DNA of 64,000 nucleotides, from NCBI RefSeq assembly GCF_003269065.1, contig NZ_QLTA01000001.1, positions 1-64,000 on the forward strand, read 5' to 3'. Below, piece by piece: positions 1 through 64,000 of the stretch (position 1 is the stretch's first letter; each line of letters begins with the position of its first letter). The stretch comes from Paracidovorax anthurii (lineage in GTDB: Bacteria > Pseudomonadota > Gammaproteobacteria > Burkholderiales > Burkholderiaceae_C). A program made the translations under genes and the position numbers. The notes below the pieces were generated by a model, which did no database searches, was not told where the DNA came from, and was given only the letters and a program-made list of their open reading frames with translations.

Positions 1-224
1 TGCCGCAGGGGCTGGCCGAACAGGCACTTGATGCTCAAGCAAAACTGGATGGCTGCGTCCGAGAACGTCGCGCTGCGACCGCGCTTGCCGCTGGGCATTG
101 CGAGCCACTGCATGCCTTCATCCAGCCACATCGTCAACGATCCTCGCGCCCTCAGCGCTGCGTTGTAGGCTTTCCAGTTCGTCGTGCGGTACTTGGTCCG
201 CCTCTCGCTCTTTGCTTCCGTCAC
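1..224 (-). CDS. IS5-family transposase, N-terminal part (runs off the left edge)
   Basis: Reading the minus strand from a GTG at 224 gives about 74 residues that match the N-terminus of IS5/IS903-group transposases: KYRTTNWKAYNAALRARGSL, then a WLDEGMQWL stretch, then GKRGRSATFSDAAIQFCLSI. The DDE catalytic domain would lie beyond base 1. No stop or frameshift is visible in the portion present, so the element could be intact. The GTG start is my choice because it precedes the conserved block and lies about 30 bases inside the terminal repeat. Confidence 0.75.
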   Translation of the reverse strand, partial: MTEAKSERRTKYRTTNWKAYNAALRARGSLTMWLDEGMQWLAMPSGKRGRSATFSDAAIQFCLSIKCLFGQPLR

Positions 225-270
225 GCCTTCAGTCTATCGGTGTGGCCGGGGTGATTTGTGCAACAAAGCC
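1..270 (-). mobile_element. End of an IS5-family (IS903-type) insertion sequence
   Basis: The left edge holds one end of an insertion sequence. Its terminal inverted repeat is the 18-mer gatttgtgcaacaaagcc at 253-270. Read outward-in this is GGCTTTGTTGCACAAATC, close to the IS903 end as I remember it. The 5' part of a transposase gene lies just inside on the minus strand. The other end and any target duplication are outside the window. The element borders the less GC-rich cluster at 370-6821 and may mark an island edge, or may have cut off an upstream gene. Confidence 0.8.
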
Positions 271-369
271 GTTATCTGCGAATGCAGCATGGCAGCGCCA
301 CGGATGGCGAGAGCATTCCGGAAAACCCCGGATTCGCGCGCAGAACCTGACCCCCGTAGAAGCAGAACC

Positions 370-1464
370 ATGGAAAGAAAAGCACTGACCCACGACGAGG
401 CTGTCCAGGAGGTTTATCGCCTGACGCCTCAGATCCGGGAATACGATGAATTCATGTACCTCGGTGTGCGCTGGCTGCCGTACACGATGTTCTTTCATCA
501 CACGAACTACCGGTCTGAGGTCATCAACACCGACGGCTTCGGTTTCCGCTACAGCGATTGGCAAGGGCGCCCACTGGGAGTGGAGAACATGCCGACCGAT
601 GCTCCGGTCAACCTGTTGATCGGCGGTTCGACCACGCTCGGCACGGGCGCCACCAGCGACGCCTGGACGGTGGCCTCCCGTCTTGCTGCGCACACGGGGC
701 AACCGTGGTTGAACCTGGGCGGACGCGGCTACAACGCAGTACAAGAATTGCTGCTGTTCATGATGCACCAGCATCGGTTCGGCCCGATCAACCATGTGGT
801 GGTATTCAGCGGCCTCAATACCCTGACCCTGGAAGGGCTGCCGGACGAATTGGCGACTGACCACGGTCGCTATTACTACTCGTTCGAGTACCAGCACTAC
901 ATGGACAAATACAACGACGACTTGAAGCGGCGGACCCGCACCTACGCTTCTGAACTGGATCGTCGCGGCAAGGGCTTTATCGCTCGCTATCTTGACAAGC
1001 TGCGCGGTGACGACAATCCCGCCGACCTCATCCTGACCGATGACCAGACAGACACCTCGACGCGGGTCGCGCGCGCTGCCTGGGTGGTCACCAATGCCCT
1101 GCGCCAATGGCAACTGCTCCTGGGAGGCTCTGGCGCCAAGCTCAGCTTCGTGTTGCAGCCGATGGCCTACTGGACCCGGCCGCAGTTGACATCGGAAGAG
1201 GCGGACATCTTCCACGCGATCGACAGCTGCCCGAACAATTTCTGGCGCCTGTTCAGCAAGATTCTGGGCCCGGAAATCCACGCCCCATTCGTCGATCCGA
1301 TTCGCACTTTCTGCACCAGCAACGGGCTCGCGTTCGCCGACATGAACGAATTGCTGCGTGATTCACCGCAACTCAATGATTACCTTTTCGTTGATCGGGT
1401 CCATTTCAACGACAAGGGCTATGACGAGGCCGCGCGACTGATCGCGACCCAGTTGGCGAAATGA
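370..1464 (+). CDS. SGNH/GDSL-family hydrolase of the carbamoyltransferase cluster
   Basis: This 364-residue protein has the SGNH hydrolase blocks in order: NLLIGGSTT with the likely nucleophile Ser87, a LNLGGRGYN glycine block, a VVFSGLN block with the oxyanion Asn, and C-terminal DRVHF with Asp342 and His345. Such enzymes remove or transfer acyl or ester groups. There is no signal peptide, so it is probably cytoplasmic. The frame stays open upstream into the insertion sequence, so a longer N-terminus is possible. ATG 370 was chosen because the sequence becomes protein-like there. It is the first gene of the co-oriented cluster, 30 bases before the small peptide gene. Its substrate is unknown. 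Confidence 0.75.
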   Translation: MERKALTHDEAVQEVYRLTPQIREYDEFMYLGVRWLPYTMFFHHTNYRSEVINTDGFGFRYSDWQGRPLGVENMPTDAPVNLLIGGSTTLGTGATSDAWTVASRLAAHTGQPWLNLGGRGYNAVQELLLFMMHQHRFGPINHVVVFSGLNTLTLEGLPDELATDHGRYYYSFEYQHYMDKYNDDLKRRTRTYASELDRRGKGFIARYLDKLRGDDNPADLILTDDQTDTSTRVARAAWVVTNALRQWQLLLGGSGAKLSFVLQPMAYWTRPQLTSEEADIFHAIDSCPNNFWRLFSKILGPEIHAPFVDPIRTFCTSNGLAFADMNELLRDSPQLNDYLFVDRVHFNDKGYDEAARLIATQLAK

Positions 1465-1483
1465 TCATTATTCCGCTTTAAAA

Positions 1484-1490
1484 AAGGAGT
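1484..1490 (+). promoter_or_regulatory. Strong ribosome binding site for the 39-residue peptide
   Basis: AAGGAGT lies 4-5 bases before ATG 1495. It is one of the strongest Shine-Dalgarno matches in the window and sits in the gap after the SGNH stop codon. It is the main reason to believe the small ORF that follows is translated. Confidence 0.7.
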
Positions 1491-1494
1491 TCAC

Positions 1495-1614
1495 ATGCCA
1501 TCCGTGCAATCTGAAAAAAAAGGCTTCTGGAGCCTGCTGCGTACCGTATTCGGCCGCCTGTTCTCCCGCAACAAAAAGAAAAAGCGCCAGAGCTCCATTT
1601 ATCCGCTGCGCTGA
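1495..1614 (+). CDS. Small cationic peptide (39 residues), candidate precursor or substrate peptide
   Basis: This short gene lies between the SGNH hydrolase and the carbamoyltransferase. The product begins MPSVQSEKKGFW, has an amphipathic stretch SLLRTVFGRLFSR, a basic NKKKKRQ run and a C-terminal tail SSIYPLR. It has no signal peptide and no cysteine. It could be a precursor peptide modified by the ATP-grasp ligase and carbamoyltransferase, a free cationic membrane-active peptide, or a small accessory protein. Support comes from its strong ribosome binding site, its place inside a tight co-oriented cluster and its biased composition. I recognise no family for it. Confidence 0.6.
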   Translation: MPSVQSEKKGFWSLLRTVFGRLFSRNKKKKRQSSIYPLR

Positions 1615-1680
1615 TATGGCCGTAGGCATTGCCTCTATTCCCGGCAAGAACGCTCACTGATTCCCCGACAAAAGAAAGAC

Positions 1681-3255
1681 ATGAAGATTTTTGCAATGAA
1701 GCCCGGCCACGACGGTGCGATCGCTTTTGTCGATGCCGCCGCTGGCAAGCTGGAATGGTCTCTGGAAGCGGAGAAAGACAGTTTCCCGCGCTTTGAAGTG
1801 TTCAATCCCGCGCAGATGGTGTACGCAGCGGAACAACTGGACGTGATGCCGGACGTGTTCGCCGTCAGCGGTTGGGGCAAAGGTTCGCTGGCCGCCAACG
1901 CGCCGATCGGTGCCGGCTATTACGGATGGAACGAGCAGGCGGTGCAGCAGCGCGCCACACGCATGTTCGGCCATGAGGTCCAATATTTCAGCAGCAGCCA
2001 TGAGCGCTCCCACCTGTGGTGCAGCTACGGCCTGTCGCCGTTCGAGCAGGGGCAGCCATGCTACGTGCTGGTGTGGGAAGGCGCGCTGGGCGACTTCTAC
2101 CAGATCGATGCCGATCTGCAGGTCAGCAGCCTGGGACGCGTGATGATGACGCCGGGCAACAAATACTCCTTCCTCTACGCCCTGGCAGATCCGAGCTTCA
2201 CGCTGCCCAGGGGCAAGCTGCGCAACGAAGACCCAGGCAAGCTGATGGCGCTGTGCGCGTTTGGCCAATCAGGGGAAATGGATGCGGATGAACGCAAGCT
2301 GACCGATTTCCTGCTTGAGCGCGACAGCATCCTCGCCACCCTGTCCAAAGAGGACATGCGCTGGAGCAAGTACTACAACATCGGGCTCGACCATCCAGAC
2401 TTCACACGCCTGGCGAAGCGCTATTCAGACGAGATATTCAACCGCTTCTATCTGTATGCCAAGAAGCATTTGACGAAGGGCTACCCGCTGTTGATTTCCG
2501 GGGGCTGCGGGTTGAATTGCGACTGGAACACGATGTGGCGCAACAGCGGCCTGTTCCAGGACGTGTTCATCCCGCCATGCACCAACGATACCGGGTCGGC
2601 GATCGGCACCGCAATCGATGCGATGCGCGAGTTCACCGGCAAAGCCAAGGTCAGCTGGAATGTTTATGCCGACCGGCCGTTCGTCGATGATCAGCCTGAC
2701 ATGCCGGATGTGGATGTCTATCCGCTCGATCTGCAGCAGGTGGCGACCTTCCTGGCACAGCAGAAAGTCGTGGCCTGGACGCAAGGGCATTGTGAGATCG
2801 GTCCGCGCGCACTGGGCAACCGATCGATCCTGGCGGCACCTTTCACCGATGGAATGCGCGATCGCCTGAATCACATCAAGAAACGTGAAGGCTTCCGCCC
2901 CGTGGCGCCTATTTGTCTGGAAGAGGACGTCAGCCAGCATTTCGAGTGGAGCGGGCCATCGCCACACATGCTGTATTTCCAGCAAGTGCGCAACCACGAT
3001 CTGCGCGCGATCACGCACATCGATGGCACCGCGCGCGCACAAACCGTGAACCCGACACAGAACCCGAACATGCACCGCCTGCTGAGCGCGTTCAAGCAGG
3101 TGGCCGGTGCTGGCGTTCTGTGCAATACCTCGCTGAATTTCAATGGCACGGGCTTCATCAACCGCACCAGCGATCTCTACCAATACTGCAAGAGCACCGG
3201 TATCGAGGGTTTTGTCTATGACGAGAAGTTCTGCGTGATCCGCGGTACGGCTTGA
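1681..3255 (+). CDS. NodU/CmcH-family carbamoyltransferase
   Basis: This 524-residue protein should transfer the carbamoyl group of carbamoyl phosphate, via carbamoyl-adenylate, to a hydroxyl or amine of a small molecule. The N-terminal Kae1-like domain starts MKIFAMKPGHDGAIA and contains SSHERSH, whose His107 and His111 fit the metal-binding HxxxH. A glycine-rich LISGGCGLNCDWN follows. The C-terminal domain carries the family signature GHCEIGPRALGNRS near residues 368-381, then FRPVAPICLEED and CNTSLNFNG. The loop usually written DGxGE reads WEGALGDF here, so Glu133 replaces the usual Asp. The protein is somewhat shorter than typical members. It sits between the peptide gene and the ATP-grasp gene. 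Confidence 0.88.
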   Translation: MKIFAMKPGHDGAIAFVDAAAGKLEWSLEAEKDSFPRFEVFNPAQMVYAAEQLDVMPDVFAVSGWGKGSLAANAPIGAGYYGWNEQAVQQRATRMFGHEVQYFSSSHERSHLWCSYGLSPFEQGQPCYVLVWEGALGDFYQIDADLQVSSLGRVMMTPGNKYSFLYALADPSFTLPRGKLRNEDPGKLMALCAFGQSGEMDADERKLTDFLLERDSILATLSKEDMRWSKYYNIGLDHPDFTRLAKRYSDEIFNRFYLYAKKHLTKGYPLLISGGCGLNCDWNTMWRNSGLFQDVFIPPCTNDTGSAIGTAIDAMREFTGKAKVSWNVYADRPFVDDQPDMPDVDVYPLDLQQVATFLAQQKVVAWTQGHCEIGPRALGNRSILAAPFTDGMRDRLNHIKKREGFRPVAPICLEEDVSQHFEWSGPSPHMLYFQQVRNHDLRAITHIDGTARAQTVNPTQNPNMHRLLSAFKQVAGAGVLCNTSLNFNGTGFINRTSDLYQYCKSTGIEGFVYDEKFCVIRGTA

Positions 3256-3270
3256 AAAAGGATGTCGTCC

Positions 3271-4620
3271 ATGAGCAAGAAGATTCTGTATGTCTATGCG
3301 CCGGCCGGGCCACCGCTGGACTATTGCTTTCCCAAGATCGCAGGACGTGGCGAGGTGTACACCTGCATCGTCAGTCCGCCGTCGGCCTCCAATATGGAGA
3401 TCCTGCGGCGCCACAGTCGCGAGGTGCATGATTTCAGCGATATCACGCCATCACAGGCATTGCAGCAGGTGCGAACGCTGGCGCAGCGGATACAGCCCGA
3501 TGCGATCTTCACGTTCTCTGAATTCCTGCTGAAATCGGTGGCCGAGATGGCCGCCGATTTCGGATTGCGCACGGTCGGCCCGAACATCGAGTTGGGCCGC
3601 AACAAGGTCTTGATGCGTGAATGCTGGCAGGCTGCCGGGATTCCGCAGCCTGCATTCCTGGCCATCCGGAACGAGCAGGAAATCGTGCGTGCCGCCGAGC
3701 TCAGATTTCCGATATTGGTGAAGCTGGCGTACGGCGCCGGTTCGATCGGCCAGCAGATCGTGCATGGCGTGGAGGAATTGCCAGACGCAATCACGCGCTT
3801 GATCGCCGCCACCGAAAGCGCGCGCAAGGCGGGCAAGCATGAGTTCTCGGAAAACGAGGGCTTTCCGCAGCTGATCGCGGAAGAAATCATCCAATCCACC
3901 ACCGAGTCCTGGTACGAAGAAGATGGCTACGGCGATTATCTGAGCGTGGAAGGGCTGGTGCGCGACGGCGTGTACTACCCGCTGGCGATGACGGGACGCC
4001 TTCGCACGATTCCGCCGTTCACCGAGCTGGGCAATCTCGCTCCCTGTGTATTGAACGACGATAAGAAGCAGAAGATCGTGCAGTTGATCACGCGCGCCAT
4101 CGATGCGCTGGGTTTCGAGAATTGCGCGACCCATACCGAACTCAAGCTGATGGCGGATGGGCAGGTGTCATTCCTGGAAACCGCCGCTCGCATGGGAGGC
4201 GTGGCGATCGCCAAAGAACTGGATGAAGTGTTCGGCCTGGATTATGTCGATCTGTTCCTGAGCGTGATCCTGGGCGAGCCGGCGCAGATCCCGGCCTTTG
4301 AACAGAATCCGCCGCGCTGCGCCGCCGCTTCGGTGGCCCTGATCGCCTGCGATAGCAGGGGAACACCTTGGCAAAGTGCGCGCAGCTTTGCACCAGAAAG
4401 GGTGAATTGGCCTGAATTGCTGGATGGCATGGCGAATGTGGATATCCAGTACGCGCAGTCGATCGTACCGGGCAGCCCGATGGCGCCTTACGACATTTCC
4501 GGTGGCTTGATGAACTACGCCGGACAGGCTTTCCTGACGAGCCCGACTCCGGCCGCGCTCAAGCGTGCCGCTTACAGGCTCCTGGACGGGCTGGAGCAGC
4601 GCCTGCCATCGCATTCCTGA
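3271..4620 (+). CDS. BacD-like ATP-grasp amino-acid/peptide ligase
   Basis: This 449-residue ATP-grasp enzyme should activate a carboxylate as an acyl phosphate and join it to an amine. The P-loop-like KLAYGAGSIGQQ fits the nucleotide-binding region. The metal and phosphate site is THTELKLM with Glu290, followed by FLETAARMGG with Glu303 and Arg307. The Ala-Ala-Arg form of that last motif resembles bacilysin synthetase BacD rather than the usual E-x-N-P-R. I chose ATG 3271 because AAAAAGGA at 3254-3261 gives proper spacing, whereas the ATG at 3262 abuts it. It is 15 bases after the carbamoyltransferase. Likely partners are amino acids or the nearby 39-residue peptide. Confidence 0.85.
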   Translation: MSKKILYVYAPAGPPLDYCFPKIAGRGEVYTCIVSPPSASNMEILRRHSREVHDFSDITPSQALQQVRTLAQRIQPDAIFTFSEFLLKSVAEMAADFGLRTVGPNIELGRNKVLMRECWQAAGIPQPAFLAIRNEQEIVRAAELRFPILVKLAYGAGSIGQQIVHGVEELPDAITRLIAATESARKAGKHEFSENEGFPQLIAEEIIQSTTESWYEEDGYGDYLSVEGLVRDGVYYPLAMTGRLRTIPPFTELGNLAPCVLNDDKKQKIVQLITRAIDALGFENCATHTELKLMADGQVSFLETAARMGGVAIAKELDEVFGLDYVDLFLSVILGEPAQIPAFEQNPPRCAAASVALIACDSRGTPWQSARSFAPERVNWPELLDGMANVDIQYAQSIVPGSPMAPYDISGGLMNYAGQAFLTSPTPAALKRAAYRLLDGLEQRLPSHS

Positions 4621-4694
4621 ACAGAGCCGGAGAAACGCTTGACCACACCCGCACCGCGCGACCGCCATTCCTGCCTGTGAAAGAGAGGGGCCAG

Positions 4695-5930
4695 ATGAAT
4701 CCATCGATCGATCCACGGCGCCTCAGCGCCGTTCTGTGGACAGTCAACCTGTCCTCGATAGCCGCGAGTGTGTTCAGCTATGTCTACCTGTCCTATTTCG
4801 TCTATCAGCGCACAGGCAATGTGCTGCTCTCGGAATGGGTGTTGCTGGCACCGATGGTCGTGCCCGTGCTGCTGTGCCTGTTGATCAGCCGCATCGCCAA
4901 TGCGGGTTCTCCCCGCAAGGTGCTGCTGCTCTGCAATGTCCTCTGTGCGGCCTGCGCGCTGCTGTGCTTTGGTCTGCTCGATCGGCACATCTGGCTCGCG
5001 CTCGTGGCGGCGCTGGTGATCGGCTTTCTCGACGCTCTGCAGCGGGTCGCACGCACGGTGGCGATCAAACGGTATTTTTCCACCGCCGACGTGAAGTACG
5101 CCGTTCCCATCACGCTGACCGCGCAGTTCATCGCGGGTGGCGTGGCGGGCATTGCTCTTGCCTTCTACCGCAGCGAGATCACTCCGCAAGTCGCGAATGC
5201 GATGGTATGCGCCGGCTTTTTGCTCGCAGTGGTGGCGGCCCGTCTGCTGCCGGCGGAGCAAGCGGCCCCGGTCGACGCTTCAGCGACTGCTGCAGCGCGA
5301 CTGCGCAATCCGCTCGTCCAATTGAGGCGGTTGCTGGCCGCGGATGCCAACCTGCGCCGCCATTTCTTCGCCTTTCTGATTTTCGTCAGCATCTTCCAGG
5401 GCTTCTTCAACGTCTCGCGCGTCACCCTGCCCTCCCACGTCCTGCGGCTCGATCAGTCCTGGGTGGGTTATCTGCAGATGATCAGCGCCGGCTCCGCGCT
5501 GCTGGGCGCGCTGTTGTTTGTCTGGCTGGTCAAGCAGAAGATCATCCTGGGCCGCCCAGCCAGGGTGATGCTGAGCGGGATCGCATTGCTGGCAATGGGC
5601 GGAGCGACCATGGTCGGGCAGCCTGTCGCCAGCTATTTTCTTTATTTCGTTTTCATGTTCGTCTGGGAAGTGCTGTTTTTCAAGTACCAGTCCGATCTGG
5701 TCGAGGTCACGCCCTCCGACCAGATGGCGCTGGTGGCCACGTTCCAGTATGCGGGGGTGTATCTGGGCATGCTGGTGACCGGCACCCTGGGGGGCATATT
5801 GACCAGCCATATCGGCCTGCCCGCCTGCGCACTCATTTTCGCGCTGGTCTATCTGGTCCTGATGCCACTGAATGCGCTGCACGGACGGCAGGCGGGTGGC
5901 CAGACCGCGTCCGCTCCAACGAATGTCTGA
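4695..5930 (+). CDS. MFS transporter, probable exporter of the cluster product
   Basis: The 411-residue protein is almost entirely hydrophobic, with about 12 membrane segments and a short charged loop between the two halves near residues 195-220. It fits the drug-efflux branch of the major facilitator superfamily. The ATG at 4695 was chosen because GAGAGGGG lies 5-12 bases before it; a GTG at 4677 is in frame but less convincing. Similar ligase plus MFS pairs occur in bacilysin and dapdiamide loci, where the transporter exports the peptide product and protects the producer. Export of this cluster's product is inferred from context. Confidence 0.8.
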   Translation: MNPSIDPRRLSAVLWTVNLSSIAASVFSYVYLSYFVYQRTGNVLLSEWVLLAPMVVPVLLCLLISRIANAGSPRKVLLLCNVLCAACALLCFGLLDRHIWLALVAALVIGFLDALQRVARTVAIKRYFSTADVKYAVPITLTAQFIAGGVAGIALAFYRSEITPQVANAMVCAGFLLAVVAARLLPAEQAAPVDASATAAARLRNPLVQLRRLLAADANLRRHFFAFLIFVSIFQGFFNVSRVTLPSHVLRLDQSWVGYLQMISAGSALLGALLFVWLVKQKIILGRPARVMLSGIALLAMGGATMVGQPVASYFLYFVFMFVWEVLFFKYQSDLVEVTPSDQMALVATFQYAGVYLGMLVTGTLGGILTSHIGLPACALIFALVYLVLMPLNALHGRQAGGQTASAPTNV

Positions 5931-5931
5931 T

Positions 5932-6032
5932 ACGGGTTTGCAATCAAAGAGAGAACAAGGCGCGAAGCCGCAGACAGTGCTACAGCACGGCAAGGCGAAG
6001 CAACGCAGTTATCTTTTTGATTGCGAAACCGT
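5932..6032 (+). repeat. About 100-base imperfect inverted repeat between two cluster genes
   Basis: The arms ACGGGTTTGCAATCAAA and TTTTGATTGCGAAACCGT are near-perfect reverse complements. The centre is the palindrome GTGCTACAGCAC flanked by CGAAGC/GCTTCG pairs. The whole gap between the MFS stop and the hydrolase can fold into one long cruciform or RNA hairpin. It is either a small mobile palindrome or a hairpin damping expression of the last gene. I have the impression of similar sequences in related genomes but could not check. Confidence 0.65.
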
Positions 6033-6050
6033 ATGAAAGGAAGAAGCAAG

Positions 6051-6821
6051 ATGCCGCAGAATATTCCGCTGGTCATGGTGCATGGGCTGTTCGGACCTTT
6101 GCACTACTTCGATCCGGCAGAGCGCATGCCGGGAATCACGGTGCTGACGCCAGACCTGCTGGGCTATGGCAACCAGGCGCCCCAGACACAACTGAGCCTG
6201 TCGGCACAGGCCGATGAATTGGCGGGCATTCTGCGCACGCAGGTAGCAAGGCCATGCCATCTGCTCGGCCATAGCGTGGGTGGGGCGGTTGCGGTGCTGA
6301 CAGCGGCTCGCGTGCCCGAGTTGGTGAAAAGCATCGTCAGCGTTGAAGGCAATTTCACGCTGGACGACGCCTTTATGTGCCGCCGTATCGCCGCAATGCA
6401 GCCAGACGAATGGGCCGCCGAACTGCGGGGTATCCAGGGTGATCCGGTGGCATGGTTGTCCCGAGGCGACATCGAGGCCACCCCGGAGCGACTGCAGATG
6501 GCGCAGTGCATCCTGCACAACCAGACGGCCACGACGCTGTGGCTGATGGCTCGCGCCGTGGTGGAGGAAACCGCCGTTCCGGGTTACCTGCAAGCAGTGC
6601 GGCAGATCATGGAACGCGGCATTCCATTCCATCTCCTGGCCGGCAGCAGATCCGCGCAAGGCTGGAACGTACCCAGCTGGGTTCGCCAAGGCGCGAGCAG
6701 CGATGCCGTGCTGCCGAACTGTGGTCACATGATGATGCTGGAGGAGCCGGACCTGTTTTGCGAGCATCTCTCGCGATGCCTGTATTCCAGGGCCGACTCA
6801 GCGATGCCGTCCACGCCGTGA
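6051..6821 (+). CDS. Alpha/beta hydrolase, last gene of the cluster
   Basis: This 256-residue alpha/beta hydrolase has the oxyanion-hole MVHGLFG near its start, the nucleophile elbow LLGHSVGG with Ser75, and the catalytic His226 in PNCGHMMM. ATG 6051 is preferred because AAAGGAAG ends eight bases before it. In the cluster it could cleave an ester, act as a thioesterase or peptidase, or inactivate the product for self-protection. The sequence does not decide between these. It is separated from the MFS gene by the long inverted repeat, and the less GC-rich composition ends close after it. Confidence 0.8.
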   Translation: MPQNIPLVMVHGLFGPLHYFDPAERMPGITVLTPDLLGYGNQAPQTQLSLSAQADELAGILRTQVARPCHLLGHSVGGAVAVLTAARVPELVKSIVSVEGNFTLDDAFMCRRIAAMQPDEWAAELRGIQGDPVAWLSRGDIEATPERLQMAQCILHNQTATTLWLMARAVVEETAVPGYLQAVRQIMERGIPFHLLAGSRSAQGWNVPSWVRQGASSDAVLPNCGHMMMLEEPDLFCEHLSRCLYSRADSAMPSTP

Positions 6822-6950
6822 TGTAAGGCGCCGGGCATGGCCAGCCGGGCTGGGATACCGGCCGGGCCACGGCGTTGCCTGGAGGAGCTCCGCACGACTG
6901 CGCTCTCGTCGGCAGCTTCTGGTGGCCTGAAGGCGGAATGGTTCGCGGAT

Positions 6951-9610
<2,660 letters not shown>

Positions 9611-9649
9611 GCGCGGCATGCCGCCCAGCACACCCGGCGGGAGCCCGGC

Positions 9650-10867
9650 TTGACGCAGGACGCCCCCGGCGCCATCCGCGCCTTCCACATCCAGCCGCAG
9701 GGCGTCCGCGAGCTGGACGCCATCCCGCAGCGCCTGCCCGCGCAGGGCTTCGTGTGGATCGCCTGCACGCGCGCGGCGTTCGGCGCGCAGTTGCCTGCCC
9801 TGCAGGCCGCGCTGCAGGCGCTGGCCGGCCAGCAGCTCGTCGATCTGCACGTGTCGGACCTGCTCAATGCGCAACTGCCCTCGCATTACGACTACACCTC
9901 GCAATACGACGTGCTGGTGTTCCGCCGCCTGAGCGCGACGCAGTGCGACACGAACACGGTGCCGGCCCCGGCGGGCGCGGGGGCCGGCAAGCGCTCCGGC
10001 CCGCCGGTGCTGCGCCGCATCGACACCAGCCCCGTGGGCTTCGCGGTGTTCGACCAGGTGCTGCTGTCGGTGCACCCGGGCGACTGCACGGTGCGCGATG
10101 CGTTCGCGGCGCGCCTGCTCGCGGCGTCCCAGCCGCCGGCACCGCCCGCCCCGGCACCCACCGAGCCCGCCGCGGGCATGCCCGCGCCGCCCTCGGAGAC
10201 CCTGGCGCGCGAGCTGCGCACCAGCCCCGTGCCCGGCTCGCGCCTGCCCACCAGCCCGGCGGACCTGATGCTGCGCGTGGTGAACCTGATCGTGGACAAC
10301 TACCTCGACCTGCGCCGCGAGCTGTCGCGCCAGCTCGACCACTGGCAGGGCGAGCTGCTCAAGCCGCGCGCGCGCTTCGCGAACTGGAGCGCCCTGCTGG
10401 ATGCGCGCCTCACGCTGCACCAGCTCGACGAGATCTGCGAGGACCAGCGCGCCGCCGTGCAGGACTGGGTGGACACGCTGGAGACCTGGGTCCTGCCCGA
10501 CAGCGTGGCGGCGCTGCGCGAGCTGGACCTGCTCAAGGTGCGCAGCCGCGACGTACTGGAGCACATCGAGCGCGTGGTGCACCACGTGCGCCGGCTGGAG
10601 CAGAGCACCGAGACCGCCGTGCAGATGCACTTCAGCGTGCAGAGCAACCGCACCAACGACATCATGCGCACGCTCACGGCGCTCACCGCCGTGTTCCTGC
10701 CGCTGAACCTGATCGCGGGCATCTTCGGCATGAACTTCGAGTTCATCCCCCTCATCCACAAGCAGGACGGCTTCTGGTGGGCGATGGGCTCGATGACCGT
10801 GATCGCCGTCGCGCTCGTGGCGCTGTTCTGGCGCAAGCGCTACCTGGCCCGCACGGGCCACCACTGA
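9650..10867 (+). CDS. corA: CorA-family divalent cation transporter
   Basis: This 405-residue protein has the CorA layout: a large cytoplasmic N-terminal domain, a long helix region around residues 240-340, and two C-terminal membrane helices. The pore signature GMN lies in LIAGIFGMNFEF. These channels move Mg2+, Co2+ or related ions. No ATG fits, since the nearest upstream ATG at 9618 meets a stop at once, so a TTG start at 9650 preceded by GGCGGGAG is used. A low-complexity linker rich in Ala and Pro near residues 155-190 is unusual. It lies 39 bases after hemB. Confidence 0.85.
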   Translation: MTQDAPGAIRAFHIQPQGVRELDAIPQRLPAQGFVWIACTRAAFGAQLPALQAALQALAGQQLVDLHVSDLLNAQLPSHYDYTSQYDVLVFRRLSATQCDTNTVPAPAGAGAGKRSGPPVLRRIDTSPVGFAVFDQVLLSVHPGDCTVRDAFAARLLAASQPPAPPAPAPTEPAAGMPAPPSETLARELRTSPVPGSRLPTSPADLMLRVVNLIVDNYLDLRRELSRQLDHWQGELLKPRARFANWSALLDARLTLHQLDEICEDQRAAVQDWVDTLETWVLPDSVAALRELDLLKVRSRDVLEHIERVVHHVRRLEQSTETAVQMHFSVQSNRTNDIMRTLTALTAVFLPLNLIAGIFGMNFEFIPLIHKQDGFWWAMGSMTVIAVALVALFWRKRYLARTGHH

Positions 10868-10882
10868 CCCACCCACGCCGCC

Positions 10883-11632
10883 ATGCCCTCATCCGCCGCC
10901 ACCCCCCTTCCCATCGTGATCGCCCGGACCGGCGGCACCTTCGAGGTGCTGCGCGGCCGCCTGGGCGACTTCGCGGACTGGGTGCGCACCGGGCTCGCGG
11001 CGGAGGCCGGCGGCCTGCCCGTCACGGTCGTGGACGCCGCCGCGGGCGCACCCTTGCCCGAGCCCGGCGCCATCGCCGGCGTGGTGCTGACCGGCTCGCA
11101 CGCCATGGTGACGGATCGCGCCGGCTGGAGCGAGGGGCTGGGCCGGTGGCTGGCGCGGGCGGTGGCGGCGCGCACGCCCGTGCTGGGCATCTGCTACGGC
11201 CACCAATTGCTCGCGCATGCGCTGGGCGGCGAAGTGGCGGACCATCCGGACGGGCTGGAGATCGGCACCGTGGAAGTCCACCCCGAGCCGGCCGCGGCCG
11301 CCGGCGATGCGCTCTTCGCCCCGCTGCCTGCGGCCTTCGCCGCGCAGGTCGTGCACCATCAGTCGGTGCGGCGCCTGCCACCCGGCGCGGTGCGCCTCGC
11401 GGGCAACGCGTTCGAGCCGCACCAGGCGTTCCGCGTGGGCCCTTGCGCCTGGGGCGTGCAGTTCCATCCGGAATTCGGCGCGGCGGCGATGCAGGGCTAC
11501 ATCGACACCCTCGCGCCCGAGCTGCGCGCGGCCGGCCACGATCCGCAGCGGCTGGGCGATGCCGTCCGCGCCACGCCCGAGGCCGCCGGGCTGCTGCCGC
11601 GTTTCGCTCGCCTGTGCGCCCGGGGCGCCTGA
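10883..11632 (+). CDS. Class I glutamine amidotransferase-like protein
   Basis: This 249-residue stand-alone class I amidotransferase has the nucleophile elbow LGICYGHQLLAHALGG with the catalytic Cys and the C-terminal QFHPEFG with His and Glu. VLTGSHAMVTD near residue 75 is the oxyanion region. Such proteins resemble the GuaA amidotransferase half. They commonly act as gamma-glutamyl hydrolases or of unknown substrate. It lies 15 bases after the corA-like gene and could share its transcript. Nothing in the neighbourhood identifies a substrate. Confidence 0.82.
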   Translation: MPSSAATPLPIVIARTGGTFEVLRGRLGDFADWVRTGLAAEAGGLPVTVVDAAAGAPLPEPGAIAGVVLTGSHAMVTDRAGWSEGLGRWLARAVAARTPVLGICYGHQLLAHALGGEVADHPDGLEIGTVEVHPEPAAAAGDALFAPLPAAFAAQVVHHQSVRRLPPGAVRLAGNAFEPHQAFRVGPCAWGVQFHPEFGAAAMQGYIDTLAPELRAAGHDPQRLGDAVRATPEAAGLLPRFARLCARGA

Positions 11633-11702
11633 GCCCCCTTTTTCCCCTCCCGCCCGGCCACCCTCCGCCGCGGATCCCGCAGCACGGAAAGCCCTTGCCA
11701 TT

Positions 11703-11730
11703 GACATTATTTGATTAGTCAATTAATGTC
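11703..11730. promoter_or_regulatory. 28-base palindrome, probable MarR operator
   Basis: The arms GACATTA and TAATGTC enclose an inner inverted pair TTGA/TCAA. Twelve of the 14 possible pairs match. It ends six bases before the marR start codon and is strikingly AT-rich against its surroundings. This position and shape fit an autoregulatory operator that controls marR and the efflux genes behind it. Confidence 0.75.
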
Positions 11731-11736
11731 GCGTCC

Positions 11737-12219
11737 ATGACTTCTTCGAACGATTCCGTCGATCCCGAGTTCATCGAGCAGAGCGTGGGCTACCAGATGC
11801 GGCGCATCGTGAACCTGATGGCCTGCGCGGTGGACCAGCGCATGGAGCCCCTGGGCCTGACCGACGCGCAGTGGAAGCCGCTGCTGCGCCTCTTCCTGGC
11901 CCCCGGCCAGGAGAGCACCGTGGCCGCCCTGGCGCGCGGCTGCCAGCTCGACGCCGGCGGCATGACCCGGCTGCTGGACCGGCTGGAGGCCAAGGGCCTG
12001 TGCCGCCGCGAGCGATCGCAGGAGGACCGCCGCGTGGTCAATCTGGCGCTCACGCCCGAAGGCCTGGACACGGCCCGGCAACTGCCCGACCTGCTCACGG
12101 ACCTGCAGCAGACCGCGCTGCACGGCTTCAGCGACGCGGAGACCGCCCAGTTCCGCCAATACCTGGGCCGCATCTACGACAACCTCGGCACGCGGCTGCC
12201 GCCGCCGGACGGCGAGTAA
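11737..12219 (+). CDS. MarR-family repressor of the Emr-type efflux operon
   Basis: This 160-residue winged-helix protein resembles EmrR/MarR. The recognition region is STVAALARGCQLDAGGMTRL, followed by the wing motif SQEDRRVVNLALTPEG. Flanking N- and C-terminal helices would form the dimer. MarR repressors release DNA when phenolic or other small ligands bind. It is the first gene of a four-gene run with the outer-membrane factor, EmrA and EmrB, and a 28-base palindrome precedes it. Autorepression and control of the pump are inferred from this layout. Confidence 0.88.
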   Translation: MTSSNDSVDPEFIEQSVGYQMRRIVNLMACAVDQRMEPLGLTDAQWKPLLRLFLAPGQESTVAALARGCQLDAGGMTRLLDRLEAKGLCRRERSQEDRRVVNLALTPEGLDTARQLPDLLTDLQQTALHGFSDAETAQFRQYLGRIYDNLGTRLPPPDGE

Positions 12220-12256
12220 GCCCGCCTCCGCCTTTTCCCCAGAGAGCACGCACAAC

Positions 12257-13786
12257 ATGAAAAAACTTCTGGCTCCCTCCCCCGCCCTCTCCGCCGCGCC
12301 CCGCTGGCACGGCGCGGCGCAGTATTTCGGCACCCTGGCCTTCGCACTGCTGGGCCTCACGGCCTGCGCAGACATGTCGGGCATCGCGCCCCAGGCCCGC
12401 ATGCGCGACGCCGCGTCGCTCGGGCTCGCGGCCCAGGCGCAGGGCGTGGCCGATGCCGCCCGCGCCTTCGCCGACCCCGCCGTGGCGGCCGACTGGTGGC
12501 GCGGCTTCGGCAATGCGCAGCTCGACGCGCTCGTCGATCAGGCCCTGGCCCAGAGCCCGAGCCTGAAGCTCGCCGAGGCGCGCATCGCACGGGCCGAAGC
12601 CTTCACCGAGACCGCCCGCGCGGCGGACCACCCGCAGGTGAACGGCAGCCTGGACGCCACCCGCCAGCGCTACAGCGCCAACGGCCAGTTCCCCCCGCCG
12701 CTCGCCGGCAGCACCGAGAACAGCGCCACGGGCCGCCTCACGGGCAACTGGGAGCTGGACTTCTTCGGGAAGAACCGCGCGGCGATCGACGCCGCCGTGG
12801 GCAGCGCCAACGCCGCCATCGCCGATGCCCAGGCCGCGCGGGTGCTGCTGGCCGCCAACGTGGTGCGCCAGTACGTGGAGCTGGCGCGGCTGCAGGCGCA
12901 GTCGGAGGTGGCCGAGCGCACGCTCGCGCAGCGCACCGAGACCCTGGCCCTGGTGCGCGATCGCGTGGCCGCCGGCCTGGACACGCGCCTGGAAGAGCAG
13001 CAGAGCGAGGGCAGCCTGCCCGAGACGCGCCAGCAGATCGAGGCGCTGCGCGAGCAAACCGCGCTGGCCCGCAACGCACTGGACGCGCTGGTGGGCCAGC
13101 CGGGCGCGGCGCAGGCGCTGGCCGTGCCGCCGCTCGCATCGCTGCGGCCCATCGCCCTGCCCGCCACGCTGCCGGCCGACCTGCTGGGCCGCCGCGCCGA
13201 CATCGCCGCCGCGCGCTGGCGCGTGGAGGCCGCCACGCAGGACGTGGCCGTGGCGCGCGCGCAGTTCTATCCGAACGTGAGCCTCACCGCCTTCGTGGGC
13301 CTGTCCTCGCTGGGGCTGGACAACTTCGCCAAGGGCGGCAGCCGCGAATGGGGCGTGGGCCCGGCGATCCGCCTGCCGATCTTCGAGGCGGGCCAGCTGC
13401 GCGCCAACCTGCGCGGCAAGGCCGCCGACGTGGACGCCGCCGTGGAGAGCTACAACGCCGCCCTGCTCGATGCCGTCCACGAGGCCGCCGACCAGATCGC
13501 CTCGGCCCGCTCCATCGAGCGGCAGACGGCCGAGCAGCAGCGGGCGCAGCAATCCGCCGAGAACGCCTACGCCATCGCGCAGCAGCGCTACGGGGCCGGC
13601 CTGGGCAACTACCTGAACGTGCTCACCGCCGAGACCAGCGTGCTGCAGCAGCGCCGCCAGGCGGTGGACCTGGCCGCGCGGCGCCTGGACAGCCAGGCCC
13701 GACTCTCCCGGGCGCTGGGCGGCGGCTATGCCGCTCCGGCGCAGGACGTGGCCGCCGCGGCGCCGTCCCGGGCCGAAGCCCACTGA
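12257..13786 (+). CDS. Outer-membrane efflux factor, NodT/TolC lipoprotein type
   Basis: This 509-residue protein carries a signal peptide ending in the lipobox LTAC, so it should be a lipid-anchored outer-membrane factor. The start of the mature domain, DWWRGFGNAQLDALVDQALA, is typical of the NodT/OprM family. Two long coiled-coil repeats are visible, with LSLTAFVGLSSLGLD-like barrel segments between them. It should form a trimer that completes a tripartite pump with EmrA and EmrB. It follows marR by 37 bases. Confidence 0.88.
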   Translation: MKKLLAPSPALSAAPRWHGAAQYFGTLAFALLGLTACADMSGIAPQARMRDAASLGLAAQAQGVADAARAFADPAVAADWWRGFGNAQLDALVDQALAQSPSLKLAEARIARAEAFTETARAADHPQVNGSLDATRQRYSANGQFPPPLAGSTENSATGRLTGNWELDFFGKNRAAIDAAVGSANAAIADAQAARVLLAANVVRQYVELARLQAQSEVAERTLAQRTETLALVRDRVAAGLDTRLEEQQSEGSLPETRQQIEALREQTALARNALDALVGQPGAAQALAVPPLASLRPIALPATLPADLLGRRADIAAARWRVEAATQDVAVARAQFYPNVSLTAFVGLSSLGLDNFAKGGSREWGVGPAIRLPIFEAGQLRANLRGKAADVDAAVESYNAALLDAVHEAADQIASARSIERQTAEQQRAQQSAENAYAIAQQRYGAGLGNYLNVLTAETSVLQQRRQAVDLAARRLDSQARLSRALGGGYAAPAQDVAAAAPSRAEAH

Positions 13787-13860
13787 CATACCCGCCGCCG
13801 GCCCGCCCTTTCGCCTCCCTTTTCCCCCTCCGACGCCCTCGCCGCGCAGGAAAGACCGCC

Positions 13861-15234
13861 ATGAACGCACCGCAAGCCCCCTCCGCCACCGCCACCGCCC
13901 TCCCGCCGCAGGACGCCAAGGCCCGCCGCCGCAAGACCCTCATCTCGCTGGCCGCCGTCGCCGTCGTGGCCGGCGCCGCCTGGGGCGCCTACGAATGGCT
14001 CGTCGCCAGCCACTACGAGAACACCGACAACGCCTACGTGCAGGGCAACGTCATCCAGATCACGCCGCAGACCGGCGGCACGGTGATGTCCATCATGGCC
14101 GACGACACCGACTTCGTGACGGCCGGCGCGCCGCTGGTCAAGCTCGATCCGGCCGATGCGCGCGTGGCGCTCGCGCAGGCCGAGGCCGGGCTCGCGCAGG
14201 CGGTGCGGCAGGCCCGCACGCTCTACGTGAACAACGGCTCGCTGGCCGCGCAGGTGACGCTGCGCCAGGCCGACGTCACCCGCGCGCGCACCGACGTGGC
14301 GCGCGCGCAGGACGACCTGCAGCGCCGCCAGTCGCTCACGGGCAACGGCGCCGTCTCGCGCGAGGAGCTGCACCACGCGCAGAACCAGCTCGACGCCGCG
14401 CGCGCCGCGCTGGCGGCCGCCGAGGCCGGCGTGGCCGCCGCGCGCGAGCAGCTCACCAGCAACCAGTCGCTCACCCAGGGCGTGCCGGTGGAAGAGCACC
14501 CCAACGTGCTCGCCGCCGCCGCCAAGGTGCGCGAGGCCTTCCTGGCCGACCGCCGCACCGCCCTGCCCGCGCCCGTGGACGGCTACGTGGCCCGGCGCAG
14601 CGTGCAATTGGGCCAGCGCGTGGCCGCCGGCACGCCGCTCATGACCATGGTGCCGCTGAACCAGGTCTGGGTGGACGCCAACTTCAAGGAGAACCAGTTG
14701 CGCAACCTGCGCCTGGGCCAGCCCGCCACGCTGACGGCCGACCTCTACGGCAAGAAGGTGGAATACACCGGCAAGGTGGTGGGCATGGGCGTGGGCACGG
14801 GCGCGGCCTTCGCGCTGCTGCCCGCGCAGAACGCCACCGGCAACTGGATCAAGGTGGTGCAGCGCGTGCCCGTGCGCATCGCCCTCGACGGCGAGCAGCT
14901 CAAGGCCAACCCGCTGCGCGTGGGCCTGTCGATGGACGTGACGGTGAACACGCAGGACCGCGGCGGCGCGCTGCTGGCCGGCGCGCCACGCGGGCAGGCG
15001 GTGGCGCAGACCGCCGTCTATGCCGACCTGGACAAGGGCGCCGACGAGGACGTGGCCCGCATCATCGCGGCCAACGCCGGCCCGCAGGCAGGCGGCGCGA
15101 ACGCCCTCGCCAGCGCCCGGCCAGCCCTGGCGCGCGGCGGCGAGGCGCACGCACGGCACGCGCAGCCCTCCCGGGCCGTGCAGACGGCCGAAGCCGCGCA
15201 CGCCGCCAACCCCGCCGGCGGCGCGGTGCACTGA
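13861..15234 (+). CDS. emrA: EmrA-type periplasmic adaptor of the efflux pump
   Basis: This 457-residue membrane fusion protein has one N-terminal helix, LISLAAVAVVAGAAWGAYEW, followed by the HlyD signature ENTDNAYVQGNVIQITPQTG. Two long alpha-helical hairpin stretches follow, then PAPVDGYVARRSVQLGQRV and VWVDANFKENQL, both typical of EmrA. It should bridge EmrB and the outer-membrane factor. The C-terminal 50-60 residues are an Ala- and Gly-rich tail not found in E. coli EmrA and are probably disordered. Confidence 0.9.
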   Translation: MNAPQAPSATATALPPQDAKARRRKTLISLAAVAVVAGAAWGAYEWLVASHYENTDNAYVQGNVIQITPQTGGTVMSIMADDTDFVTAGAPLVKLDPADARVALAQAEAGLAQAVRQARTLYVNNGSLAAQVTLRQADVTRARTDVARAQDDLQRRQSLTGNGAVSREELHHAQNQLDAARAALAAAEAGVAAAREQLTSNQSLTQGVPVEEHPNVLAAAAKVREAFLADRRTALPAPVDGYVARRSVQLGQRVAAGTPLMTMVPLNQVWVDANFKENQLRNLRLGQPATLTADLYGKKVEYTGKVVGMGVGTGAAFALLPAQNATGNWIKVVQRVPVRIALDGEQLKANPLRVGLSMDVTVNTQDRGGALLAGAPRGQAVAQTAVYADLDKGADEDVARIIAANAGPQAGGANALASARPALARGGEAHARHAQPSRAVQTAEAAHAANPAGGAVH

Positions 15235-15289
15235 CCCTCCGGGCGGCGCGCCCGGCCTTTGAAAAAACACTCCAACACCCGAAGCGCCC

Positions 15290-16858
15290 ATGTCCTCTCC
15301 CACCCACACCCCGCCCCTGGCGCCGCCGCCGCTCGACGGCAACGCGCGCCTGTGGGGCACGCTGGCCCTCTCCGCGGCCACGTTCATGAACGTGCTGGAC
15401 ACCTCGATCGCCAACGTGTCCCTGCCGGCCATCGCGGGCGACCTGGGCGTGAGCCCCACGCAGGGCACCTGGGTCATCACCAGCTTCGCGGTGGCCAACG
15501 CCATCGCCGTGCCGCTCACGGGCTGGCTGTCGCAGCGCTTCGGGCAGGTGCGCCTGTTCGTGGCGAGCGTGACGCTGTTCGTGATCGCCTCGCTGCTGTG
15601 CGGCATCGCGCCCAACATGACGCTGCTGATCGCCTTCCGTGCGCTGCAGGGCTTCGTGGCAGGGCCGATGATCCCGCTGTCGCAGTCGCTGCTGCTCTCC
15701 AGCTACCCGCGCGCGCTCGCGGGGCTGGCCATGGCGATGTGGTCGATGACCACGCTCATCGCGCCCGTGATGGGGCCGCTGCTGGGCGGCTGGATCACCG
15801 ACAACATGACCTGGCCGTGGATCTTCTACATCAACGTGCCCGTGGGCATCGCGGCCGTGGTGGTCACCTGGGGCATCTTCCGCCGCCGCGAGACCGAGCG
15901 GCGGGTGCTGCCCATCGACTCCATCGGCCTCGCGCTACTGGTCGTCTGGGTGGCGGCCATGCAGGTGATGCTGGACATCGGCAAGGAGCACGACTGGTTC
16001 GAGTCGCCCTGGGTGGTGGCCTGCGCCCTCGTGGCGGCCGCGGGCTTCGTGGTCTTCCTGGTCTGGGAGCGCGGCGAGGAGCACCCCGTGGTGGACCTCT
16101 CGCTCTTTCGCATCCGCAACTTCTGGGCCGGCGCGCTCGCCACCTCGGTGGGCTACGGGCTCTTCTTCGGCAACGTGGTGCTGCTGCCGCTGTGGCTGCA
16201 GCAGTACATGGGCTACACCGCCACGCAGGCCGGCATGGTGATGGCGCCCGTGGGGCTGCTCGCGCTGGTGCTCTCGCCCGTGGTGGGCAAGAACATCGCC
16301 AAGGTGGACCCGCGCCGCTTCGCGACCTTCGCCTTCCTCGTGTTCGCGCTGGTGCTGTGGATGCGCTCGCGCTTCAACACCCAGGCGGACCTGATGACCA
16401 TCATGGTGCCCACCCTCATCCAGGGCATCGCCATGGCGTTCTTCTTCATCCCGCTGGTGACCCTCACGCTCTCGGAGATCGCGCCGGCGCGCATCCCGTC
16501 GGCCTCGGGGCTATCGAACTTCATGCGCATCACGGCGGGCGCCATCGGCACCTCGGTCTCGACCACGCTCTGGGAGCGCCGCGCCACGCTGCACCACGCG
16601 CAGCTCACCGAGGGGCTGCAGCAGGGCGCGCAGGTGCCGGCGCAGGTTCTGCAGGGGCTGCAGGGCGCGGGCCTCACGCCCGAGCAGGCGCTGGCGCAGG
16701 TGGAGCGGCTGGTGAACCAGCAGGCCTTCATGATGGCCGCCAACGACATCTTCCTGGCCTCGGCCGTGCTGTTCCTGCTGTTGATCCCGCTGGTGTGGCT
16801 GGCCCACCCGGTGCGCGCGAGCGCGGGCAGCGCCGACGCGGCGGCTGGCGCGCACTGA
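15290..16858 (+). CDS. emrB: EmrB-type 14-helix MFS multidrug exporter (DHA2)
   Basis: This 522-residue protein is a DHA2-family proton antiporter. Motifs include the helix-1 block NVLDTSIANVSLPAIAGDLG, motif A GWLSQRFGQVRLF and the motif C-like block MTTLIAPVMGPLLGGWITDN. About 14 membrane segments are visible. Together with the upstream emrA-like and outer-membrane factor genes it should export hydrophobic drugs or uncouplers. It ends the operon; a GC-rich hairpin at 16871-16897 follows. Confidence 0.92.
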   Translation: MSSPTHTPPLAPPPLDGNARLWGTLALSAATFMNVLDTSIANVSLPAIAGDLGVSPTQGTWVITSFAVANAIAVPLTGWLSQRFGQVRLFVASVTLFVIASLLCGIAPNMTLLIAFRALQGFVAGPMIPLSQSLLLSSYPRALAGLAMAMWSMTTLIAPVMGPLLGGWITDNMTWPWIFYINVPVGIAAVVVTWGIFRRRETERRVLPIDSIGLALLVVWVAAMQVMLDIGKEHDWFESPWVVACALVAAAGFVVFLVWERGEEHPVVDLSLFRIRNFWAGALATSVGYGLFFGNVVLLPLWLQQYMGYTATQAGMVMAPVGLLALVLSPVVGKNIAKVDPRRFATFAFLVFALVLWMRSRFNTQADLMTIMVPTLIQGIAMAFFFIPLVTLTLSEIAPARIPSASGLSNFMRITAGAIGTSVSTTLWERRATLHHAQLTEGLQQGAQVPAQVLQGLQGAGLTPEQALAQVERLVNQQAFMMAANDIFLASAVLFLLLIPLVWLAHPVRASAGSADAAAGAH

Positions 16859-16870
16859 CCCCGCGGGGGG

Positions 16871-16897
16871 TGCCGCCGCCCCCGGAGGGTGGCGGCA
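16871..16897 (+). terminator. GC-rich hairpin after emrB
   Basis: TGCCGCC and GGCGGCA form a seven-base stem around a C/G-rich loop 12 bases after the emrB stop. There is no T-run, so it may only slow transcription or stabilise the transcript end. It is weak as an intrinsic terminator. Confidence 0.4.
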
Positions 16898-16899
16898 CA

Positions 16900-16922
16900 T
16901 TTGCTACTACTTCAATAGCAAA
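16900..16922. repeat. Short dispersed palindrome TTTGCTA...TAGCAAA
   Basis: Perfect seven-base arms surround a nine-base centre. Related GCTAT/ATAGC palindromes occur at 29184-29200 and 34789-34804, with a half copy near 37995. All are AT-rich islands between GC-rich genes. I regard them as one dispersed intergenic family. Confidence 0.6.
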
Positions 16923-17041
16923 CTATTGATGATTTACGGCGACATGGAGCCATTTCGACCCCAAACCATGCGCCAGAGGCTCCCGCGAAGCCCTGGAACA
17001 CCGCGCCGGGCCCGGAGCACGGGCCCGGCGTTCACGCCGTG

Positions 17042-17731
17042 TCAGCCGATGTGCTTCGCGAAGAACGCCAGCGTGCGCTCGCGCGCCGTGTTCGCGGCGG
17101 CTTCGTCGTAGGAGCCGCGCTGCTCGCAGTTGAAGCCGTGGTCGGCTTCGTAGATGTGGGCCTCGACCCCGGGGTGGGCCTTGCGGAAGGCCTCCACGCC
17201 GTCGAGCGGGATGTAGTGGTCGCGCGTGCCGAAGTGGGCGATCACCGGGCTGCGCGGCGTGCGGGCGGCCTCCTCGGGCGCCGTGATGCCGCCGCCGTAA
17301 TAGACCGCCGCGGCCGCGAGGCCGTGCAGCGCGCAGGCCGAGCGCCAGCTCAGCAGGCCGCCCCAGCAGTAGCCCACGATGCCGACCTTGCCGCCGCCCT
17401 CGCGCGCCGCATGGTCGATGGCGGCCTGGATGTCGGGCAGCACGCCCGCGCCGGGCAGGGCGTCCACCTGCAGCTTGAGCCCGAAGCCCTCCTTCATGTC
17501 GACCTCGGTGTAGCCCAGCTCCACGCCGGGCCGCACGCGCGCGAACGTGGCGGGCGCCACGGCCAGGTAGCCCGCGGCCGCGTAGCGGTCGGCCACGGAG
17601 CGGATGTGCGAATTGACGCCGAAGATCTCCTGCAGCACCACCACGGCACCGCGCGGCGCGCCTTCGGGCCGCGCCACCCAGGCCGGCACCTTGAAACCGT
17701 CGGCCGAGGCCAGATCCACGAAACTGCCCAT
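17042..17731 (-). CDS. Dienelactone hydrolase family protein
   Basis: This 229-residue alpha/beta hydrolase matches the dienelactone hydrolase family. Landmarks are VVVLQEIFGVNSHIR, the nucleophile elbow VGYCWGGLLSW with cysteine in place of serine, HFGTRDHYIP with the catalytic Asp, and YEADHGFNCE with the His. True enzymes open dienelactones in chlorocatechol breakdown, but many members serve other or unknown substrates. No aromatic-degradation genes are nearby. The start MGSFVDLASADG at 17731 was chosen as the family-typical N-terminus. It is divergent from the SDR gene. Confidence 0.87.
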   Translation of the reverse strand: MGSFVDLASADGFKVPAWVARPEGAPRGAVVVLQEIFGVNSHIRSVADRYAAAGYLAVAPATFARVRPGVELGYTEVDMKEGFGLKLQVDALPGAGVLPDIQAAIDHAAREGGGKVGIVGYCWGGLLSWRSACALHGLAAAAVYYGGGITAPEEAARTPRSPVIAHFGTRDHYIPLDGVEAFRKAHPGVEAHIYEADHGFNCEQRGSYDEAAANTARERTLAFFAKHIG

Positions 17732-17843
17732 GCTGTCACTCCTTCGTTGTTGCCTGTGAGAATTGCGCCCCGCACCGGGGAGCGGCGGACCGGCCGCCGC
17801 GGTGCTGTAATCGCGCCACGGCATTCTTGCAGGAGACGCAGCC

Positions 17844-18593
17844 ATGGACAAAAAAGTGGTTTTGGTGACGGGAGGCAGCCGGGGCATCGGCGCGGCGACG
17901 GCCCGGCTCGCGGCGCAGCGCGGCTGGGCGGTGGCCGTGAACTACGCGCAGGACGCGGCGGCCGCCGAAGGCGTGGCGGACGGCATCCGGGCGGCCGGGG
18001 GCGAAGCCTTCGCGGTGCAGGCCGACGTGGCCGACGAAGCGCAGGTGGTCGCGATGTTCGGAGCCGTGGATGCACGCCTGGGCCGGCTGTCGGCCCTGGT
18101 CAACAATGCCGGCGTGGTGGACGTGCCGGCCCGCGTGTCGGAGATGAGCGGCCGGCGGTTGCGGCGCATGTTCGACATCAACGTGCTGGGCAGCTTCTAC
18201 TGCGCGCGCGAGGCGGTGCGGCGCATGAGCACGCAGCGCGGCGGCCCGGGCGGCAGCATCGTCAACGTCTCCAGCGCCGCCGCGCGCCTGGGCGCCGCCC
18301 ACCAGTACGTAGACTACGCCGCCGCCAAGGGCGCCATCGACGTGCTCACCGTGGGCCTGGCGCGCGAGGTGGCCGCCGAGGGCATCCGCGTGAACGCGGT
18401 GCGCCCGGGCCTCATCGACACCGACATCCACGCCAGCGGCGGCCTGCCAGACCGCGTGCGCGACCTTGCCCACCAGGTGCCCATGGGGCGCGGCGGCACC
18501 GCGGACGAGGTGGCCGAATCCATCGTCTGGCTGATGTCGGACGCCGCCAGCTACACCACCATGAGCCTGCTGGAAGTCTCCGGCGGCCGCTGA
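17844..18593 (+). CDS. Short-chain dehydrogenase/reductase (SDR)
   Basis: This 249-residue classical SDR shows the cofactor motif TGGSRGIGAATARLA, NNAG in ALVNNAGVVDVP, the catalytic Ser in IVNVSSAAA, and YAAAK with the catalytic Tyr and Lys. The C-terminal half RPGLIDTDIHASGG is like glucose or sugar dehydrogenase relatives. It should oxidise or reduce a small alcohol or ketone with NAD(P)H. The substrate cannot be inferred. It is followed by marC after 42 bases and is divergent from the dienelactone hydrolase. Confidence 0.88.
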   Translation: MDKKVVLVTGGSRGIGAATARLAAQRGWAVAVNYAQDAAAAEGVADGIRAAGGEAFAVQADVADEAQVVAMFGAVDARLGRLSALVNNAGVVDVPARVSEMSGRRLRRMFDINVLGSFYCAREAVRRMSTQRGGPGGSIVNVSSAAARLGAAHQYVDYAAAKGAIDVLTVGLAREVAAEGIRVNAVRPGLIDTDIHASGGLPDRVRDLAHQVPMGRGGTADEVAESIVWLMSDAASYTTMSLLEVSGGR

Positions 18594-18635
18594 CCCGGAC
18601 ATGCCCGGAACCACGCAAACGGACACGAGAACACC

Positions 18636-19271
18636 ATGGACCTCAAGCCCCTCATCACCCTGCTGGCCATCGTGAACCCGCTGGCCATCGTCCCGTTTTT
18701 CATCCACTACACCGACGGCTTCTCGCCCCGCCAGCGCCGCCGCACCATCCAGGTGGCCGCGTTCAGCGCGTTCTGCGTGATCGCGGCCTGCGCGCTGCTG
18801 GGCCTGCAGATCCTGGAGTTCTTCAACATCTCGCTGCAGAGCTTCCAGGTGGGCGGCGGCATGCTGCTGCTCATCAGCGCGATGAACATGCTGAACGCCC
18901 AGCCCGCCGAGGCCAAGCCCCACACCCACGAGCTGGAGGAAGGCGCCGAGAAGGCCGCGCAGGGCGACAGCATCGCCGTGGTGCCGCTCACCATCCCGCT
19001 GCTCACCGGGCCGGCCAGCATGTCCACCGTGGTGATCTACGCCGACCGCGCGCAGACCTTCTGGCAGCACCTGGCGCTGGTGGGCTACGGCGTGGTGATC
19101 GCCGCCGCCACGGCGCTGTGCTTCTCGCTGGCCGACCCGATCGCGCGCGTGCTGGGCAAGACCGGCATCAACGTGATGACGCGGCTCATGGGCCTGATCC
19201 TCGCCGCGCTCGCCGTGGAGGTGATGGCCGACGGGCTGGGCAAGCTCTTTCCCGTGCTGGTGGCGCGCTGA
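18636..19271 (+). CDS. MarC-family integral membrane protein
   Basis: This 211-residue protein has about six membrane helices and matches the MarC/UPF0056 family. It starts MDLKPLITLLAIVNPLAIVP and contains VVPLTIPLLTGPASMSTV and GINVMTRLMGLILAALAVE, both family hallmarks. The family function is unsettled, and the old link to multiple antibiotic resistance was not upheld. It lies one base before the response regulator gene and may be co-transcribed with it. Confidence 0.85.
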   Translation: MDLKPLITLLAIVNPLAIVPFFIHYTDGFSPRQRRRTIQVAAFSAFCVIAACALLGLQILEFFNISLQSFQVGGGMLLLISAMNMLNAQPAEAKPHTHELEEGAEKAAQGDSIAVVPLTIPLLTGPASMSTVVIYADRAQTFWQHLALVGYGVVIAAATALCFSLADPIARVLGKTGINVMTRLMGLILAALAVEVMADGLGKLFPVLVAR

Positions 19272-19272
19272 C

Positions 19273-19956
19273 ATGGCCGCGCGGCTGCTGCTCGTCGAGG
19301 ACGACCCCGCCATCGCGCGCACCGTGGCCTACGCGCTGGAGCGCGAGGGCCTCGCGGTGAGCCACAGCCTGCTGCTGGGCGACGCGCGCGGCCTGCTGCG
19401 CGCCCACCGCTTCGACCTGCTGGTGCTGGACGTGGGCCTGCCCGACGGCAACGGCCTGGACCTGCTGCGCGAGCTGCGCCAGCAGCGGCAGGCCGTGCCG
19501 GTGCTCGTGCTCAGCGCCCACGGCGAAGAGATCGACCGCGTGCTGGGCCTGGAGCTGGGCGCCGACGACTACCTGCCCAAGCCCTTCAGCCCGCGCGAGC
19601 TGGCCGCGCGCGCCAAGGCCCTGCTGCGGCGCGCGGCCGTGTCCGGCGCGGCGCCCGCGCCGCCCCCGGGCGGCCCCTTCCACGACGACGCCGCCGGCCA
19701 GCGCGTGCACCTGCACGGCCGCCCGCTCGCCCTCACGCGGCGGGAGTACCGGCTGCTGTCCGCCCTGCTCGCGGGCGCGGGCCGCATCCACGCGCGCGAG
19801 GCCCTGCTCGCCGCCGCCTGGGGCGACGACAGCGAGAGCACCGACCGCACCGTGGACACCCACATCAAGACCCTGCGCGCCAAACTGCGCGAGGCCGACC
19901 CGGCGCGCGAGTACATCCATACGCACCGGGGCATGGGTTACTCGCTGGAGCCATGA
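19273..19956 (+). CDS. creB: OmpR-family response regulator, CreB-like
   Basis: This 227-residue regulator has a receiver domain with acidic pair Asp10/Asp11, phosphorylation site Asp53 in VLDVGLPDG, and a lysine in DDYLPKPFSPREL. A C-terminal winged helix follows, with LTRREYRLLSALL and a VDTHIKTLRAKLRE recognition region. Its partner kinase and a creD-like gene follow, so it is taken as CreB. That system controls envelope and beta-lactam responses in other proteobacteria. A dispersed repeat directly after the stop codon separates it from the kinase. Confidence 0.85.
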   Translation: MAARLLLVEDDPAIARTVAYALEREGLAVSHSLLLGDARGLLRAHRFDLLVLDVGLPDGNGLDLLRELRQQRQAVPVLVLSAHGEEIDRVLGLELGADDYLPKPFSPRELAARAKALLRRAAVSGAAPAPPPGGPFHDDAAGQRVHLHGRPLALTRREYRLLSALLAGAGRIHAREALLAAAWGDDSESTDRTVDTHIKTLRAKLREADPAREYIHTHRGMGYSLEP

Positions 19957-20090
19957 AGCCCCTCCTGAGGCGCTTCGCGCCATCCCCCCGCGGTGGGACG
20001 ACGCCGGTGGCCCGGCGAAGCCGGTTCCACGGCGTCCGCTGGCGTGGCCTGCTCCGCGGCCTTCTGAGGGGAGAGGCCCGGCTGCCAGCG
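19957..20090 (+). repeat. Dispersed repeat, copy 1 (inside the creBC operon)
   Basis: This GC-rich intergenic element shares its core with copies at 47276-47430 and 56537-56695. Common words include GACGCCGGTGGCC, TTCCACGGCGTCC and GGCCTGCTCCGCGGCC. It starts immediately after the creB stop codon and pushes creC about 200 bases downstream. All three copies run in the same direction as the upstream gene and begin near its stop codon. Confidence 0.7.
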
Positions 20091-20156
20091 GGTGCCGATC
20101 CGCGGGAAATGGCTCCGGGCATCGGCCCGCTGCGGGCACCCCGGGGGGGTTGAACC

Positions 20157-21626
20157 ATGCGCCTCGGGCTGCGGCTGCTCTTCGCGTTCTTCCTTATCAA
20201 CGGCATCGCGGCCTTCTTCGTGCTGCGCGTGTTCACCGCCGAGATCAAGCCCAGCGTGCGCGAGGTGATGGAGGACATGATGGTGGACACCGCCAACCTG
20301 CTCGCCGAGCTGGCGAGCGACGACCTCGCGAGCGGGCGCCTGGCCGCCGGCGCGCAGGCCGCGCCCGGCGCGCCGGAGAGCGACTTCGCCCGGCACGTGC
20401 GCCGCTACGCGGGCCGGCCCATCGACGCCACCATCTGGGGCCTGTCCAAGCAGACGCTGGATTTCCGCATCTACGTGACCGACGAGCGCGGCCGCGTGCT
20501 TTTCGACACCGAGCGCCGCGCCGTGGGCGAGGACTACTCGCAGTGGCGCGACGTGGCCCGCACCCTGCGCGGCGAATACGGCGCCCGCGCCACGCGCGAC
20601 GTGCAGGCCGACGACACCAGCGGCGTGATGTACGTGGCCGCGCCCATCTGGATCGATGACGGCGGCGGCGGGCGGCGCATCGGCGGCGTGCTCACCGTGG
20701 CCAAGCCCACGCGCACCGTGCAGCGCTTCATCGACCGCGCCGAGCACAAGGTGCTCAAGGGCGGCCTGCTGCTGCTCGCCCTCTCGGCCTGCGTGGGCGT
20801 GGGCGTCACCGTCTGGACCGTGTGGCACGTGCGCCGCCTGCGCGACTACGCCCTCAGCGTGCAGGCCCCCGGCGACGGCGCCGGCCCGCCGCCGGCCGTG
20901 CCGCGCGTGCCCGGCGAGCTGGGCGACCTTGCCCGCGCCATGGACCGCATGCGCGAGCGCCTCGAAGGCCGCGACTACATCGAGGGCTACGTGCGCGCCC
21001 TCACCCACGAACTCAAGAGCCCCGTGGCCGCCCTCCGCGGCGCGGGCGAGCTCCTGCAGGACGACCTGCCCGCCGGCGACCGCCGCCAGTTCGCCACCCA
21101 GGTGGTGGAGCAGAGCGAGCGCCTGCAGCGCCTCATCGACCGGCTGCTGGAGCTGAGCAAGCTGGAGCAGCGCCAGCACGCCGAGGCCGGCGCCGCGCCC
21201 GTGGCCCTGCGCGCCTGCGCCGAAGCCGCCCTGCGCCAGTGCGAGGCCCGCGCGCGCCAGCGCGGCGTGCGGCTGGAGCTGGCCGGCGAGGGCGCCAGCG
21301 GCCCGTGGGAGGCCGAACTCGTCACGCTGGCCCTCGGGAACCTGATCGACAACGCCATCGACTTCTCGCCCGGCGGTGGCACCGTCCACGTCGCGCTCGA
21401 CGGCGCGAGCGTCTCGGTGCGCGACGAAGGCCCTGGCGTGCCGGACTACGCGCTGCCGAGGCTGGGCGAGCGCTTCTTCACCACCGCGCGGCCGGACGGC
21501 TCGCGCAGCGGATCGGGACTTGGGCTGGCGATCGTGAAGCGGGTGATGGCGCTGCATGGGGGGCGGTTCAGCACGGTGGCCAGCCCCCGGGGCTTCCATG
21601 TCCGGCTCAGCCTTCCCTCCCCTTGA
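20157..21626 (+). CDS. creC: Sensor histidine kinase, CreC-like
   Basis: This 489-residue membrane kinase has an N-terminal helix, RLLFAFFLINGIAAFFVL, a periplasmic sensor of about 170 residues, and a second helix, GGLLLLALSACVGVGVTVW. The phospho-acceptor region ALTHELKSPVAALRGAGELL holds the catalytic His. The ATPase domain shows NLIDNAIDFSPGG, RDEGPGVPD and GSGLGLAIVKRVMALHGG. It should phosphorylate the upstream CreB-like regulator. The CreC identity rests on layout with creD and on the N-terminal sequence style. Confidence 0.87.
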   Translation: MRLGLRLLFAFFLINGIAAFFVLRVFTAEIKPSVREVMEDMMVDTANLLAELASDDLASGRLAAGAQAAPGAPESDFARHVRRYAGRPIDATIWGLSKQTLDFRIYVTDERGRVLFDTERRAVGEDYSQWRDVARTLRGEYGARATRDVQADDTSGVMYVAAPIWIDDGGGGRRIGGVLTVAKPTRTVQRFIDRAEHKVLKGGLLLLALSACVGVGVTVWTVWHVRRLRDYALSVQAPGDGAGPPPAVPRVPGELGDLARAMDRMRERLEGRDYIEGYVRALTHELKSPVAALRGAGELLQDDLPAGDRRQFATQVVEQSERLQRLIDRLLELSKLEQRQHAEAGAAPVALRACAEAALRQCEARARQRGVRLELAGEGASGPWEAELVTLALGNLIDNAIDFSPGGGTVHVALDGASVSVRDEGPGVPDYALPRLGERFFTTARPDGSRSGSGLGLAIVKRVMALHGGRFSTVASPRGFHVRLSLPSP

Positions 21627-21675
21627 AGCCCGCGAGAATGCACCCGACAGACCGCATCGCATCGAGGGAGTTTTC

Positions 21676-22776
21676 TTGAAGACGAATATCGCCACGGCCA
21701 CGGCCGCCGCCCTGCTGGCCTCCACCACCGTCGCTGCGGCGGGACCCTCGGTGCCCCTGGCCATGGAGACCCGGTTCGAGCCCGTCAATCCGGACATGTA
21801 TTCCATGGACTGGATCGACGACAGGCATGTGTTGCTGACCGTACCGACCGGCAACCCCAACCAGCACTGGTTCCGCAAGACGTTGATCGTCGATGCACGC
21901 ACAGGAGAGGGTTCGGTGTTCCTGCAGAACGCGCACCTCATCTGCACCGACCCGGCCCAACGCATCGCGACGCTGCACGAGGGGAGCATGGAGAGGATGT
22001 TCACGGGCTCCGGGCCTGTCGCCGATCCGCGCGACAGCTTAAAGTCCTACCGATGGGACGCCGCGCAGCAGAAGCCGCTGGCCGCAGTTCCCGGGAGCAG
22101 CGCCTGGAACCTCTTCATATGCAGGGCCACCCAAGCCGAGGACGCCCAAAGGCCCATGGCGGGGTTCCTGGGGGCCGATATCCGTTACCTGGAAAACGGC
22201 GACGGCTTCCTGAAAAGCGCCGGGCGTTCCGATTTCGGCAAGCACCCCAGCACCTGGTTCCACGCGCACCAGAAGCCGAAGCCGGTCGATGTCTCCATCG
22301 ACCGGGTCGCCCCCACGCCGCAGTACCTTCCGTACCGGGATGCGCACCTTCTGTCCGTGGGCAAGATCGCCGGGGATGGCACCTTCTTTTCCAATGGAAC
22401 GGACCGCCACACCGAATACCCGCTCATCCTGCTGAAGCGCGATGGGGCGCTGGAAAAGACGTTCACCCAAGCGGCCCTGGGCCACCTGAAATTCTCCCAG
22501 GCCTTCGTCCATCCCTCCGCCCAGGGCAACCTGGTCTATGTGGCAAGTAACCAAAAGGAAGGCGGCGGCATCTACCTTCATGCCGGCAGCTCTCTGACGA
22601 GGATGTGGTGCACGAACCGCACGAGCGATCCGTCTCGGCGATGCCAGATCCACGCCATGCAGATCTCGCCGGATGGCTGCCGGGTGGCCTTCGTTTCCGC
22701 CGAGTCGGACGACCCCGCCAGCACCCAATGGGGCAAAAGACTGCAGTTCCTGCCCCTGTGCGGCCAGAGCCGATGA
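21676..22776 (+). CDS. Exported protein of unknown function, beta-propeller-like
   Basis: This 366-residue protein starts at a TTG preceded by GAGGGAG. It has a clear signal peptide: a lysine, then ATATAAALLASTTVAAAG. I do not recognise the family. The mature part has repeated short strands such as MDWIDDRHVLLTVP, KTLIVDARTGEG and QISPDGCRVAFVSAESDD, which look like blades of a WD/PD40-type propeller. Several cysteines may form disulphides in the periplasm. It is less GC-rich than its neighbours and lies between creC and creD, so it may be an insertion into that operon. Confidence 0.6.
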   Translation: MKTNIATATAAALLASTTVAAAGPSVPLAMETRFEPVNPDMYSMDWIDDRHVLLTVPTGNPNQHWFRKTLIVDARTGEGSVFLQNAHLICTDPAQRIATLHEGSMERMFTGSGPVADPRDSLKSYRWDAAQQKPLAAVPGSSAWNLFICRATQAEDAQRPMAGFLGADIRYLENGDGFLKSAGRSDFGKHPSTWFHAHQKPKPVDVSIDRVAPTPQYLPYRDAHLLSVGKIAGDGTFFSNGTDRHTEYPLILLKRDGALEKTFTQAALGHLKFSQAFVHPSAQGNLVYVASNQKEGGGIYLHAGSSLTRMWCTNRTSDPSRRCQIHAMQISPDGCRVAFVSAESDDPASTQWGKRLQFLPLCGQSR

Positions 22777-22865
22777 ACTTCACCTGAGCCTCACAAACTT
22801 CTCACCGCGCTCACCCGCCGCGCGAACACTGCGCCTCCATCACCACATGCCGGAGGAGCAGTCCC

Positions 22866-24275
22866 TTGAAACACCCCGTTCTCACCAAAACCGCCGCGCT
22901 CATCGCGGTCACCCTGTTGCTGCTGTTCGGCCTCGGCCAGATCGAGGACGTGGTGCGCGACCGGCAGTACTACCGCGCGGAGGCCGCGCGCAGCGTGGCG
23001 CAGAGCCTGGCCGGGCCGCAGACGCTGCTGGGCCCGATGCTGCACAGCGCCTGCGTGGAGAGCTGGGAGGTCGTGACCGGCAACGGCGCCGAGCGCCGCA
23101 CGAGCGAGCAGCGGCGCGAGTTCATGCTCACGGCCATGCCGGAGCAACTGCAGGTGCGCTCGGGCGCGGCGATGCAGGAGCGCTCGCGCGGCCTGCACAA
23201 GGTCAATGCCTACACGCTCAAGGCCCACGTGACGGCGCGGTGGGCTACGCTCGCAAGCCTGCAGCCCCAGTCCACGGTGAAGGGCTCGCGCATGCAGTGC
23301 GGCGCGCCGATCCTGATGCTGGCCGTGGGCGATGCGCGCGGCATCCGCGCGGCCAGCGTGGAGGTGGACGGGCAGGCGCTGGCGCTCAAGCCCGGCACCT
23401 TCCACCCGACCTATACGCGCGGCCTGCACACGCCGCTGCCCGAGGCGCTGCGCGCGGGCGAAGGCGGCCTGAGCGCCTCCATGGACCTGGAACTGGTGGG
23501 CACCGAGCGGCTCGCCATCGTGCCCCTGGGCGGCACGACCGACGTGCAGTTGCAAAGCAGCTGGCCCCATCCGTCGTTCGCGGGACGGTTCCTCCCCTCC
23601 GAGCGCGAGCGCAGCGATGACGGATTCACCGCGCGCTGGAACCTCTCCTCGCTCGCCACCACCGCCCCGCAGGACGTGGCCGGCGGTCTCAAGCTCTGCG
23701 ACGGCACGGCAGAGGCGCCCCTCTACGACGCCGGCGACGCCTCGGCGCGCAGTTGCACCGACACCTTCAGCGTGGCCTTCGTGGACCCGGTCAACCCGTA
23801 TTCGCTCTCCGACCGCGCGGCGAAATACGGCGTGCTGTTCATCGCGCTCACCTTCGTGGCGGTGGGTATGTTCGAGCTGATGCTGCGGCTGCGCGTGCAC
23901 CCGGTGCAGTACCTGCTGGTGGGCAGCGCGCTGTGCAGCTTCTTCCTGCTGCTGGTGAGCCTGTCGGAGCACCTGCCCTTCGCCACCGCCTATGCCGTGG
24001 CGGCCGGCGCCTGCGTGCTGCTGCTGGGCTACTACGCCAGCCACATGCTGCGCAGCGCGCGGCGCGGCCTGCCTTTCGGCGCGGGCATCGCGCTGCTGTA
24101 TGCCCTGCTCTACCTGCTGCTGCAACTGGAGCAGACCGCACTGGTGGTCGGCGCGGTCGCGCTCTTCGCGGTGCTGGCGGGCGTGATGGTGGCCACGCGC
24201 AGGCTCGACTGGTATGCGCTGTCCCCCCGGGGCACAAGCGCTGCCGCGGCGGCGCAGGCGGGGGCCGGCGCATGA
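22866..24275 (+). CDS. creD: CreD-like inner membrane protein
   Basis: This 469-residue protein matches CreD. It has a TTG start with GGAGGA eight bases upstream, a first helix, TAALIAVTLLLLFGLGQIED, a long periplasmic domain, and then a set of C-terminal helices starting at DRAAKYGVLFIALTFV and including VQYLLVGSALCSFFLLLVSL. CreD is the main target of CreBC in enterics and pseudomonads and affects envelope integrity and beta-lactam tolerance. It overlaps the next gene by an ATGA. Confidence 0.87.
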   Translation: MKHPVLTKTAALIAVTLLLLFGLGQIEDVVRDRQYYRAEAARSVAQSLAGPQTLLGPMLHSACVESWEVVTGNGAERRTSEQRREFMLTAMPEQLQVRSGAAMQERSRGLHKVNAYTLKAHVTARWATLASLQPQSTVKGSRMQCGAPILMLAVGDARGIRAASVEVDGQALALKPGTFHPTYTRGLHTPLPEALRAGEGGLSASMDLELVGTERLAIVPLGGTTDVQLQSSWPHPSFAGRFLPSERERSDDGFTARWNLSSLATTAPQDVAGGLKLCDGTAEAPLYDAGDASARSCTDTFSVAFVDPVNPYSLSDRAAKYGVLFIALTFVAVGMFELMLRLRVHPVQYLLVGSALCSFFLLLVSLSEHLPFATAYAVAAGACVLLLGYYASHMLRSARRGLPFGAGIALLYALLYLLLQLEQTALVVGAVALFAVLAGVMVATRRLDWYALSPRGTSAAAAAQAGAGA

Positions 24276-24607
24276 CCGGCGCCGTCACGCCCGGCGGGGC
24301 CGCCGGCCTGGCGCCGGCATGGGCGAGCTACCTGTCGTCCACGGCCGGCGCGGATGCGCCTTCTGCACCGGCGCCCGCGCTCTCCGCCGCCGAAGCCGAA
24401 CGGCTGGCCCGGTACCGCGACCGTCTGCTGCAGGCGTGGGAGTCGAGGGACCGGGCCGCCCTGCGGGCCGCGAAGCAGGCCGTGCTGGAGGCCGCCGCCG
24501 CGCGTTCCGGGCCCGAGGCGGCCCCGCCCCTGCGGGGTGCGCTGCGCTTGCTGGCATGGCGCATGGCGGCCCTGCGGCCACAGCGCGCGCCGGTGGAGTG
24601 GGGATGA
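24272..24607 (+). CDS. Hypothetical protein coupled to creD
   Basis: This 111-residue protein starts in the ATGA that ends creD. It is rich in Ala and Arg, with a low-complexity N-terminus and a helical stretch, AEAERLARYRDRLLQAWESR, followed by AALRAAKQAVLEAAA. There are no membrane segments or known motifs. Translational coupling to creD and GC-rich third positions suggest a real gene. I do not recognise it. Confidence 0.5.
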   Translation: MTGAVTPGGAAGLAPAWASYLSSTAGADAPSAPAPALSAAEAERLARYRDRLLQAWESRDRAALRAAKQAVLEAAAARSGPEAAPPLRGALRLLAWRMAALRPQRAPVEWG

Positions 24608-24832
24608 AAGCGAAGAGCGACGGCGGCGGATGCCATGGCTGCCGCGGGTGGCAGCGCGCGTGGTGACGTTCCGGACAACCTGTCAGGCATGTGCGTCCTC
24701 GATGGCATGGCGGAGCGGCGCTCCGCTACGGATGCTGCCGCACGGGACATGCCACCGCCGCAGGGCAGGCGAAACCGCGCCGCGGCGCGCGAAGCGGCCG
24801 GCGGGCGCGGGGCGCCCTCGGTCCTCGATCCG

Positions 24833-25351
24833 TCAGGCCACGGCGGGCGCGGCATGGCGCGCCGCGCGCTCCCCGGCCATGTCGCCGGAGCACGCTCCGC
24901 CGCAGCCGTGGATGAGTTCCGGCGGCAGCGCGTCGGGCGCGTGCACGGTGCCGCTCGCCGGGTCGAAGCCCACGCGGCGCAGGTGCAGGGCCAGCGCGGC
25001 GTCCATGGTCTGCGTGTGCTGGGGGAACCACGCGGCCAGCTCGCCGGCCATGTGGCGCAGCACGGCCAGGTCGCCCGCCTCGGCGCGGGCCGTGCCCTCG
25101 CCCATCACCTGCAGGACCACCTTGTGCTGCAGGCTGTGGCAGTTGCCCGAGGCGAAGCGGGTGGCGGCCATCCAGGCATCCTCTCGCGCGAAGTGCTCGG
25201 CGGTGTGCTCCGCCAGGGCACGCCACGCGGGCAGCAGCGCGTCGTCGCCCGCCTGCTCGACGGCAGCGAGCAGGGCGACGAATTCCTCGTGCGTTTCATC
25301 CATGAGGGGCAGGTCCAGGGCCAACCCCTGGGACCATTGCAATGCGGCCAT
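24833..25351 (-). CDS. Hemerythrin-domain protein
   Basis: This 172-residue protein has a hemerythrin-like four-helix domain with the di-iron ligands in order: LMDETHEEFVALL, ALAEHTAEHFAREDAWM, NCHSLQHKVVL and WFPQHTQTMDAAL. Bacterial hemerythrins bind oxygen, sense it or handle iron and nitric oxide. After the domain is a tail of about 50 residues with the pair HGCGGACSG, which could bind metal. It is a single gene between creD's partner and the cysteine-repeat protein. Confidence 0.82.
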   Translation of the reverse strand: MAALQWSQGLALDLPLMDETHEEFVALLAAVEQAGDDALLPAWRALAEHTAEHFAREDAWMAATRFASGNCHSLQHKVVLQVMGEGTARAEAGDLAVLRHMAGELAAWFPQHTQTMDAALALHLRRVGFDPASGTVHAPDALPPELIHGCGGACSGDMAGERAARHAAPAVA

Positions 25352-25477
25352 GCGTCTCTCCAATCCTTGGGCGTCGGGTGAGCGGTGCAGCTTAGGCCCG
25401 GCCCCTCCGGATGGGTTTGATGCAGGTCAGCCTCCGGCCTGCAGGGCGCCCTCGGGCTCCCCGGTTGGCGTGCAGGC

Positions 25478-25517
25478 AAAAAAAGAGGCCGAAGCCCCCA
25501 CGAGGGGAACTTCGGCC
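25478..25517 (-). terminator. Intrinsic terminator for the cysteine-repeat protein gene
   Basis: On the minus strand GGCCGAAG and CTTCGGCC form an eight-base stem with an inner CCCC/GGGG pairing, followed by a T-rich run. It lies about 45 bases past the stop codon at 25561. Confidence 0.8.
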
Positions 25518-25560
25518 CGCAGAGGGCCATGGCGTGGCGTGCCATGGCTCCCACCAGCCA

Positions 25561-26139
25561 TTATTGGTTGTACATGCGCTTGGCGTCGGCCACGCACTTG
25601 TCCTTGGCATCGCCCGCCATGGCGTCGCAGCGCTCCTTGGCGGCCTTGTAGTCGGCGGCGAGCTTCTCGTGGGCGGCATCCTGCTTGGCCTCGGCCACCT
25701 TCGCGCTCTTCTTGGCCGGGTCGTCGGTGGGCTTGGCCTGGGCGCGGGCCACCTTGGCGTCTTCCTTGGCCTTCACGTGGGCGGCCTTGGCATCCTTCAC
25801 GCAGACGCTCTTGGCATTGCCCTGCAGGTCGTCGCACTTTTCCTTGGCGACGTCGTAGGCGGCATCGGCGCGGGCCTCGGCCGCCTTGTAGGTGTTCTTG
25901 TCGCCGGGCTTGTACTGGGCTTCCAGATCGGCCTTGGCGATCTTCTCGTTGCCCTTGGCTTCCTTCTGGCAGATGTCCTTGGCGTTGCCCTTCATGGCAT
26001 CGCACTGGGCCTTGGCGGCCTTGTAGTCGGTGGAGATGCGGTCGGCCGCGGCCTTGTGCTCTTCCTTGGTCATGGCCATGCCGGAGGTGGCGAGCAGGCC
26101 GGCGACGGCCAGGGCGAGCAGGTTGCGTGCATGCTTCAT
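25561..26139 (-). CDS. Exported protein with three cysteine-pair helical repeats
   Basis: This 192-residue secreted protein has a signal peptide, KHARNLLALAVAGLLATSGMA. The mature part holds three copies of one helical unit: AQCDAMKGNAKDICQKEAK, EKCDDLQGNAKSVCVKDAK and ERCDAMAGDAKDKCVADAK. Each has two cysteines ten residues apart, most likely disulphide bonded in the periplasm. Between copies are Lys- and Ala-rich coils. I recall similar small Burkholderiales proteins but no function. A ribosome site GAGGAG precedes the start. It is just downstream of a CsbD-like gene, suggesting an envelope or general-stress role. Confidence 0.72.
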   Translation of the reverse strand: MKHARNLLALAVAGLLATSGMAMTKEEHKAAADRISTDYKAAKAQCDAMKGNAKDICQKEAKGNEKIAKADLEAQYKPGDKNTYKAAEARADAAYDVAKEKCDDLQGNAKSVCVKDAKAAHVKAKEDAKVARAQAKPTDDPAKKSAKVAEAKQDAAHEKLAADYKAAKERCDAMAGDAKDKCVADAKRMYNQ

Positions 26140-26255
26140 GGAATGGTTCTCCTCGGATCGGTAGGGGGTTGTGGGCGGGCGGGCGCTGGTGGACGCCACG
26201 AGGGCCGCCGGGGTGTTATGTGTATGAGGGAGCGCCGGAAGGCGAATCGGAAGGA

Positions 26256-26474
26256 TCAGCGGTCGAAGCGGAAATCGGGATGGCGGTCCTGCCAGGCCTT
26301 GAGTTCCTTCTCGGCGGCCTCGCGGGCCAGCCCCTGGCGCTCCTGCAGCTTGCCGAGGAACTGGTCGCGCTTGCCGGCCACGACGTCGAGGTCGTCGTCG
26401 GTCAGCTTGCCCCACTGCTCCTTGATCTTGCCGGTGAATTGCTTCCAGTTGCCCTTGATGGTGTCTTCGTTCAT
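26256..26474 (-). CDS. CsbD-family small stress protein
   Basis: The 72-residue protein matches the CsbD family almost end to end: NEDTIKGNWKQFTGKIKEQW, then GKLTDDDLDVVAGKRDQFLG and KLQERQGLAREAAEKELKAW. It is hydrophilic and helical. CsbD proteins are general-stress proteins of unknown biochemistry. It lies 116 bases upstream of the cysteine-repeat protein on the same strand and may share its control. Confidence 0.9.
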   Translation of the reverse strand: MNEDTIKGNWKQFTGKIKEQWGKLTDDDLDVVAGKRDQFLGKLQERQGLAREAAEKELKAWQDRHPDFRFDR

Positions 26475-26679
26475 GACGGAACCTCTCTCTGGTGCTTCGC
26501 GCCAGCCATCCGCTCCGAAGCGAAGTGGAAACCTTGCGTGCCGCGATGGAATCCACTATAGGAGCGCCCCCTGCCCGGCGGCGTAGGCATGCGGGGTGGG
26601 CCCGCGTCAGCCCAGGACTACTGCCCGCGTGGGCCATGCGGACACCCTGGGCGCACCGTTCCCGGCGGGCGGCGGAGGC

Positions 26680-26706
26680 AAAAAAAAGGGCGTGCCACGC
26701 ACGCCC
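26680..26706 (-). terminator. Intrinsic terminator after the cysH-like gene
   Basis: On the minus strand GGGCGTGC and GCACGCCC form a perfect eight-base stem with a three-base loop, followed by eight T. It is 28 bases past the stop codon at 26734. Confidence 0.9.
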
Positions 26707-26733
26707 TCTTCAGCCGGTGAAGGACCCGGCCCG

Positions 26734-27357
26734 TCAATGCGAGAGGTGCAGACCGCACTCGCGGTTGTCCTCGCCCTTGGTGGGGTCCACGTAGTCGAAG
26801 TTGTTGGGCAGGCCGTGGGCCTGGCAGTACTCGTACAGCTCCTTGGAGGTCCAGTGCAGCAGCGGCGCAACCTTGATGATCCCGTCGGGGTTGATGCTCA
26901 CCGGGTCCATCTGCGCGCGCACGGCGGTGTCGGTGGCGCGCAGCGCGGTGAACCAGACCCGGGGCGCGGTCTCGCGCAGCGCGCGCGCGAAGGGTTCGAG
27001 CTTGACCTCCTCGGTGAAGGCGGCGTGGCGCGGGTCGTCCAGCGCAGGCGTGGGGCCCTGGACGGCCTCGCGGTGCGCGCGCGAGCGCAGGGGCAGGTAG
27101 ATGCGCAGGTCGAGCTTCAGGAGGCGGGCCACCTCGTCGGCGAAGCGGTAGGTGGCCTCGGTGTTGTAGCCGTTGTCCATCCACACCACCGGGATGTCCG
27201 GCCGCGCGCGCGTGCACAGGTGCAGGATCACGGCCTCGAAGGGGCGGAAGTTGGTGGTGACGATGGCGGGCTGGCCCAGGCCGATGGCCCAGTCCACGAG
27301 GCCCTGCGCGTTGCGACCGAGGTCGGCGTTGATCTGGGCGAGGTCGATGCTGCTCAT
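26734..27357 (-). CDS. cysH: PAPS reductase family protein (CysH-like)
   Basis: The 207-residue protein has the adenylyl-sulfate binding fold, with AIVTTNFRPFEAVILHL, DIPVVWMDNGYNTEATYRFA and the C-terminal catalytic NRECGLH. The usual cysteine pairs for an iron-sulfur cluster are absent. That fits the thioredoxin-dependent PAPS reductase type rather than APS reductase. It is on the short side for CysH. No other sulfate genes are nearby, so a specialised role is possible. An intrinsic terminator follows, and it is divergent from the sigma factor gene. Confidence 0.75.
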   Translation of the reverse strand: MSSIDLAQINADLGRNAQGLVDWAIGLGQPAIVTTNFRPFEAVILHLCTRARPDIPVVWMDNGYNTEATYRFADEVARLLKLDLRIYLPLRSRAHREAVQGPTPALDDPRHAAFTEEVKLEPFARALRETAPRVWFTALRATDTAVRAQMDPVSINPDGIIKVAPLLHWTSKELYEYCQAHGLPNNFDYVDPTKGEDNRECGLHLSH

Positions 27358-27499
27358 GGGAATGCGTGGCTCCGGTGACGCGCCGGAGGCATCCGGCGGC
27401 AAGGCGGGGATTGTGCCGCGCGCGGCGCACGGCCACAGGACGGCCGCCGCACGCCCCCGCCGGGCGCAGGGACGCTGCCGCGGCCCCCTCAAAATAAAC

Positions 27500-27532
27500 A
27501 ATAGGAATCATTCCTATTACTTTTTCTATAAT
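27500..27532 (+). promoter_or_regulatory. Fur box and promoter of the sigma/anti-sigma/receptor operon
   Basis: AATAGGAATCATTCCTATT at 27500-27518 is a perfect 19-base palindrome with a Fur-box-like sequence. A consensus -10 box, TATAAT, lies at 27527-27532. The start codon is at 27543, so the transcript would have almost no leader. Iron repression by Fur covering the -35 region is inferred. Confidence 0.85.
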
Positions 27533-27542
27533 CCCGGACGCC

Positions 27543-28127
27543 ATGACGCTCGCCGCCGATCCGCCCGCCACCTCCCGCCCCGAGCCCCTGCTGGCGGCGC
27601 TGGTGCAGCACTACGACGAGCTGGTGGGCTCGCTGCGGCACCGCTTCGGCGAGGAATGCTTTCCGCGCGAGATCGTCAACGAGGTCTGCGTGCGCCTGCT
27701 GGAGCGGCCCGTGCCGCAGGAGGTGGCGAACCCGCTGGCCTTCCTGCGCACCGTGGCGCGCGACCTGGCCATCGACCGCCACCGCGCGCGGGCGCGCCGC
27801 CCCGAGACGGCGCTGGAGCCCGAGGCGCTGGAAGGCCACGCGCCCCGCGCCGCCGCGCGCCTGTCCCCGCCCGAGCTGGCCCTGGCCGCGGGGCAGCGCC
27901 AGCGCGCGCTGCTGGCCGCCATCGGCGGGCTGCCCGAGGCCTGCCGCGAGGTGTTCATCCTGACCAAGCTCTACGGCATGCCGCAGGACGAGGCCGCGCG
28001 GCGCCTGGGCATCTCGCGCGGGATGGTGGCGCGGCACCTGGCGCGCGCGCTGCGCGGCGTGCAGCCGGTGCTGCAGGACCGGCCCGGCGCGGCTCCCGAC
28101 GCCGCCACCGGCCCCGGTGCGCCATGA
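27543..28127 (+). CDS. FecI-type ECF sigma factor
   Basis: The 194-residue protein has sigma region 2 from about residue 20 (ALVQHYDELVGSLRHRFG, NPLAFLRTVARDLAIDRHRA) and region 4 near 120-160 (LPEACREVFILTKLYGMPQ, EAARRLGISRGMVARHLARA). It fits the iron-starvation FecI group. The neighbouring FecR and TonB receptor complete a cell-surface signalling set. A Fur box and -10 box lie directly upstream, giving a transcript that may be nearly leaderless. It ends in an ATGA overlap with fecR. Confidence 0.9.
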   Translation: MTLAADPPATSRPEPLLAALVQHYDELVGSLRHRFGEECFPREIVNEVCVRLLERPVPQEVANPLAFLRTVARDLAIDRHRARARRPETALEPEALEGHAPRAAARLSPPELALAAGQRQRALLAAIGGLPEACREVFILTKLYGMPQDEAARRLGISRGMVARHLARALRGVQPVLQDRPGAAPDAATGPGAP

Positions 28128-29110
28128 GCGCCGAGCCGCCGCGCGGCGCGCATGCGCGGCCGGAGCGCCCGGGGCGCAGCCCGCACCTGCCCATCGACGA
28201 CGCGCTCGCGCCGTTCGCCGATGCGCTGCGCCGGCACCTGCCCACGCCCGACGAGATCGAGCGCGCCGCCGCGGCGCGGCGCCAGGGGCTGCGCCAGCGC
28301 GCGGCGAAGGCCGCCGGCACGGGCACGGCGCTGGCCGCGCTGCTGGCGGCGGGCCTGTGGTGGGCCGACCCGGCCTGGCACCGCGACACGCTGGCCACCG
28401 CCGTGGGCGAGCGCCGCACGGCGCGCCTGCCCGACGGCAGCGAGGTGCGGCTGCACAGCCGCTCGCGCCTGGAGGTGGCCCTGCACGTGCGCTCGCGCCG
28501 GCTGGCGCTGCCCGAGGGCGAGGCCTCGTTCGAGGTGGCCCATGCGGCGTGGCACCGCTGGCTGCCATGGCTGCAGCGGCCCTTCACCGTGCAGGCCGGC
28601 GCGGTGCAGGTGCGCGACATCGGCACCGTGTTCCAGGTGCGCCGCCAAGCGGAGGCGCCCTCCGCCGCGCCCGGGCGCACCGACGTGACCGTGCTGCAGG
28701 GCCGCGTGAGCGTGCGGCCGCTGCGCGGCGGCGCGCCCGCCGTGGAACTGGCCGCGGGCGAGACGCTGCATGTGCCCGATGCCGTGCCCCCGGGCACCGA
28801 CCTGCCGGAGCCGCTGGGCCTGGACGCGGCCGCGCTGGCGGCGGCCACCAGTTGGCGCGAGGGCCGGCTGCTGCTGGAGGGCACGCCGCTCGCCGAGGCC
28901 GTGGCCGAGATGCAGCGCCACCGCGCGGCGCCCATCCTGCTCGCGGACGAACACGCCGCGCACCTGCGCATCTCCGGGGCCTTCGACCTCGACCGCATCG
29001 ACCAGCTCATCGACCTGCTGCCCCGCCTCGCGCCCGTGGCCGTGCACCGGCAGGAGGACGGCCGCGTGGTGATCGCCTCGCGCGCCGGGGCGGCCCACGG
29101 CGCGCCCTGA
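28124..29110 (+). CDS. FecR-type transmembrane anti-sigma regulator
   Basis: This 328-residue FecR-like protein has a DUF4880-type cytoplasmic N-terminus (IDDALAPFADALRRH), one membrane helix near residue 65 (GTALAALLAAGLWWADP), and a periplasmic FecR domain: RTARLPDGSEVRLHSRSRLE, VQVRDIGTVFQVR and LAAGETLHV. The last part, EAVAEMQRHRAAPILLADE, is the STN-like domain that meets the receptor. It should hold or activate the sigma factor when the receptor binds its siderophore. It overlaps the sigma gene by four bases. Confidence 0.9.
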   Translation: MSAEPPRGAHARPERPGRSPHLPIDDALAPFADALRRHLPTPDEIERAAAARRQGLRQRAAKAAGTGTALAALLAAGLWWADPAWHRDTLATAVGERRTARLPDGSEVRLHSRSRLEVALHVRSRRLALPEGEASFEVAHAAWHRWLPWLQRPFTVQAGAVQVRDIGTVFQVRRQAEAPSAAPGRTDVTVLQGRVSVRPLRGGAPAVELAAGETLHVPDAVPPGTDLPEPLGLDAAALAAATSWREGRLLLEGTPLAEAVAEMQRHRAAPILLADEHAAHLRISGAFDLDRIDQLIDLLPRLAPVAVHRQEDGRVVIASRAGAAHGAP

Positions 29111-29183
29111 GGGCACCCCGCGTGCCCCCAGGGGGGATTTCAGGCCCTGGAAGCTCCATGTCGCTGAATGGGCTGCACGAGTA

Positions 29184-29200
29184 GCTATCAAAAATATAGC
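29184..29200. repeat. Short dispersed palindrome GCTAT...ATAGC
   Basis: GCTATCAAAAATATAGC has perfect five-base arms. It lies in the 260-base gap between fecR and the receptor gene. The rest of that gap shows no other clear signal. It belongs to the same small family as 16900-16922 and 34789-34804. Confidence 0.55.
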
Positions 29201-29372
29201 GCCATCGGGTCCGAAAAATTTTCCGGCCCCAGGTGTACAAACCCGCGCCCCCGTTCGGCATGCAGGCGTGCCGGGCCCCGGCCCGCCGTGGCCGCCCTCT
29301 TCCTTCTTTGCGGAGGGCCCTGCCTTTTTCTCTCGCACGTCCTTCCCCCTCTTGCCCAGGAGCCCCGTCCCC

Positions 29373-31781
29373 ATGCCGACCCCGTCCCGCCGCACGTCCA
29401 CGCCCCGCCACGCCGGCGCGGCCCGCCCGCCCTTCGCCGCCCGCTGGGCCGCGCTGGCCGCGGCGCTGTGCCTCGCCGCCACCGCCCAGGCGCAGCCCGT
29501 GGCCCTCGACCTGCCCGCGCAGCCGCTGGCGCAGTCCCTCACGGCGCTCGCGCGGCAGAGCGGCGCGCAGATCGTGTTCGCCACCGATGCGGCCCAGGGC
29601 CTGCGCGCGCCCGCGCTGCGCGGCTCGCTGGAGGTGCGCGAGGCGCTGGAGCGCCTGGTGGCCGGCACGGGCCTGGTGGTGCGCGCGCAGGACGGGCGCA
29701 CCTTCACCATCGAGCGCGCCGCCCCCGCGCCGGGCGCGGCCGCCGGCGGCTCCCCGGCCCTGGGCGAGGTGCGCGTGCAGGCCGCGCGCGGCGAGGATAC
29801 GGCCTACTACGCCCCCTCGTCCGCCAGCGGCACCAAGACCGAGGCCGCGCTGCGCGACGTGCCCCAGACCATCGACGTGGTGCCCCAGCAGGTGATCCGC
29901 GACCAGGGCGCGACCTCGATCCAGGACACGCTGCGCAACGTGGCCGGCGTGGGCCTGTCCACCGGCGACGGCCAGCGCGACCAGGTGAGCATCCGCGGCT
30001 TCACCAGCATCGGCGACCAGTTCGTCGATGGCTTCCGCGACGACGCGCTCTACTTCCGCGATCTCTCCAACATCGAGCGCGTGGAGGTGGTGAAGGGCCC
30101 GGCCGCCGTGCTTTACGGGCGCGGCTCCTCGGGCGGCCTCGTGAGCCGCGTCACCAAGAAGCCGGGCGCCGACGTCTCCGACGTGGCGCTCAGCGTGGGC
30201 AGTTGGGCCGACAAGCGCGCCGAGTTCGACGTGGGCCGCGCGCCCGCGGGCAGCGACTGGTCGTGGCGCGTGACCGGCGCGGCCGAGGACGCCAACAGCT
30301 ACCGCAGCCAGCAGTTCCTGGAGCGCCAGGCCATCGCGCCCTCGGTGCTCTGGAAGCCCGACGGCGCCACCTCGCTGATGCTGCAGGCCGACTACCTGCA
30401 CGACAAGCGCGTGACCGACTTCGGCATCCCCGCCTACCGGGGCCGCCCCGTGGCCGTGGACCCCTCCACCTACTACGGCTCGGCCAACGCGCGCGACGCG
30501 GACACCTCCGAATCCACCGTCAGCTCGTTCACCGCCACCTTCAACCACCGCTTCTCGGACACCCTGCGCGTGCGCAACGCGCTGCGCTACTACCACTACG
30601 AGCTGGACCGCCAGAACACCCTGCCCTCGGGCGGCGTGAACGAGGCCGCCGGCACCGTGGCCCTCACGCGCTCGGGCATCGACCGCAGCGAGCACGGCGT
30701 GTTCAACCAGACCGAGCTGATCCAGAACCTGCGCACCGGCAACGTGGCGCACGAGGTGCTCTACGGCCTGGAGCTGGGCCAGCAGAACAAGGACGCGCTC
30801 ACCTACTCGGGCGGCACCCTGGGCAGCGTGAACCTGTGGAACCCCGTGCTGCCCGTGGCGCCGCTCAACGGCGGCGGCGCCCTCACCGGCAGCACGCTCA
30901 ACCGCTACCTGACGCGCGCGCTCTACGTGCAGGACCAGATCACCTTCACGCCCGAGTGGAAGCTGCTGGCCGGCCTGCGCTACGACCGCTTCGGCCAGGA
31001 GACCGACAACCGCCTCGCGGGGCAGGCCGACTTCGACCGCACCGACACCACCTGGAGCCCGCGCCTGGGCCTGGTGTGGCAGCCCGATGCGGTGCAGTCG
31101 TATTACGCCTCGGTGAGCCGCTCCTACCAGCCCTCGGCCGAGATGTTCGCGCTCTCGGCATCGAACGCCGCCGTCAAGCCCGAGCGCACCACCAACTACG
31201 AGGTGGGCACCAAGTGGGAGCTGCTGGGCGGCCGCGCCACGGCCACGGCCTCGCTCTTCCAGCTGGAGCGCACCGACATCAAGACCGCCGACCCGGCGCG
31301 CCCCACGGTACTGATCCCCATCGGCACGCAGCGCACGCGCGGGCTGGAGCTGTCGCTCTCGGGCGAGCTGCGCCCCGGCACCCAGGCCACCTTCAGCTAT
31401 GCCTACCTGGACACGCGCGTCACCCGCTCCACCGCCACCGACGCGGGCCAGCCCGTGGAGGGCAAGCGCGCCACGCTCACCCCGCGCAACGCGTTCTCGG
31501 CCTGGATCACGCAGCAGCTCGGCGAGGCCTGGAGCGTGGGCGGCGGCCTGAACTACGTGGGCGACCGCTTCGCCAACCCCGGCAACACCGTCACCCTGCC
31601 GTCCTACGTGGTGGTGGACGCCATGGCGCAATACCGCATCGGCCGCGCGACGACGCTGCAGCTCAACCTGCGCAACCTGTTCGACCGCAACTACATCATC
31701 TCGGCCCACGGCTCGAACGCGAACCTGAACCTGCCGGGCGCGCCGCGCAATGCGACGCTGACGCTGCGGCACAGCTTCTGA
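29373..31781 (+). CDS. TonB-dependent siderophore receptor with STN signalling domain
   Basis: This 802-residue outer-membrane receptor should import a ferric siderophore. The signal peptide ends near LCLAATAQAQ. An STN domain follows at about residues 35-125 (ALDLPAQPLAQSLTALARQS to DGRTFTIE), used for signalling to FecR. The plug shows LRDVPQTIDVVPQQVI, IQDTLRNVAGV and VEVVKGPAAVLYGRGSSGG. The barrel ends in Phe (TLRHSF). ATG 29373 was chosen because CAGGAG precedes it and the signal peptide follows. The substrate looks like a hydroxamate or catecholate of the FhuE/FpvA group, but this is unproven. Confidence 0.92.
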   Translation: MPTPSRRTSTPRHAGAARPPFAARWAALAAALCLAATAQAQPVALDLPAQPLAQSLTALARQSGAQIVFATDAAQGLRAPALRGSLEVREALERLVAGTGLVVRAQDGRTFTIERAAPAPGAAAGGSPALGEVRVQAARGEDTAYYAPSSASGTKTEAALRDVPQTIDVVPQQVIRDQGATSIQDTLRNVAGVGLSTGDGQRDQVSIRGFTSIGDQFVDGFRDDALYFRDLSNIERVEVVKGPAAVLYGRGSSGGLVSRVTKKPGADVSDVALSVGSWADKRAEFDVGRAPAGSDWSWRVTGAAEDANSYRSQQFLERQAIAPSVLWKPDGATSLMLQADYLHDKRVTDFGIPAYRGRPVAVDPSTYYGSANARDADTSESTVSSFTATFNHRFSDTLRVRNALRYYHYELDRQNTLPSGGVNEAAGTVALTRSGIDRSEHGVFNQTELIQNLRTGNVAHEVLYGLELGQQNKDALTYSGGTLGSVNLWNPVLPVAPLNGGGALTGSTLNRYLTRALYVQDQITFTPEWKLLAGLRYDRFGQETDNRLAGQADFDRTDTTWSPRLGLVWQPDAVQSYYASVSRSYQPSAEMFALSASNAAVKPERTTNYEVGTKWELLGGRATATASLFQLERTDIKTADPARPTVLIPIGTQRTRGLELSLSGELRPGTQATFSYAYLDTRVTRSTATDAGQPVEGKRATLTPRNAFSAWITQQLGEAWSVGGGLNYVGDRFANPGNTVTLPSYVVVDAMAQYRIGRATTLQLNLRNLFDRNYIISAHGSNANLNLPGAPRNATLTLRHSF

Positions 31782-31973
31782 GGCGGGCAGCCTGCGGAAA
31801 GGGAAATCGGATCTCTACGCAGGCATCGCCAGAACCGTCAAGACAGCGCGGGATAACATTCCTTCCTGTGGAAAAATCCGGCCCAGCGAGTGGAACACAG
31901 CCGGGTTCCCGGGCACAGTGCCGCACGCGCCATAGCACGGTGCCCGCACACATCACACAGGAAGAGAAAACAA

Positions 31974-32636
31974 ATGTCGCTTGCGTACTGGTTCCGGGAG
32001 GGACCTGCGGAGCCCATTGAGGATGGGCGGATTCAATATGGGCCGGGGAAGGGGTTGCCCAAGCTGGTGTTCGAGGGGTTGAACAATTCCCAGAAGCTTG
32101 TCCAGAAGATCGCCACCGTCGATCCGGTGCGCAAGAAGATCATCCTGATCCAGCCTGGAGAGAAGGCCCTGTATGTATCGGGTTTGCGGGAACGGGGGGT
32201 TCATGGGTATCTGTATCTGTTCGCCCATGCAAACGCACAACGACTCCAAGGAGCGATAGATATAGGAGAAATCACCCGCGTCATCCATCGCAGCGGCATC
32301 TGGCACAGACAACCGATCCTGATCGATGCCTGTAACTCCGGGGCTTCGCCCGACGGTGTAGCCAGCGCCCTGGCCGGGGCACTACGCACTCACGTCACCG
32401 CACCCACTACGCTTACCTGGAACCATCCTCTGGGGGGCTCCGCCATCGGCCAAGGCGCGTTCGAAAAGCTGCCTGGAGCTCTAGAGCGACTGGCTATCCC
32501 AAACTTCCTGCGCCCGGGCCAATGGCGCACCTGGGGACCAGACGGCCAGCCTATCGCCACCACACGCACCTCGCCGCGCGATGGCGGTGAACTCGTCAAG
32601 GGCCCGCTGGCCCATGAACTACTGAGGAAACGATGA
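31974..32636 (+). CDS. Caspase-like (CHAT/C80-like) protein, candidate effector
   Basis: The 220-residue protein looks like a small clan-CD cysteine peptidase. A strand ending in LYLFAHAN gives His85, and ILIDACNSGASPDGVA gives Cys120, the DACxSG pattern of caspase-like folds. LRTHVTAPTTLTWN continues the fold. Similar His/Cys domains occur at the C-termini of polymorphic toxins. There is no signal peptide and no PAAR, Rhs or other delivery domain. The ribosome site AGGAAGAG precedes ATG 31974. The stop codon overlaps the next gene, and two paralogous membrane-anchored proteins follow. This suggests an effector with immunity genes. The less GC-rich composition suggests transfer. Confidence 0.65.
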   Translation: MSLAYWFREGPAEPIEDGRIQYGPGKGLPKLVFEGLNNSQKLVQKIATVDPVRKKIILIQPGEKALYVSGLRERGVHGYLYLFAHANAQRLQGAIDIGEITRVIHRSGIWHRQPILIDACNSGASPDGVASALAGALRTHVTAPTTLTWNHPLGGSAIGQGAFEKLPGALERLAIPNFLRPGQWRTWGPDGQPIATTRTSPRDGGELVKGPLAHELLRKR

Positions 32637-33337
32637 TGCTGCGATGGTGGAAACGTATCGGCTGCGGCTTTCAACTGCTTTTGATCTTCTCGCTCCTGCT
32701 AGGCGCCTACACCGCATGGTGGTGGATCGACAGCGCTCTCACCTGCGAGACGCAGGACGAATACAACCTTCGCGGCATCTGCCTCATGCGAATCCAGGAG
32801 CGTGCCGAGCAGGGCGACAACGCCGCACAGTGGGCGTATGGCAGCTACCTCGAAACGGAACGCCGGGAGACGGAAGCGCGCGTCTGGCACCTGCGGGCCA
32901 TGCACGGCGCCCAGACAGGTCTGGCTCTGCGCAATGAGATGAAAATCTTCTGCGACCGTTTTCCAGGCTTCGAGGCGCACAACGTCGAGGCAATCATGTT
33001 GCGCGTGGCTGCGAAAAGCCCTGATGCGCACCTACGGCTGCTGCAACTCTATGTTTATCCCCGCTGCGGCGCCTTCGACCTCGACAAGGCCAGTGCGCAG
33101 ATTCCCCTGTTAACCCAGTGCGCGCACTTCACGCTTGCCGACTACTTCGAACGTGTCAAAAGCGCGAATTACCGCGTCTCATCTGCCGCACGTGCGGCCA
33201 TCCGCTCCAACATGCGGCGTTGCGAGCAGGAGCTTGCCAACCCGACTCCTCCGGGCACCACGGTCCGCGAGTTCATGCCGGTTTGGCAGAAGGATCTGGA
33301 CGAACTGTCGCGCAACCTCGCCACGCTGAAGCCATGA
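32633..33337 (+). CDS. Membrane-anchored protein, candidate immunity protein copy 1
   Basis: This 234-residue protein starts in an ATGA overlap with the caspase-like gene. One N-terminal helix, GCGFQLLLIFSLLLGAYTAW, anchors it, leaving a periplasmic domain. That domain has a Sel1-like stretch, RIQERAEQGDNAAQWAYGSY, and six cysteines spread through the domain. It is paralogous to the next gene, with the first 85 residues nearly identical. Position, coupling and duplication fit an immunity protein. If so, the partner acts in the periplasm. I know no family name. Confidence 0.6.
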   Translation: MMLRWWKRIGCGFQLLLIFSLLLGAYTAWWWIDSALTCETQDEYNLRGICLMRIQERAEQGDNAAQWAYGSYLETERRETEARVWHLRAMHGAQTGLALRNEMKIFCDRFPGFEAHNVEAIMLRVAAKSPDAHLRLLQLYVYPRCGAFDLDKASAQIPLLTQCAHFTLADYFERVKSANYRVSSAARAAIRSNMRRCEQELANPTPPGTTVREFMPVWQKDLDELSRNLATLKP

Positions 33338-33344
33338 GACACCC

Positions 33345-34064
33345 ATGCCGAAAACCCTCCCACCCCGGGCATGGTGGAAACGCATCGGCTGCGGCTTTCA
33401 ACTGCTTTTGATCTTCTCGCTCCTGATCGGCACCTACACCGCATGGTGGTGGATCGACAGCGCTCGCACCTGCGAGACGCAGGACGATTACAACCTTCGC
33501 GGCATCTGCCTCATGCGGATACAGGAGCGCGCCGAGCAGGGCGACAACGCCGCCCAGTGGGCCTACGGCAGCTACCTCGAAACGGAACGCCGGGAGACAG
33601 AAGCGCGCGAGTGGCAACTTCGGGCCATGCATGGAGCCCGGGCAGGGCTGGCCCTGCGGGGCGAGATGCTCGCCTACTGCGATCGCATCCCAGGCTTCGA
33701 GGCGCGCACCGTAGAGGCCATCATGCTGCGCGTGGTGCCGAACAGCCCCGATGCGCACCTGCGCCTGCTTCAGCTCTACATCTACCCTCGCTGCGGCGCC
33801 TTCGATCTCGACAAGGCCAGTGCGCAGATACCCCTGCTGACGCAGTGCGCCCCCCTCACGCTGGCCGACTACCTTGAAAGCGCCGGAAGTGCACCTCACC
33901 GCGTATCCCCCGACACGCGGAAGGCCATCCTCGCCAACATGGCCTTGTGTGAAAAGGAACTGGCAGGGCAGCGCCCCCCGGACACGACGGTACAGGAAGT
34001 CATTCCGGTCCGAAAAGACCATCTGCAAGCCCTGTCGCACCGCCTCGCCGCGCTGGAACCCTGA
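33345..34064 (+). CDS. Membrane-anchored protein, candidate immunity protein copy 2
   Basis: The 239-residue protein is a tandem duplicate of the preceding gene, starting seven bases after its stop. The membrane helix GCGFQLLLIFSLLIGTYTAW and the RIQERAEQGDNAAQWAYGSY block are almost unchanged. The part after about residue 100 and the last 60 residues differ more, with DTTVQEVIPVRKDHL in place of GTTVREFMPVWQKDL. Tandem immunity copies are common where strains meet varying toxins. The function is inferred only from position. Confidence 0.6.
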   Translation: MPKTLPPRAWWKRIGCGFQLLLIFSLLIGTYTAWWWIDSARTCETQDDYNLRGICLMRIQERAEQGDNAAQWAYGSYLETERRETEAREWQLRAMHGARAGLALRGEMLAYCDRIPGFEARTVEAIMLRVVPNSPDAHLRLLQLYIYPRCGAFDLDKASAQIPLLTQCAPLTLADYLESAGSAPHRVSPDTRKAILANMALCEKELAGQRPPDTTVQEVIPVRKDHLQALSHRLAALEP

Positions 34065-34120
34065 GCCGCCACGGCGAAACGGCGAAACAGGCCGGCCCAC
34101 CGCGCCGGGGCCCCTCCCCC

Positions 34121-34810
34121 TTACCGCCCCACCTGCTCCACCCACTCCCCCACCTCCCGCGCGGCCTGCGCGGCGGCCTCGGCCAGGGCGCGGGTGCCGC
34201 CGCGGGCGTCGGGGGTGGGCGCGGGGCGCTGCACCACGAACACGCGCTGGGTCAGGAGCTTTTCGCCGGCGGCGGTCGGTTCGGACAGCGAGGCGCGCAG
34301 GCGCAGCAGGCCCGCGCTCTCCCGGGTGGACTGGAAGACCTGGCTGAACTCCTCGATCTCCGCGCGCAGCACCGCCGGGGGCTGGCCGCTGCCCACCAGT
34401 TGCGACACGCCCTCGTCGCCCATGAGCACGGCGCGGCGCTGGCCCAGTTCGTCGCGCAGGGCCTGCTGCACGAGCTGCGCGGGCGGCTGGCTCCAGCGTG
34501 CCTGGCCGTAGGGGCGCAGGCGGCGCGGGTCGTCGTAGGCCAGGCGGTAGAGCACGGCGGTGCTGCCCTCCACGGGGCCGGCCACGGCCACCTCGGGCAG
34601 CGCGATGGGCGGCAGGGGCGCGCGGCGGTCGGCGGGCTCGGCGGCCAGGGCGCCGGGCCCGAAGTCGTACACGTCGGCGCGCGCCGGCGGCGCGGGCAAC
34701 GCCGAGCACCCCGCGAGCGCCAGCGCGGCCGCCACGGCCGCCAGGGCACCCCGGAGGCCCCATGTCGCCGTATTTGCTACGTTGTTTGCTATTTTTTCGA
34801 TAGTGAGCAT
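34121..34810 (-). CDS. MCE-transporter auxiliary lipoprotein (PqiC/DUF330-like)
   Basis: The 229-residue protein has a lipoprotein signal with lipobox LAGCSALP and a PqiC-like domain including VYDFGPGAL, EGSTAVLYRLAYDDPRRLRP and RAEIEEFSQVFQST. It should sit in the outer membrane facing the periplasm, as part of the Mla-like lipid transporter encoded upstream on the same strand. The first 18 codons overlap a dispersed AT-rich repeat, so the true start could be elsewhere. ATG 34810 is the best available. It is the last gene of the operon. Confidence 0.8.
   Translation of the reverse strand: MLTIEKIANNVANTATWGLRGALAAVAAALALAGCSALPAPPARADVYDFGPGALAAEPADRRAPLPPIALPEVAVAGPVEGSTAVLYRLAYDDPRRLRPYGQARWSQPPAQLVQQALRDELGQRRAVLMGDEGVSQLVGSGQPPAVLRAEIEEFSQVFQSTRESAGLLRLRASLSEPTAAGEKLLTQRVFVVQRPAPTPDARGGTRALAEAAAQAAREVGEWVEQVGR
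34789..34804. repeat. Dispersed GCTAT...ATAGT palindrome inside the lipoprotein start
   Basis: GCTATTTTTTCGATAGT is a member of the short AT-rich palindrome family. It lies in the first codons of the lipoprotein gene, with a nearby TTTGCTACGTTGTTTGCTA direct repeat. Confidence 0.5.
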
Positions 34811-34857
34811 GGTGGCATCTCTCCTCTCGCGGGAACGGGGCGGTGCGTCGGGGTGCA

Positions 34858-35847
34858 TCAGGGCGCGGCGGGCGCCACGGGGGCCGGCGCCTCGAAGCCG
34901 GGCTCGCCGGGGCCGCCGGCGGAGCGGCCCGGGCCGTAGATGAGCGACTGCGGGTTGTCGCTGAGGTTGCTGGCCGCGCGGCCCAGTCGGCGCACGGCGC
35001 GCGAGGTCTCGTCGGCCGCGTGGTTCAGGCGCGGCAACGTCACGCGGCCGAAGCGGTCGGCGGCGTTGGAGAGCGATTGCGAGCCCTCGGCGATCTGGTC
35101 CAGCGGGCCGCCCTCGGCGCTGAGCTTGCGCACGGCGGTGCTGACCTCGTTGGCGGCGGCGCTGGTGCTGGCGCCGGCCTGGCGCAGCGCCTGCAGCGTC
35201 TCGCGCGCATCGCCGGCCACGGCGGGCACGGCCGCCAGGGCCGGGTCGAGCCGCGTGGTCACCGTGGCGTCGAGCCGCTTCATGAGGGCATTGGCGCTGC
35301 CGGCGGCCTGGCCGAGGTTGTCCAGGGCCGTGGCGATGCGCTTCTGGTTGTCGTCGCCCAGCAGGTCGTTGATGCGGTCGGTGGCCTCCTGCACCTGCGC
35401 GATGATGGCCGGCCCCTGCTCGGCAAGCTGGCTGAAGGGCGAGCTCTTGAGCGGCAGGCGCGGCAGGCCGCTCGCGCCGGGCGGCAGCGCGGGCTGGGGC
35501 GCGGCGGCATCGTCCAGCAGCACGTGCGCGAGGCCGGTGATGCCCTGGTAGCCCAGCACGGCGAAGGTGGCGGGGGTGACGGGGGCCTGCTCGTTCACGG
35601 CGATGCGGATGAGCACGTTGCCGGCCACGTCGGGGTCGAAGCCGATGCGCGTGACCTTGCCCACGGCCACGCCCTTGTAGCGCACGGCGGCCTGGGGCTG
35701 CAGGCCGCCCACGCTCTCGCGCGTGGAGAGTTCGTAGAGCTGGTAGCTCGCCCGGTCGCGCGTGAGCCACAGGCCCAGGCCCGCGAGCAGGGCCGTCACC
35801 ACCACCACGAAGATGCCCGCGGCCAGGGCATGGGATTTGTTTTCCAT
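34858..35847 (-). CDS. mlaD: MlaD-family (MCE domain) substrate-binding protein
   Basis: This 329-residue protein has one N-terminal helix, ALAAGIFVVVVTALLAGLGL, and an MCE domain near residues 40-115 with VGGLQPQAAVRYKGVAVGKV and LGYQGITGLAHVLLDD. A long helical region follows (DLLGDDNQKRIATALDNLG), then a Pro/Ala-rich tail. MCE proteins form hexameric rings that bind phospholipid between the membranes. It is longer than E. coli MlaD, more like Ttg2C- or YebT-type systems with auxiliary lipoproteins. Its start overlaps the ATPase gene by one base. Confidence 0.88.
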   Translation of the reverse strand: MENKSHALAAGIFVVVVTALLAGLGLWLTRDRASYQLYELSTRESVGGLQPQAAVRYKGVAVGKVTRIGFDPDVAGNVLIRIAVNEQAPVTPATFAVLGYQGITGLAHVLLDDAAAPQPALPPGASGLPRLPLKSSPFSQLAEQGPAIIAQVQEATDRINDLLGDDNQKRIATALDNLGQAAGSANALMKRLDATVTTRLDPALAAVPAVAGDARETLQALRQAGASTSAAANEVSTAVRKLSAEGGPLDQIAEGSQSLSNAADRFGRVTLPRLNHAADETSRAVRRLGRAASNLSDNPQSLIYGPGRSAGGPGEPGFEAPAPVAPAAP

Positions 35848-36692
35848 CAGGCCTCCTGTCCCGGGGCGGCGGGCGCGGGCGCCGGAGCCATCGCGCGCAG
35901 TCCGCGCTCCCCGAGGAAAAAGTGTTGAATGAACGGGTGCTCGACCCGCACCACCTCGCGCGGCGGGCCGCTCGTGATGACGCGCTTGTCGGCCAGCACG
36001 GCCACGCGCGTGCTGAGCGCGAAGAGGGTGTCGAGATCGTGCGTGACCATCACCACCGTGAGGCCGAGCGCGGCGTGCAGCTCGCGCAGCAGGTCGCAGA
36101 ATTCGTCGGAGCTGTTCGGGTCCAGGCCCGCCGTGGGCTCGTCGAGCAGCAGCAGCGGCGGGTCCATGACGAGGGCGCGCGCCAGCGCCACGCGCTTGAT
36201 CATTCCGCCCGAGAGGTCCGAGGGCATGCGCGTGGCGTGCTCGGGCTTCAGGCCCACCATGCGCAGCTTGACCATGGCGGCGTCGCAGATCAGGTCCGGC
36301 GGCAGCGTGCCCTGCTCGCGCAGCGCGAAGGCCACGTTGTCGAGCACGCTGAAGGCCGAGAACAGCGCGCCGTGCTGGAACAGCATGCCCACGCGGCTCG
36401 CGGCGCCCGCGCGGCCCATCTCGGCGGCGGGGCGGCCCAGCACGGTGACGCTGCCGCGGGCCGGCCGCGCGAGGCCCAGCATCTGCCGCAGCAGCACGGT
36501 CTTGCCCGTGCCCGAGCCGCCCACCAGGGTGAGCACCTCGCCGCGGCCCACGGCGAGGTCGAGGTTCTCGTGCACCGCGAAGGCCTCGGTGCCCTTGCCG
36601 AACACGGTCGAGAGGCCCCGGATCTCGACCACGGGCGGGGCATCGGCGCAGAGCGGCGTGGAGGGAGGAGCGTCGGTTGCCGGCTCGGCCAT
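35847..36692 (-). CDS. mlaF: MlaF-type ABC transporter ATPase
   Basis: The 281-residue ATPase has Walker A GGSGTGKT, the signature LSGGMIKR, Walker B LLLLDEPTAGLDP and the switch His in VMVTHD. FGKGTEAFAVHENLDL is like the N-terminus of MlaF. It should power phospholipid movement by the MlaE permease encoded immediately upstream. An Ala/Pro tail of about 20 residues is additional. Confidence 0.92.
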   Translation of the reverse strand: MAEPATDAPPSTPLCADAPPVVEIRGLSTVFGKGTEAFAVHENLDLAVGRGEVLTLVGGSGTGKTVLLRQMLGLARPARGSVTVLGRPAAEMGRAGAASRVGMLFQHGALFSAFSVLDNVAFALREQGTLPPDLICDAAMVKLRMVGLKPEHATRMPSDLSGGMIKRVALARALVMDPPLLLLDEPTAGLDPNSSDEFCDLLRELHAALGLTVVMVTHDLDTLFALSTRVAVLADKRVITSGPPREVVRVEHPFIQHFFLGERGLRAMAPAPAPAAPGQEA

Positions 36693-36696
36693 GGCG

Positions 36697-37821
36697 TCAG
36701 ATCCCGAGGTTCTTGAACGCGATCGCGAAGAGCGCGTCCACGATGATGACCATGGTGATGGCGTTCACCACCGAGGCCGTGGTGCCCTCGCCCAGGCTCT
36801 GGGTGTTGGGCTTCACGCGCAGGCCCCAGTGGCAGCCGATGAGCGCGATGCCCACGCCGAACACCACCGACTTGACCACCGCCAGCGCAAGGTTGGAGAA
36901 GCTCACCGCGTTGGGCAGCGCCTGCACGAAATAGGCGGGCGAGACATCCATGGCGATGTCGGCCGCGAGCATGCCGCCCGCGAGTGCGCACAGCGTGGTC
37001 CACACGGCGATGAGCGGCATGGCGATGGCCAGCGCCACGGCGCGCGGCATCACCAGCCGGAAGCCGTGCGGGATGCCCATGACGCGCATCGCGTCCAGCT
37101 CCTCGGTGACGCGCATCACGCCGATCTGCGCGGTGATGGCCGACCCTGAGCGCCCCGCCACGAGGATGGCCGCGAGCATCGGGCCCAGCTCGCGGATCAA
37201 TGAGATGCCCAGGATATTGACGATGAACGACTCGGCGCCGAACTGGCGCAGCTGCAGGCTCATGAGGTAGGCCAGCACCACGCCGATCAGGAAGCCCACG
37301 ATGGCCGTGATGGGCAGGGCCGTGGCACCCATGCGGTAGAGGTGGCCCGAGATGTCGCGCCAGGGTGCGCGGCGCGGCGCGCGCAGCACCCGGCCCAGGT
37401 CGATGACGAGCTGGCCCACCAGCTCCAGCAGGTGCTTGCCGTGCCCCAGCGCGTGCAGCACCTGCACGCCGAAGCGGTCCACCTCCTCGGACAGCCGCCA
37501 GGGCGGCTCGGGCGGGCGGGTGGTGCTGAGCCCGGCCACGCGCTCGAGCATGTCGCGCTGGGCATCGTCCAGCGCCAGCCGCCCGGGCCAGGCGCGGCCC
37601 CAGTGGTTCCAGAGCAGTTGCGCGCCCACGTGGTCGAGCCAGTCCACCTCGCGCAGGTCCCAGCCCAGGCCGGCCCCGGGCGGCGCCTGGGCGAGCTGCG
37701 CCGAGAGCGCGCGCCACGCGGCCCGCGTGCCCAGGTCCGCCGCGCCCCAGCGGCCGCGCAGCACGGCGGTCGGCCCCTCGGGCGTGTCGGTGCGGGTGAT
37801 GCGGGGCGGGCTGTCGCTCAT
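36697..37821 (-). CDS. mlaE: MlaE-family permease with N-terminal STAS-like domain
   Basis: The 374-residue protein combines a soluble N-terminal domain of about 110 residues with a MlaE permease. The N-domain, with GLGWDLREVDWLDHVGAQLL, resembles a STAS fold. The permease part shows PITAIVGFLIGVVLAYLMSL, LIRELGPMLAAILVAGRSGS and EELDAMRVMGIPHGF, all typical of MlaE/Ttg2B. E. coli MlaE lacks the soluble domain, where the separate MlaB protein serves instead, so this is a natural fusion of the two roles. It is the first gene of the operon. Confidence 0.9.
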   Translation of the reverse strand: MSDSPPRITRTDTPEGPTAVLRGRWGAADLGTRAAWRALSAQLAQAPPGAGLGWDLREVDWLDHVGAQLLWNHWGRAWPGRLALDDAQRDMLERVAGLSTTRPPEPPWRLSEEVDRFGVQVLHALGHGKHLLELVGQLVIDLGRVLRAPRRAPWRDISGHLYRMGATALPITAIVGFLIGVVLAYLMSLQLRQFGAESFIVNILGISLIRELGPMLAAILVAGRSGSAITAQIGVMRVTEELDAMRVMGIPHGFRLVMPRAVALAIAMPLIAVWTTLCALAGGMLAADIAMDVSPAYFVQALPNAVSFSNLALAVVKSVVFGVGIALIGCHWGLRVKPNTQSLGEGTTASVVNAITMVIIVDALFAIAFKNLGI

Positions 37822-38122
37822 GGATTCGGGAGGGGAAGGTCGGGGAGCGGAGGGTTGCGGGGTGTGCGCGGGAAGCCGATGGTAGCGGAGCGCGCCGGGG
37901 CGGCCGCGTCAGCGCAGGGCCCGTCCCGGTGGCGGCATTCATCCGGTTGAAATTTCGTCAAAACCGGGGCACGTCGGCGTATCGCCTGCATGAATAGCTA
38001 TCAAAGCAGGAGCAGCAGGTGTTTCCCTATCGACAGCCCCCCGCCGCCGCGCACAATGGCCGGGCCCATCCCGGTCCCCCGGCCCCCGGCGCGGCGCGCG
38101 CGATGCCTTGCCCCACCTTTCC
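37822..38122. other. Intergenic region between mlaE and the GMC oxidoreductase
   Basis: Divergent promoters for mlaE and the GMC oxidoreductase should lie here. The only feature I see is a half copy of the dispersed palindrome, TAGCTATCAAAGC, near 37995-38007. I see no terminator, operator palindrome or small gene. Confidence 0.5.
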
Positions 38123-39817
38123 ATGAGCGACACCACTTTCGACACCATCGTCATCGGCGGCGGCACGGCCGGCGCCCTGCTGTGCAACCGCCTGAGCGCC
38201 GACCCGCGCCACCGCGTGCTGCTGGTGGAGGCCGGCCGCAAGGACGACTACCACTGGATCCACATCCCCGTGGGCTACCTCTACTGCATCGGCAACCCGC
38301 GCACCGACTGGCTCTACCAGACCGAGCCCGACGCGGGCCTGAACGGCCGCAGCCTGCGCTACCCGCGCGGCAAGACGCTGGGCGGCTGCAGCAGCATCAA
38401 CGGCATGATCTACATGCGCGGCCAGGCGCGCGACTACGACCAGTGGGCCGCGGCCACCGGCGACGACACCTGGCGCTGGGACAGCGTGCTCGATGCCTTC
38501 CGCCGCCACGAGGACCACTGGCGCCTGGACCGCCCGGACACGGCCAGCGACGCCTTCAAGCGCCTGCACGGCAGCAAGACCACGGGCGGCGGCGGCGAAT
38601 GGCGCGTGGAGCGCCAGCGCCTGCGCTGGGACGTGCTCGACGCCTTCGCGCAGGCCGCGCAGCAGGCGGGCATCCCCGCCACCGACGACTTCAACGGCGG
38701 CGACAACGAGGGCGTGGGCTACTTCGAGGTCAACCAGAAGGGCGGCTGGCGCTGGAACACCGCCAAGGCCTTCCTGCGCCCCACCTGCTATGGCCGCCCC
38801 AACTTCGAGATGTGGACCGGCGCGCAGGCCAGCCGCCTCGTGCTGGAGACCTTGCCGGACGGCAGCAGCCGCTGCACCGGCGTGGAGGTCTGGAACGGGC
38901 AGGAAATGGTCACGGCCCGCGCCGCGCACGCCGTCGTGCTGAGCGCGGGGGCGGTCAACTCGCCGCAGCTGCTGCAGCTCTCGGGCATCGGCCCCGGCGC
39001 GCTGCTGCAGGCGCACGGCATCCCGGTGGCGCACGACCTGCCCGGCGTGGGCGCCAACCTGCAGGACCACCTGCAGATCCGCGCCGTGTTCAAGGTGAAC
39101 GGCGTGCCCACGCTCAACACCCTGGCCGGCAGCTTCTGGGGCAAGGCGCGCATCGGGCTCGAATACGCGCTCAAGCGCAGCGGGCCGATGAGCATGGCGC
39201 CTTCGCAGCTCGGCGCCTTCACGCGCAGCAGCCCCGCCCAGCCCCACCCCAACCTCGAATACCACGTGCAGCCGCTCTCGCTCGACGCCTTCGGCGAGCC
39301 GCTGCACGCCTTCCCGGCCTTCACGGCCAGCGTGTGCAACCTCAACCCCACGAGCCGGGGCACGGTGCACATCAGGAGCCCGCGCTTCCAGGACGCGCCG
39401 GCCATCGCGCCGCGCTACCTGAGCACCCCCGAGGACCGGCAGGTGGCCGCCGACTCCCTGCGCGTGACGCGCCGCATCGTCGCCCAGCCCGCGCTCGCGC
39501 CCTACCGGCCCGAGGAATGGAAGCCCGGGCCGCAGTACGAATCCGACGACGACCTGGCGCGGCTGGCCGGCGACATCGCCACCACCATCTTCCACCCCGT
39601 GGGCACCACGCGCATGGGCGCCGACGGCGACCCGGGCGCCGTGCTCGACGCGCGCCTGCGCGTGCGCGACGGCCGGGGCGGCACCATCGCGGGCCTGCGC
39701 GTGGTCGATGCCGGCGCCATGCCCACCATCACCAGCGGCAACACCAACTCGCCCACGCTCATGATCGCGGAGAAGGCGGCCGGGTGGCTGCGCGAGGAGG
39801 AACGGGCGGCCGGCTGA
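38123..39817 (+). CDS. GMC-family FAD-dependent oxidoreductase (choline dehydrogenase-like)
   Basis: The 564-residue flavoprotein has the FAD motif IVIGGGTAGALLCNRLSAD, the GMC signatures RGKTLGGCSSINGMIYMRG and LSAGAVNSPQLLQLSGIG, and the catalytic His in FHPVGTTRMG, with GNTNSPTLMIAEKA near the end. It should oxidise a primary or aliphatic alcohol. ATG 38123 was preferred to an in-frame TTG at 38108. The gene stands alone; the downstream gene is convergent. Confidence 0.9.
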   Translation: MSDTTFDTIVIGGGTAGALLCNRLSADPRHRVLLVEAGRKDDYHWIHIPVGYLYCIGNPRTDWLYQTEPDAGLNGRSLRYPRGKTLGGCSSINGMIYMRGQARDYDQWAAATGDDTWRWDSVLDAFRRHEDHWRLDRPDTASDAFKRLHGSKTTGGGGEWRVERQRLRWDVLDAFAQAAQQAGIPATDDFNGGDNEGVGYFEVNQKGGWRWNTAKAFLRPTCYGRPNFEMWTGAQASRLVLETLPDGSSRCTGVEVWNGQEMVTARAAHAVVLSAGAVNSPQLLQLSGIGPGALLQAHGIPVAHDLPGVGANLQDHLQIRAVFKVNGVPTLNTLAGSFWGKARIGLEYALKRSGPMSMAPSQLGAFTRSSPAQPHPNLEYHVQPLSLDAFGEPLHAFPAFTASVCNLNPTSRGTVHIRSPRFQDAPAIAPRYLSTPEDRQVAADSLRVTRRIVAQPALAPYRPEEWKPGPQYESDDDLARLAGDIATTIFHPVGTTRMGADGDPGAVLDARLRVRDGRGGTIAGLRVVDAGAMPTITSGNTNSPTLMIAEKAAGWLREEERAAG

Positions 39818-39844
39818 CGCGGCGCGGCTTACATCGGGCCCCCA

Positions 39845-40927
39845 TCAGGCCGCCAGGGGACCGGTGCCGCCGGTTTGGGCGCCGGCCTCGCGCCGCCGCG
39901 CCACGGCCTGCTCCCAGGCGACGCCCCCGGCCGCCGCGGCACCGGCCAGCCACAGCGCGGACGACACCGTCTGCAGGCGCGCGGCGGTTTCGGCATCGCT
40001 CTCCGACGCCTGCACAGCGGCGGCCGACACGCCCGCCGCCGCCAGATTGGCCAGGCTGCCCGCGCCCAGCCAGAGCGCCACCCGCGTGCCGCCCTGGGGA
40101 TGGGTGAGCGCGCTCCAGGCGGTCATCGCCCCGCTGGCGGCCCACGACGCCGCCGCGCCGTAGCCCAGCGCGCGCTGCAGCGCCCCCAGCGTGAAGGGCA
40201 CGGCAACGCTGAAGGCGCCGGCGGCCATGCCCAGCCAGTTCGTCCCCGTGGACCCGACGCTGCGCGACACGTTGCCCGCCTCGCCCAGCGCACCGGCCGC
40301 CACCCACAGCCCGCCGCTCACCGCAGACACCACGCGCGCCGCCTGCGGCGCCGCGCCGAGCCGTGCGGAGGCCAGGGATGCCGCAGCCGCCGCGGCATCC
40401 ACCAGCGGCGCGCTCAGCGCCGATGCCTCGCGCGCCACGCCGGGGCGGCCCGGCACGCCGGCGGCGGGAAGCCCGGGCATCCGCCCGGAGGAAGCCGGGG
40501 ACTCCCCCAAGGGCGAGGCCACCGGGGATATCGAAGAGGACAGGGAAGCGGGGGAGACGGGGGAGGCCGGCGCGGACTCGCCGCCGCCGGCAGGCGGCGG
40601 GACCGGGCGCGGCACCGGCAGCGTGGCCCCGGGCGGTGCCGACAGGGAGCGGGGCAGGCGCACGGCGCGGCCCCGGGCCGGCACGGACTCCCCTGCGGGC
40701 AGCGGCGCGCCCCCGGACGGCGCCGACAGGGAGCGCGGCAGGCCCGCGGCGCGGGGCCGCTGGTCGGCCGCCACGCCGGACGGCGGCGCGCTGCGCGAAC
40801 GCAGGCCGTCGGGCGCCTGCGGGCGCGCGGTGCGGCCCCGGGCCGGCACGGGCTCCCCGGCGGGTACCGGCGCGGCTGCGGGGGCGGAGGCAGGCGCGGG
40901 AGCGCGAAGAGAATCGAGGGAAGGCAT
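39845..40927 (-). CDS. Pro/Ser/Ala-rich protein with hydrophobic C-terminal segments, unknown function
   Basis: The 360-residue product starts MPSLDSLRAPAPASAP and has about 170 residues of disordered Pro/Ser/Ala/Arg-rich sequence, with the imperfect repeat LPRSLSAPSGG seen three times. The C-terminal half has four hydrophobic stretches, including VVSAVSGGLWVAAGAL, LGMAAGAFSVAVPFTLGAL and ALWLGAGSLANLAAAGVSAA. I recognise no family. The shape, a flexible polar N-terminus with membrane-active helices behind it, recalls type III effectors, but I found no hrp/PIP box upstream. The start is placed where strong GC third-position bias begins. Confidence 0.5.
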   Translation of the reverse strand: MPSLDSLRAPAPASAPAAAPVPAGEPVPARGRTARPQAPDGLRSRSAPPSGVAADQRPRAAGLPRSLSAPSGGAPLPAGESVPARGRAVRLPRSLSAPPGATLPVPRPVPPPAGGGESAPASPVSPASLSSSISPVASPLGESPASSGRMPGLPAAGVPGRPGVAREASALSAPLVDAAAAAASLASARLGAAPQAARVVSAVSGGLWVAAGALGEAGNVSRSVGSTGTNWLGMAAGAFSVAVPFTLGALQRALGYGAAASWAASGAMTAWSALTHPQGGTRVALWLGAGSLANLAAAGVSAAAVQASESDAETAARLQTVSSALWLAGAAAAGGVAWEQAVARRREAGAQTGGTGPLAA

Positions 40928-41493
40928 GGAATGGAACAGCGGAATGGGGACGGCATGGAACCGGCGAGGAGAACTCCCCGGCGATCTCGGCAACACGGGA
41001 AACCCCGCGCGCCACAGTTGCCATTCCATGCAAAACCGCGCAAAAAAGGCATCAAAAGCAGCATCAGTGCTACCAAAACTTCGCAAATCCTGCCAAAAGT
41101 ACGCATCCAGCGCCTTCACGCCAGACCGCCCCGCGCACCAGGACGGAGAATGCCGCACCGCCATCGCGCTTGCGCGGTCTGCGGGAAACCCCCAATGCAC
41201 CAGCGGGGTGCGGGAGTTACATTGCGGTTACTCGATAGCGCGCAACGCCGCGCCACGAGGGGACCGAGGAGACAAACTCGAACTCGAATACACCAATCCA
41301 AAGCATCCCCTATAAGATGCCTTACCTGAAGCGCCGGAATCCCCGGCGCTTTTTTTTGCCCGCCACGCAGCGGCCCGCGCGGGGCCCGTGGGCCATCCCG
41401 CAGGACGGATTCCAAGCCTTTTCCGGGCCATGTCGGCGCATCGGCTACCTCTTCAGCTCCTGAAACCATAGCATCCGGTGCGACAATCCCGGC
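40928..41493. other. Intergenic region with an orphan terminator, less GC-rich
   Basis: About 560 bases separate the Pro/Ser-rich gene from the TSUP gene. The part next to the former is AT-richer and probably holds its promoter. Near the other end are a possible -10 box, TATAAG at 41311-41316, and an intrinsic terminator at 41330-41357. No credible protein gene is visible. Confidence 0.5.
41330..41357 (+). terminator. Intrinsic terminator without an evident gene
   Basis: AGCGCCGG and CCGGCGCT form a perfect eight-base stem with a five-base loop, followed by eight T. No annotated plus-strand gene ends nearby. It could end a small RNA or attenuate the TSUP gene 136 bases downstream. Confidence 0.8.
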
Positions 41494-42252
41494 ATGGAAT
41501 GGATCATCGTCTCGCTGGCCTCGCTGCTGGCCGGCTTCGTGGACGCCATCGTGGGCGGCGGCGGGCTCATCCTCGTGCCCGCGCTGTTCGCCACGTTCCC
41601 CACCGCGCCGCCCGCCACCCTCATGGGCACCAACAAGAGCGGCTCGATCTGGGGCACCGGCATCGCCACCTGGCAATACAGCCGCCGCGTGCGCATGCGC
41701 TGGCAGGCCCTGCTGCCGGCCGCCGCGGCGGGTTTCGCGGGCGCCTTCGCCGGCGCCTGGACGGTCACCGTGGTGCCGGTGGACTTCCTGCGCCGGCTGC
41801 TGCCCTTCATCCTGCTGGCCGTGCTCGCCTACACCCTCGCGCGCAAGGACCTCGGCAAACACCACGCCCCGCGCTTCGAAGGCCATGCCGAAACCCGCGT
41901 GGCCTGCCTGATCGGGCTCACGATCGGGTTCTACGACGGGTTCTTCGGCCCGGGCACGGGCAGCTTCTTCGTCTTCCTGTTCGTGCGGCTGCTGGGCTAC
42001 GACTTCCTGAACGCGTCCGCGTCGGCCAAGCTGCTCAACCTCGCGACCAACGTGGCCGCGCTCATCCTCTTCACCGCCAAGGGGCACGTGTGGTGGCACT
42101 TCGCCCTGCCGCTGGCGGTGGCCAACGTGGCCGGCAGCGTGCTGGGCACGCACATGGCCATGAAGCACGGCACGGGCTTCGTGCGCGGCATCTTCATCTT
42201 CGTGGTGAGCGCGCTGATCCTCAAGACCGGCTACGACGCCTTCCTGCGCTGA
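41494..42252 (+). CDS. TSUP/TauE-family membrane transporter
   Basis: The 252-residue protein has about eight helices and matches the TSUP (DUF81) family: VDAIVGGGGLILVPALF, MGTNKSGSIWGTGIAT and the repeat motif GFYDGFFGPGTGSFFVFLFV. The family moves organosulfur compounds, sulfite or other small anions, mostly outward. No adjacent gene hints at the substrate. It is convergent with a LysR gene 24 bases away. Confidence 0.87.
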   Translation: MEWIIVSLASLLAGFVDAIVGGGGLILVPALFATFPTAPPATLMGTNKSGSIWGTGIATWQYSRRVRMRWQALLPAAAAGFAGAFAGAWTVTVVPVDFLRRLLPFILLAVLAYTLARKDLGKHHAPRFEGHAETRVACLIGLTIGFYDGFFGPGTGSFFVFLFVRLLGYDFLNASASAKLLNLATNVAALILFTAKGHVWWHFALPLAVANVAGSVLGTHMAMKHGTGFVRGIFIFVVSALILKTGYDAFLR

Positions 42253-42276
42253 CCCGGGGGCCGCGCGCGCGGCCGC

Positions 42277-43191
42277 TCAGCCCGCCGGACGCGGGCAGAG
42301 CCGGGCCGCCACGCGCACGATCGCGTCGATGAACACCGTGACGGCCGGGTGGGCACGCTCCCCGCGCCGGAAGGCCACGGAGATCCGCCGCCCCCCGTCC
42401 GGGCGCAGGCGCACGGCCCGGGTGCCCGGCACCGGCCGGATCAGGCGCAGGCCCGGCACCACGGTGACGGCGCAGCCCGCCGACACCATGGCCGAGACCA
42501 CCTCGAAGCCCTGCGCCCGCACGTCCATGCGGGGCTCGAAGCCGGCCTTGCGACACAGGTCGCGCACGAACTCACCGAAGCTGCTCGCCGCCGCGTCCAT
42601 GGCCCAGGATTCGTGGCGCAGGTCCGCCACGGTCAGCGACGCGCGGCCCGCCAGCGGGTGGGTGTCCGGCAGCAGCACGTGCAGCGAATCCTCGGCCAGC
42701 GGCACCAGGCCGAAGCCGCCGTGGCGGCGGTCCATCTGCAGCGAGAGGTGGTCGATCAGCGCGATGTCGGCGCGCCAGGAGCCCAGCGCCGCCAGCCCGT
42801 CCACGGGCTCCATCTCCTCCACCGCCAGCCGCAGGCGCGGCGTGGACGCGCGCAGCGCCTTGATCGTCTCGGGCAGGATGGCCGAGGCGATCGAGGGAAA
42901 GGCCGCCACGCGCAGCTCGCCGGCGACCTCGCGGCGCAGCAGCGCCAGCTCGGACTTCGCCTCGTCCAGCACCACCAGCAGGCGCTCGGCATGCCCCACC
43001 AGCGCCTCGCCCGCGGGCGTCAGGCGCACGCCCCGGCCCCGGCGCTCCGTGAGGGCCACGCCGGCCTCTTCCTCCAGGTGCGCGATCTGCTGCGACACGG
43101 CCGAGGGCGTCAGCGAAAGGGCCTCGGCGGCCGCGGCCATCGTGCCGCAGCGGGCCAGCTCGCGCAGCGCGCGCAGGCGGTTCATGTCCAT
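42277..43191 (-). CDS. LysR-family transcriptional regulator
   Basis: The 304-residue protein has a LysR helix-turn-helix in the first 60 residues (LARCGTMAAAAEALSLTPSA, VSQQIAHLEEEAGVALTERR). A periplasmic-binding-like effector domain follows (GELRVAAFPSIASAILPETI). It is divergent from the L-serine deaminase gene across 147 bases and may regulate it, as LysR genes often control the divergent neighbour. The effector is unknown. Confidence 0.88.
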   Translation of the reverse strand: MDMNRLRALRELARCGTMAAAAEALSLTPSAVSQQIAHLEEEAGVALTERRGRGVRLTPAGEALVGHAERLLVVLDEAKSELALLRREVAGELRVAAFPSIASAILPETIKALRASTPRLRLAVEEMEPVDGLAALGSWRADIALIDHLSLQMDRRHGGFGLVPLAEDSLHVLLPDTHPLAGRASLTVADLRHESWAMDAAASSFGEFVRDLCRKAGFEPRMDVRAQGFEVVSAMVSAGCAVTVVPGLRLIRPVPGTRAVRLRPDGGRRISVAFRRGERAHPAVTVFIDAIVRVAARLCPRPAG

Positions 43192-43338
43192 GCCCGGCTC
43201 CCCCGGGGCACGGCCCCAATCGATAGGTTCGCTAATGTATCCCGTTAGAAAAGATCAGTAGACCTGATGGAACAGGCTTTCTACGCTTTCGCATCCCATC
43301 GATACCGCCGCGCGGCGCCACCAAGAGAACCGTTCACC

Positions 43339-44727
43339 ATGGCCATCAGCGTCTTCGACCTCTTCAAGATCGGCATCGGGCCCTCCAGCTCGCACACCGT
43401 GGGGCCCATGCGCGCGGCCCGCATGTTCACCCACGCCCTGGAGCACCAGGGGCTGCTGCCCTCGGTGGGCCGCGTGGTGGCGCAGCTCCACGGCTCGCTG
43501 GGCGCCACCGGCAAGGGGCACGGCAGCGACACCGCCGTGCTGCTGGGGCTGGCCGGGCACGAGCCCGACACCGTGGACGTGGACCGCTTGGCCGGGTACG
43601 TCGCCGACATCCGCGCCCACCGGAGCCTGCCGCTCGCCGGCCGCCACGCCATCGGCTTCGAGGAGCGGCGCGACCTGCTGTTCTACGCGCTCCAGCCCCT
43701 GCCCTTCCACGCCAACGGCCTGCGCTTCGCCGCCCACGACGCTGCGGGCGCGCTGCTGCACGAGGCCACCTACTACTCCGTGGGCGGCGGCTTCATCGTG
43801 AGCGACGCGGTGGCGGCGGACGGCGCGCGCCAGAAGGTGATCGCGCCCGACCCCTCGGTGCTGCCGCTGCCCTTCGACGACGCGGCGCAGCTGTTGCGCC
43901 TGGCCGATGCCGGCGGCCAGGGCATCGCCGGCGTGATGCGCCGCAACGAGCGCCACTGGCGCACCGACGCCGAGATCGACGCCGGCCTGCTGGCGATCTG
44001 GCGCGCGATGCAGGACTGCGTGGAGCGCGGCTGCCGCACCGAAGGCATCCTGCCCGGCGGCTTCAAGGTCCGGCGCCGCGCCGCCGCGCTCGCGCGCCGC
44101 CTCGGGGACTTCGACCCGCGCCCGGCCGACCCGCTGCGCGTGCTCGACTGGGTGAACCTCTGGGCACTGGCCGTCAACGAGGAGAACGCGGCCGGCGGCC
44201 GCGTCGTCACCGCGCCCACCAACGGCGCGGCGGGCATCCTCCCCGCCGTGCTGCACTACTACGTGCGCACCGCCCCGCAGGCCAGCGAGCGCGGCGTGAC
44301 CGACTTCCTGCTCACGGCCGGGGCCATCGGCATCCTCTACAAGAAGAACGCCTCCATCAGCGGCGCCGAGGTCGGCTGCCAGGGCGAGGTGGGCGTGGCC
44401 TGCTCGATGGCGGCCGGCGCGCTCTGCGCGGCCTTAGGGGGCACGCCGGCGCAGGCGGAGAACGCGGCCGAGATCGGCATGGAGCACCACCTGGGCCTCA
44501 CCTGCGACCCGGTGGGCGGGCTGGTGCAGATCCCGTGCATCGAGCGCAACGCCATCGCCGCGGTCAAGGCCATCAACGCCGCGCGCATGGCGCTGCACGG
44601 CGACGGCACGCACTTCGTGAGCCTCGACCAGGTCATCAAGACCATGCGCGAGACCGGCGCGGACATGCTCACCAAGTACAAGGAAACCGCCCGGGGGGGC
44701 CTGGCGGTCAACATCGTGGAGTGCTGA
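43339..44727 (+). CDS. sdaA: L-serine ammonia-lyase (iron-sulfur L-serine deaminase)
   Basis: The 462-residue single-chain enzyme converts L-serine to pyruvate and ammonia. It opens with [20 protein letters not shown], the family signature, and shows [14 protein letters not shown]. The cluster-binding cysteines are in [15 protein letters not shown] and [19 protein letters not shown]. Length and order match one-chain SdaA. ATG 43339 gives the canonical start. The LysR gene is divergent, and an amino-acid ABC transporter follows after a promoter and a leader terminator. Confidence 0.94.
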
Positions 44728-44759
44728 AGGCCGGGCCCGGCCATCCGCATTTTCGATAA

Positions 44760-44788
44760 GGCATGAGCTCATGCCTGCTACTTATAAT
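44760..44788 (+). promoter_or_regulatory. Promoter with palindrome for the amino-acid ABC transporter
   Basis: A perfect -10 box, TATAAT, lies at 44783-44788. The perfect 16-base palindrome GGCATGAGCTCATGCC at 44760-44775 overlaps where the -35 box should be, and no good -35 is seen. This suggests a regulated promoter whose transcript starts near 44795, about 100 bases before the first gene. Confidence 0.65.
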
Positions 44789-44834
44789 GCGACAGATCCG
44801 TGACGCCCTTCTGCCGGGCGCCAGCCTCGACGAT

Positions 44835-44869
44835 ATCCGGCTTCGCCACCCGCCAAGCCGGATTTTTTT
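44835..44869 (+). terminator. Intrinsic terminator in the leader of the amino-acid ABC transporter
   Basis: ATCCGGCTT and AAGCCGGAT form a nine-base stem with an 11-base loop, followed by seven T. It lies downstream of the TATAAT box but upstream of the start codon at 44899. It may attenuate the transporter mRNA as well as end the sdaA transcript. A further hairpin, GACGCCC/GGGCGCC, at 44802-44822 precedes it. Confidence 0.8.
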
Positions 44870-44898
44870 ACCCTGTCCCACCCCACCAGGAACCGCAG

Positions 44899-45666
44899 AT
44901 GAAGCTTCTCAAGACGATGGCCGCCACCGCCGTGGCACTGTGCGCCGTGTTCTCCGCCCACGCCCGCCCGATCGACGCGATCCAGAAGGACGGCAAGATC
45001 GTCATCGCCACCGAGGGCCAGTTCGCGCCCTTCAACTACTTCAACGGCACGCAGCTCACCGGCTTCGAGGTCGAGGTCGCCAACCTCGTGGCCAAGAAGA
45101 TGAACCTGAAGGTGGAGTGGAAGACCCTGGGCTTCGACGCGCTGCTCACCGGCCTGGCCCAGGACCGCTGGGACGTCGCCATCGCCTCCCACGGCGTGAC
45201 CGAGGAGCGCTCCAAGGCCGTCACCTTCGCCACGCCCCACTACTGCTCGGGCGGCATGGTCATCGCCCTGGACCCGGCCATCCGCGCGGGCAAGGACCTC
45301 GCGGGCAAGGTGGTGGCCGTGCAGACCGGCACCAGCTACCTCGAAAACGTCAAGAAGGTGCCCGGCGTAAAGGACGTGAAGAACTTCCCCACCGACGTGG
45401 ACGCGCGCAGCGCCCTCACCTCCAAGCGCGTGGACGCCTGGGTGACCGACAAGTTCGTCGCCAAGGAAGTGGCCGCCAAGAACCCCAAGGCGGGCCTCAA
45501 GCTCGGCGACATGCTCTTCATCGAGAAGATCGCCCCGGCCGTCGCCAAGGGCAACACGGGCCTGGCCGACGCCTGGAACAAGGCCTTCGCCGAGATCCTG
45601 GCCGACGGCAGCTATGCCGCCGTGTCCAAGAAGTACTTCAACGAAGACGTCCGCTGCGCTCCCTGA
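44899..45666 (+). CDS. Polar amino-acid ABC transporter substrate-binding protein
   Basis: The 255-residue protein has a signal peptide ([17 protein letters not shown]) and a family-3 solute-binding domain with [37 protein letters not shown] and [17 protein letters not shown]. It should capture an amino acid in the periplasm for the permease and ATPase encoded after it. An [15 protein letters not shown] stretch is in the ligand cleft. The substrate is not evident; the sdaA neighbour suggests a role in amino-acid use. Confidence 0.9.
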
Positions 45667-45728
45667 GCCCAGACCGCCGGCCGGCGCCCTGACGCGCCAC
45701 GGCCGGCCTTCTTCCGCACGCCTATCCC

Positions 45729-46511
45729 ATGCTCACCGCCCTCTGGCCCCGGCACTGGGGCCGCTCGCAGCGCAGCAATGCCACGCTGGTCTCGGCCCTG
45801 GTGCTGATGGTGCTGGCGCTGGCCCTGCTGGGCCACGCCCTCTCCTTCCTGCCCGACCCCATCGGCCCCAACGCGCAGGCCTTCGCCGACGGCGCGCGCA
45901 CCACGCTCTGGCTCACGCTCGTGAGCGGCCTGTGCGGCCTCGCGCTCGGCACCGGCGCGGCGCTGGCCCGCACCGCGCGCTGGACGCCGCTGCGCTGGGC
46001 GGCCCGCTTCTACATCTGGGTGATCCGCGGCACGCCGCTGCTGGTGCAGATCCTCTTCGTGTACTTCGCGCTGCCGGTGCTGGTGCCCGGCCTGAACCTG
46101 CCCGACTTCGCCGCCGCCGTCGTGGCGCTGGGCCTGAACGTGGGCGCCTACAACGCCGAGGCCATCCGCGCCGGCCTGCTGGCCGTCCCGCGCGGGCAGA
46201 CCGAGGCGGCGCGCGCGCTGGGCCTCTCGCGCACCTACGTCTTTTTCGACGTGGTGTTCCCGCAGGCCTTCAAGATCTCGCTGCCGCCGCTGGTGAGCAA
46301 CTTCGTGGCGCTGCTCAAGGACTCGTCCCTCGCCTACGCCATCGGCGTGGTGGAACTCACCAACGTGGGCAACCGCATCCAGTCGGCCACCTTCCAGCCC
46401 ATCGCCACGCTCTCCACCGTGGCCGTCACCTACCTGCTGCTCACCACGCTGGTCACGCAGGTCTCCAACGCCATCGAGCACCGCTTCGACGTGGAGGGCC
46501 GCGCGCAATGA
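45729..46511 (+). CDS. Amino-acid ABC transporter permease
   Basis: The 260-residue permease is of the HisMQ type, with [20 protein letters not shown], the family signature [20 protein letters not shown], and the ATPase-coupling EAA-like loop [20 protein letters not shown]. About five or six membrane helices are visible. It follows the binding protein gene by 62 bases and ends in an ATGA overlap with the ATPase gene. It probably forms a homodimer, as only one permease gene is present. Confidence 0.93.
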
Positions 46512-47311
46512 CGACCCCACGGCCTTCATCGCCCGCCGCGCCCTGCATCGTGGCAGAGAACGTCTGCAAGTCGTTCGGCGCGCACCAGGTGCTCAAGGAC
46601 GTCTCCACCGCGTTCAACACCGGCGAGGTCACCGTCATCATCGGCGCCTCGGGCTCGGGCAAATCCACCCTGCTGCGCGCCATCAACCGGCTGGAGCCGC
46701 ACGACAGCGGGCGCATCGCCATCGACGGCACCGAGGTCACCGACGACCCGCGCACCCTGCAGCGCCAGCGCAGCGAGGTCGGCATGGTGTTCCAGCAGTT
46801 CAACCTGTTCGGCCACATGAGCGTGCTCGACAACGTGACGCTCGCGCCGCGCCGCATCCGCCGCACGCCGCGCGCCGAGGCCAACGAGCAGGCCCTGAAG
46901 CTGCTGCAGCGCGTGGGCCTCAAGGAGCATGCGCACAAATACCCCTGGCAGCTCTCGGGCGGGCAGCAGCAGCGCGTGGCCATCGCGCGCGCGCTGGCGA
47001 TGCAGCCCAAGGTGATGCTGTTCGACGAACCCACCTCCGCGCTCGATCCCGAGATGGTGCAGGAGGTGCTGGACGTGATGCGCGAGCTGGCGCGCGGCGG
47101 CATGACCATGATCGTGGTCACCCACGAGATGGGCTTCGCCCGCGAGGTGGCCGACCGCGTGATGTTCTTCGACCAGGGGCGCATCGTGCACGATGCGCCG
47201 CCCGCCGAGTTCTTCGCCAACCCGGCCAACGACCGCATCCGGGCCTTCCTGGGGCGCATGGGCACTGGAGTCGGAGCCCCCCCTGAGACGCCTTCGGCGC
47301 CTTCCCCCTGA
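46508..47311 (+). CDS. Amino-acid ABC transporter ATPase
   Basis: The 267-residue ATPase has Walker [10 protein letters not shown], the Q-loop [17 protein letters not shown], signature LSGGQQQR, Walker [15 protein letters not shown] and the switch His in IVVTHEMGF. It is of the GlnQ/HisP type. The last dozen residues ([10 protein letters not shown]) and the stop codon come from a dispersed repeat that starts at about 47276, so the original C-terminus may have been replaced. Confidence 0.93.
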
Positions 47312-47430
47312 AGGGGGACGACGCCGGTGGCCGGGCAAAGCCCGTTCCACGGCGTCCACTGGCTTGGCCTGCTCCGCGGCCTTTTGACGGGTGGCGCGGC
47401 GCCGGTTTCATGCGCCGCGGGTGGTGCATG
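47276..47430 (+). repeat. Dispersed repeat, copy 2 (overlaps the ABC ATPase stop)
   Basis: It shares GACGACGCCGGTGGCC, TTCCACGGCGTCCACTGG and GGCCTGCTCCGCGGCC with copies at 19957-20090 and 56537-56695. The tail GCGCCGGTTTCATGCG is also in copy 3. It supplies the end of the ATPase reading frame. Confidence 0.75.
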
Positions 47431-47511
47431 CCCCCTGAAAACCGATATGCCGCCACCAGGGCCGCCATGGCCCGCGCGGTGGCCAACCCACTCCCTCGCC
47501 CTTTCGTCCCG

Positions 47512-48426
47512 ATGTCCACCGCCGCCCCTTCCTCCCAGCGCCTGGGCCTCATCGCCCTCCTCGTCGTGACCCTCGTGTGGGGTACGACCTTTCCGTCCAT
47601 GAAGCTGCTGGCCTCGTCCGGCCTGGACGCGCTGCAGCTCATCTGGGCGCGCTTCGCCATCGCGCTGGCGGTGCTCGCGCCCCTCTGGTGGGGCATGCGC
47701 CGCGCCGAGCGGCGCTGGGGGCTGGCGCTGGGCCTGCTGCTGTTCCTCGCGTTCTGGCTGCAGATCGAAGGGCTGGCGCGCACCAGCAGCAACCGCAATG
47801 CCTTCGTCACCGGGCTCAGCGTGCTGGTGGTGCCCCTGCTGGCGATGGCCGTGCTGTCGCGCCGCTACGGCGGGCGGCTCTGGACGGCCTGCGCCATGGC
47901 CCTGGCCGGCATGGCGCTGATGTTCCACGAGAACGATCCCTGGAACCTGGGCGACACGCTCACGCTGGCCAGCACGCTGTTCTATGCGCTCTACATCCTG
48001 GCGCTGGAGGAATGCGCGCGCCGCACGGCTGCGCAGCCGCTGCGCGCCACGCGCATGGCGGCCGCGCAGGCCGCGGCCATGCTCGTGGCCGCCACCGTGC
48101 TGCTGGGCCTGCGCCATGGCGGCGTGGCCTCCACGCTGGAGGCGCTGGCCGGCCTCCCCGTGCCCGCGGCGGCGGCGCTGGCCTACCTCGGCGTGATCGC
48201 GAGCGTGGTCGTGGTGACCCTGCAGGCCTGGGGCCAGCAGCGCGTGGACGCCATGCGCAGCGCCATCGTGTTCGGCCTGGAGCCCGTGTTCGCGGCGCTC
48301 ACCGCCTGGTGGCTGATCGGCGAGCGCCTGGGCCCGGCCGGCATCGCGGGGGCCGCGCTCATCGTGGCGGCGCTGGTGTTCAGCCAGTGGCAGCCCGGCC
48401 GGGCGCCTGCGCGCGTGGCGGATTGA
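47512..48426 (+). CDS. EamA/DMT-family permease
   Basis: The 304-residue protein has ten helices in two EamA repeats. The first shows LVVTLVWGTTFPSMKLLASS and WARFAIALAVLAPLWW, the second TLASTLFYALYILALEECAR and SAIVFGLEPVFAALTAWWLI. These are drug/metabolite exporters of mostly unknown substrate. ATG 47512 was chosen over upstream starts because those fall in the repeat-derived region. Convergent with mrdA 43 bases away. Confidence 0.88.
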   Translation: MSTAAPSSQRLGLIALLVVTLVWGTTFPSMKLLASSGLDALQLIWARFAIALAVLAPLWWGMRRAERRWGLALGLLLFLAFWLQIEGLARTSSNRNAFVTGLSVLVVPLLAMAVLSRRYGGRLWTACAMALAGMALMFHENDPWNLGDTLTLASTLFYALYILALEECARRTAAQPLRATRMAAAQAAAMLVAATVLLGLRHGGVASTLEALAGLPVPAAAALAYLGVIASVVVVTLQAWGQQRVDAMRSAIVFGLEPVFAALTAWWLIGERLGPAGIAGAALIVAALVFSQWQPGRAPARVAD

Positions 48427-48469
48427 CCTGCCGCACGGGCCACGGCACGGCGGCACCGGAAGGCGCCCG

Positions 48470-50410
48470 TCAAGGCTCCACGACCGGCACGTCCGCGGCG
48501 CGCAGCGGCGTGCCGATGGGCGCCGAGGCCTGGCCCTTGCGCACGGCCTCCATGTCCTGCGGATTGGGGGCCTGCCCCAGCAGCCAGTAGTCGAACACGC
48601 GCCGCGCGATGGGCGCCGCGTGGGCGGCGCCGAAGCCGGCGTTCTCCACGATCACCGCGAGCGCGATCTTCGGGTCCTCGGCGGGCGCGAAGGCCGCGAA
48701 CAGCGAGTGGTCGCGCTGGTGCTCCTCCAGCGACTTGGCGTTGTACTTCACGTTCTGGCCCAGGCTCACGGCCTGCGCCGTGCCGGTCTTGCCGGCCGAG
48801 GTATAGGGCGCGCCCGCGAACACGCGCGTGCCCGTGCCGCCCTTGTTCACCGCCACCAGCGCGTTGCGCACCAGATCCACGTTCTTCGGCGAGAAACCCA
48901 GGTTCACGCCCGGGGGCTGCTCGATCTGGGTGATCTGGCCCGTCACTGTGTCCTTGATGGCCTTCACGAGGTGGGGCGTGTAGCGCGTGCCGCCGTTGGC
49001 GAGCGTGGCCTCGGCCACGGCGAGCTGCAGCATGGTGAAGTTGTTGTAGCCCTGGCCGATGCCCAGCGACACCGTCTCGCCCGAATACCAGCGCTTCATC
49101 TCCGGGCGCTTGTAGGTGTTGCGCTTCCACTGCGTGCTGGGCAGCACCCCGCGCACCTCGCCGTTGATGTCGATGCCCGTGGGCTGCCCGAAACCCAGCG
49201 GCTTCATGAAGTCGTGGATGGTGTCCACGCCCATGTCCACGGCCAGCGAATAAAAATACGTATTGCTGGAGAACTGGATCGCGCGGTGCATGTCCACGCC
49301 GCCGAGGCCCCCCTCGTGGCTGCGGAAGGTATGGCCGCCGTAGGTGTAGAAGCCGGGATCGTTGTAGACCTGCGTGGGTGAGCGCTTGTTCAGTTGCAGC
49401 GCGCCCAGCGCCATGAAGGGCTTGTAGGTGGAGCCGGGCGGATAGGTGCCGCGCAGCGCGCGGTTGAGCAGCGGCTTGTCGATCGACTCGTTGAGAGCCT
49501 GCCAGTTCTCGGAATCGATGCCCTCCACGAACAGGTTCGGATCGAACGTGGGCTTGGAGACCAGCGCGAGGATCTCGCCGTTGCGCGGATCGATCGCCAC
49601 CAGCGCGCCCCGGCGGTCGCCGAACATTTCCTCCACGAGCTTCTGCAGCTTGATGTCGAGCGAGAGCATCACCGTGTTGCCCGGCGTGGCCGGATGGCTC
49701 GCGAGGCGGCGCACGGCGTGGCCGCCGGCCGAGGTCTCCATGCGCTCCACGCCGGTCAGGCCGTGCAGCGTGGTCTCCTGGCTCTGCTCGATGCCGAGCT
49801 TGCCGATGTGGTCGGTGCCGCGGTAGTTGGCCGAGTCCTCGGAATCCTCGATGCGCTCCTTCTCGCGCTGGTTGATGCGGCCGATGTAGCCGATGGCGTG
49901 GCTCGCCACCTCGCCCAGCGGGTAGTTGCGGAAAAGCCGGGCCTTGATGTCCACGCCCGGAAAGCGATAGCGCTGCGCGGTGAAGCGCGCCACCTCCTGG
50001 TCGGTGAGGCGCGTGCGGATCGGCAGCGACTCGAAGCTGCGCGACTCCTCCATCAGCCGCTTGAAGCGGCGCCGGTCGCGTGCGTGGATCTCCACCACCT
50101 TGGCCAGATCGTCGATGGTCTGCTCCAGCGACTCCACCTTCGACGGCGTGATCTCCAGCGTGTAGGCCGAGTAGTTGGTGGCCAGCACCACGCCGTTGCG
50201 GTCCTGGATGAGCCCCCGGTTGGGCACGATGGGCACCACCGCCGTGCGGTTGCTCTCGGCCTGGTCGGCCAGCTCCTCGTGGCGCGCCACCTGCAGCACC
50301 AGCAGCCGCGAGACGATGAGGCACATGGCCAGCAGCACCACGATGCCCACGGCGAACACGCGCGTGCGGAACCGCGAGAGATCGGCTTCGGTGTTGCGCA
50401 GCTCGGTCAT
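48470..50410 (-). CDS. mrdA: Penicillin-binding protein 2 (peptidoglycan D,D-transpeptidase)
   Basis: The 646-residue PBP2 crosslinks peptidoglycan for lateral wall growth in rods. It has one N-terminal helix (FAVGIVVLLAMCLIVSRLLV), a pedestal domain (VPNRGLIQDRNGVVLATNYS) and a transpeptidase domain with Ser327 in PGSTYKPF, SSN in IQFSSNTYF and KTG in AGKTGTAQA. It is the last gene of the mreB-mreC-mreD-mrdA cluster and works with the rod complex. I find no rodA immediately downstream, where an EamA gene is convergent instead. Confidence 0.95.
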   Translation of the reverse strand: MTELRNTEADLSRFRTRVFAVGIVVLLAMCLIVSRLLVLQVARHEELADQAESNRTAVVPIVPNRGLIQDRNGVVLATNYSAYTLEITPSKVESLEQTIDDLAKVVEIHARDRRRFKRLMEESRSFESLPIRTRLTDQEVARFTAQRYRFPGVDIKARLFRNYPLGEVASHAIGYIGRINQREKERIEDSEDSANYRGTDHIGKLGIEQSQETTLHGLTGVERMETSAGGHAVRRLASHPATPGNTVMLSLDIKLQKLVEEMFGDRRGALVAIDPRNGEILALVSKPTFDPNLFVEGIDSENWQALNESIDKPLLNRALRGTYPPGSTYKPFMALGALQLNKRSPTQVYNDPGFYTYGGHTFRSHEGGLGGVDMHRAIQFSSNTYFYSLAVDMGVDTIHDFMKPLGFGQPTGIDINGEVRGVLPSTQWKRNTYKRPEMKRWYSGETVSLGIGQGYNNFTMLQLAVAEATLANGGTRYTPHLVKAIKDTVTGQITQIEQPPGVNLGFSPKNVDLVRNALVAVNKGGTGTRVFAGAPYTSAGKTGTAQAVSLGQNVKYNAKSLEEHQRDHSLFAAFAPAEDPKIALAVIVENAGFGAAHAAPIARRVFDYWLLGQAPNPQDMEAVRKGQASAPIGTPLRAADVPVVEP

Positions 50411-50443
50411 GGCGGCGGGGTCGCGGGGGCAGGCGGTCCGGCC

Positions 50444-50962
50444 TCAGAGCGGCCGGTTCTCGTCGCGGTCGGGGGGGCGGCGCTGCGGCGCCAGCAGCAC
50501 CCAGCTCGCCAGCGGCCACAGCAGCGCCTCCAGCGCGGGCGCGATCAGGCCGTCGAGCCCGGGCAGGATGCCGCCCGACACCATGCGCACGAGCAGCTCG
50601 ATCGCGTGCGCCACCACGAACAGCGGCAGCACCTGCAGCGCCTGCGAGAACGGGCTGAACCACAGCAGGCGCCGGTGCAGGTAGATGGCACCGTACATCG
50701 TCGCGCTGTAGGCCAGCGCATGCTGGCCCAGCAGCGCGGTCTGGTACACGTCCATGCACAGGCCCATCGCGAAGGCCACGCCCATGCCCACGCGCTCGGG
50801 CTGGTGCACGCCCCAGAACACGAGCAGCACCATCAGCAGATCGGGCGTCCACACCACGCGCCCGAGCGGCAGCATGTTGAACGCCAGCGCCGCGAGCAGG
50901 CTCAGGGCGATGAAGGCGGGGCGCACGGGCAGCAGCAGCTGCTCGCCACGGGGCATGATCAT
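50444..50962 (-). CDS. mreD: Rod shape-determining protein MreD
   Basis: The 172-residue protein starts MIMPRGEQLLLPVRPAFIAL and has five membrane helices, including PDLLMVLLVFWGVHQPERVG, characteristic of MreD. It is part of the elongasome with MreC and PBP2. The start codon overlaps the mreC stop (ATGA). It is followed by mrdA after 33 bases. Confidence 0.92.
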   Translation of the reverse strand: MIMPRGEQLLLPVRPAFIALSLLAALAFNMLPLGRVVWTPDLLMVLLVFWGVHQPERVGMGVAFAMGLCMDVYQTALLGQHALAYSATMYGAIYLHRRLLWFSPFSQALQVLPLFVVAHAIELLVRMVSGGILPGLDGLIAPALEALLWPLASWVLLAPQRRPPDRDENRPL

Positions 50963-51879
50963 CGGCGGCCCCCCTTGCGCGCGGGCGCGGGTTCCACGGG
51001 CGCCGGGCGCTCGGGCAGGCCCGGGTCCAGCGGCTGCAGCACCAGGACGTGGCGCGCGCCCTGCGCCTGGGCGAGCGGCGCGCAGTAGATGCGCGCGAAC
51101 GCCGAGTCGGCCCGGCGCTCCACGCGCACGATGCGCGCCACCGGCAGACCGGGCGGGTAGAGCCCGTCCACCCCGCTGGTGGTGAGCAGGTCGCCCTCCT
51201 GCACGTCGGCATTGCTGGGCATGAAGCGCAGCTCCATGCCGCCGCCATGCGCGATCACCGGGTCGCCGTAGGCCACGCCGCGCGCGCCGGTGCGCACGTT
51301 CATCACCGGGATGGCCTGGTCGCGGTCGATCAGCAGGGTGACCTCGCTCAGCAGCGGGTGCACGCGCGTGACCTGCCCCAGCATGCCCGATTCGTCCATG
51401 ACCGGCGAGCCCAGCACCACGCCGCCCATCTGGCCCTGGTCGATCATCACGCGGCGGGTGTAGGGGTCGGCGGCGTCGTAGATCACCTGCGCGGCTTTCG
51501 CGGGCGTGTTCAGGCGCTCGCGCAACTCCAGCAGCTTGCGCAGCCGGGCGTTCTCCTGCAAGAGCTGGTCGGCCTGGTTGGCCCGCTGGGCCATCTGGAC
51601 CATGTTGCGGCGCGTGGCATCCACCTCGGCCTGCGCGGCCTCCATGGTGCGCAGGTAGGCCAAGCCCCCGCCCACGAACTCCACCGGCTGCAGCATGACC
51701 CACTGGACGGGGTAGAGCGCCACGGCGATCGCCTTGCGCAGCGGCTCGGCGACGTGCAGGCGCGCGTCGGCCACCATCAAAAACAGCGCCAGGGCGCTGT
51801 AGAGGGCGAGGCGGGCGCGGGGCGACGGCCCTTGCTTGAAGAACGACGGCGCGGACCGTTCGAGGGTACCGAGGGGCAT
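50959..51879 (-). CDS. mreC: Rod shape-determining protein MreC
   Basis: The 306-residue protein has one N-terminal helix, a coiled coil (EAAQAEVDATRRNMVQMAQR, RANQADQLLQENARLRKLLE) and the MreC beta domain with VMIDQGQMGGVVLGSPVMDE and VLLSEVTLLIDRDQAIPVM-like strands. It links MreB filaments with PBP2 in the periplasm. It overlaps mreD. An Arg- and Pro-rich C-terminus is added. The gap of 127 bases to mreB holds no other clear feature. Confidence 0.93.
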   Translation of the reverse strand: MPLGTLERSAPSFFKQGPSPRARLALYSALALFLMVADARLHVAEPLRKAIAVALYPVQWVMLQPVEFVGGGLAYLRTMEAAQAEVDATRRNMVQMAQRANQADQLLQENARLRKLLELRERLNTPAKAAQVIYDAADPYTRRVMIDQGQMGGVVLGSPVMDESGMLGQVTRVHPLLSEVTLLIDRDQAIPVMNVRTGARGVAYGDPVIAHGGGMELRFMPSNADVQEGDLLTTSGVDGLYPPGLPVARIVRVERRADSAFARIYCAPLAQAQGARHVLVLQPLDPGLPERPAPVEPAPARKGGRR

Positions 51880-52006
51880 GGCGGGAAGAACTGCCGCTGG
51901 GGGTTTTCAGGCAGGACGGCGCTTCGCGGGCCGGTCCGGGCGGAAGCGGGGCGGGCGGGGTGCCCGGCCCGCCGACATGCGGCCCCAGCCCACCGGCGCG
52001 GTCATG

Positions 52007-53050
<1,044 letters not shown>

Positions 53051-53255
53051 TCAAAAATCCTCTCGGGCACGGCATGCGCGTCGGCCTGCCATCGCCGGGT
53101 GTTTAGGGGGTGTTTATTGGCTTTTTTCGCACAATGACCGGCAGTTGGGAGGGTATTGCGGCAAAGCCGGGATAATACCGCATCCCCTGTGAATAACTTC
53201 CGCTCGCCCCGAGCGCGGCGCAGCTTTACATCCCGTTTCCGCACCCGTTTTCCCT

Positions 53256-53555
53256 ATGGCACTGACACCCCAGGACATTGGCCGCATCGCCAATCTGGCG
53301 CGGCTTGAACTGAGCTCCGCCGAAAGTGAGCGCATGCTCACGCAGCTCAACGGCTTTTTCGGCATCGTCGAGAAAATGCGGGCTGTGGATACCACCGGCG
53401 TGCAGCCCCTGGCCCACCCCGTCGCGGCCATCCAGGACGTGGCCCTGCGCCTGCGCGAGGACGTGGCGAGCGAGCCCGACCAGCGCGAGGCCAACCAGCG
53501 CAGCGCGCCCGCCGTCGAACGCGGCCTGTTCCTGGTTCCGAAGGTGATCGAATAA
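53256..53555 (+). CDS. gatC: Aspartyl/glutamyl-tRNA amidotransferase subunit C
   Basis: The 99-residue GatC matches the family throughout: [38 protein letters not shown] and [19 protein letters not shown]. It holds GatA and GatB together in the complex that converts misacylated Glu-tRNA(Gln) or Asp-tRNA(Asn) to the amide. It starts the gatCAB operon, with gatA 22 bases downstream. Confidence 0.96.
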
Positions 53556-53577
53556 CAAGAATAAACAGACGCTATCC

Positions 53578-55074
53578 ATGACCGAACCCTCTTCCCTGCA
53601 CACCCTGGGCGTGGCCGAACTCGCCGCCGCGCTGCGCGGCAAGCGCGTCTCCGCCGTCGAGGCGGCCCGGCATTTTCTGGGCCGCATCCACCAGCACACC
53701 CACCTCGGCGCCTTCGTGAGCGTCAACGAGGAAGCCACCCTGGCCCAGGCCCGAGCCCAGGACGCGGCCATCGCCGCGGGCACGGCCGGCCCGCTCGCGG
53801 GCGTGCCCATCGCCCACAAGGACATCTTCGTCACGCGGGACTTCCCCAGCACGGCCGGCTCGAAGATGCTGGCCGGCTACCAGTCGCCGTTCGATGCCAC
53901 CGTGGTCGCGCGGCTGGCCGATGCCGGGGCCGTGACGCTCGGCAAGCTCAACTGCGACGAGTTCGCCATGGGCTCGGCCAACGAGAACTCGGCCGTGGCG
54001 CCGCTGGGCGCGAGCACCCCCGCCCCCGTGCGCAACCCCTGGGCGCCGGACCACGTTCCGGGCGGCTCCTCGGGCGGCAGCGCCGTGGCCGTGGCCGCGC
54101 GCCTCGCCCCGGCCGTGACGGGCACCGACACGGGCGGCTCGATCCGCCAGCCGGCCTCGTTCTGCGGCATCACCGGCATCAAGCCCACCTACGGCCGCGC
54201 GAGCCGCTACGGCATGATCGCCTTCGCCTCCAGCCTCGACCAGGCCGGCCCCATGGCCCGATCGGCGGAAGACTGCGCGCTGCTGCTCTCGGCGATCTGC
54301 GGCCCCGACCCGGACCGCGACTCCACCAGCCTCGACATGCCCGCCGAGGACTTCACCGCCCGCCTGAACGATTCGCTGGACGGCCTGCGCATCGGCATCC
54401 CGGCCGAGTTCTTCGGCGAGGGCCTCGCGCCCGACGTGCGCGCCGCGGTCGATGGCGCGCTCAAGGAATACGAGAAGCTCGGCGCGAAGCTCGTGCCCAT
54501 CCACCTGCCGCGCACCGAGCTGTCCATCCCGGTGTACTACATCATCGCGCCGGCCGAGGCCTCGTCCAACCTGAGCCGCTTCGACGGCGTGAAGTTCGGC
54601 CACCGCGCCCGGGACTACGCCGATCTGGCGGACATGTACCGGAAGACCCGCGCCGAAGGCTTCGGCGACGAGGTCAAGCGCCGCATCATGATCGGCACCT
54701 ACGTGCTCTCGCACGGCTACTACGACGCCTACTACCTGCAGGCGCAGAGGATCCGCCGCATGATCGCCGACGACTTCCAGAACGCATTCAAGGAATGCGA
54801 CCTGATCGCCGGCCCCGTGGCCCCCACCGTGGCCTGGAAGCTCGGCGAGCACGGCAACGACCCGCTGGCCGACTACCTGGCCGACATCTTCACCCTGCCC
54901 GCCTCGCTCGCCGGCCTGCCCGGCATGAGCGTGCCGGCCGGCTTCGGCGCGGGCGGCCTGCCCGTGGGCCTGCAGCTCATCGGCAACTACTTCCAGGAAA
55001 GCCGGCTGCTGAACGCCGCGCACCGGCTGCAGCAGGCGACGGATTTCCACCTCCGGGCACCGGAAGGCCTCTGA
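53578..55074 (+). CDS. gatA: Aspartyl/glutamyl-tRNA amidotransferase subunit A
   Basis: The 498-residue amidase subunit frees ammonia from glutamine. The catalytic triad is in [11 protein letters not shown] (Lys) and [14 protein letters not shown] with [15 protein letters not shown] (two Ser), the amidase signature, with [20 protein letters not shown] downstream. It ends at 55074, one base before gatB starts. Confidence 0.97.
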
Positions 55075-55075
55075 C

Positions 55076-56527
55076 ATGACCGTGAAACTGATCCAGGGCT
55101 ACGAAGTCGTCATCGGCTTCGAGACGCACACCCAACTCGCCACGCAATCGAAGATCTTCAGCCGCGCCTCCACGGCCTTCGGCGCCGAGCCCAACACGCA
55201 GGCCTGCGCGGTGGACCTAGCGCTGCCCGGCACGCTGCCCGTGATGAACCGCGAGGCCGTGGCCTGCGCCATCCGGCTGGGGCTGGCCCTCGGCTCCACG
55301 GTGGCGCCCGAGAGCATCTTCGCGCGCAAGAACTACTTCTACCCCGACCTGCCCAAGGGCTACCAGATCAGCCAGTTCGAGATTCCCGTGGTGCAGGGCG
55401 GCGAGGTGTCGTTCTTCCTGGGCGACGAGAAGAAGACCGTGCGCCTCGTGCGCGCCCACCTGGAGGAAGACGCGGGCAAGTCGCTGCACGAGGACTTCAT
55501 CGGCCAGTCGGGCATCGACCTGAACCGCGCGGGCACGCCGCTGCTGGAGATCGTGACCGAGCCCGACATCCGCTCCAGCGAGGAAGCCGTGGCCTACGCC
55601 AAGGAGCTGCACAAGATCGTCACCTGGATCGGCATCTGCGACGGCAACATGCAGGAGGGCTCGTTCCGCTGCGATGCCAACGTCTCGGTGCGCAAGCCGG
55701 GCCAGCCGCTGGGCACGCGCCGCGAGATCAAGAACCTGAACAGCTTCAAGTTCATGCAGCAGGCGATCGACTACGAGATCCGCTGGCAGATCGAGCAGAT
55801 CGAAGACGGCCACGCGATCCAGCAGGCCACGGTGCTGTTCAACCCCGACACGGGCGAGACCCGCGCGATGCGCACCAAGGAGGACGCGGCCGACTACCGC
55901 TACTTCCCCGATCCGGACCTGCCGCCGCTACGAATTTCAGAGCAATGGATCGAGCAGGAACGCCGACTCATGCCCGAATTGCCCCGCAACATGGCCGCGC
56001 GCTTCGTGGCGGACTACGGCCTGCCCGAGTACGACGCGACCACGCTCACGCAAAGCAAGGCCATGGCGGCTTACTTCGAGGAAGTGGCCCGCGCCTGCAG
56101 CCAGCCCAAGCTGGCCAGCAACTGGATCATGGGCGAGGTGTCGCGCCGGCTGAACGCGGGCGAGACGGCGATCGAGGCGGCGCCGGTGAGCGCGGCGCAG
56201 CTCGCCGCGCTGATCGGGCGCATCGCCGACGGCACCGTCTCCAACAGCGCCGCGCGGCAGGTGTTCGACGCGCTCTGGAGCGGCGAGGGCGCCGAGGTGG
56301 ATGCGCTCATCGACGCCAAGGGCCTCAGGCAGATGAACGATTCCGGCGCGCTGGAGAAGATCATCGACGAGGTGATCGCCGCCAACCCCGACAACGTGGC
56401 CCAGTTCAAGGCCGGCAAGGACAAGGCGTTCAACGCGCTCGTGGGCCAGGCCATGAAGGCCAGCAAGGGCAAGGCGAACCCGCAGCAGGTCAACGAGATG
56501 CTGCGCGCGCGGCTCGCGTCGGCATAA
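55076..56527 (+). CDS. gatB: Aspartyl/glutamyl-tRNA amidotransferase subunit B
   Basis: The 483-residue GatB binds and activates the misacylated tRNA. It shows [52 protein letters not shown] and [13 protein letters not shown], then the GatB/YqeY C-terminal domain with [13 protein letters not shown] dispersed repeat follows shortly after the stop codon. Confidence 0.97.
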
Positions 56528-56536
56528 AGGAAAACA

Positions 56537-56695
56537 ACCCCCTGTGGCGCTTCGCGCCCTCCCCCTTCTCCTGCGGGAAGGGGGACAACGCCGGTGGCCG
56601 AGCGAAGCTCGCTCCACGGCGCTTGCTGGCGTGGCCTGCTCCGCGGCCATCGGACGGGGGGCGCAGCGCCGGTTTCATGCGTCACGGTTGACGCG
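56537..56695 (+). repeat. Dispersed repeat, copy 3 (after gatB)
   Basis: It shares GACAACGCCGGTGGCC, GCTCCACGGCG and TGGCCTGCTCCGCGGCC with the copies at 19957 and 47276, and the tail GCGCCGGTTTCATGCG with copy 2. It begins within ten bases of the gatB stop. It fills the gap to the convergent DUF4124 gene. Confidence 0.75.
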
Positions 56696-56740
56696 GCGCA
56701 ATAGATCACGGATGTGCCGCCGCCCGGCAGGGCGGCCCGG

Positions 56741-57412
56741 TCAGGACCCCGGCAACACGGGTGCGCGCTGCTGCTCGGCCCAGAGCTGGCGCAACTGGGC
56801 CAGTTCCGCATCGAAGCGCTGGTGCACGCGGCGCTTTTCCTTCTCCTGCGCGGCGATGAAGCGCCGCTGCTCGGCCAGCGACTCCTCCTGCTCGGCGATC
56901 TGGCGGCGCAGGACCGGCGGGGCCTTGGCCGGATCGCGGCGGTAGAACTCCATCTCGGCATCGAGCGCCTTGCGCTGGCGGTGCAGCTCGGAGATGCGCT
57001 TCTCGGCCACGGACGTGACATCGTCGATCTGCGCGATGGCCGCGGCGCGCTCGGCATCGTGCGCGGCCTGGTCGGGGTAGCGCGTCACCAGCACCCGCTC
57101 GCGGCGGCGCTCCTCGGCGATGCGGGCACGCTCCTCGGCCTCCTTGCGGCGCTGGGCCTCCTGCGCGGCGCGCTCGTGATCAGAGAGCGTGGGGCCGACG
57201 CGGGCGCGCTCGGTGCCGGAAGGCCCCAGCACGCGCTGCTCGCGGTCGGTGCACTCCGCGATGGGGCGGTCGGCCGTGAGGCGGCGCCCCTTGGCGTCCA
57301 CGCAGGTGTAAATGCCACCCGGACCGGGCTGCGACTGCGCGCCCGCGAGGCCTGGGCACAGCGCAACCAGCACCCCCGCATACCCCACGCTCCAGATGGC
57401 CTGTTTCTTCAC
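56741..57412 (-). CDS. Exported DUF4124-type coiled-coil protein
   Basis: The 223-residue protein has a GTG start, a signal peptide (SVGYAGVLVALCPGLAGA) and a DUF4124-like segment, GGIYTCVDAKGRRLTADRPI, with a cysteine pair closing the motif. After it comes a long charged coiled coil (AAQEAQRRKEAEERARIAEE, then EEQ/RR-rich). Function is unknown, but such proteins are common exported proteins of beta-proteobacteria. It lies 16 bases after pyrE on the same strand. Confidence 0.75.
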   Translation of the reverse strand: MKKQAIWSVGYAGVLVALCPGLAGAQSQPGPGGIYTCVDAKGRRLTADRPIAECTDREQRVLGPSGTERARVGPTLSDHERAAQEAQRRKEAEERARIAEERRRERVLVTRYPDQAAHDAERAAAIAQIDDVTSVAEKRISELHRQRKALDAEMEFYRRDPAKAPPVLRRQIAEQEESLAEQRRFIAAQEKEKRRVHQRFDAELAQLRQLWAEQQRAPVLPGS

Positions 57413-57428
57413 CCGATGGTTCCTTGTA

Positions 57429-58169
57429 TCAGACTCCGTAGCGCTGGCGATAGGCCAGCACCCGCTCATGGTGCGAGGCCATTTCAGAGCCCCCGCAATC
57501 CTGCAAATTCTGCAAATCCTGCAGATAATGCAATAAGTCTGCCAGCTTGGCGATGGTGCACACCTGCATGCCCAGTTGCCCGCGCACGTACTGCACGGCG
57601 CTGTGCTCCACGTCGCGGCCGTTCTCGGTGGCCTTTTCCTGGCGGTCCAGCGCGATCGCCATGGCATGCGGCACCGCGCCGGCGGCGCGGATGAGCGCGA
57701 TGGATTCACGCGCGGCCGTGCCGGCGGACATCACGTCGTCCACGATCAGCACCCGGCCTTTCAGCGGAGCCCCCACGAGGGTGCCGCCCTCGCCGTGGTC
57801 CTTGGCCTCCTTGCGGTTGTAGGCGAAGGGCACGTTGCGGCCATGGCGCGCGAGTTCCACGGCCACGGTGGCGGCCAGCGGAATGCCTTTATAGGCCGGG
57901 CCGAAGACCATGTCGAATTCGATGCCGCTCGCCAGCAGGGCTTTTGCATAGAATCCCGCGAGCCGGCCCATCTTGGCGCCGTCGTCGAAGAGCCCGGCAT
58001 TGAAGAAATACGGGCTCATGCGGCCCGCCTTGGTCTTGAATTCGCCGAACCGAAGCACGCCCGCCTCTACGGCGAAGTGCACGAAGTCCTGTGCGAGGCG
58101 GTCCGGCGACACGCCTTCTTCCGCCTTTTCCGTTCCCGTCTGCTGCTGCCGCGCGCCGTCTGCCACCAT
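57429..58169 (-). CDS. pyrE: Orotate phosphoribosyltransferase
   Basis: The 246-residue enzyme joins orotate to PRPP in pyrimidine synthesis. [20 protein letters not shown] and the PRPP motif [20 protein letters not shown] are diagnostic. Near the C-terminus is an extra [16 protein letters not shown] segment encoded by tandem CTGCAAAT-like units. A Shine-Dalgarno site AAAAGGGAAG precedes the ATG at 58169. The start codon shares two bases with the start codon of the divergent exonuclease gene. Confidence 0.95.
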
Positions 58170-58983
58170 GGATGCTTCCCTTTTCAAATTGACCAGCCTG
58201 AACCTCAACGGCATCCGTTCCGCCGCCTCGAAAGGGGTGGAAGCCTGGATCGCCGAAACGCGGCCGGATTGTATTTGCGTGCAGGAAATCAAGGCCCAGT
58301 CGGCCGACATGGCCGGCCGCTTCGAAGTGCTGGCCGGCCTCCAGGGGCATTTCCACTTCGCGGCCAAGAAGGGCTATTCCGGCGTGGGCATCTACACGCG
58401 CCGCGAGCCCAGCGACGTGCGCATCGGCTACGGATCGACCGAATTCGACGCCGAGGGCCGCTACGTGGAGGCGCGCTTCGACACGCCCGCGCGCAAGCTC
58501 TCGATCATCAGCGCCTATTTCCCGAGCGGCTCCTCCGGGCCCGAGCGCCAGCTGGCCAAGTTCCGCTTCCTGGCCGAATTCCACGTCCACCTGATGCGGG
58601 TGAAGGAAGAGCGCGAATTCATCCTCTGCGGCGACGTCAACATCGCCCACCAGCAGATCGACCTGAAAAACTGGCGCAGCAACCAGAAAAACAGCGGTTT
58701 CCTGCCCGAGGAACGCGAGTGGATGACAAAGTTGTTGAACAAAACCGACGCGAGCGGCGGGCTGGTGGACGTCTACCGCATGCTGCAGCCCACCGCCACC
58801 GACACGGCCTACACCTGGTGGAGCAACCGCGGCCAGGCCTACGCGAACAACGTGGGCTGGCGCCTGGATTACCACTTGGCTTCGCCAACCCTGGCCAACA
58901 CCGCCCGCCTCGCGACGATCTACAAGGACGTGAAGTTCAGCGACCACGCGCCGCTGACAATTGACTACGACTTCAACCTTTGA
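58168..58983 (+). CDS. Exodeoxyribonuclease III (xthA-type)
   Basis: The 271-residue AP endonuclease/exonuclease has [32 protein letters not shown] with the metal-binding Glu, [29 protein letters not shown] and [14 protein letters not shown] with the catalytic Asp-His pair. It should repair abasic sites. The frame has no other ATG near its N-terminus, and no good ribosome site is visible, so translation may be weak or leaderless. The start is divergent from pyrE within CCATGG. Confidence 0.93.
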
Positions 58984-59110
58984 TCAGACGAGGCTCCGGT
59001 TCGCTTTGCGCCCAAAGCGGCCACCCATCGCCCGCAGGTGGGCTGGTGGAGGAGCCTGCCCACATCGTCCTTTCCGCCTGAAATGCAGAAGGCGCATTGG
59101 ATGCTGACGC

Positions 59111-60154
59111 TCAGGCTTCGGGGCGCGCCCCAGGTGCAGTGAACCGCTCCTTTGCCAGTCTCGTGCCTTCTGCCAGCGCCTGCAGCTTGCGCCACGCCAC
59201 GTCCCGCCCCATCGGTGCCAGCCCGCAATTCGTGCACGGGAACAGCCGCTCCTTCGGCACGAACTCCAGCGCCCGGCCGATGGTGTCAGCCACTTCCTCG
59301 GGTGTCTCGACCACGTCGCTGGCCACATCGATCACGCCGACCAGCACGTCCTTGCCGGCCAGCAGCTTCATCAGGTCGGGCGGCACATGGGAGTGGATGC
59401 ATTCCAGGCTCACCTGGTCGATGCGGCTGCGGGCCAGCGCGGGGAACACCGTCTCATACTGGCGCCATTCGTCGCCCAGGGTGCTCTTCCAGTCGGTATT
59501 GGCCTTGATGCCGTAGCCGTAGCAGATGTGCACCGCCGTCGTACAGGTCAAGCCCTGCGCCGCGCGCTCGAGCGCCTGCACGCCCCAGTCGGCGGCGTCC
59601 TTCATGTAGACATTGAAGGCGGGTTCGTCGAACTGGATGATGTCCACTCCATCGGCCTGCAGCGCGAGCGCTTCCTGGTTGAGCAGTTCCGCAAACGCGA
59701 AGGCCATCTTGACCTTGTCGCCGTAGAAGCGGTCTGCCACGGTGTCGACGATGGTCATGGGCCCGGGCAGGGTGAACTTCAGCTTCTTCTTCGTGTGCGC
59801 TCGCGCCAGTTGGGCTTCGAAGGCATGCACGCGGCCCTTCAGGCGCAGGGCCGACACCACCTGCGGCACCATCGCGTCGTAGCGGTTGTCGCGGATGCCC
59901 ATCTTCACCTTGTGCTCGAAGTCGATGCCCTCGACCTGCTCAAGGAAGCCATGCACGAAATGCTGGCGCGATTGTTCGCCGTCGCACACGATGTCCAGGC
60001 CTGCGTCTTCCTGGGCCTTGATCCACAGCAGGGTCGCGTCGGCCTTGGCCTGGCGAAGCGCCTCGCCTTCAGCTCTCCACTGAGGCCAGAGCTTGTTGGT
60101 TTCAGCCAGCCAGGCTGGCTTCGGCAGGCTGCCGGCGATGGAGGTTTCAAACAT
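59111..60154 (-). CDS. mesD: Folate-independent methionine synthase MesD (MetE-like core)
   Basis: The 347-residue protein is a MetE catalytic-core homologue: FETSIAGSLPKPAWLAETNK, IVCDGEQSRQHFVHGFLEQV, DIIQFDEPAFNVY, zinc ligands in VHICYGYG and PCTNCGLAPMGR. It lacks the N-terminal folate half of MetE. Its neighbour is DUF1852 (MesX) and both are followed by a flavin reductase. As I recall, this pairing defines the MesD type of methionine synthase, which needs MesX and oxygen. The methyl donor is not known to me. The start has AAAGGAAT in front. Confidence 0.88.
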   Translation of the reverse strand: MFETSIAGSLPKPAWLAETNKLWPQWRAEGEALRQAKADATLLWIKAQEDAGLDIVCDGEQSRQHFVHGFLEQVEGIDFEHKVKMGIRDNRYDAMVPQVVSALRLKGRVHAFEAQLARAHTKKKLKFTLPGPMTIVDTVADRFYGDKVKMAFAFAELLNQEALALQADGVDIIQFDEPAFNVYMKDAADWGVQALERAAQGLTCTTAVHICYGYGIKANTDWKSTLGDEWRQYETVFPALARSRIDQVSLECIHSHVPPDLMKLLAGKDVLVGVIDVASDVVETPEEVADTIGRALEFVPKERLFPCTNCGLAPMGRDVAWRKLQALAEGTRLAKERFTAPGARPEA

Positions 60155-60274
60155 CTGAGGATTCCTTTCAAGCAGAAATGGGGGGGCGAGCGTATTTCGG
60201 GACTGTGGTGCCCAAGCAGCCAAGGGAGGGAGTGTTACCGGGGACATGACGGCAGGCGCCGCCGATGCGAGTGG

Positions 60275-61258
60275 TCAGAGCGCGAAATCGGCAGCCCACT
60301 GCTCAAGGACGTTCTTGTACGGCTTGATGAAGTGCTCCTCCGCAAATTTCCCCTGCTTGACCGCCAACTGGCTGCGTTCTTCCCGGTCATAGACAATCTG
60401 CGTCAACGAGTAATCCTGGTTCTTCAGGCTCGGTTGATAGAGCTTCCCGGCGGCAGAATTGGCGTTGTAGATTTCGGGGCGGTAAATCTTCTGGAAGGTT
60501 TCCATGGTGCTGATGGTGCCGATCAGCTCGAGATTCGTGTAGTCGCCCAGCAGGTCGCCGTGAAAGTAGAAAGCCAACGGTGCAACGCTGTTCGGAGGCA
60601 TGAAAAATCGAACCTGCATCCCCATCTTTGCGAAGTATTGGTCGGTCGAGGACAGTTCATTCTGTTGATACTCGGCACCCAGCACGGGGTGCTGGTTGCC
60701 CGTCCGCTGATAGGTCTTGCTGGTGGAGGCGCTGATGCAGATGACAGGCGGCTTGCTGAAGCGCTCCTTGTAAGTGTTCGAGCTGGCAAATTGCTTGAAC
60801 AGCTTTCCATGCAAGTCGCCAAAATCTTCCGGAATGCTGAATTCCGCTCGATTCAAGTTGTAGCCCGGAAGCAAGACACTGAAGTCGTAATCGCGCACGT
60901 AGGAGGAGAAGTTGTTCCCCGCGATACCGTCGATGCGTTTGTTTTCTTTCTTGTCGTGAATGCTTGTCTTCAGTATTTCAATCAACGGAAATACATCGGT
61001 GCTGCTCTTGGCATCGATGCCCATCTCGACGGAGATGATCTCGAGTTCGACAGAGTAGCGATCGCCCGTCGGATTGTCCCAATGCGCCAGGTCATTGAAG
61101 CGGTTGTCGATCATCCTCAGCGTATTGCGCAGGTTCTGTAGCCGACTCGCTCCCCGGGCCAGGTTGGCAAAGTTGGTGGTGATGCGCGTGCTGTCCGATG
61201 GCTGGTAGTTCTCATCGAAGCAAATGCTCTTGAGGTTGAAGGTGAGTTCTTGGTTCAT
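60275..61258 (-). CDS. mesX: MesX, DUF1852 partner of MesD
   Basis: The 327-residue DUF1852 protein starts NQELTFNLKSICFDENYQPS and includes NFSSYVRDYDFSVLLPGYNL and QVRFFMPPNSVAPLAFYFHG. Soluble, no known catalytic motif. It is encoded 120 bases upstream of mesD on the same strand and is expected to be needed for MesD. The gene is clearly less GC-rich than most of the window, suggesting transfer with mesD. Confidence 0.87.
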   Translation of the reverse strand: MNQELTFNLKSICFDENYQPSDSTRITTNFANLARGASRLQNLRNTLRMIDNRFNDLAHWDNPTGDRYSVELEIISVEMGIDAKSSTDVFPLIEILKTSIHDKKENKRIDGIAGNNFSSYVRDYDFSVLLPGYNLNRAEFSIPEDFGDLHGKLFKQFASSNTYKERFSKPPVICISASTSKTYQRTGNQHPVLGAEYQQNELSSTDQYFAKMGMQVRFFMPPNSVAPLAFYFHGDLLGDYTNLELIGTISTMETFQKIYRPEIYNANSAAGKLYQPSLKNQDYSLTQIVYDREERSQLAVKQGKFAEEHFIKPYKNVLEQWAADFAL

Positions 61259-61303
61259 CGCAATCCAGTGAACTAATTTTTGAAAGAAAGCCGGGTTCTT
61301 GTT

Positions 61304-61885
61304 TCAGGCCGCAACCGCTTCATCGGCCAGAGAGTGCCGGGCGTAGCGAGCCAGATCCACCAGTGGCAGTGCCCGTTGGACCGCCAGTCCGGCCCGCTCG
61401 ATCAAGGCCTCGTCCCGCAGGCGGTAATCCACGAAATCCTTGTCGGTCGCGTAGACGCCCAATGGCAGCGTGCGTGCCTGGAAGAAACTGAACAGCGGCC
61501 GCAACTGGTGGTCGATCACCAGGGCATGGCGCTCGCTGCCGCCGGTGGCGGCCAACAAGACCGGCTTGTCGATCAAGGCGTCCTGATGGATGAAGTCGAA
61601 GAAGTGCTTGAACAGCCCCGTGTAGGAGCCGCGGTAGACCGGTGTTGCCACCACCAGGACGTCAGCTTGCTCGACCGCGGCAAGTTCCCGCTCCACGGCA
61701 TCGGGCAGTTGAGATCGCCAGACCGCGCCGGCAAGCTGCGGTGCGAGCTGACCCAGTTCGACCAGGCGCTGTTCGCACGGCACTCCGTCCGAGATCAGGT
61801 CCAGCAGATGCTCTGCCAGGGCAGCAGACTTGGAGGGGCGTTGCAGCCCGCCGGAAACTGCGACTAATCGGAGTGGACGTGTCAT
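61304..61885 (-). CDS. msuE: NADPH-dependent FMN reductase (MsuE-like)
   Basis: The 193-residue flavodoxin-like reductase has LVAVSGGLQRPSKSAALAEH at the FMN site, DVLVVATPVYRGSYTGLFKH and KPVLLAATGGSERHALVIDH, matching the MsuE/SsuE group. It should supply reduced flavin. Upstream of mesX on the same strand, it suggests that MesD or MesX needs reduced flavin, an inference that fits the oxygen need. Confidence 0.85.
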   Translation of the reverse strand: MTRPLRLVAVSGGLQRPSKSAALAEHLLDLISDGVPCEQRLVELGQLAPQLAGAVWRSQLPDAVERELAAVEQADVLVVATPVYRGSYTGLFKHFFDFIHQDALIDKPVLLAATGGSERHALVIDHQLRPLFSFFQARTLPLGVYATDKDFVDYRLRDEALIERAGLAVQRALPLVDLARYARHSLADEAVAA

Positions 61886-62026
61886 TGTTGCTTTCGTATG
61901 GATTGATCTGCGCAGTGCCAGAGACGTTGACGGAGTGCATCACCGAGGTCCTCCGCCATGACTCGCGCAGATCCTCAGGCCACGCTCGACGTCAATAGGA
62001 GCGGATGGTATTGACGAGAATCAATG

Positions 62027-62045
62027 AAGTAAAATGGTTTTATCT
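62027..62045. promoter_or_regulatory. Candidate LysR-type operator in the mes intergenic region
   Basis: AAGTAAAATGGTTTTATCT has AAGTAAAA and TTTTATCT arms that match at six of eight positions. It lies between the divergent msuE-like and LysR genes, 28 bases before the LysR start. TGAA and TTCA half sites lie just outside. It is a good candidate for the regulator's binding site. Confidence 0.45.
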
Positions 62046-62073
62046 CATTCACCCATGAGCAGGAATCATCTGA

Positions 62074-62985
62074 ATGTTGGAGCGCCTACACCTCAGCATC
62101 GTCCGGCAGGTCGAGAAGCAAGGGTCGTTGACGGCCGCCGCGGGCGTGCTGAACCTGACCCAGTCAGCGCTGAGCCACAGCATGAAGAAACTGGAGCTGC
62201 AACTCGGCACCGACATCTGGCTGCGCGAAGGGCGAAGCCTGCGCCTGACGCAGGCCGGCCAGTACCTGCTGGCGGTGGCCAACCGCGTGCTGCCGCAACT
62301 GGACCTGGCCGAAGAGCGCCTGGGCCAATTCGCGCAGGGCGAGCGCGGTGCGCTGCGCATCGGCATGGAATGCCACCCCTGCTACCAATGGCTGCTCAAG
62401 GTGGTGTCGCCCTATCTGGCCGCATGGCCCGACGTGGACGTGGACGTCAAGCAGAAGTTCCAGTTCGGCGGGATCGGCGCGCTCTTCGGCTACGAGATCG
62501 ACCTGCTGGTCACACCTGATCCGCTGTTCAAGCCGGGGCTGAAATTCGAACCCGTGTTCGACTACGAGCAGGTGCTCGTCGTGGCCAAGGGCCACGCCCT
62601 GGCTTCGGCAGCCTACGTGAAACCCCAGCAGCTGACCCAGGAAGTGCTCATCAGCTACCCGGTGGACATCGAGCGCCTGGACATCTACAACCAGTTCCTG
62701 CTGCCGGCCGGTGTCACGCCCAAGCGCCACAAAGCGATCGAAACCACCGACATCATGCTGCAGATGGTGGCCAGCGGCCGCGGTGTGGCAGCCCTGCCGC
62801 GCTGGCTGGTCGAGGAGTACGCGGCCAAGATGGACGTGGTGCCTGTGCGGCTGGGCGTGCGCGGCATCGCCAAGCAGATCTTCCTGGGGGCACGCGAGGC
62901 GGACACCGCCATCGACTACGTGCGGGCCTTCATCGAACTGGCCCGTCAGCCTGCCGCCACCCTTGCGCAAGGAGCCAACGGATGA
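62074..62985 (+). CDS. metR: LysR-family regulator, MetR-like
   Basis: The 303-residue protein starts [20 protein letters not shown], with the helix-turn-helix [20 protein letters not shown]. The sensor domain has [20 protein letters not shown], as in MetR. MetR uses homocysteine to control methionine genes. It is divergent from the mes module and probably regulates it. Overlaps queH by ATGA. Confidence 0.85.
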
Positions 62986-63650
62986 ACACCACCGTCGAAC
63001 GCAAACCGCTTCCGCTGCCCGGCGGCCACGACAAGGTGCTGCTGCATTCCTGCTGCGCGCCCTGCTCGGGCGAGGTCATGGAGGCCATGCTGGCGACCGG
63101 TATCGGCTACACCATCTTCTTCTACAACCCCAATATCCATCCGCTCAAGGAATACGAGCTGCGCAAGAACGAGAACATCCGCTTCGCCGAGCAGTTCGGC
63201 GTGCCCTTCATCGATGCGGACTACGACCGGGACAACTGGTTCGAGCGGGCCCGAGGCATGGAGCACGAGCCCGAGCGCGGCGTGCGCTGCACCATGTGCT
63301 TCGACATGCGCTTCGAGCGCACGGCGCTGTATGCGCATGAGCACGGCTTTCCGGTGATCACCAGCTCTCTGGGCATTTCGCGCTGGAAGAACATGCAGCA
63401 GATCAACGATTGCGGCGTGCGCGCGGCGGCCAGGTATCCCGGGCTGATGTACTGGGAATACAACTGGCGCAAGGGCGGTGGTTCGGCCCGCATGATCGAG
63501 ATCAGCAAGCGCGAGAACTTCTACCAGCAGGAGTATTGCGGATGCGTCTACTCGCTGCGCGACAGTAACCGGCACCGGGTGGAAAGCGGCCGCGAGCGCA
63601 TCCAGTTGGGAGTGATGTTCTACGGTGACGAGGCGCCCGCAAAAGACTGA
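62982..63650 (+). CDS. queH: Epoxyqueuosine reductase QueH
   Basis: The 222-residue QueH (DUF208) reduces epoxyqueuosine to queuosine in tRNA. It shows [66 protein letters not shown] and [13 protein letters not shown] with the iron-sulfur cysteines. It overlaps the MetR-like gene by four bases. An unusual neighbour for methionine genes. Confidence 0.93.
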
Positions 63651-63711
63651 TGCGCCTTGTGGGGGGAGCCACGCCACCCCTGGCTTTCAGAACGTGTTCA
63701 ACGGCGTCCGG

Positions 63712-63730
63712 CCCGCTCGATCAGAGCGGG
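63712..63730. terminator. Hairpin after queH
   Basis: CCCGCTC and GAGCGGG form a seven-base stem with a five-base GATCA loop. There is no T-run, so intrinsic termination is uncertain. Confidence 0.4.
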
Positions 63731-63762
63731 CGTGCCGAGGTTTCCCCCCACATCCGCCAAGT

Positions 63763-64000
63763 ATGGCAAGACCCTTGATCCCTCCCGAAAAGCCCAGGGC
63801 CGCAGACGACATCACCGACGGCTACTCGCTGGAAGTCAGCGCGAAGGACATTCCTGCACTGACCCCAGCGGCGCCTCGCATGCCGCCCGCGTCAACCGTT
63901 TCCATTCCCGACCTGGCAAGCGAGAACAACGAAATTTGGCACGGCGGGGCCGGATCTTTTCGTGGATCGTCTTGCCGCCGGCCTGACAGAAGCACATGGA
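63763..64000 (+). pseudogene. Methylenetetrahydrofolate reductase-like remnant, apparently deleted and frameshifted
   Basis: From ATG 63763 the frame reads ARPLIPPEKPRAADDITDG, then YSLEVSAKDIPALTPAAPR and TVSIPDLASENNE. This resembles the start of MTHFR-like proteins. After about residue 59 that frame turns into Arg/Ser-rich noise. A neighbouring frame reads FGTAGPDLFVDRLAAGLTEA, which resembles the C-terminal part of the same family. The simplest reading is a deletion of the middle that also shifted frame. The window ends before the gene does. Confidence 0.5.

What the first reader, a model, noticed from the sequence alone, without database searches (positions are those of the whole stretch)
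370..6821. Undescribed-looking cluster: SGNH hydrolase, 39-mer peptide, carbamoyltransferase, BacD-like ligase, MFS, alpha/beta hydrolase
Six co-oriented genes with small gaps combine a NodU/CmcH carbamoyltransferase with a BacD-type ATP-grasp ligase and an exporter. Known ligase-plus-MFS loci (bacilysin, dapdiamide) make small antimicrobial peptides. NodU-type enzymes decorate antibiotics and toxins. I know of no characterised cluster with this set, and the less GC-rich composition beside an IS end fits transfer. A carbamoylated dipeptide or modified peptide is the inferred product.
Basis: partly seen in the sequence, partly recalled or inferred. Interest (0 to 1): 0.86.

Follow-up and report, generated by a model that had tools for sequence, protein, structure and literature searches.

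The report
Peptide-based gvg-like natural product cluster
The six genes are the right-hand part of a longer, insertion-split gene cluster whose tiny peptide and its likely protease belong to the family behind the natural herbicide FVG, and the protease is related to one that frees the peptide-derived compound crocagin, which suggests that such small-molecule pathways are built on a ribosomal peptide.

The parts
1..270 (-). Right end of an IS element (transposase N-terminal ORF 3-224 on the minus strand); the contig starts inside it
   Evidence: ORF; 24 places in the genome match 1-270; the opposite IS end lies at the right end of C109 and at 15 further places. IS5/IS903-like assignment is recalled from the end sequence, not from a call.
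271..279 (.). 9-bp direct repeat, also at C109 (L014) 4687-4695 just outside the other IS end: probable target-site duplication
   Evidence: Shared word between window head and C109 tail, (ten bases if one base of the IS end is counted).
370..1464 (+). SGNH hydrolase, GvgA/CgnD family: probable leader peptidase; triad S87, D342, H345
1495..1614 (+). 39-residue GvgB-like peptide: basic amphipathic leader and conserved C-terminus
   Evidence: Peptide found in 64 of 67 carbamoyltransferase-positive and 0 of 20 negative loci.
1594..1611 (+). C-terminal SIYPLR, the probable core or docking/modification site
   Evidence: Sequence; endings tallied.
1681..3255 (+). Second NodU/CmcH-type carbamoyltransferase (CarbTw), a family separate from GvgF
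   Evidence: Pfam; GdmN 1e-34; 69% to L030 and L031; active-site type motifs kept.
3262..4620 (+). BacD-like ATP-grasp amino-acid ligase
   Evidence: PDB 3wo1 3.5e-42 with conserved E and R motifs; 57% to L030 and 61% to L031.
4677..5930 (+). MFS exporter
   Evidence: MFS_1 8.5e-15; 44% to L031 MFS.
6033..6821 (+). Alpha/beta hydrolase, role unclear
   Evidence: Abhydrolase_6 2.5e-18; 38% homologue beside the L031 cluster, other strand.

Best explanation
The locus is the right-hand part of a gvg-like, peptide-based biosynthetic cluster split by an IS insertion. Order over the two contigs: GvgC-like double oxygenase, GvgF-type carbamoyltransferase, GvgG-like small membrane ORF (interrupted) | IS | CgnD/GvgA-type SGNH peptidase, GvgB-like peptide, second carbamoyltransferase, BacD-like ligase, MFS, alpha/beta hydrolase. 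Shown here: gene content, the link between the contigs, family relationships, and co-occurrence of the peptide with this enzyme set. Inferred: the basic leader of the 39-mer recruits the enzymes; the oxygenase (nearest folds are N-oxygenases) and the GvgF-type carbamoyltransferase act on the peptide's conserved C-terminal SIYPLR, or on a group carried by it; the SGNH enzyme hydrolyses the leader off, as CgnD does; the second carbamoyltransferase and the ligase decorate the freed unit by carbamoylation and coupling to an amino acid; the MFS protein exports it.
For: Contig link: same 9 bp outside both IS ends; C109 GvgF groups with L030 and L031 at 99/96 in a 67-row tree, the only two other loci among those examined with the window's second carbamoyltransferase and ligase, and both have oxygenase-carbamoyltransferase-SGNH-peptide-carbamoyltransferase-ligase order. 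Peptide: 64 of 67 against 0 of 20. SGNH = CgnD kin, and CgnD is shown in vitro to remove the leader of a short basic precursor ending Ile-Tyr-Trp (PMC10070186). gvg identity: L077 has the gvg gene set with an SIYPMF peptide; GvgA, GvgB, GvgC, GvgF are needed for FVG (PMC8067088 Table 1). Oxygenase swap: the 7 relatives that have the peptide but lack the GvgC-type gene all have a PhyH-type gene, 0 of 58 with GvgC do. The R-ended and F-ended peptides follow the main split of the GvgF tree, L059 excepted.
Against: No peptide modification or cleavage has been shown for any gvg-like system. FVG is a single amino acid with no evident origin in SIYPMF, so a classical precursor role does not explain it; a carrier role could. 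One clade of 20 Pseudomonas loci has the SGNH gene without carbamoyltransferase or peptide, so the SGNH enzyme is not tied to this peptide everywhere. L041 and L104 have the carbamoyltransferase but no peptide was found. The CgnB/CgnE partners of crocagin were not seen among the genes scanned by Pfam. Foldseek gave no match with E <= 0.001 for the oxygenase model. The IS interrupts the GvgG-like ORF, so this copy may be inactive.
Confidence: 0.6

Rival explanations
1. The peptide is a docking or membrane-anchoring helper, not a substrate: the basic amphipathic part holds it at the membrane and the fixed C-terminus docks one enzyme of the pathway. The SGNH protein acts as an ordinary esterase on the small-molecule product.
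For: Leader is basic and amphipathic (net charge of the last 30 residues: median +7); the C-terminus hardly varies although neighbouring genes differ between loci; FVG shows no obvious peptide-derived part; the SGNH gene occurs without the peptide in 20 Pseudomonas loci of one clade.
Against: CgnD, the only close relative of known function, is a leader protease acting on a similar short basic peptide; the oxygenase is exchangeable, which suits a shared substrate more than a fixed docking partner.
Confidence: 0.25
2. A carbamoylated dipeptide pathway as first read: carbamoyltransferase and BacD-like ligase make the product from free amino acids, and SGNH gene and 39-mer are incidental.
For: Ligase is BacD-like with conserved motifs; ligase plus MFS resembles bacilysin and dapdiamide loci (recalled).
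Against: Peptide and SGNH gene are the conserved part and ligase and second carbamoyltransferase the variable part: among 88 loci compared only L030, L031 and the window have the ligase above 100 bits, while 64 of 67 have the peptide. NF053745 score 144.8 against a cut-off of 850.
Confidence: 0.08
3. GvgA- and GvgC-type proteins are regulators rather than pathway enzymes.
For: gvgA and gvgC knock-outs lower transcription of the whole gvg cluster (PMC8067088, passages); iopA/iopB are described as promoting phenazine production (PMC3684763, passages).
Against: gvgH (aminotransferase) knock-outs lower it too, so product feedback can explain it; both families keep catalytic-type residues and CgnD is an enzyme.
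Confidence: 0.05

Closest known systems
gvg cluster of Pseudomonas fluorescens WH6 (4-formylaminooxyvinylglycine) and the published gvg-like clusters (PMC8064604)
   Same: gvgA, gvgB, gvgC, gvgF and a gvgG-like ORF are present once C109 is added
   Different: No aminotransferase gvgH or formyltransferase gvgI among the genes seen; R-ended peptide instead of SIYPMF; second carbamoyltransferase, ligase and MFS added; order C-F-G-A-B instead of A-B-C-F
Crocagin cluster (cgn) of Chondromyces crocatus
   Same: CgnD-type SGNH protein; short basic peptide with Ile-Tyr near the end; an iron oxygenase and a carbamoyltransferase in the cluster
   Different: Peptide ends SIYPLR, not IYW; oxygenase is of haem-oxygenase fold, not CgnC; no CgnB/CgnE-like gene noticed
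Bacilysin/dapdiamide ligase-plus-MFS loci
   Same: BacD-like ligase and MFS exporter
   Different: Ligase far below the BacD equivalog cut-off; the anticapsin genes are not among the six; peptide and protease present
std RiPP cluster of Streptomyces thermodiastaticus (PMC13174530, passages)
   Same: A NodU-like carbamoyltransferase acting on a ribosomal peptide
   Different: Fused S8/S53 peptidase, YcaO and MNIO enzymes, unrelated precursor

Membership tests
gvg-like cluster (core gvgA, gvgB, gvgC, gvgF) | GvgA-type SGNH gene followed by a short lysine-rich peptide gene | tested here: met
   Window SGNH and 39-mer align with those of gvg locus L077
gvg-like cluster (core gvgA, gvgB, gvgC, gvgF) | GvgC-type haem-oxygenase-fold protein and GvgF-type carbamoyltransferase | tested here: met
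   On C109, linked by IS ends, 9-bp repeat and tree; linkage is inferred, not sequenced through
Complete gvg (FVG) cluster | Class III aminotransferase gvgH and formyltransferase gvgI | tested here: not met
   Neither among the six window genes nor on C109; sequence left of C109 is unknown
Crocagin-type RiPP | CgnD-type SGNH leader protease | tested here: met
Crocagin-type RiPP | Precursor core ending Tyr-Trp | tested here: not met
   Ends SIYPLR; none of 65 peptide ORFs ends in YW, though the search pattern asked for YP
Crocagin-type RiPP | CgnB/CgnE peptide-binding proteins | tested here: inconclusive
   No Peptidase_M29 hit among the genes scanned; the paper says these proteins match no Pfam family, so Pfam cannot exclude them
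RiPP in general | Peptide is modified and cleaved by the neighbouring enzymes | not testable with these tools
   Needs mass spectrometry
BacD (alanine-anticapsin ligase) | Score above the equivalog cut-off | tested here: not met
   144.8 against 850 bits
NodU/CmcH carbamoyltransferases | Carbam_trans N and C domains with the metal and adenylation motifs | tested here: met
   which residues do what is recalled
N-oxygenases of haem-oxygenase fold (GvgC-like protein of L031) | Fold nearest to SznF, RohS, HrmI | tested here: met

The most novel reading that the evidence does not exclude
GvgB is a ribosomal precursor or carrier peptide and GvgA is its CgnD-type protease, in this locus and in the FVG pathway. 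FVG, crocagin and dozens of uncharacterised clusters in Pseudomonadota, Actinomycetota and Cyanobacteriota would then be one lineage of peptide-borne small-molecule pathways, with two C-terminal peptide classes (mostly YPMF and YPLR) and an exchangeable oxygenase (double haem-oxygenase-fold N-oxygenase or PhyH dioxygenase) that works at the same S-I-Y-P site; the window adds a branch with a second carbamoyltransferase and a ligase.
Probability: 0.5. Interest if true: 0.85.

Novelty: new variant of a known kind. Interest (0 to 1): 0.66.

Why it matters
The route to FVG, a natural herbicide and antibiotic, is described as unknown (PMC8067088), and the need for a 28-residue lysine-rich ORF and an 'esterase' in making one small amino acid has been unexplained. 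Tying GvgA to a proven RiPP leader protease and GvgB to a short basic precursor gives a concrete, quickly testable scheme. It also gives a simple search key (CgnD-family SGNH gene plus a small ORF ending S-I-Y-P-x-x) for pathways whose peptide gene is often left unannotated (PMC8064604).

Tried and rejected
Chance ORF: rejected; a matching peptide is in 64 of 67 carbamoyltransferase-positive loci against 0 of 20. The pattern of that call itself demanded [STG]-x-Y-P-[LMS]-[RF] at the end and five basic residues in the last 30, so invariance at those places is partly by construction; the presence/absence contrast is not. The looser search added L059 (TIYPLF); L041 and L104 gave none. The 20 negatives form one clade: one evolutionary event, not 20.

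Bacilysin-like dipeptide as the whole story: see rivals. Viral contigs: no match to the carbamoyltransferase. Second carbamoyltransferase at E <= 1e-60: 4 of 17 genus genomes (own and three others), 1 of 399 order genomes (own). SGNH at E <= 1e-10: 1 of 17 genus genomes (own). Ligase at E <= 1e-50: 1 of 369 class genomes (own).

Carrier protein of the LysW/AmCP type: considered from memory; the C-terminus does not fit. Leisingera SGNH between two carbamoyltransferases (L018): sugar-polymer-like neighbourhood, and the window SGNH does not match it by tblastn. Of seven plasmid loci with a CarbTw relative (L015-L021), 0 had a match to the window SGNH; six of the seven (all but L016) were searched for the peptide and none had a basic SIYP-type ORF. 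Host identity was not settled: nearest plasmid DNA is Comamonas at about 75%, so a Comamonadaceae host is a guess. Foldseek found no match at E <= 0.001 for the oxygenase model, and the structural listings show only the best 50 entries, so unlisted families are not excluded.

Literature: 10 searches. No held paper has both 'crocagin' and 'vinylglycine'; the other combinations tried found none. Most subscription journals are not in the library, so the link may be in print elsewhere. Papers: abstract, passages, outline and section 20 of PMC8064604; passages (abstract and Table 1 included) of PMC8067088; parts 1-4 of 6 of PMC10070186; passages of PMC3684763, PMC5725424, PMC10885120, PMC13174530 and PMC7744662 (the last gave nothing used).
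Full report
What is there. A VanZ-family gene on the other strand (6951-8168) marks the return to the GC-rich chromosome.

The cluster is longer than the window shows. Window position 1 is base 1 of contig C1. The IS end there matches 24 places in the genome, itself included, and the opposite end of the IS matches 16. One of the 16 is the right end of the 4857-bp contig C109 (L014). The bases just outside the IS are the same nine on C109 (4687-4695) and in the window (271-279), as a target-site duplication predicts. C109 carries a protein with a haem-oxygenase-fold domain (Haem_oxygenas_2 7.8e-16) and a GvgF-type carbamoyltransferase (Carbam_trans_N 3.2e-96). From 4566 it has a small membrane ORF like those found by eye between carbamoyltransferase and SGNH in L030 and L031, and the IS interrupts it. 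A tree agrees: among 67 GvgF-type proteins C109 groups with L030 (Nostoc parmelioides) and L031 (Pseudomonas sp. Irchel 3A7) at 99/96. Of the loci compared, these are the only others with the window's second carbamoyltransferase (69%) and ligase (57% and 61%). In both the order is oxygenase, carbamoyltransferase, SGNH, peptide, second carbamoyltransferase, ligase, with an MFS gene next (L031) or after one amidotransferase gene (L030).

The SGNH-peptide pair. A tblastn of plasmids found five SGNH relatives, and in each a short basic ORF ending S-[IT]-Y-P-[LM]-[RF] follows the gene. A second, different cluster with the same pair sits in the same genome (G000:C20, L013). A profile scan of genome contigs gave 107 relatives, of which the best 80 were kept. 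Over 87 loci (window, L013, 5 plasmid, 80 genome), 67 have a GvgF-type carbamoyltransferase, the window being counted because its own lies on C109. By the strict pattern the peptide is in 64 of these 67 and in 0 of the 20 others. L059 has TIYPLF by a looser pattern; none was found in L041 and L104. The 20 negatives are one Pseudomonas clade, nested among R-type loci. Endings over 65 ORFs: SIYPMF 43, SIYPLR 13, TIYPMF 3, SSYPLR 2, SIYPLF 2, STYPLR 1, SVYPSR 1. R-ended and F-ended peptides lie on the two sides of the main split of the GvgF tree (18 against 49 rows, 100/100), L059 being the exception. In seven close relatives of the L077 locus, pairwise differences in the ORF fall mostly in silently changed codons (138 nucleotide differences against 49; pairs are not independent), as expected of a translated ORF.

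What family. L077 (Pseudomonas chlororaphis PCL1601) carries SGNH, an SIYPMF peptide, the oxygenase, a weak arginine-deiminase-family hit at the place of the amidinotransferase gvgD, LysE, carbamoyltransferase, class III aminotransferase, formyltransferase and LysE, which is the published gvg content (PMC8067088 Table 1). So the window pair is gvgA-gvgB. Davis et al. (PMC8064604; abstract, passages and section 20) described gvg-like clusters with core gvgA, B, C and F in at least eight variants, in hosts that include Acinetobacter, Pantoea, Burkholderia and Streptomyces. The parts I saw do not mention a ligase-bearing variant; their supplement was not available to me. In WH6, knock-outs of gvgR, A, B, C, F, G and H lack the antibacterial and herbicidal phenotype, and the role of GvgB (~30% lysine) was called unclear.

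The extras. The second carbamoyltransferase belongs to a separate family seen in varied plasmid loci, for instance rhizobial ones at 58-61%, and keeps the motifs of active enzymes (the roles of the motifs are recalled). The ligase keeps BacD-type motifs. Their job after leader removal is inference.

How it most likely works. Shown: gene set, contig link, families, co-occurrence. Inferred: oxygenation and carbamoylation at or on the SIYPLR end; leader hydrolysis by the SGNH enzyme; second carbamoylation; ligation to an amino acid; export. Against a classical precursor stands FVG itself, a single amino acid with no evident origin in SIYPMF; a carrier role, as in scaffold-peptide pathways (recalled), would remove the conflict. 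I give 0.6 to precursor or carrier together and cannot separate them.

Verdict. Most likely a horizontally acquired, IS-split and possibly impaired copy of a peptide-based gvg-like cluster of a new subtype. The kind is known; the subtype, and the link of GvgA/GvgB to crocagin's CgnD/CgnA, were not found in the held library.

Noticed in passing
L013 (G000:C20) 274-11516: A second gvg-like cluster in the same genome: ATP-grasp and MFS genes on the minus strand; sulfotransferase, SGNH, 27-residue peptide ending SIYPMF, oxygenase, carbamoyltransferase and a Cys/Met-metabolism PLP enzyme on the plus strand.
   Followed up: partly
L082 (Enterobacter sp. RIT418): Near-copy of that second cluster: PLP enzyme 70%, sulfotransferase 52%, MFS 52%, ATP-grasp 51%.
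   Followed up: partly
L043-L047, L049, L050, L052-L056, L058, L061-L065, L078, L080: Twenty Pseudomonas loci with the SGNH gene but no carbamoyltransferase and no peptide; in loci read by eye an LysE-like gene lies upstream.
   Followed up: partly
L027, L029, L033, L038, L040, L107, L109: GvgC replaced by one of two dissimilar PhyH-type dioxygenases.
   Followed up: partly
L015-L017 (rhizobial plasmids): Relatives of the second carbamoyltransferase (58-61%) on plasmids of Mesorhizobium, Rhizobium and Sinorhizobium, in two of three loci near a type I polyketide synthase.
   Followed up: no
L021 (Salmonella enterica plasmid NZ_CP030205.1): A relative of the second carbamoyltransferase (53%) followed by genes annotated thymidylate synthase, inosine/xanthosine triphosphatase, amidohydrolase and MFS; looks like a nucleoside-type pathway.
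   Followed up: no
window 32001-34000 and 60001-61000: Two more stretches of lower GC (0.609-0.641 and 0.556) than most of the window.
   Followed up: no
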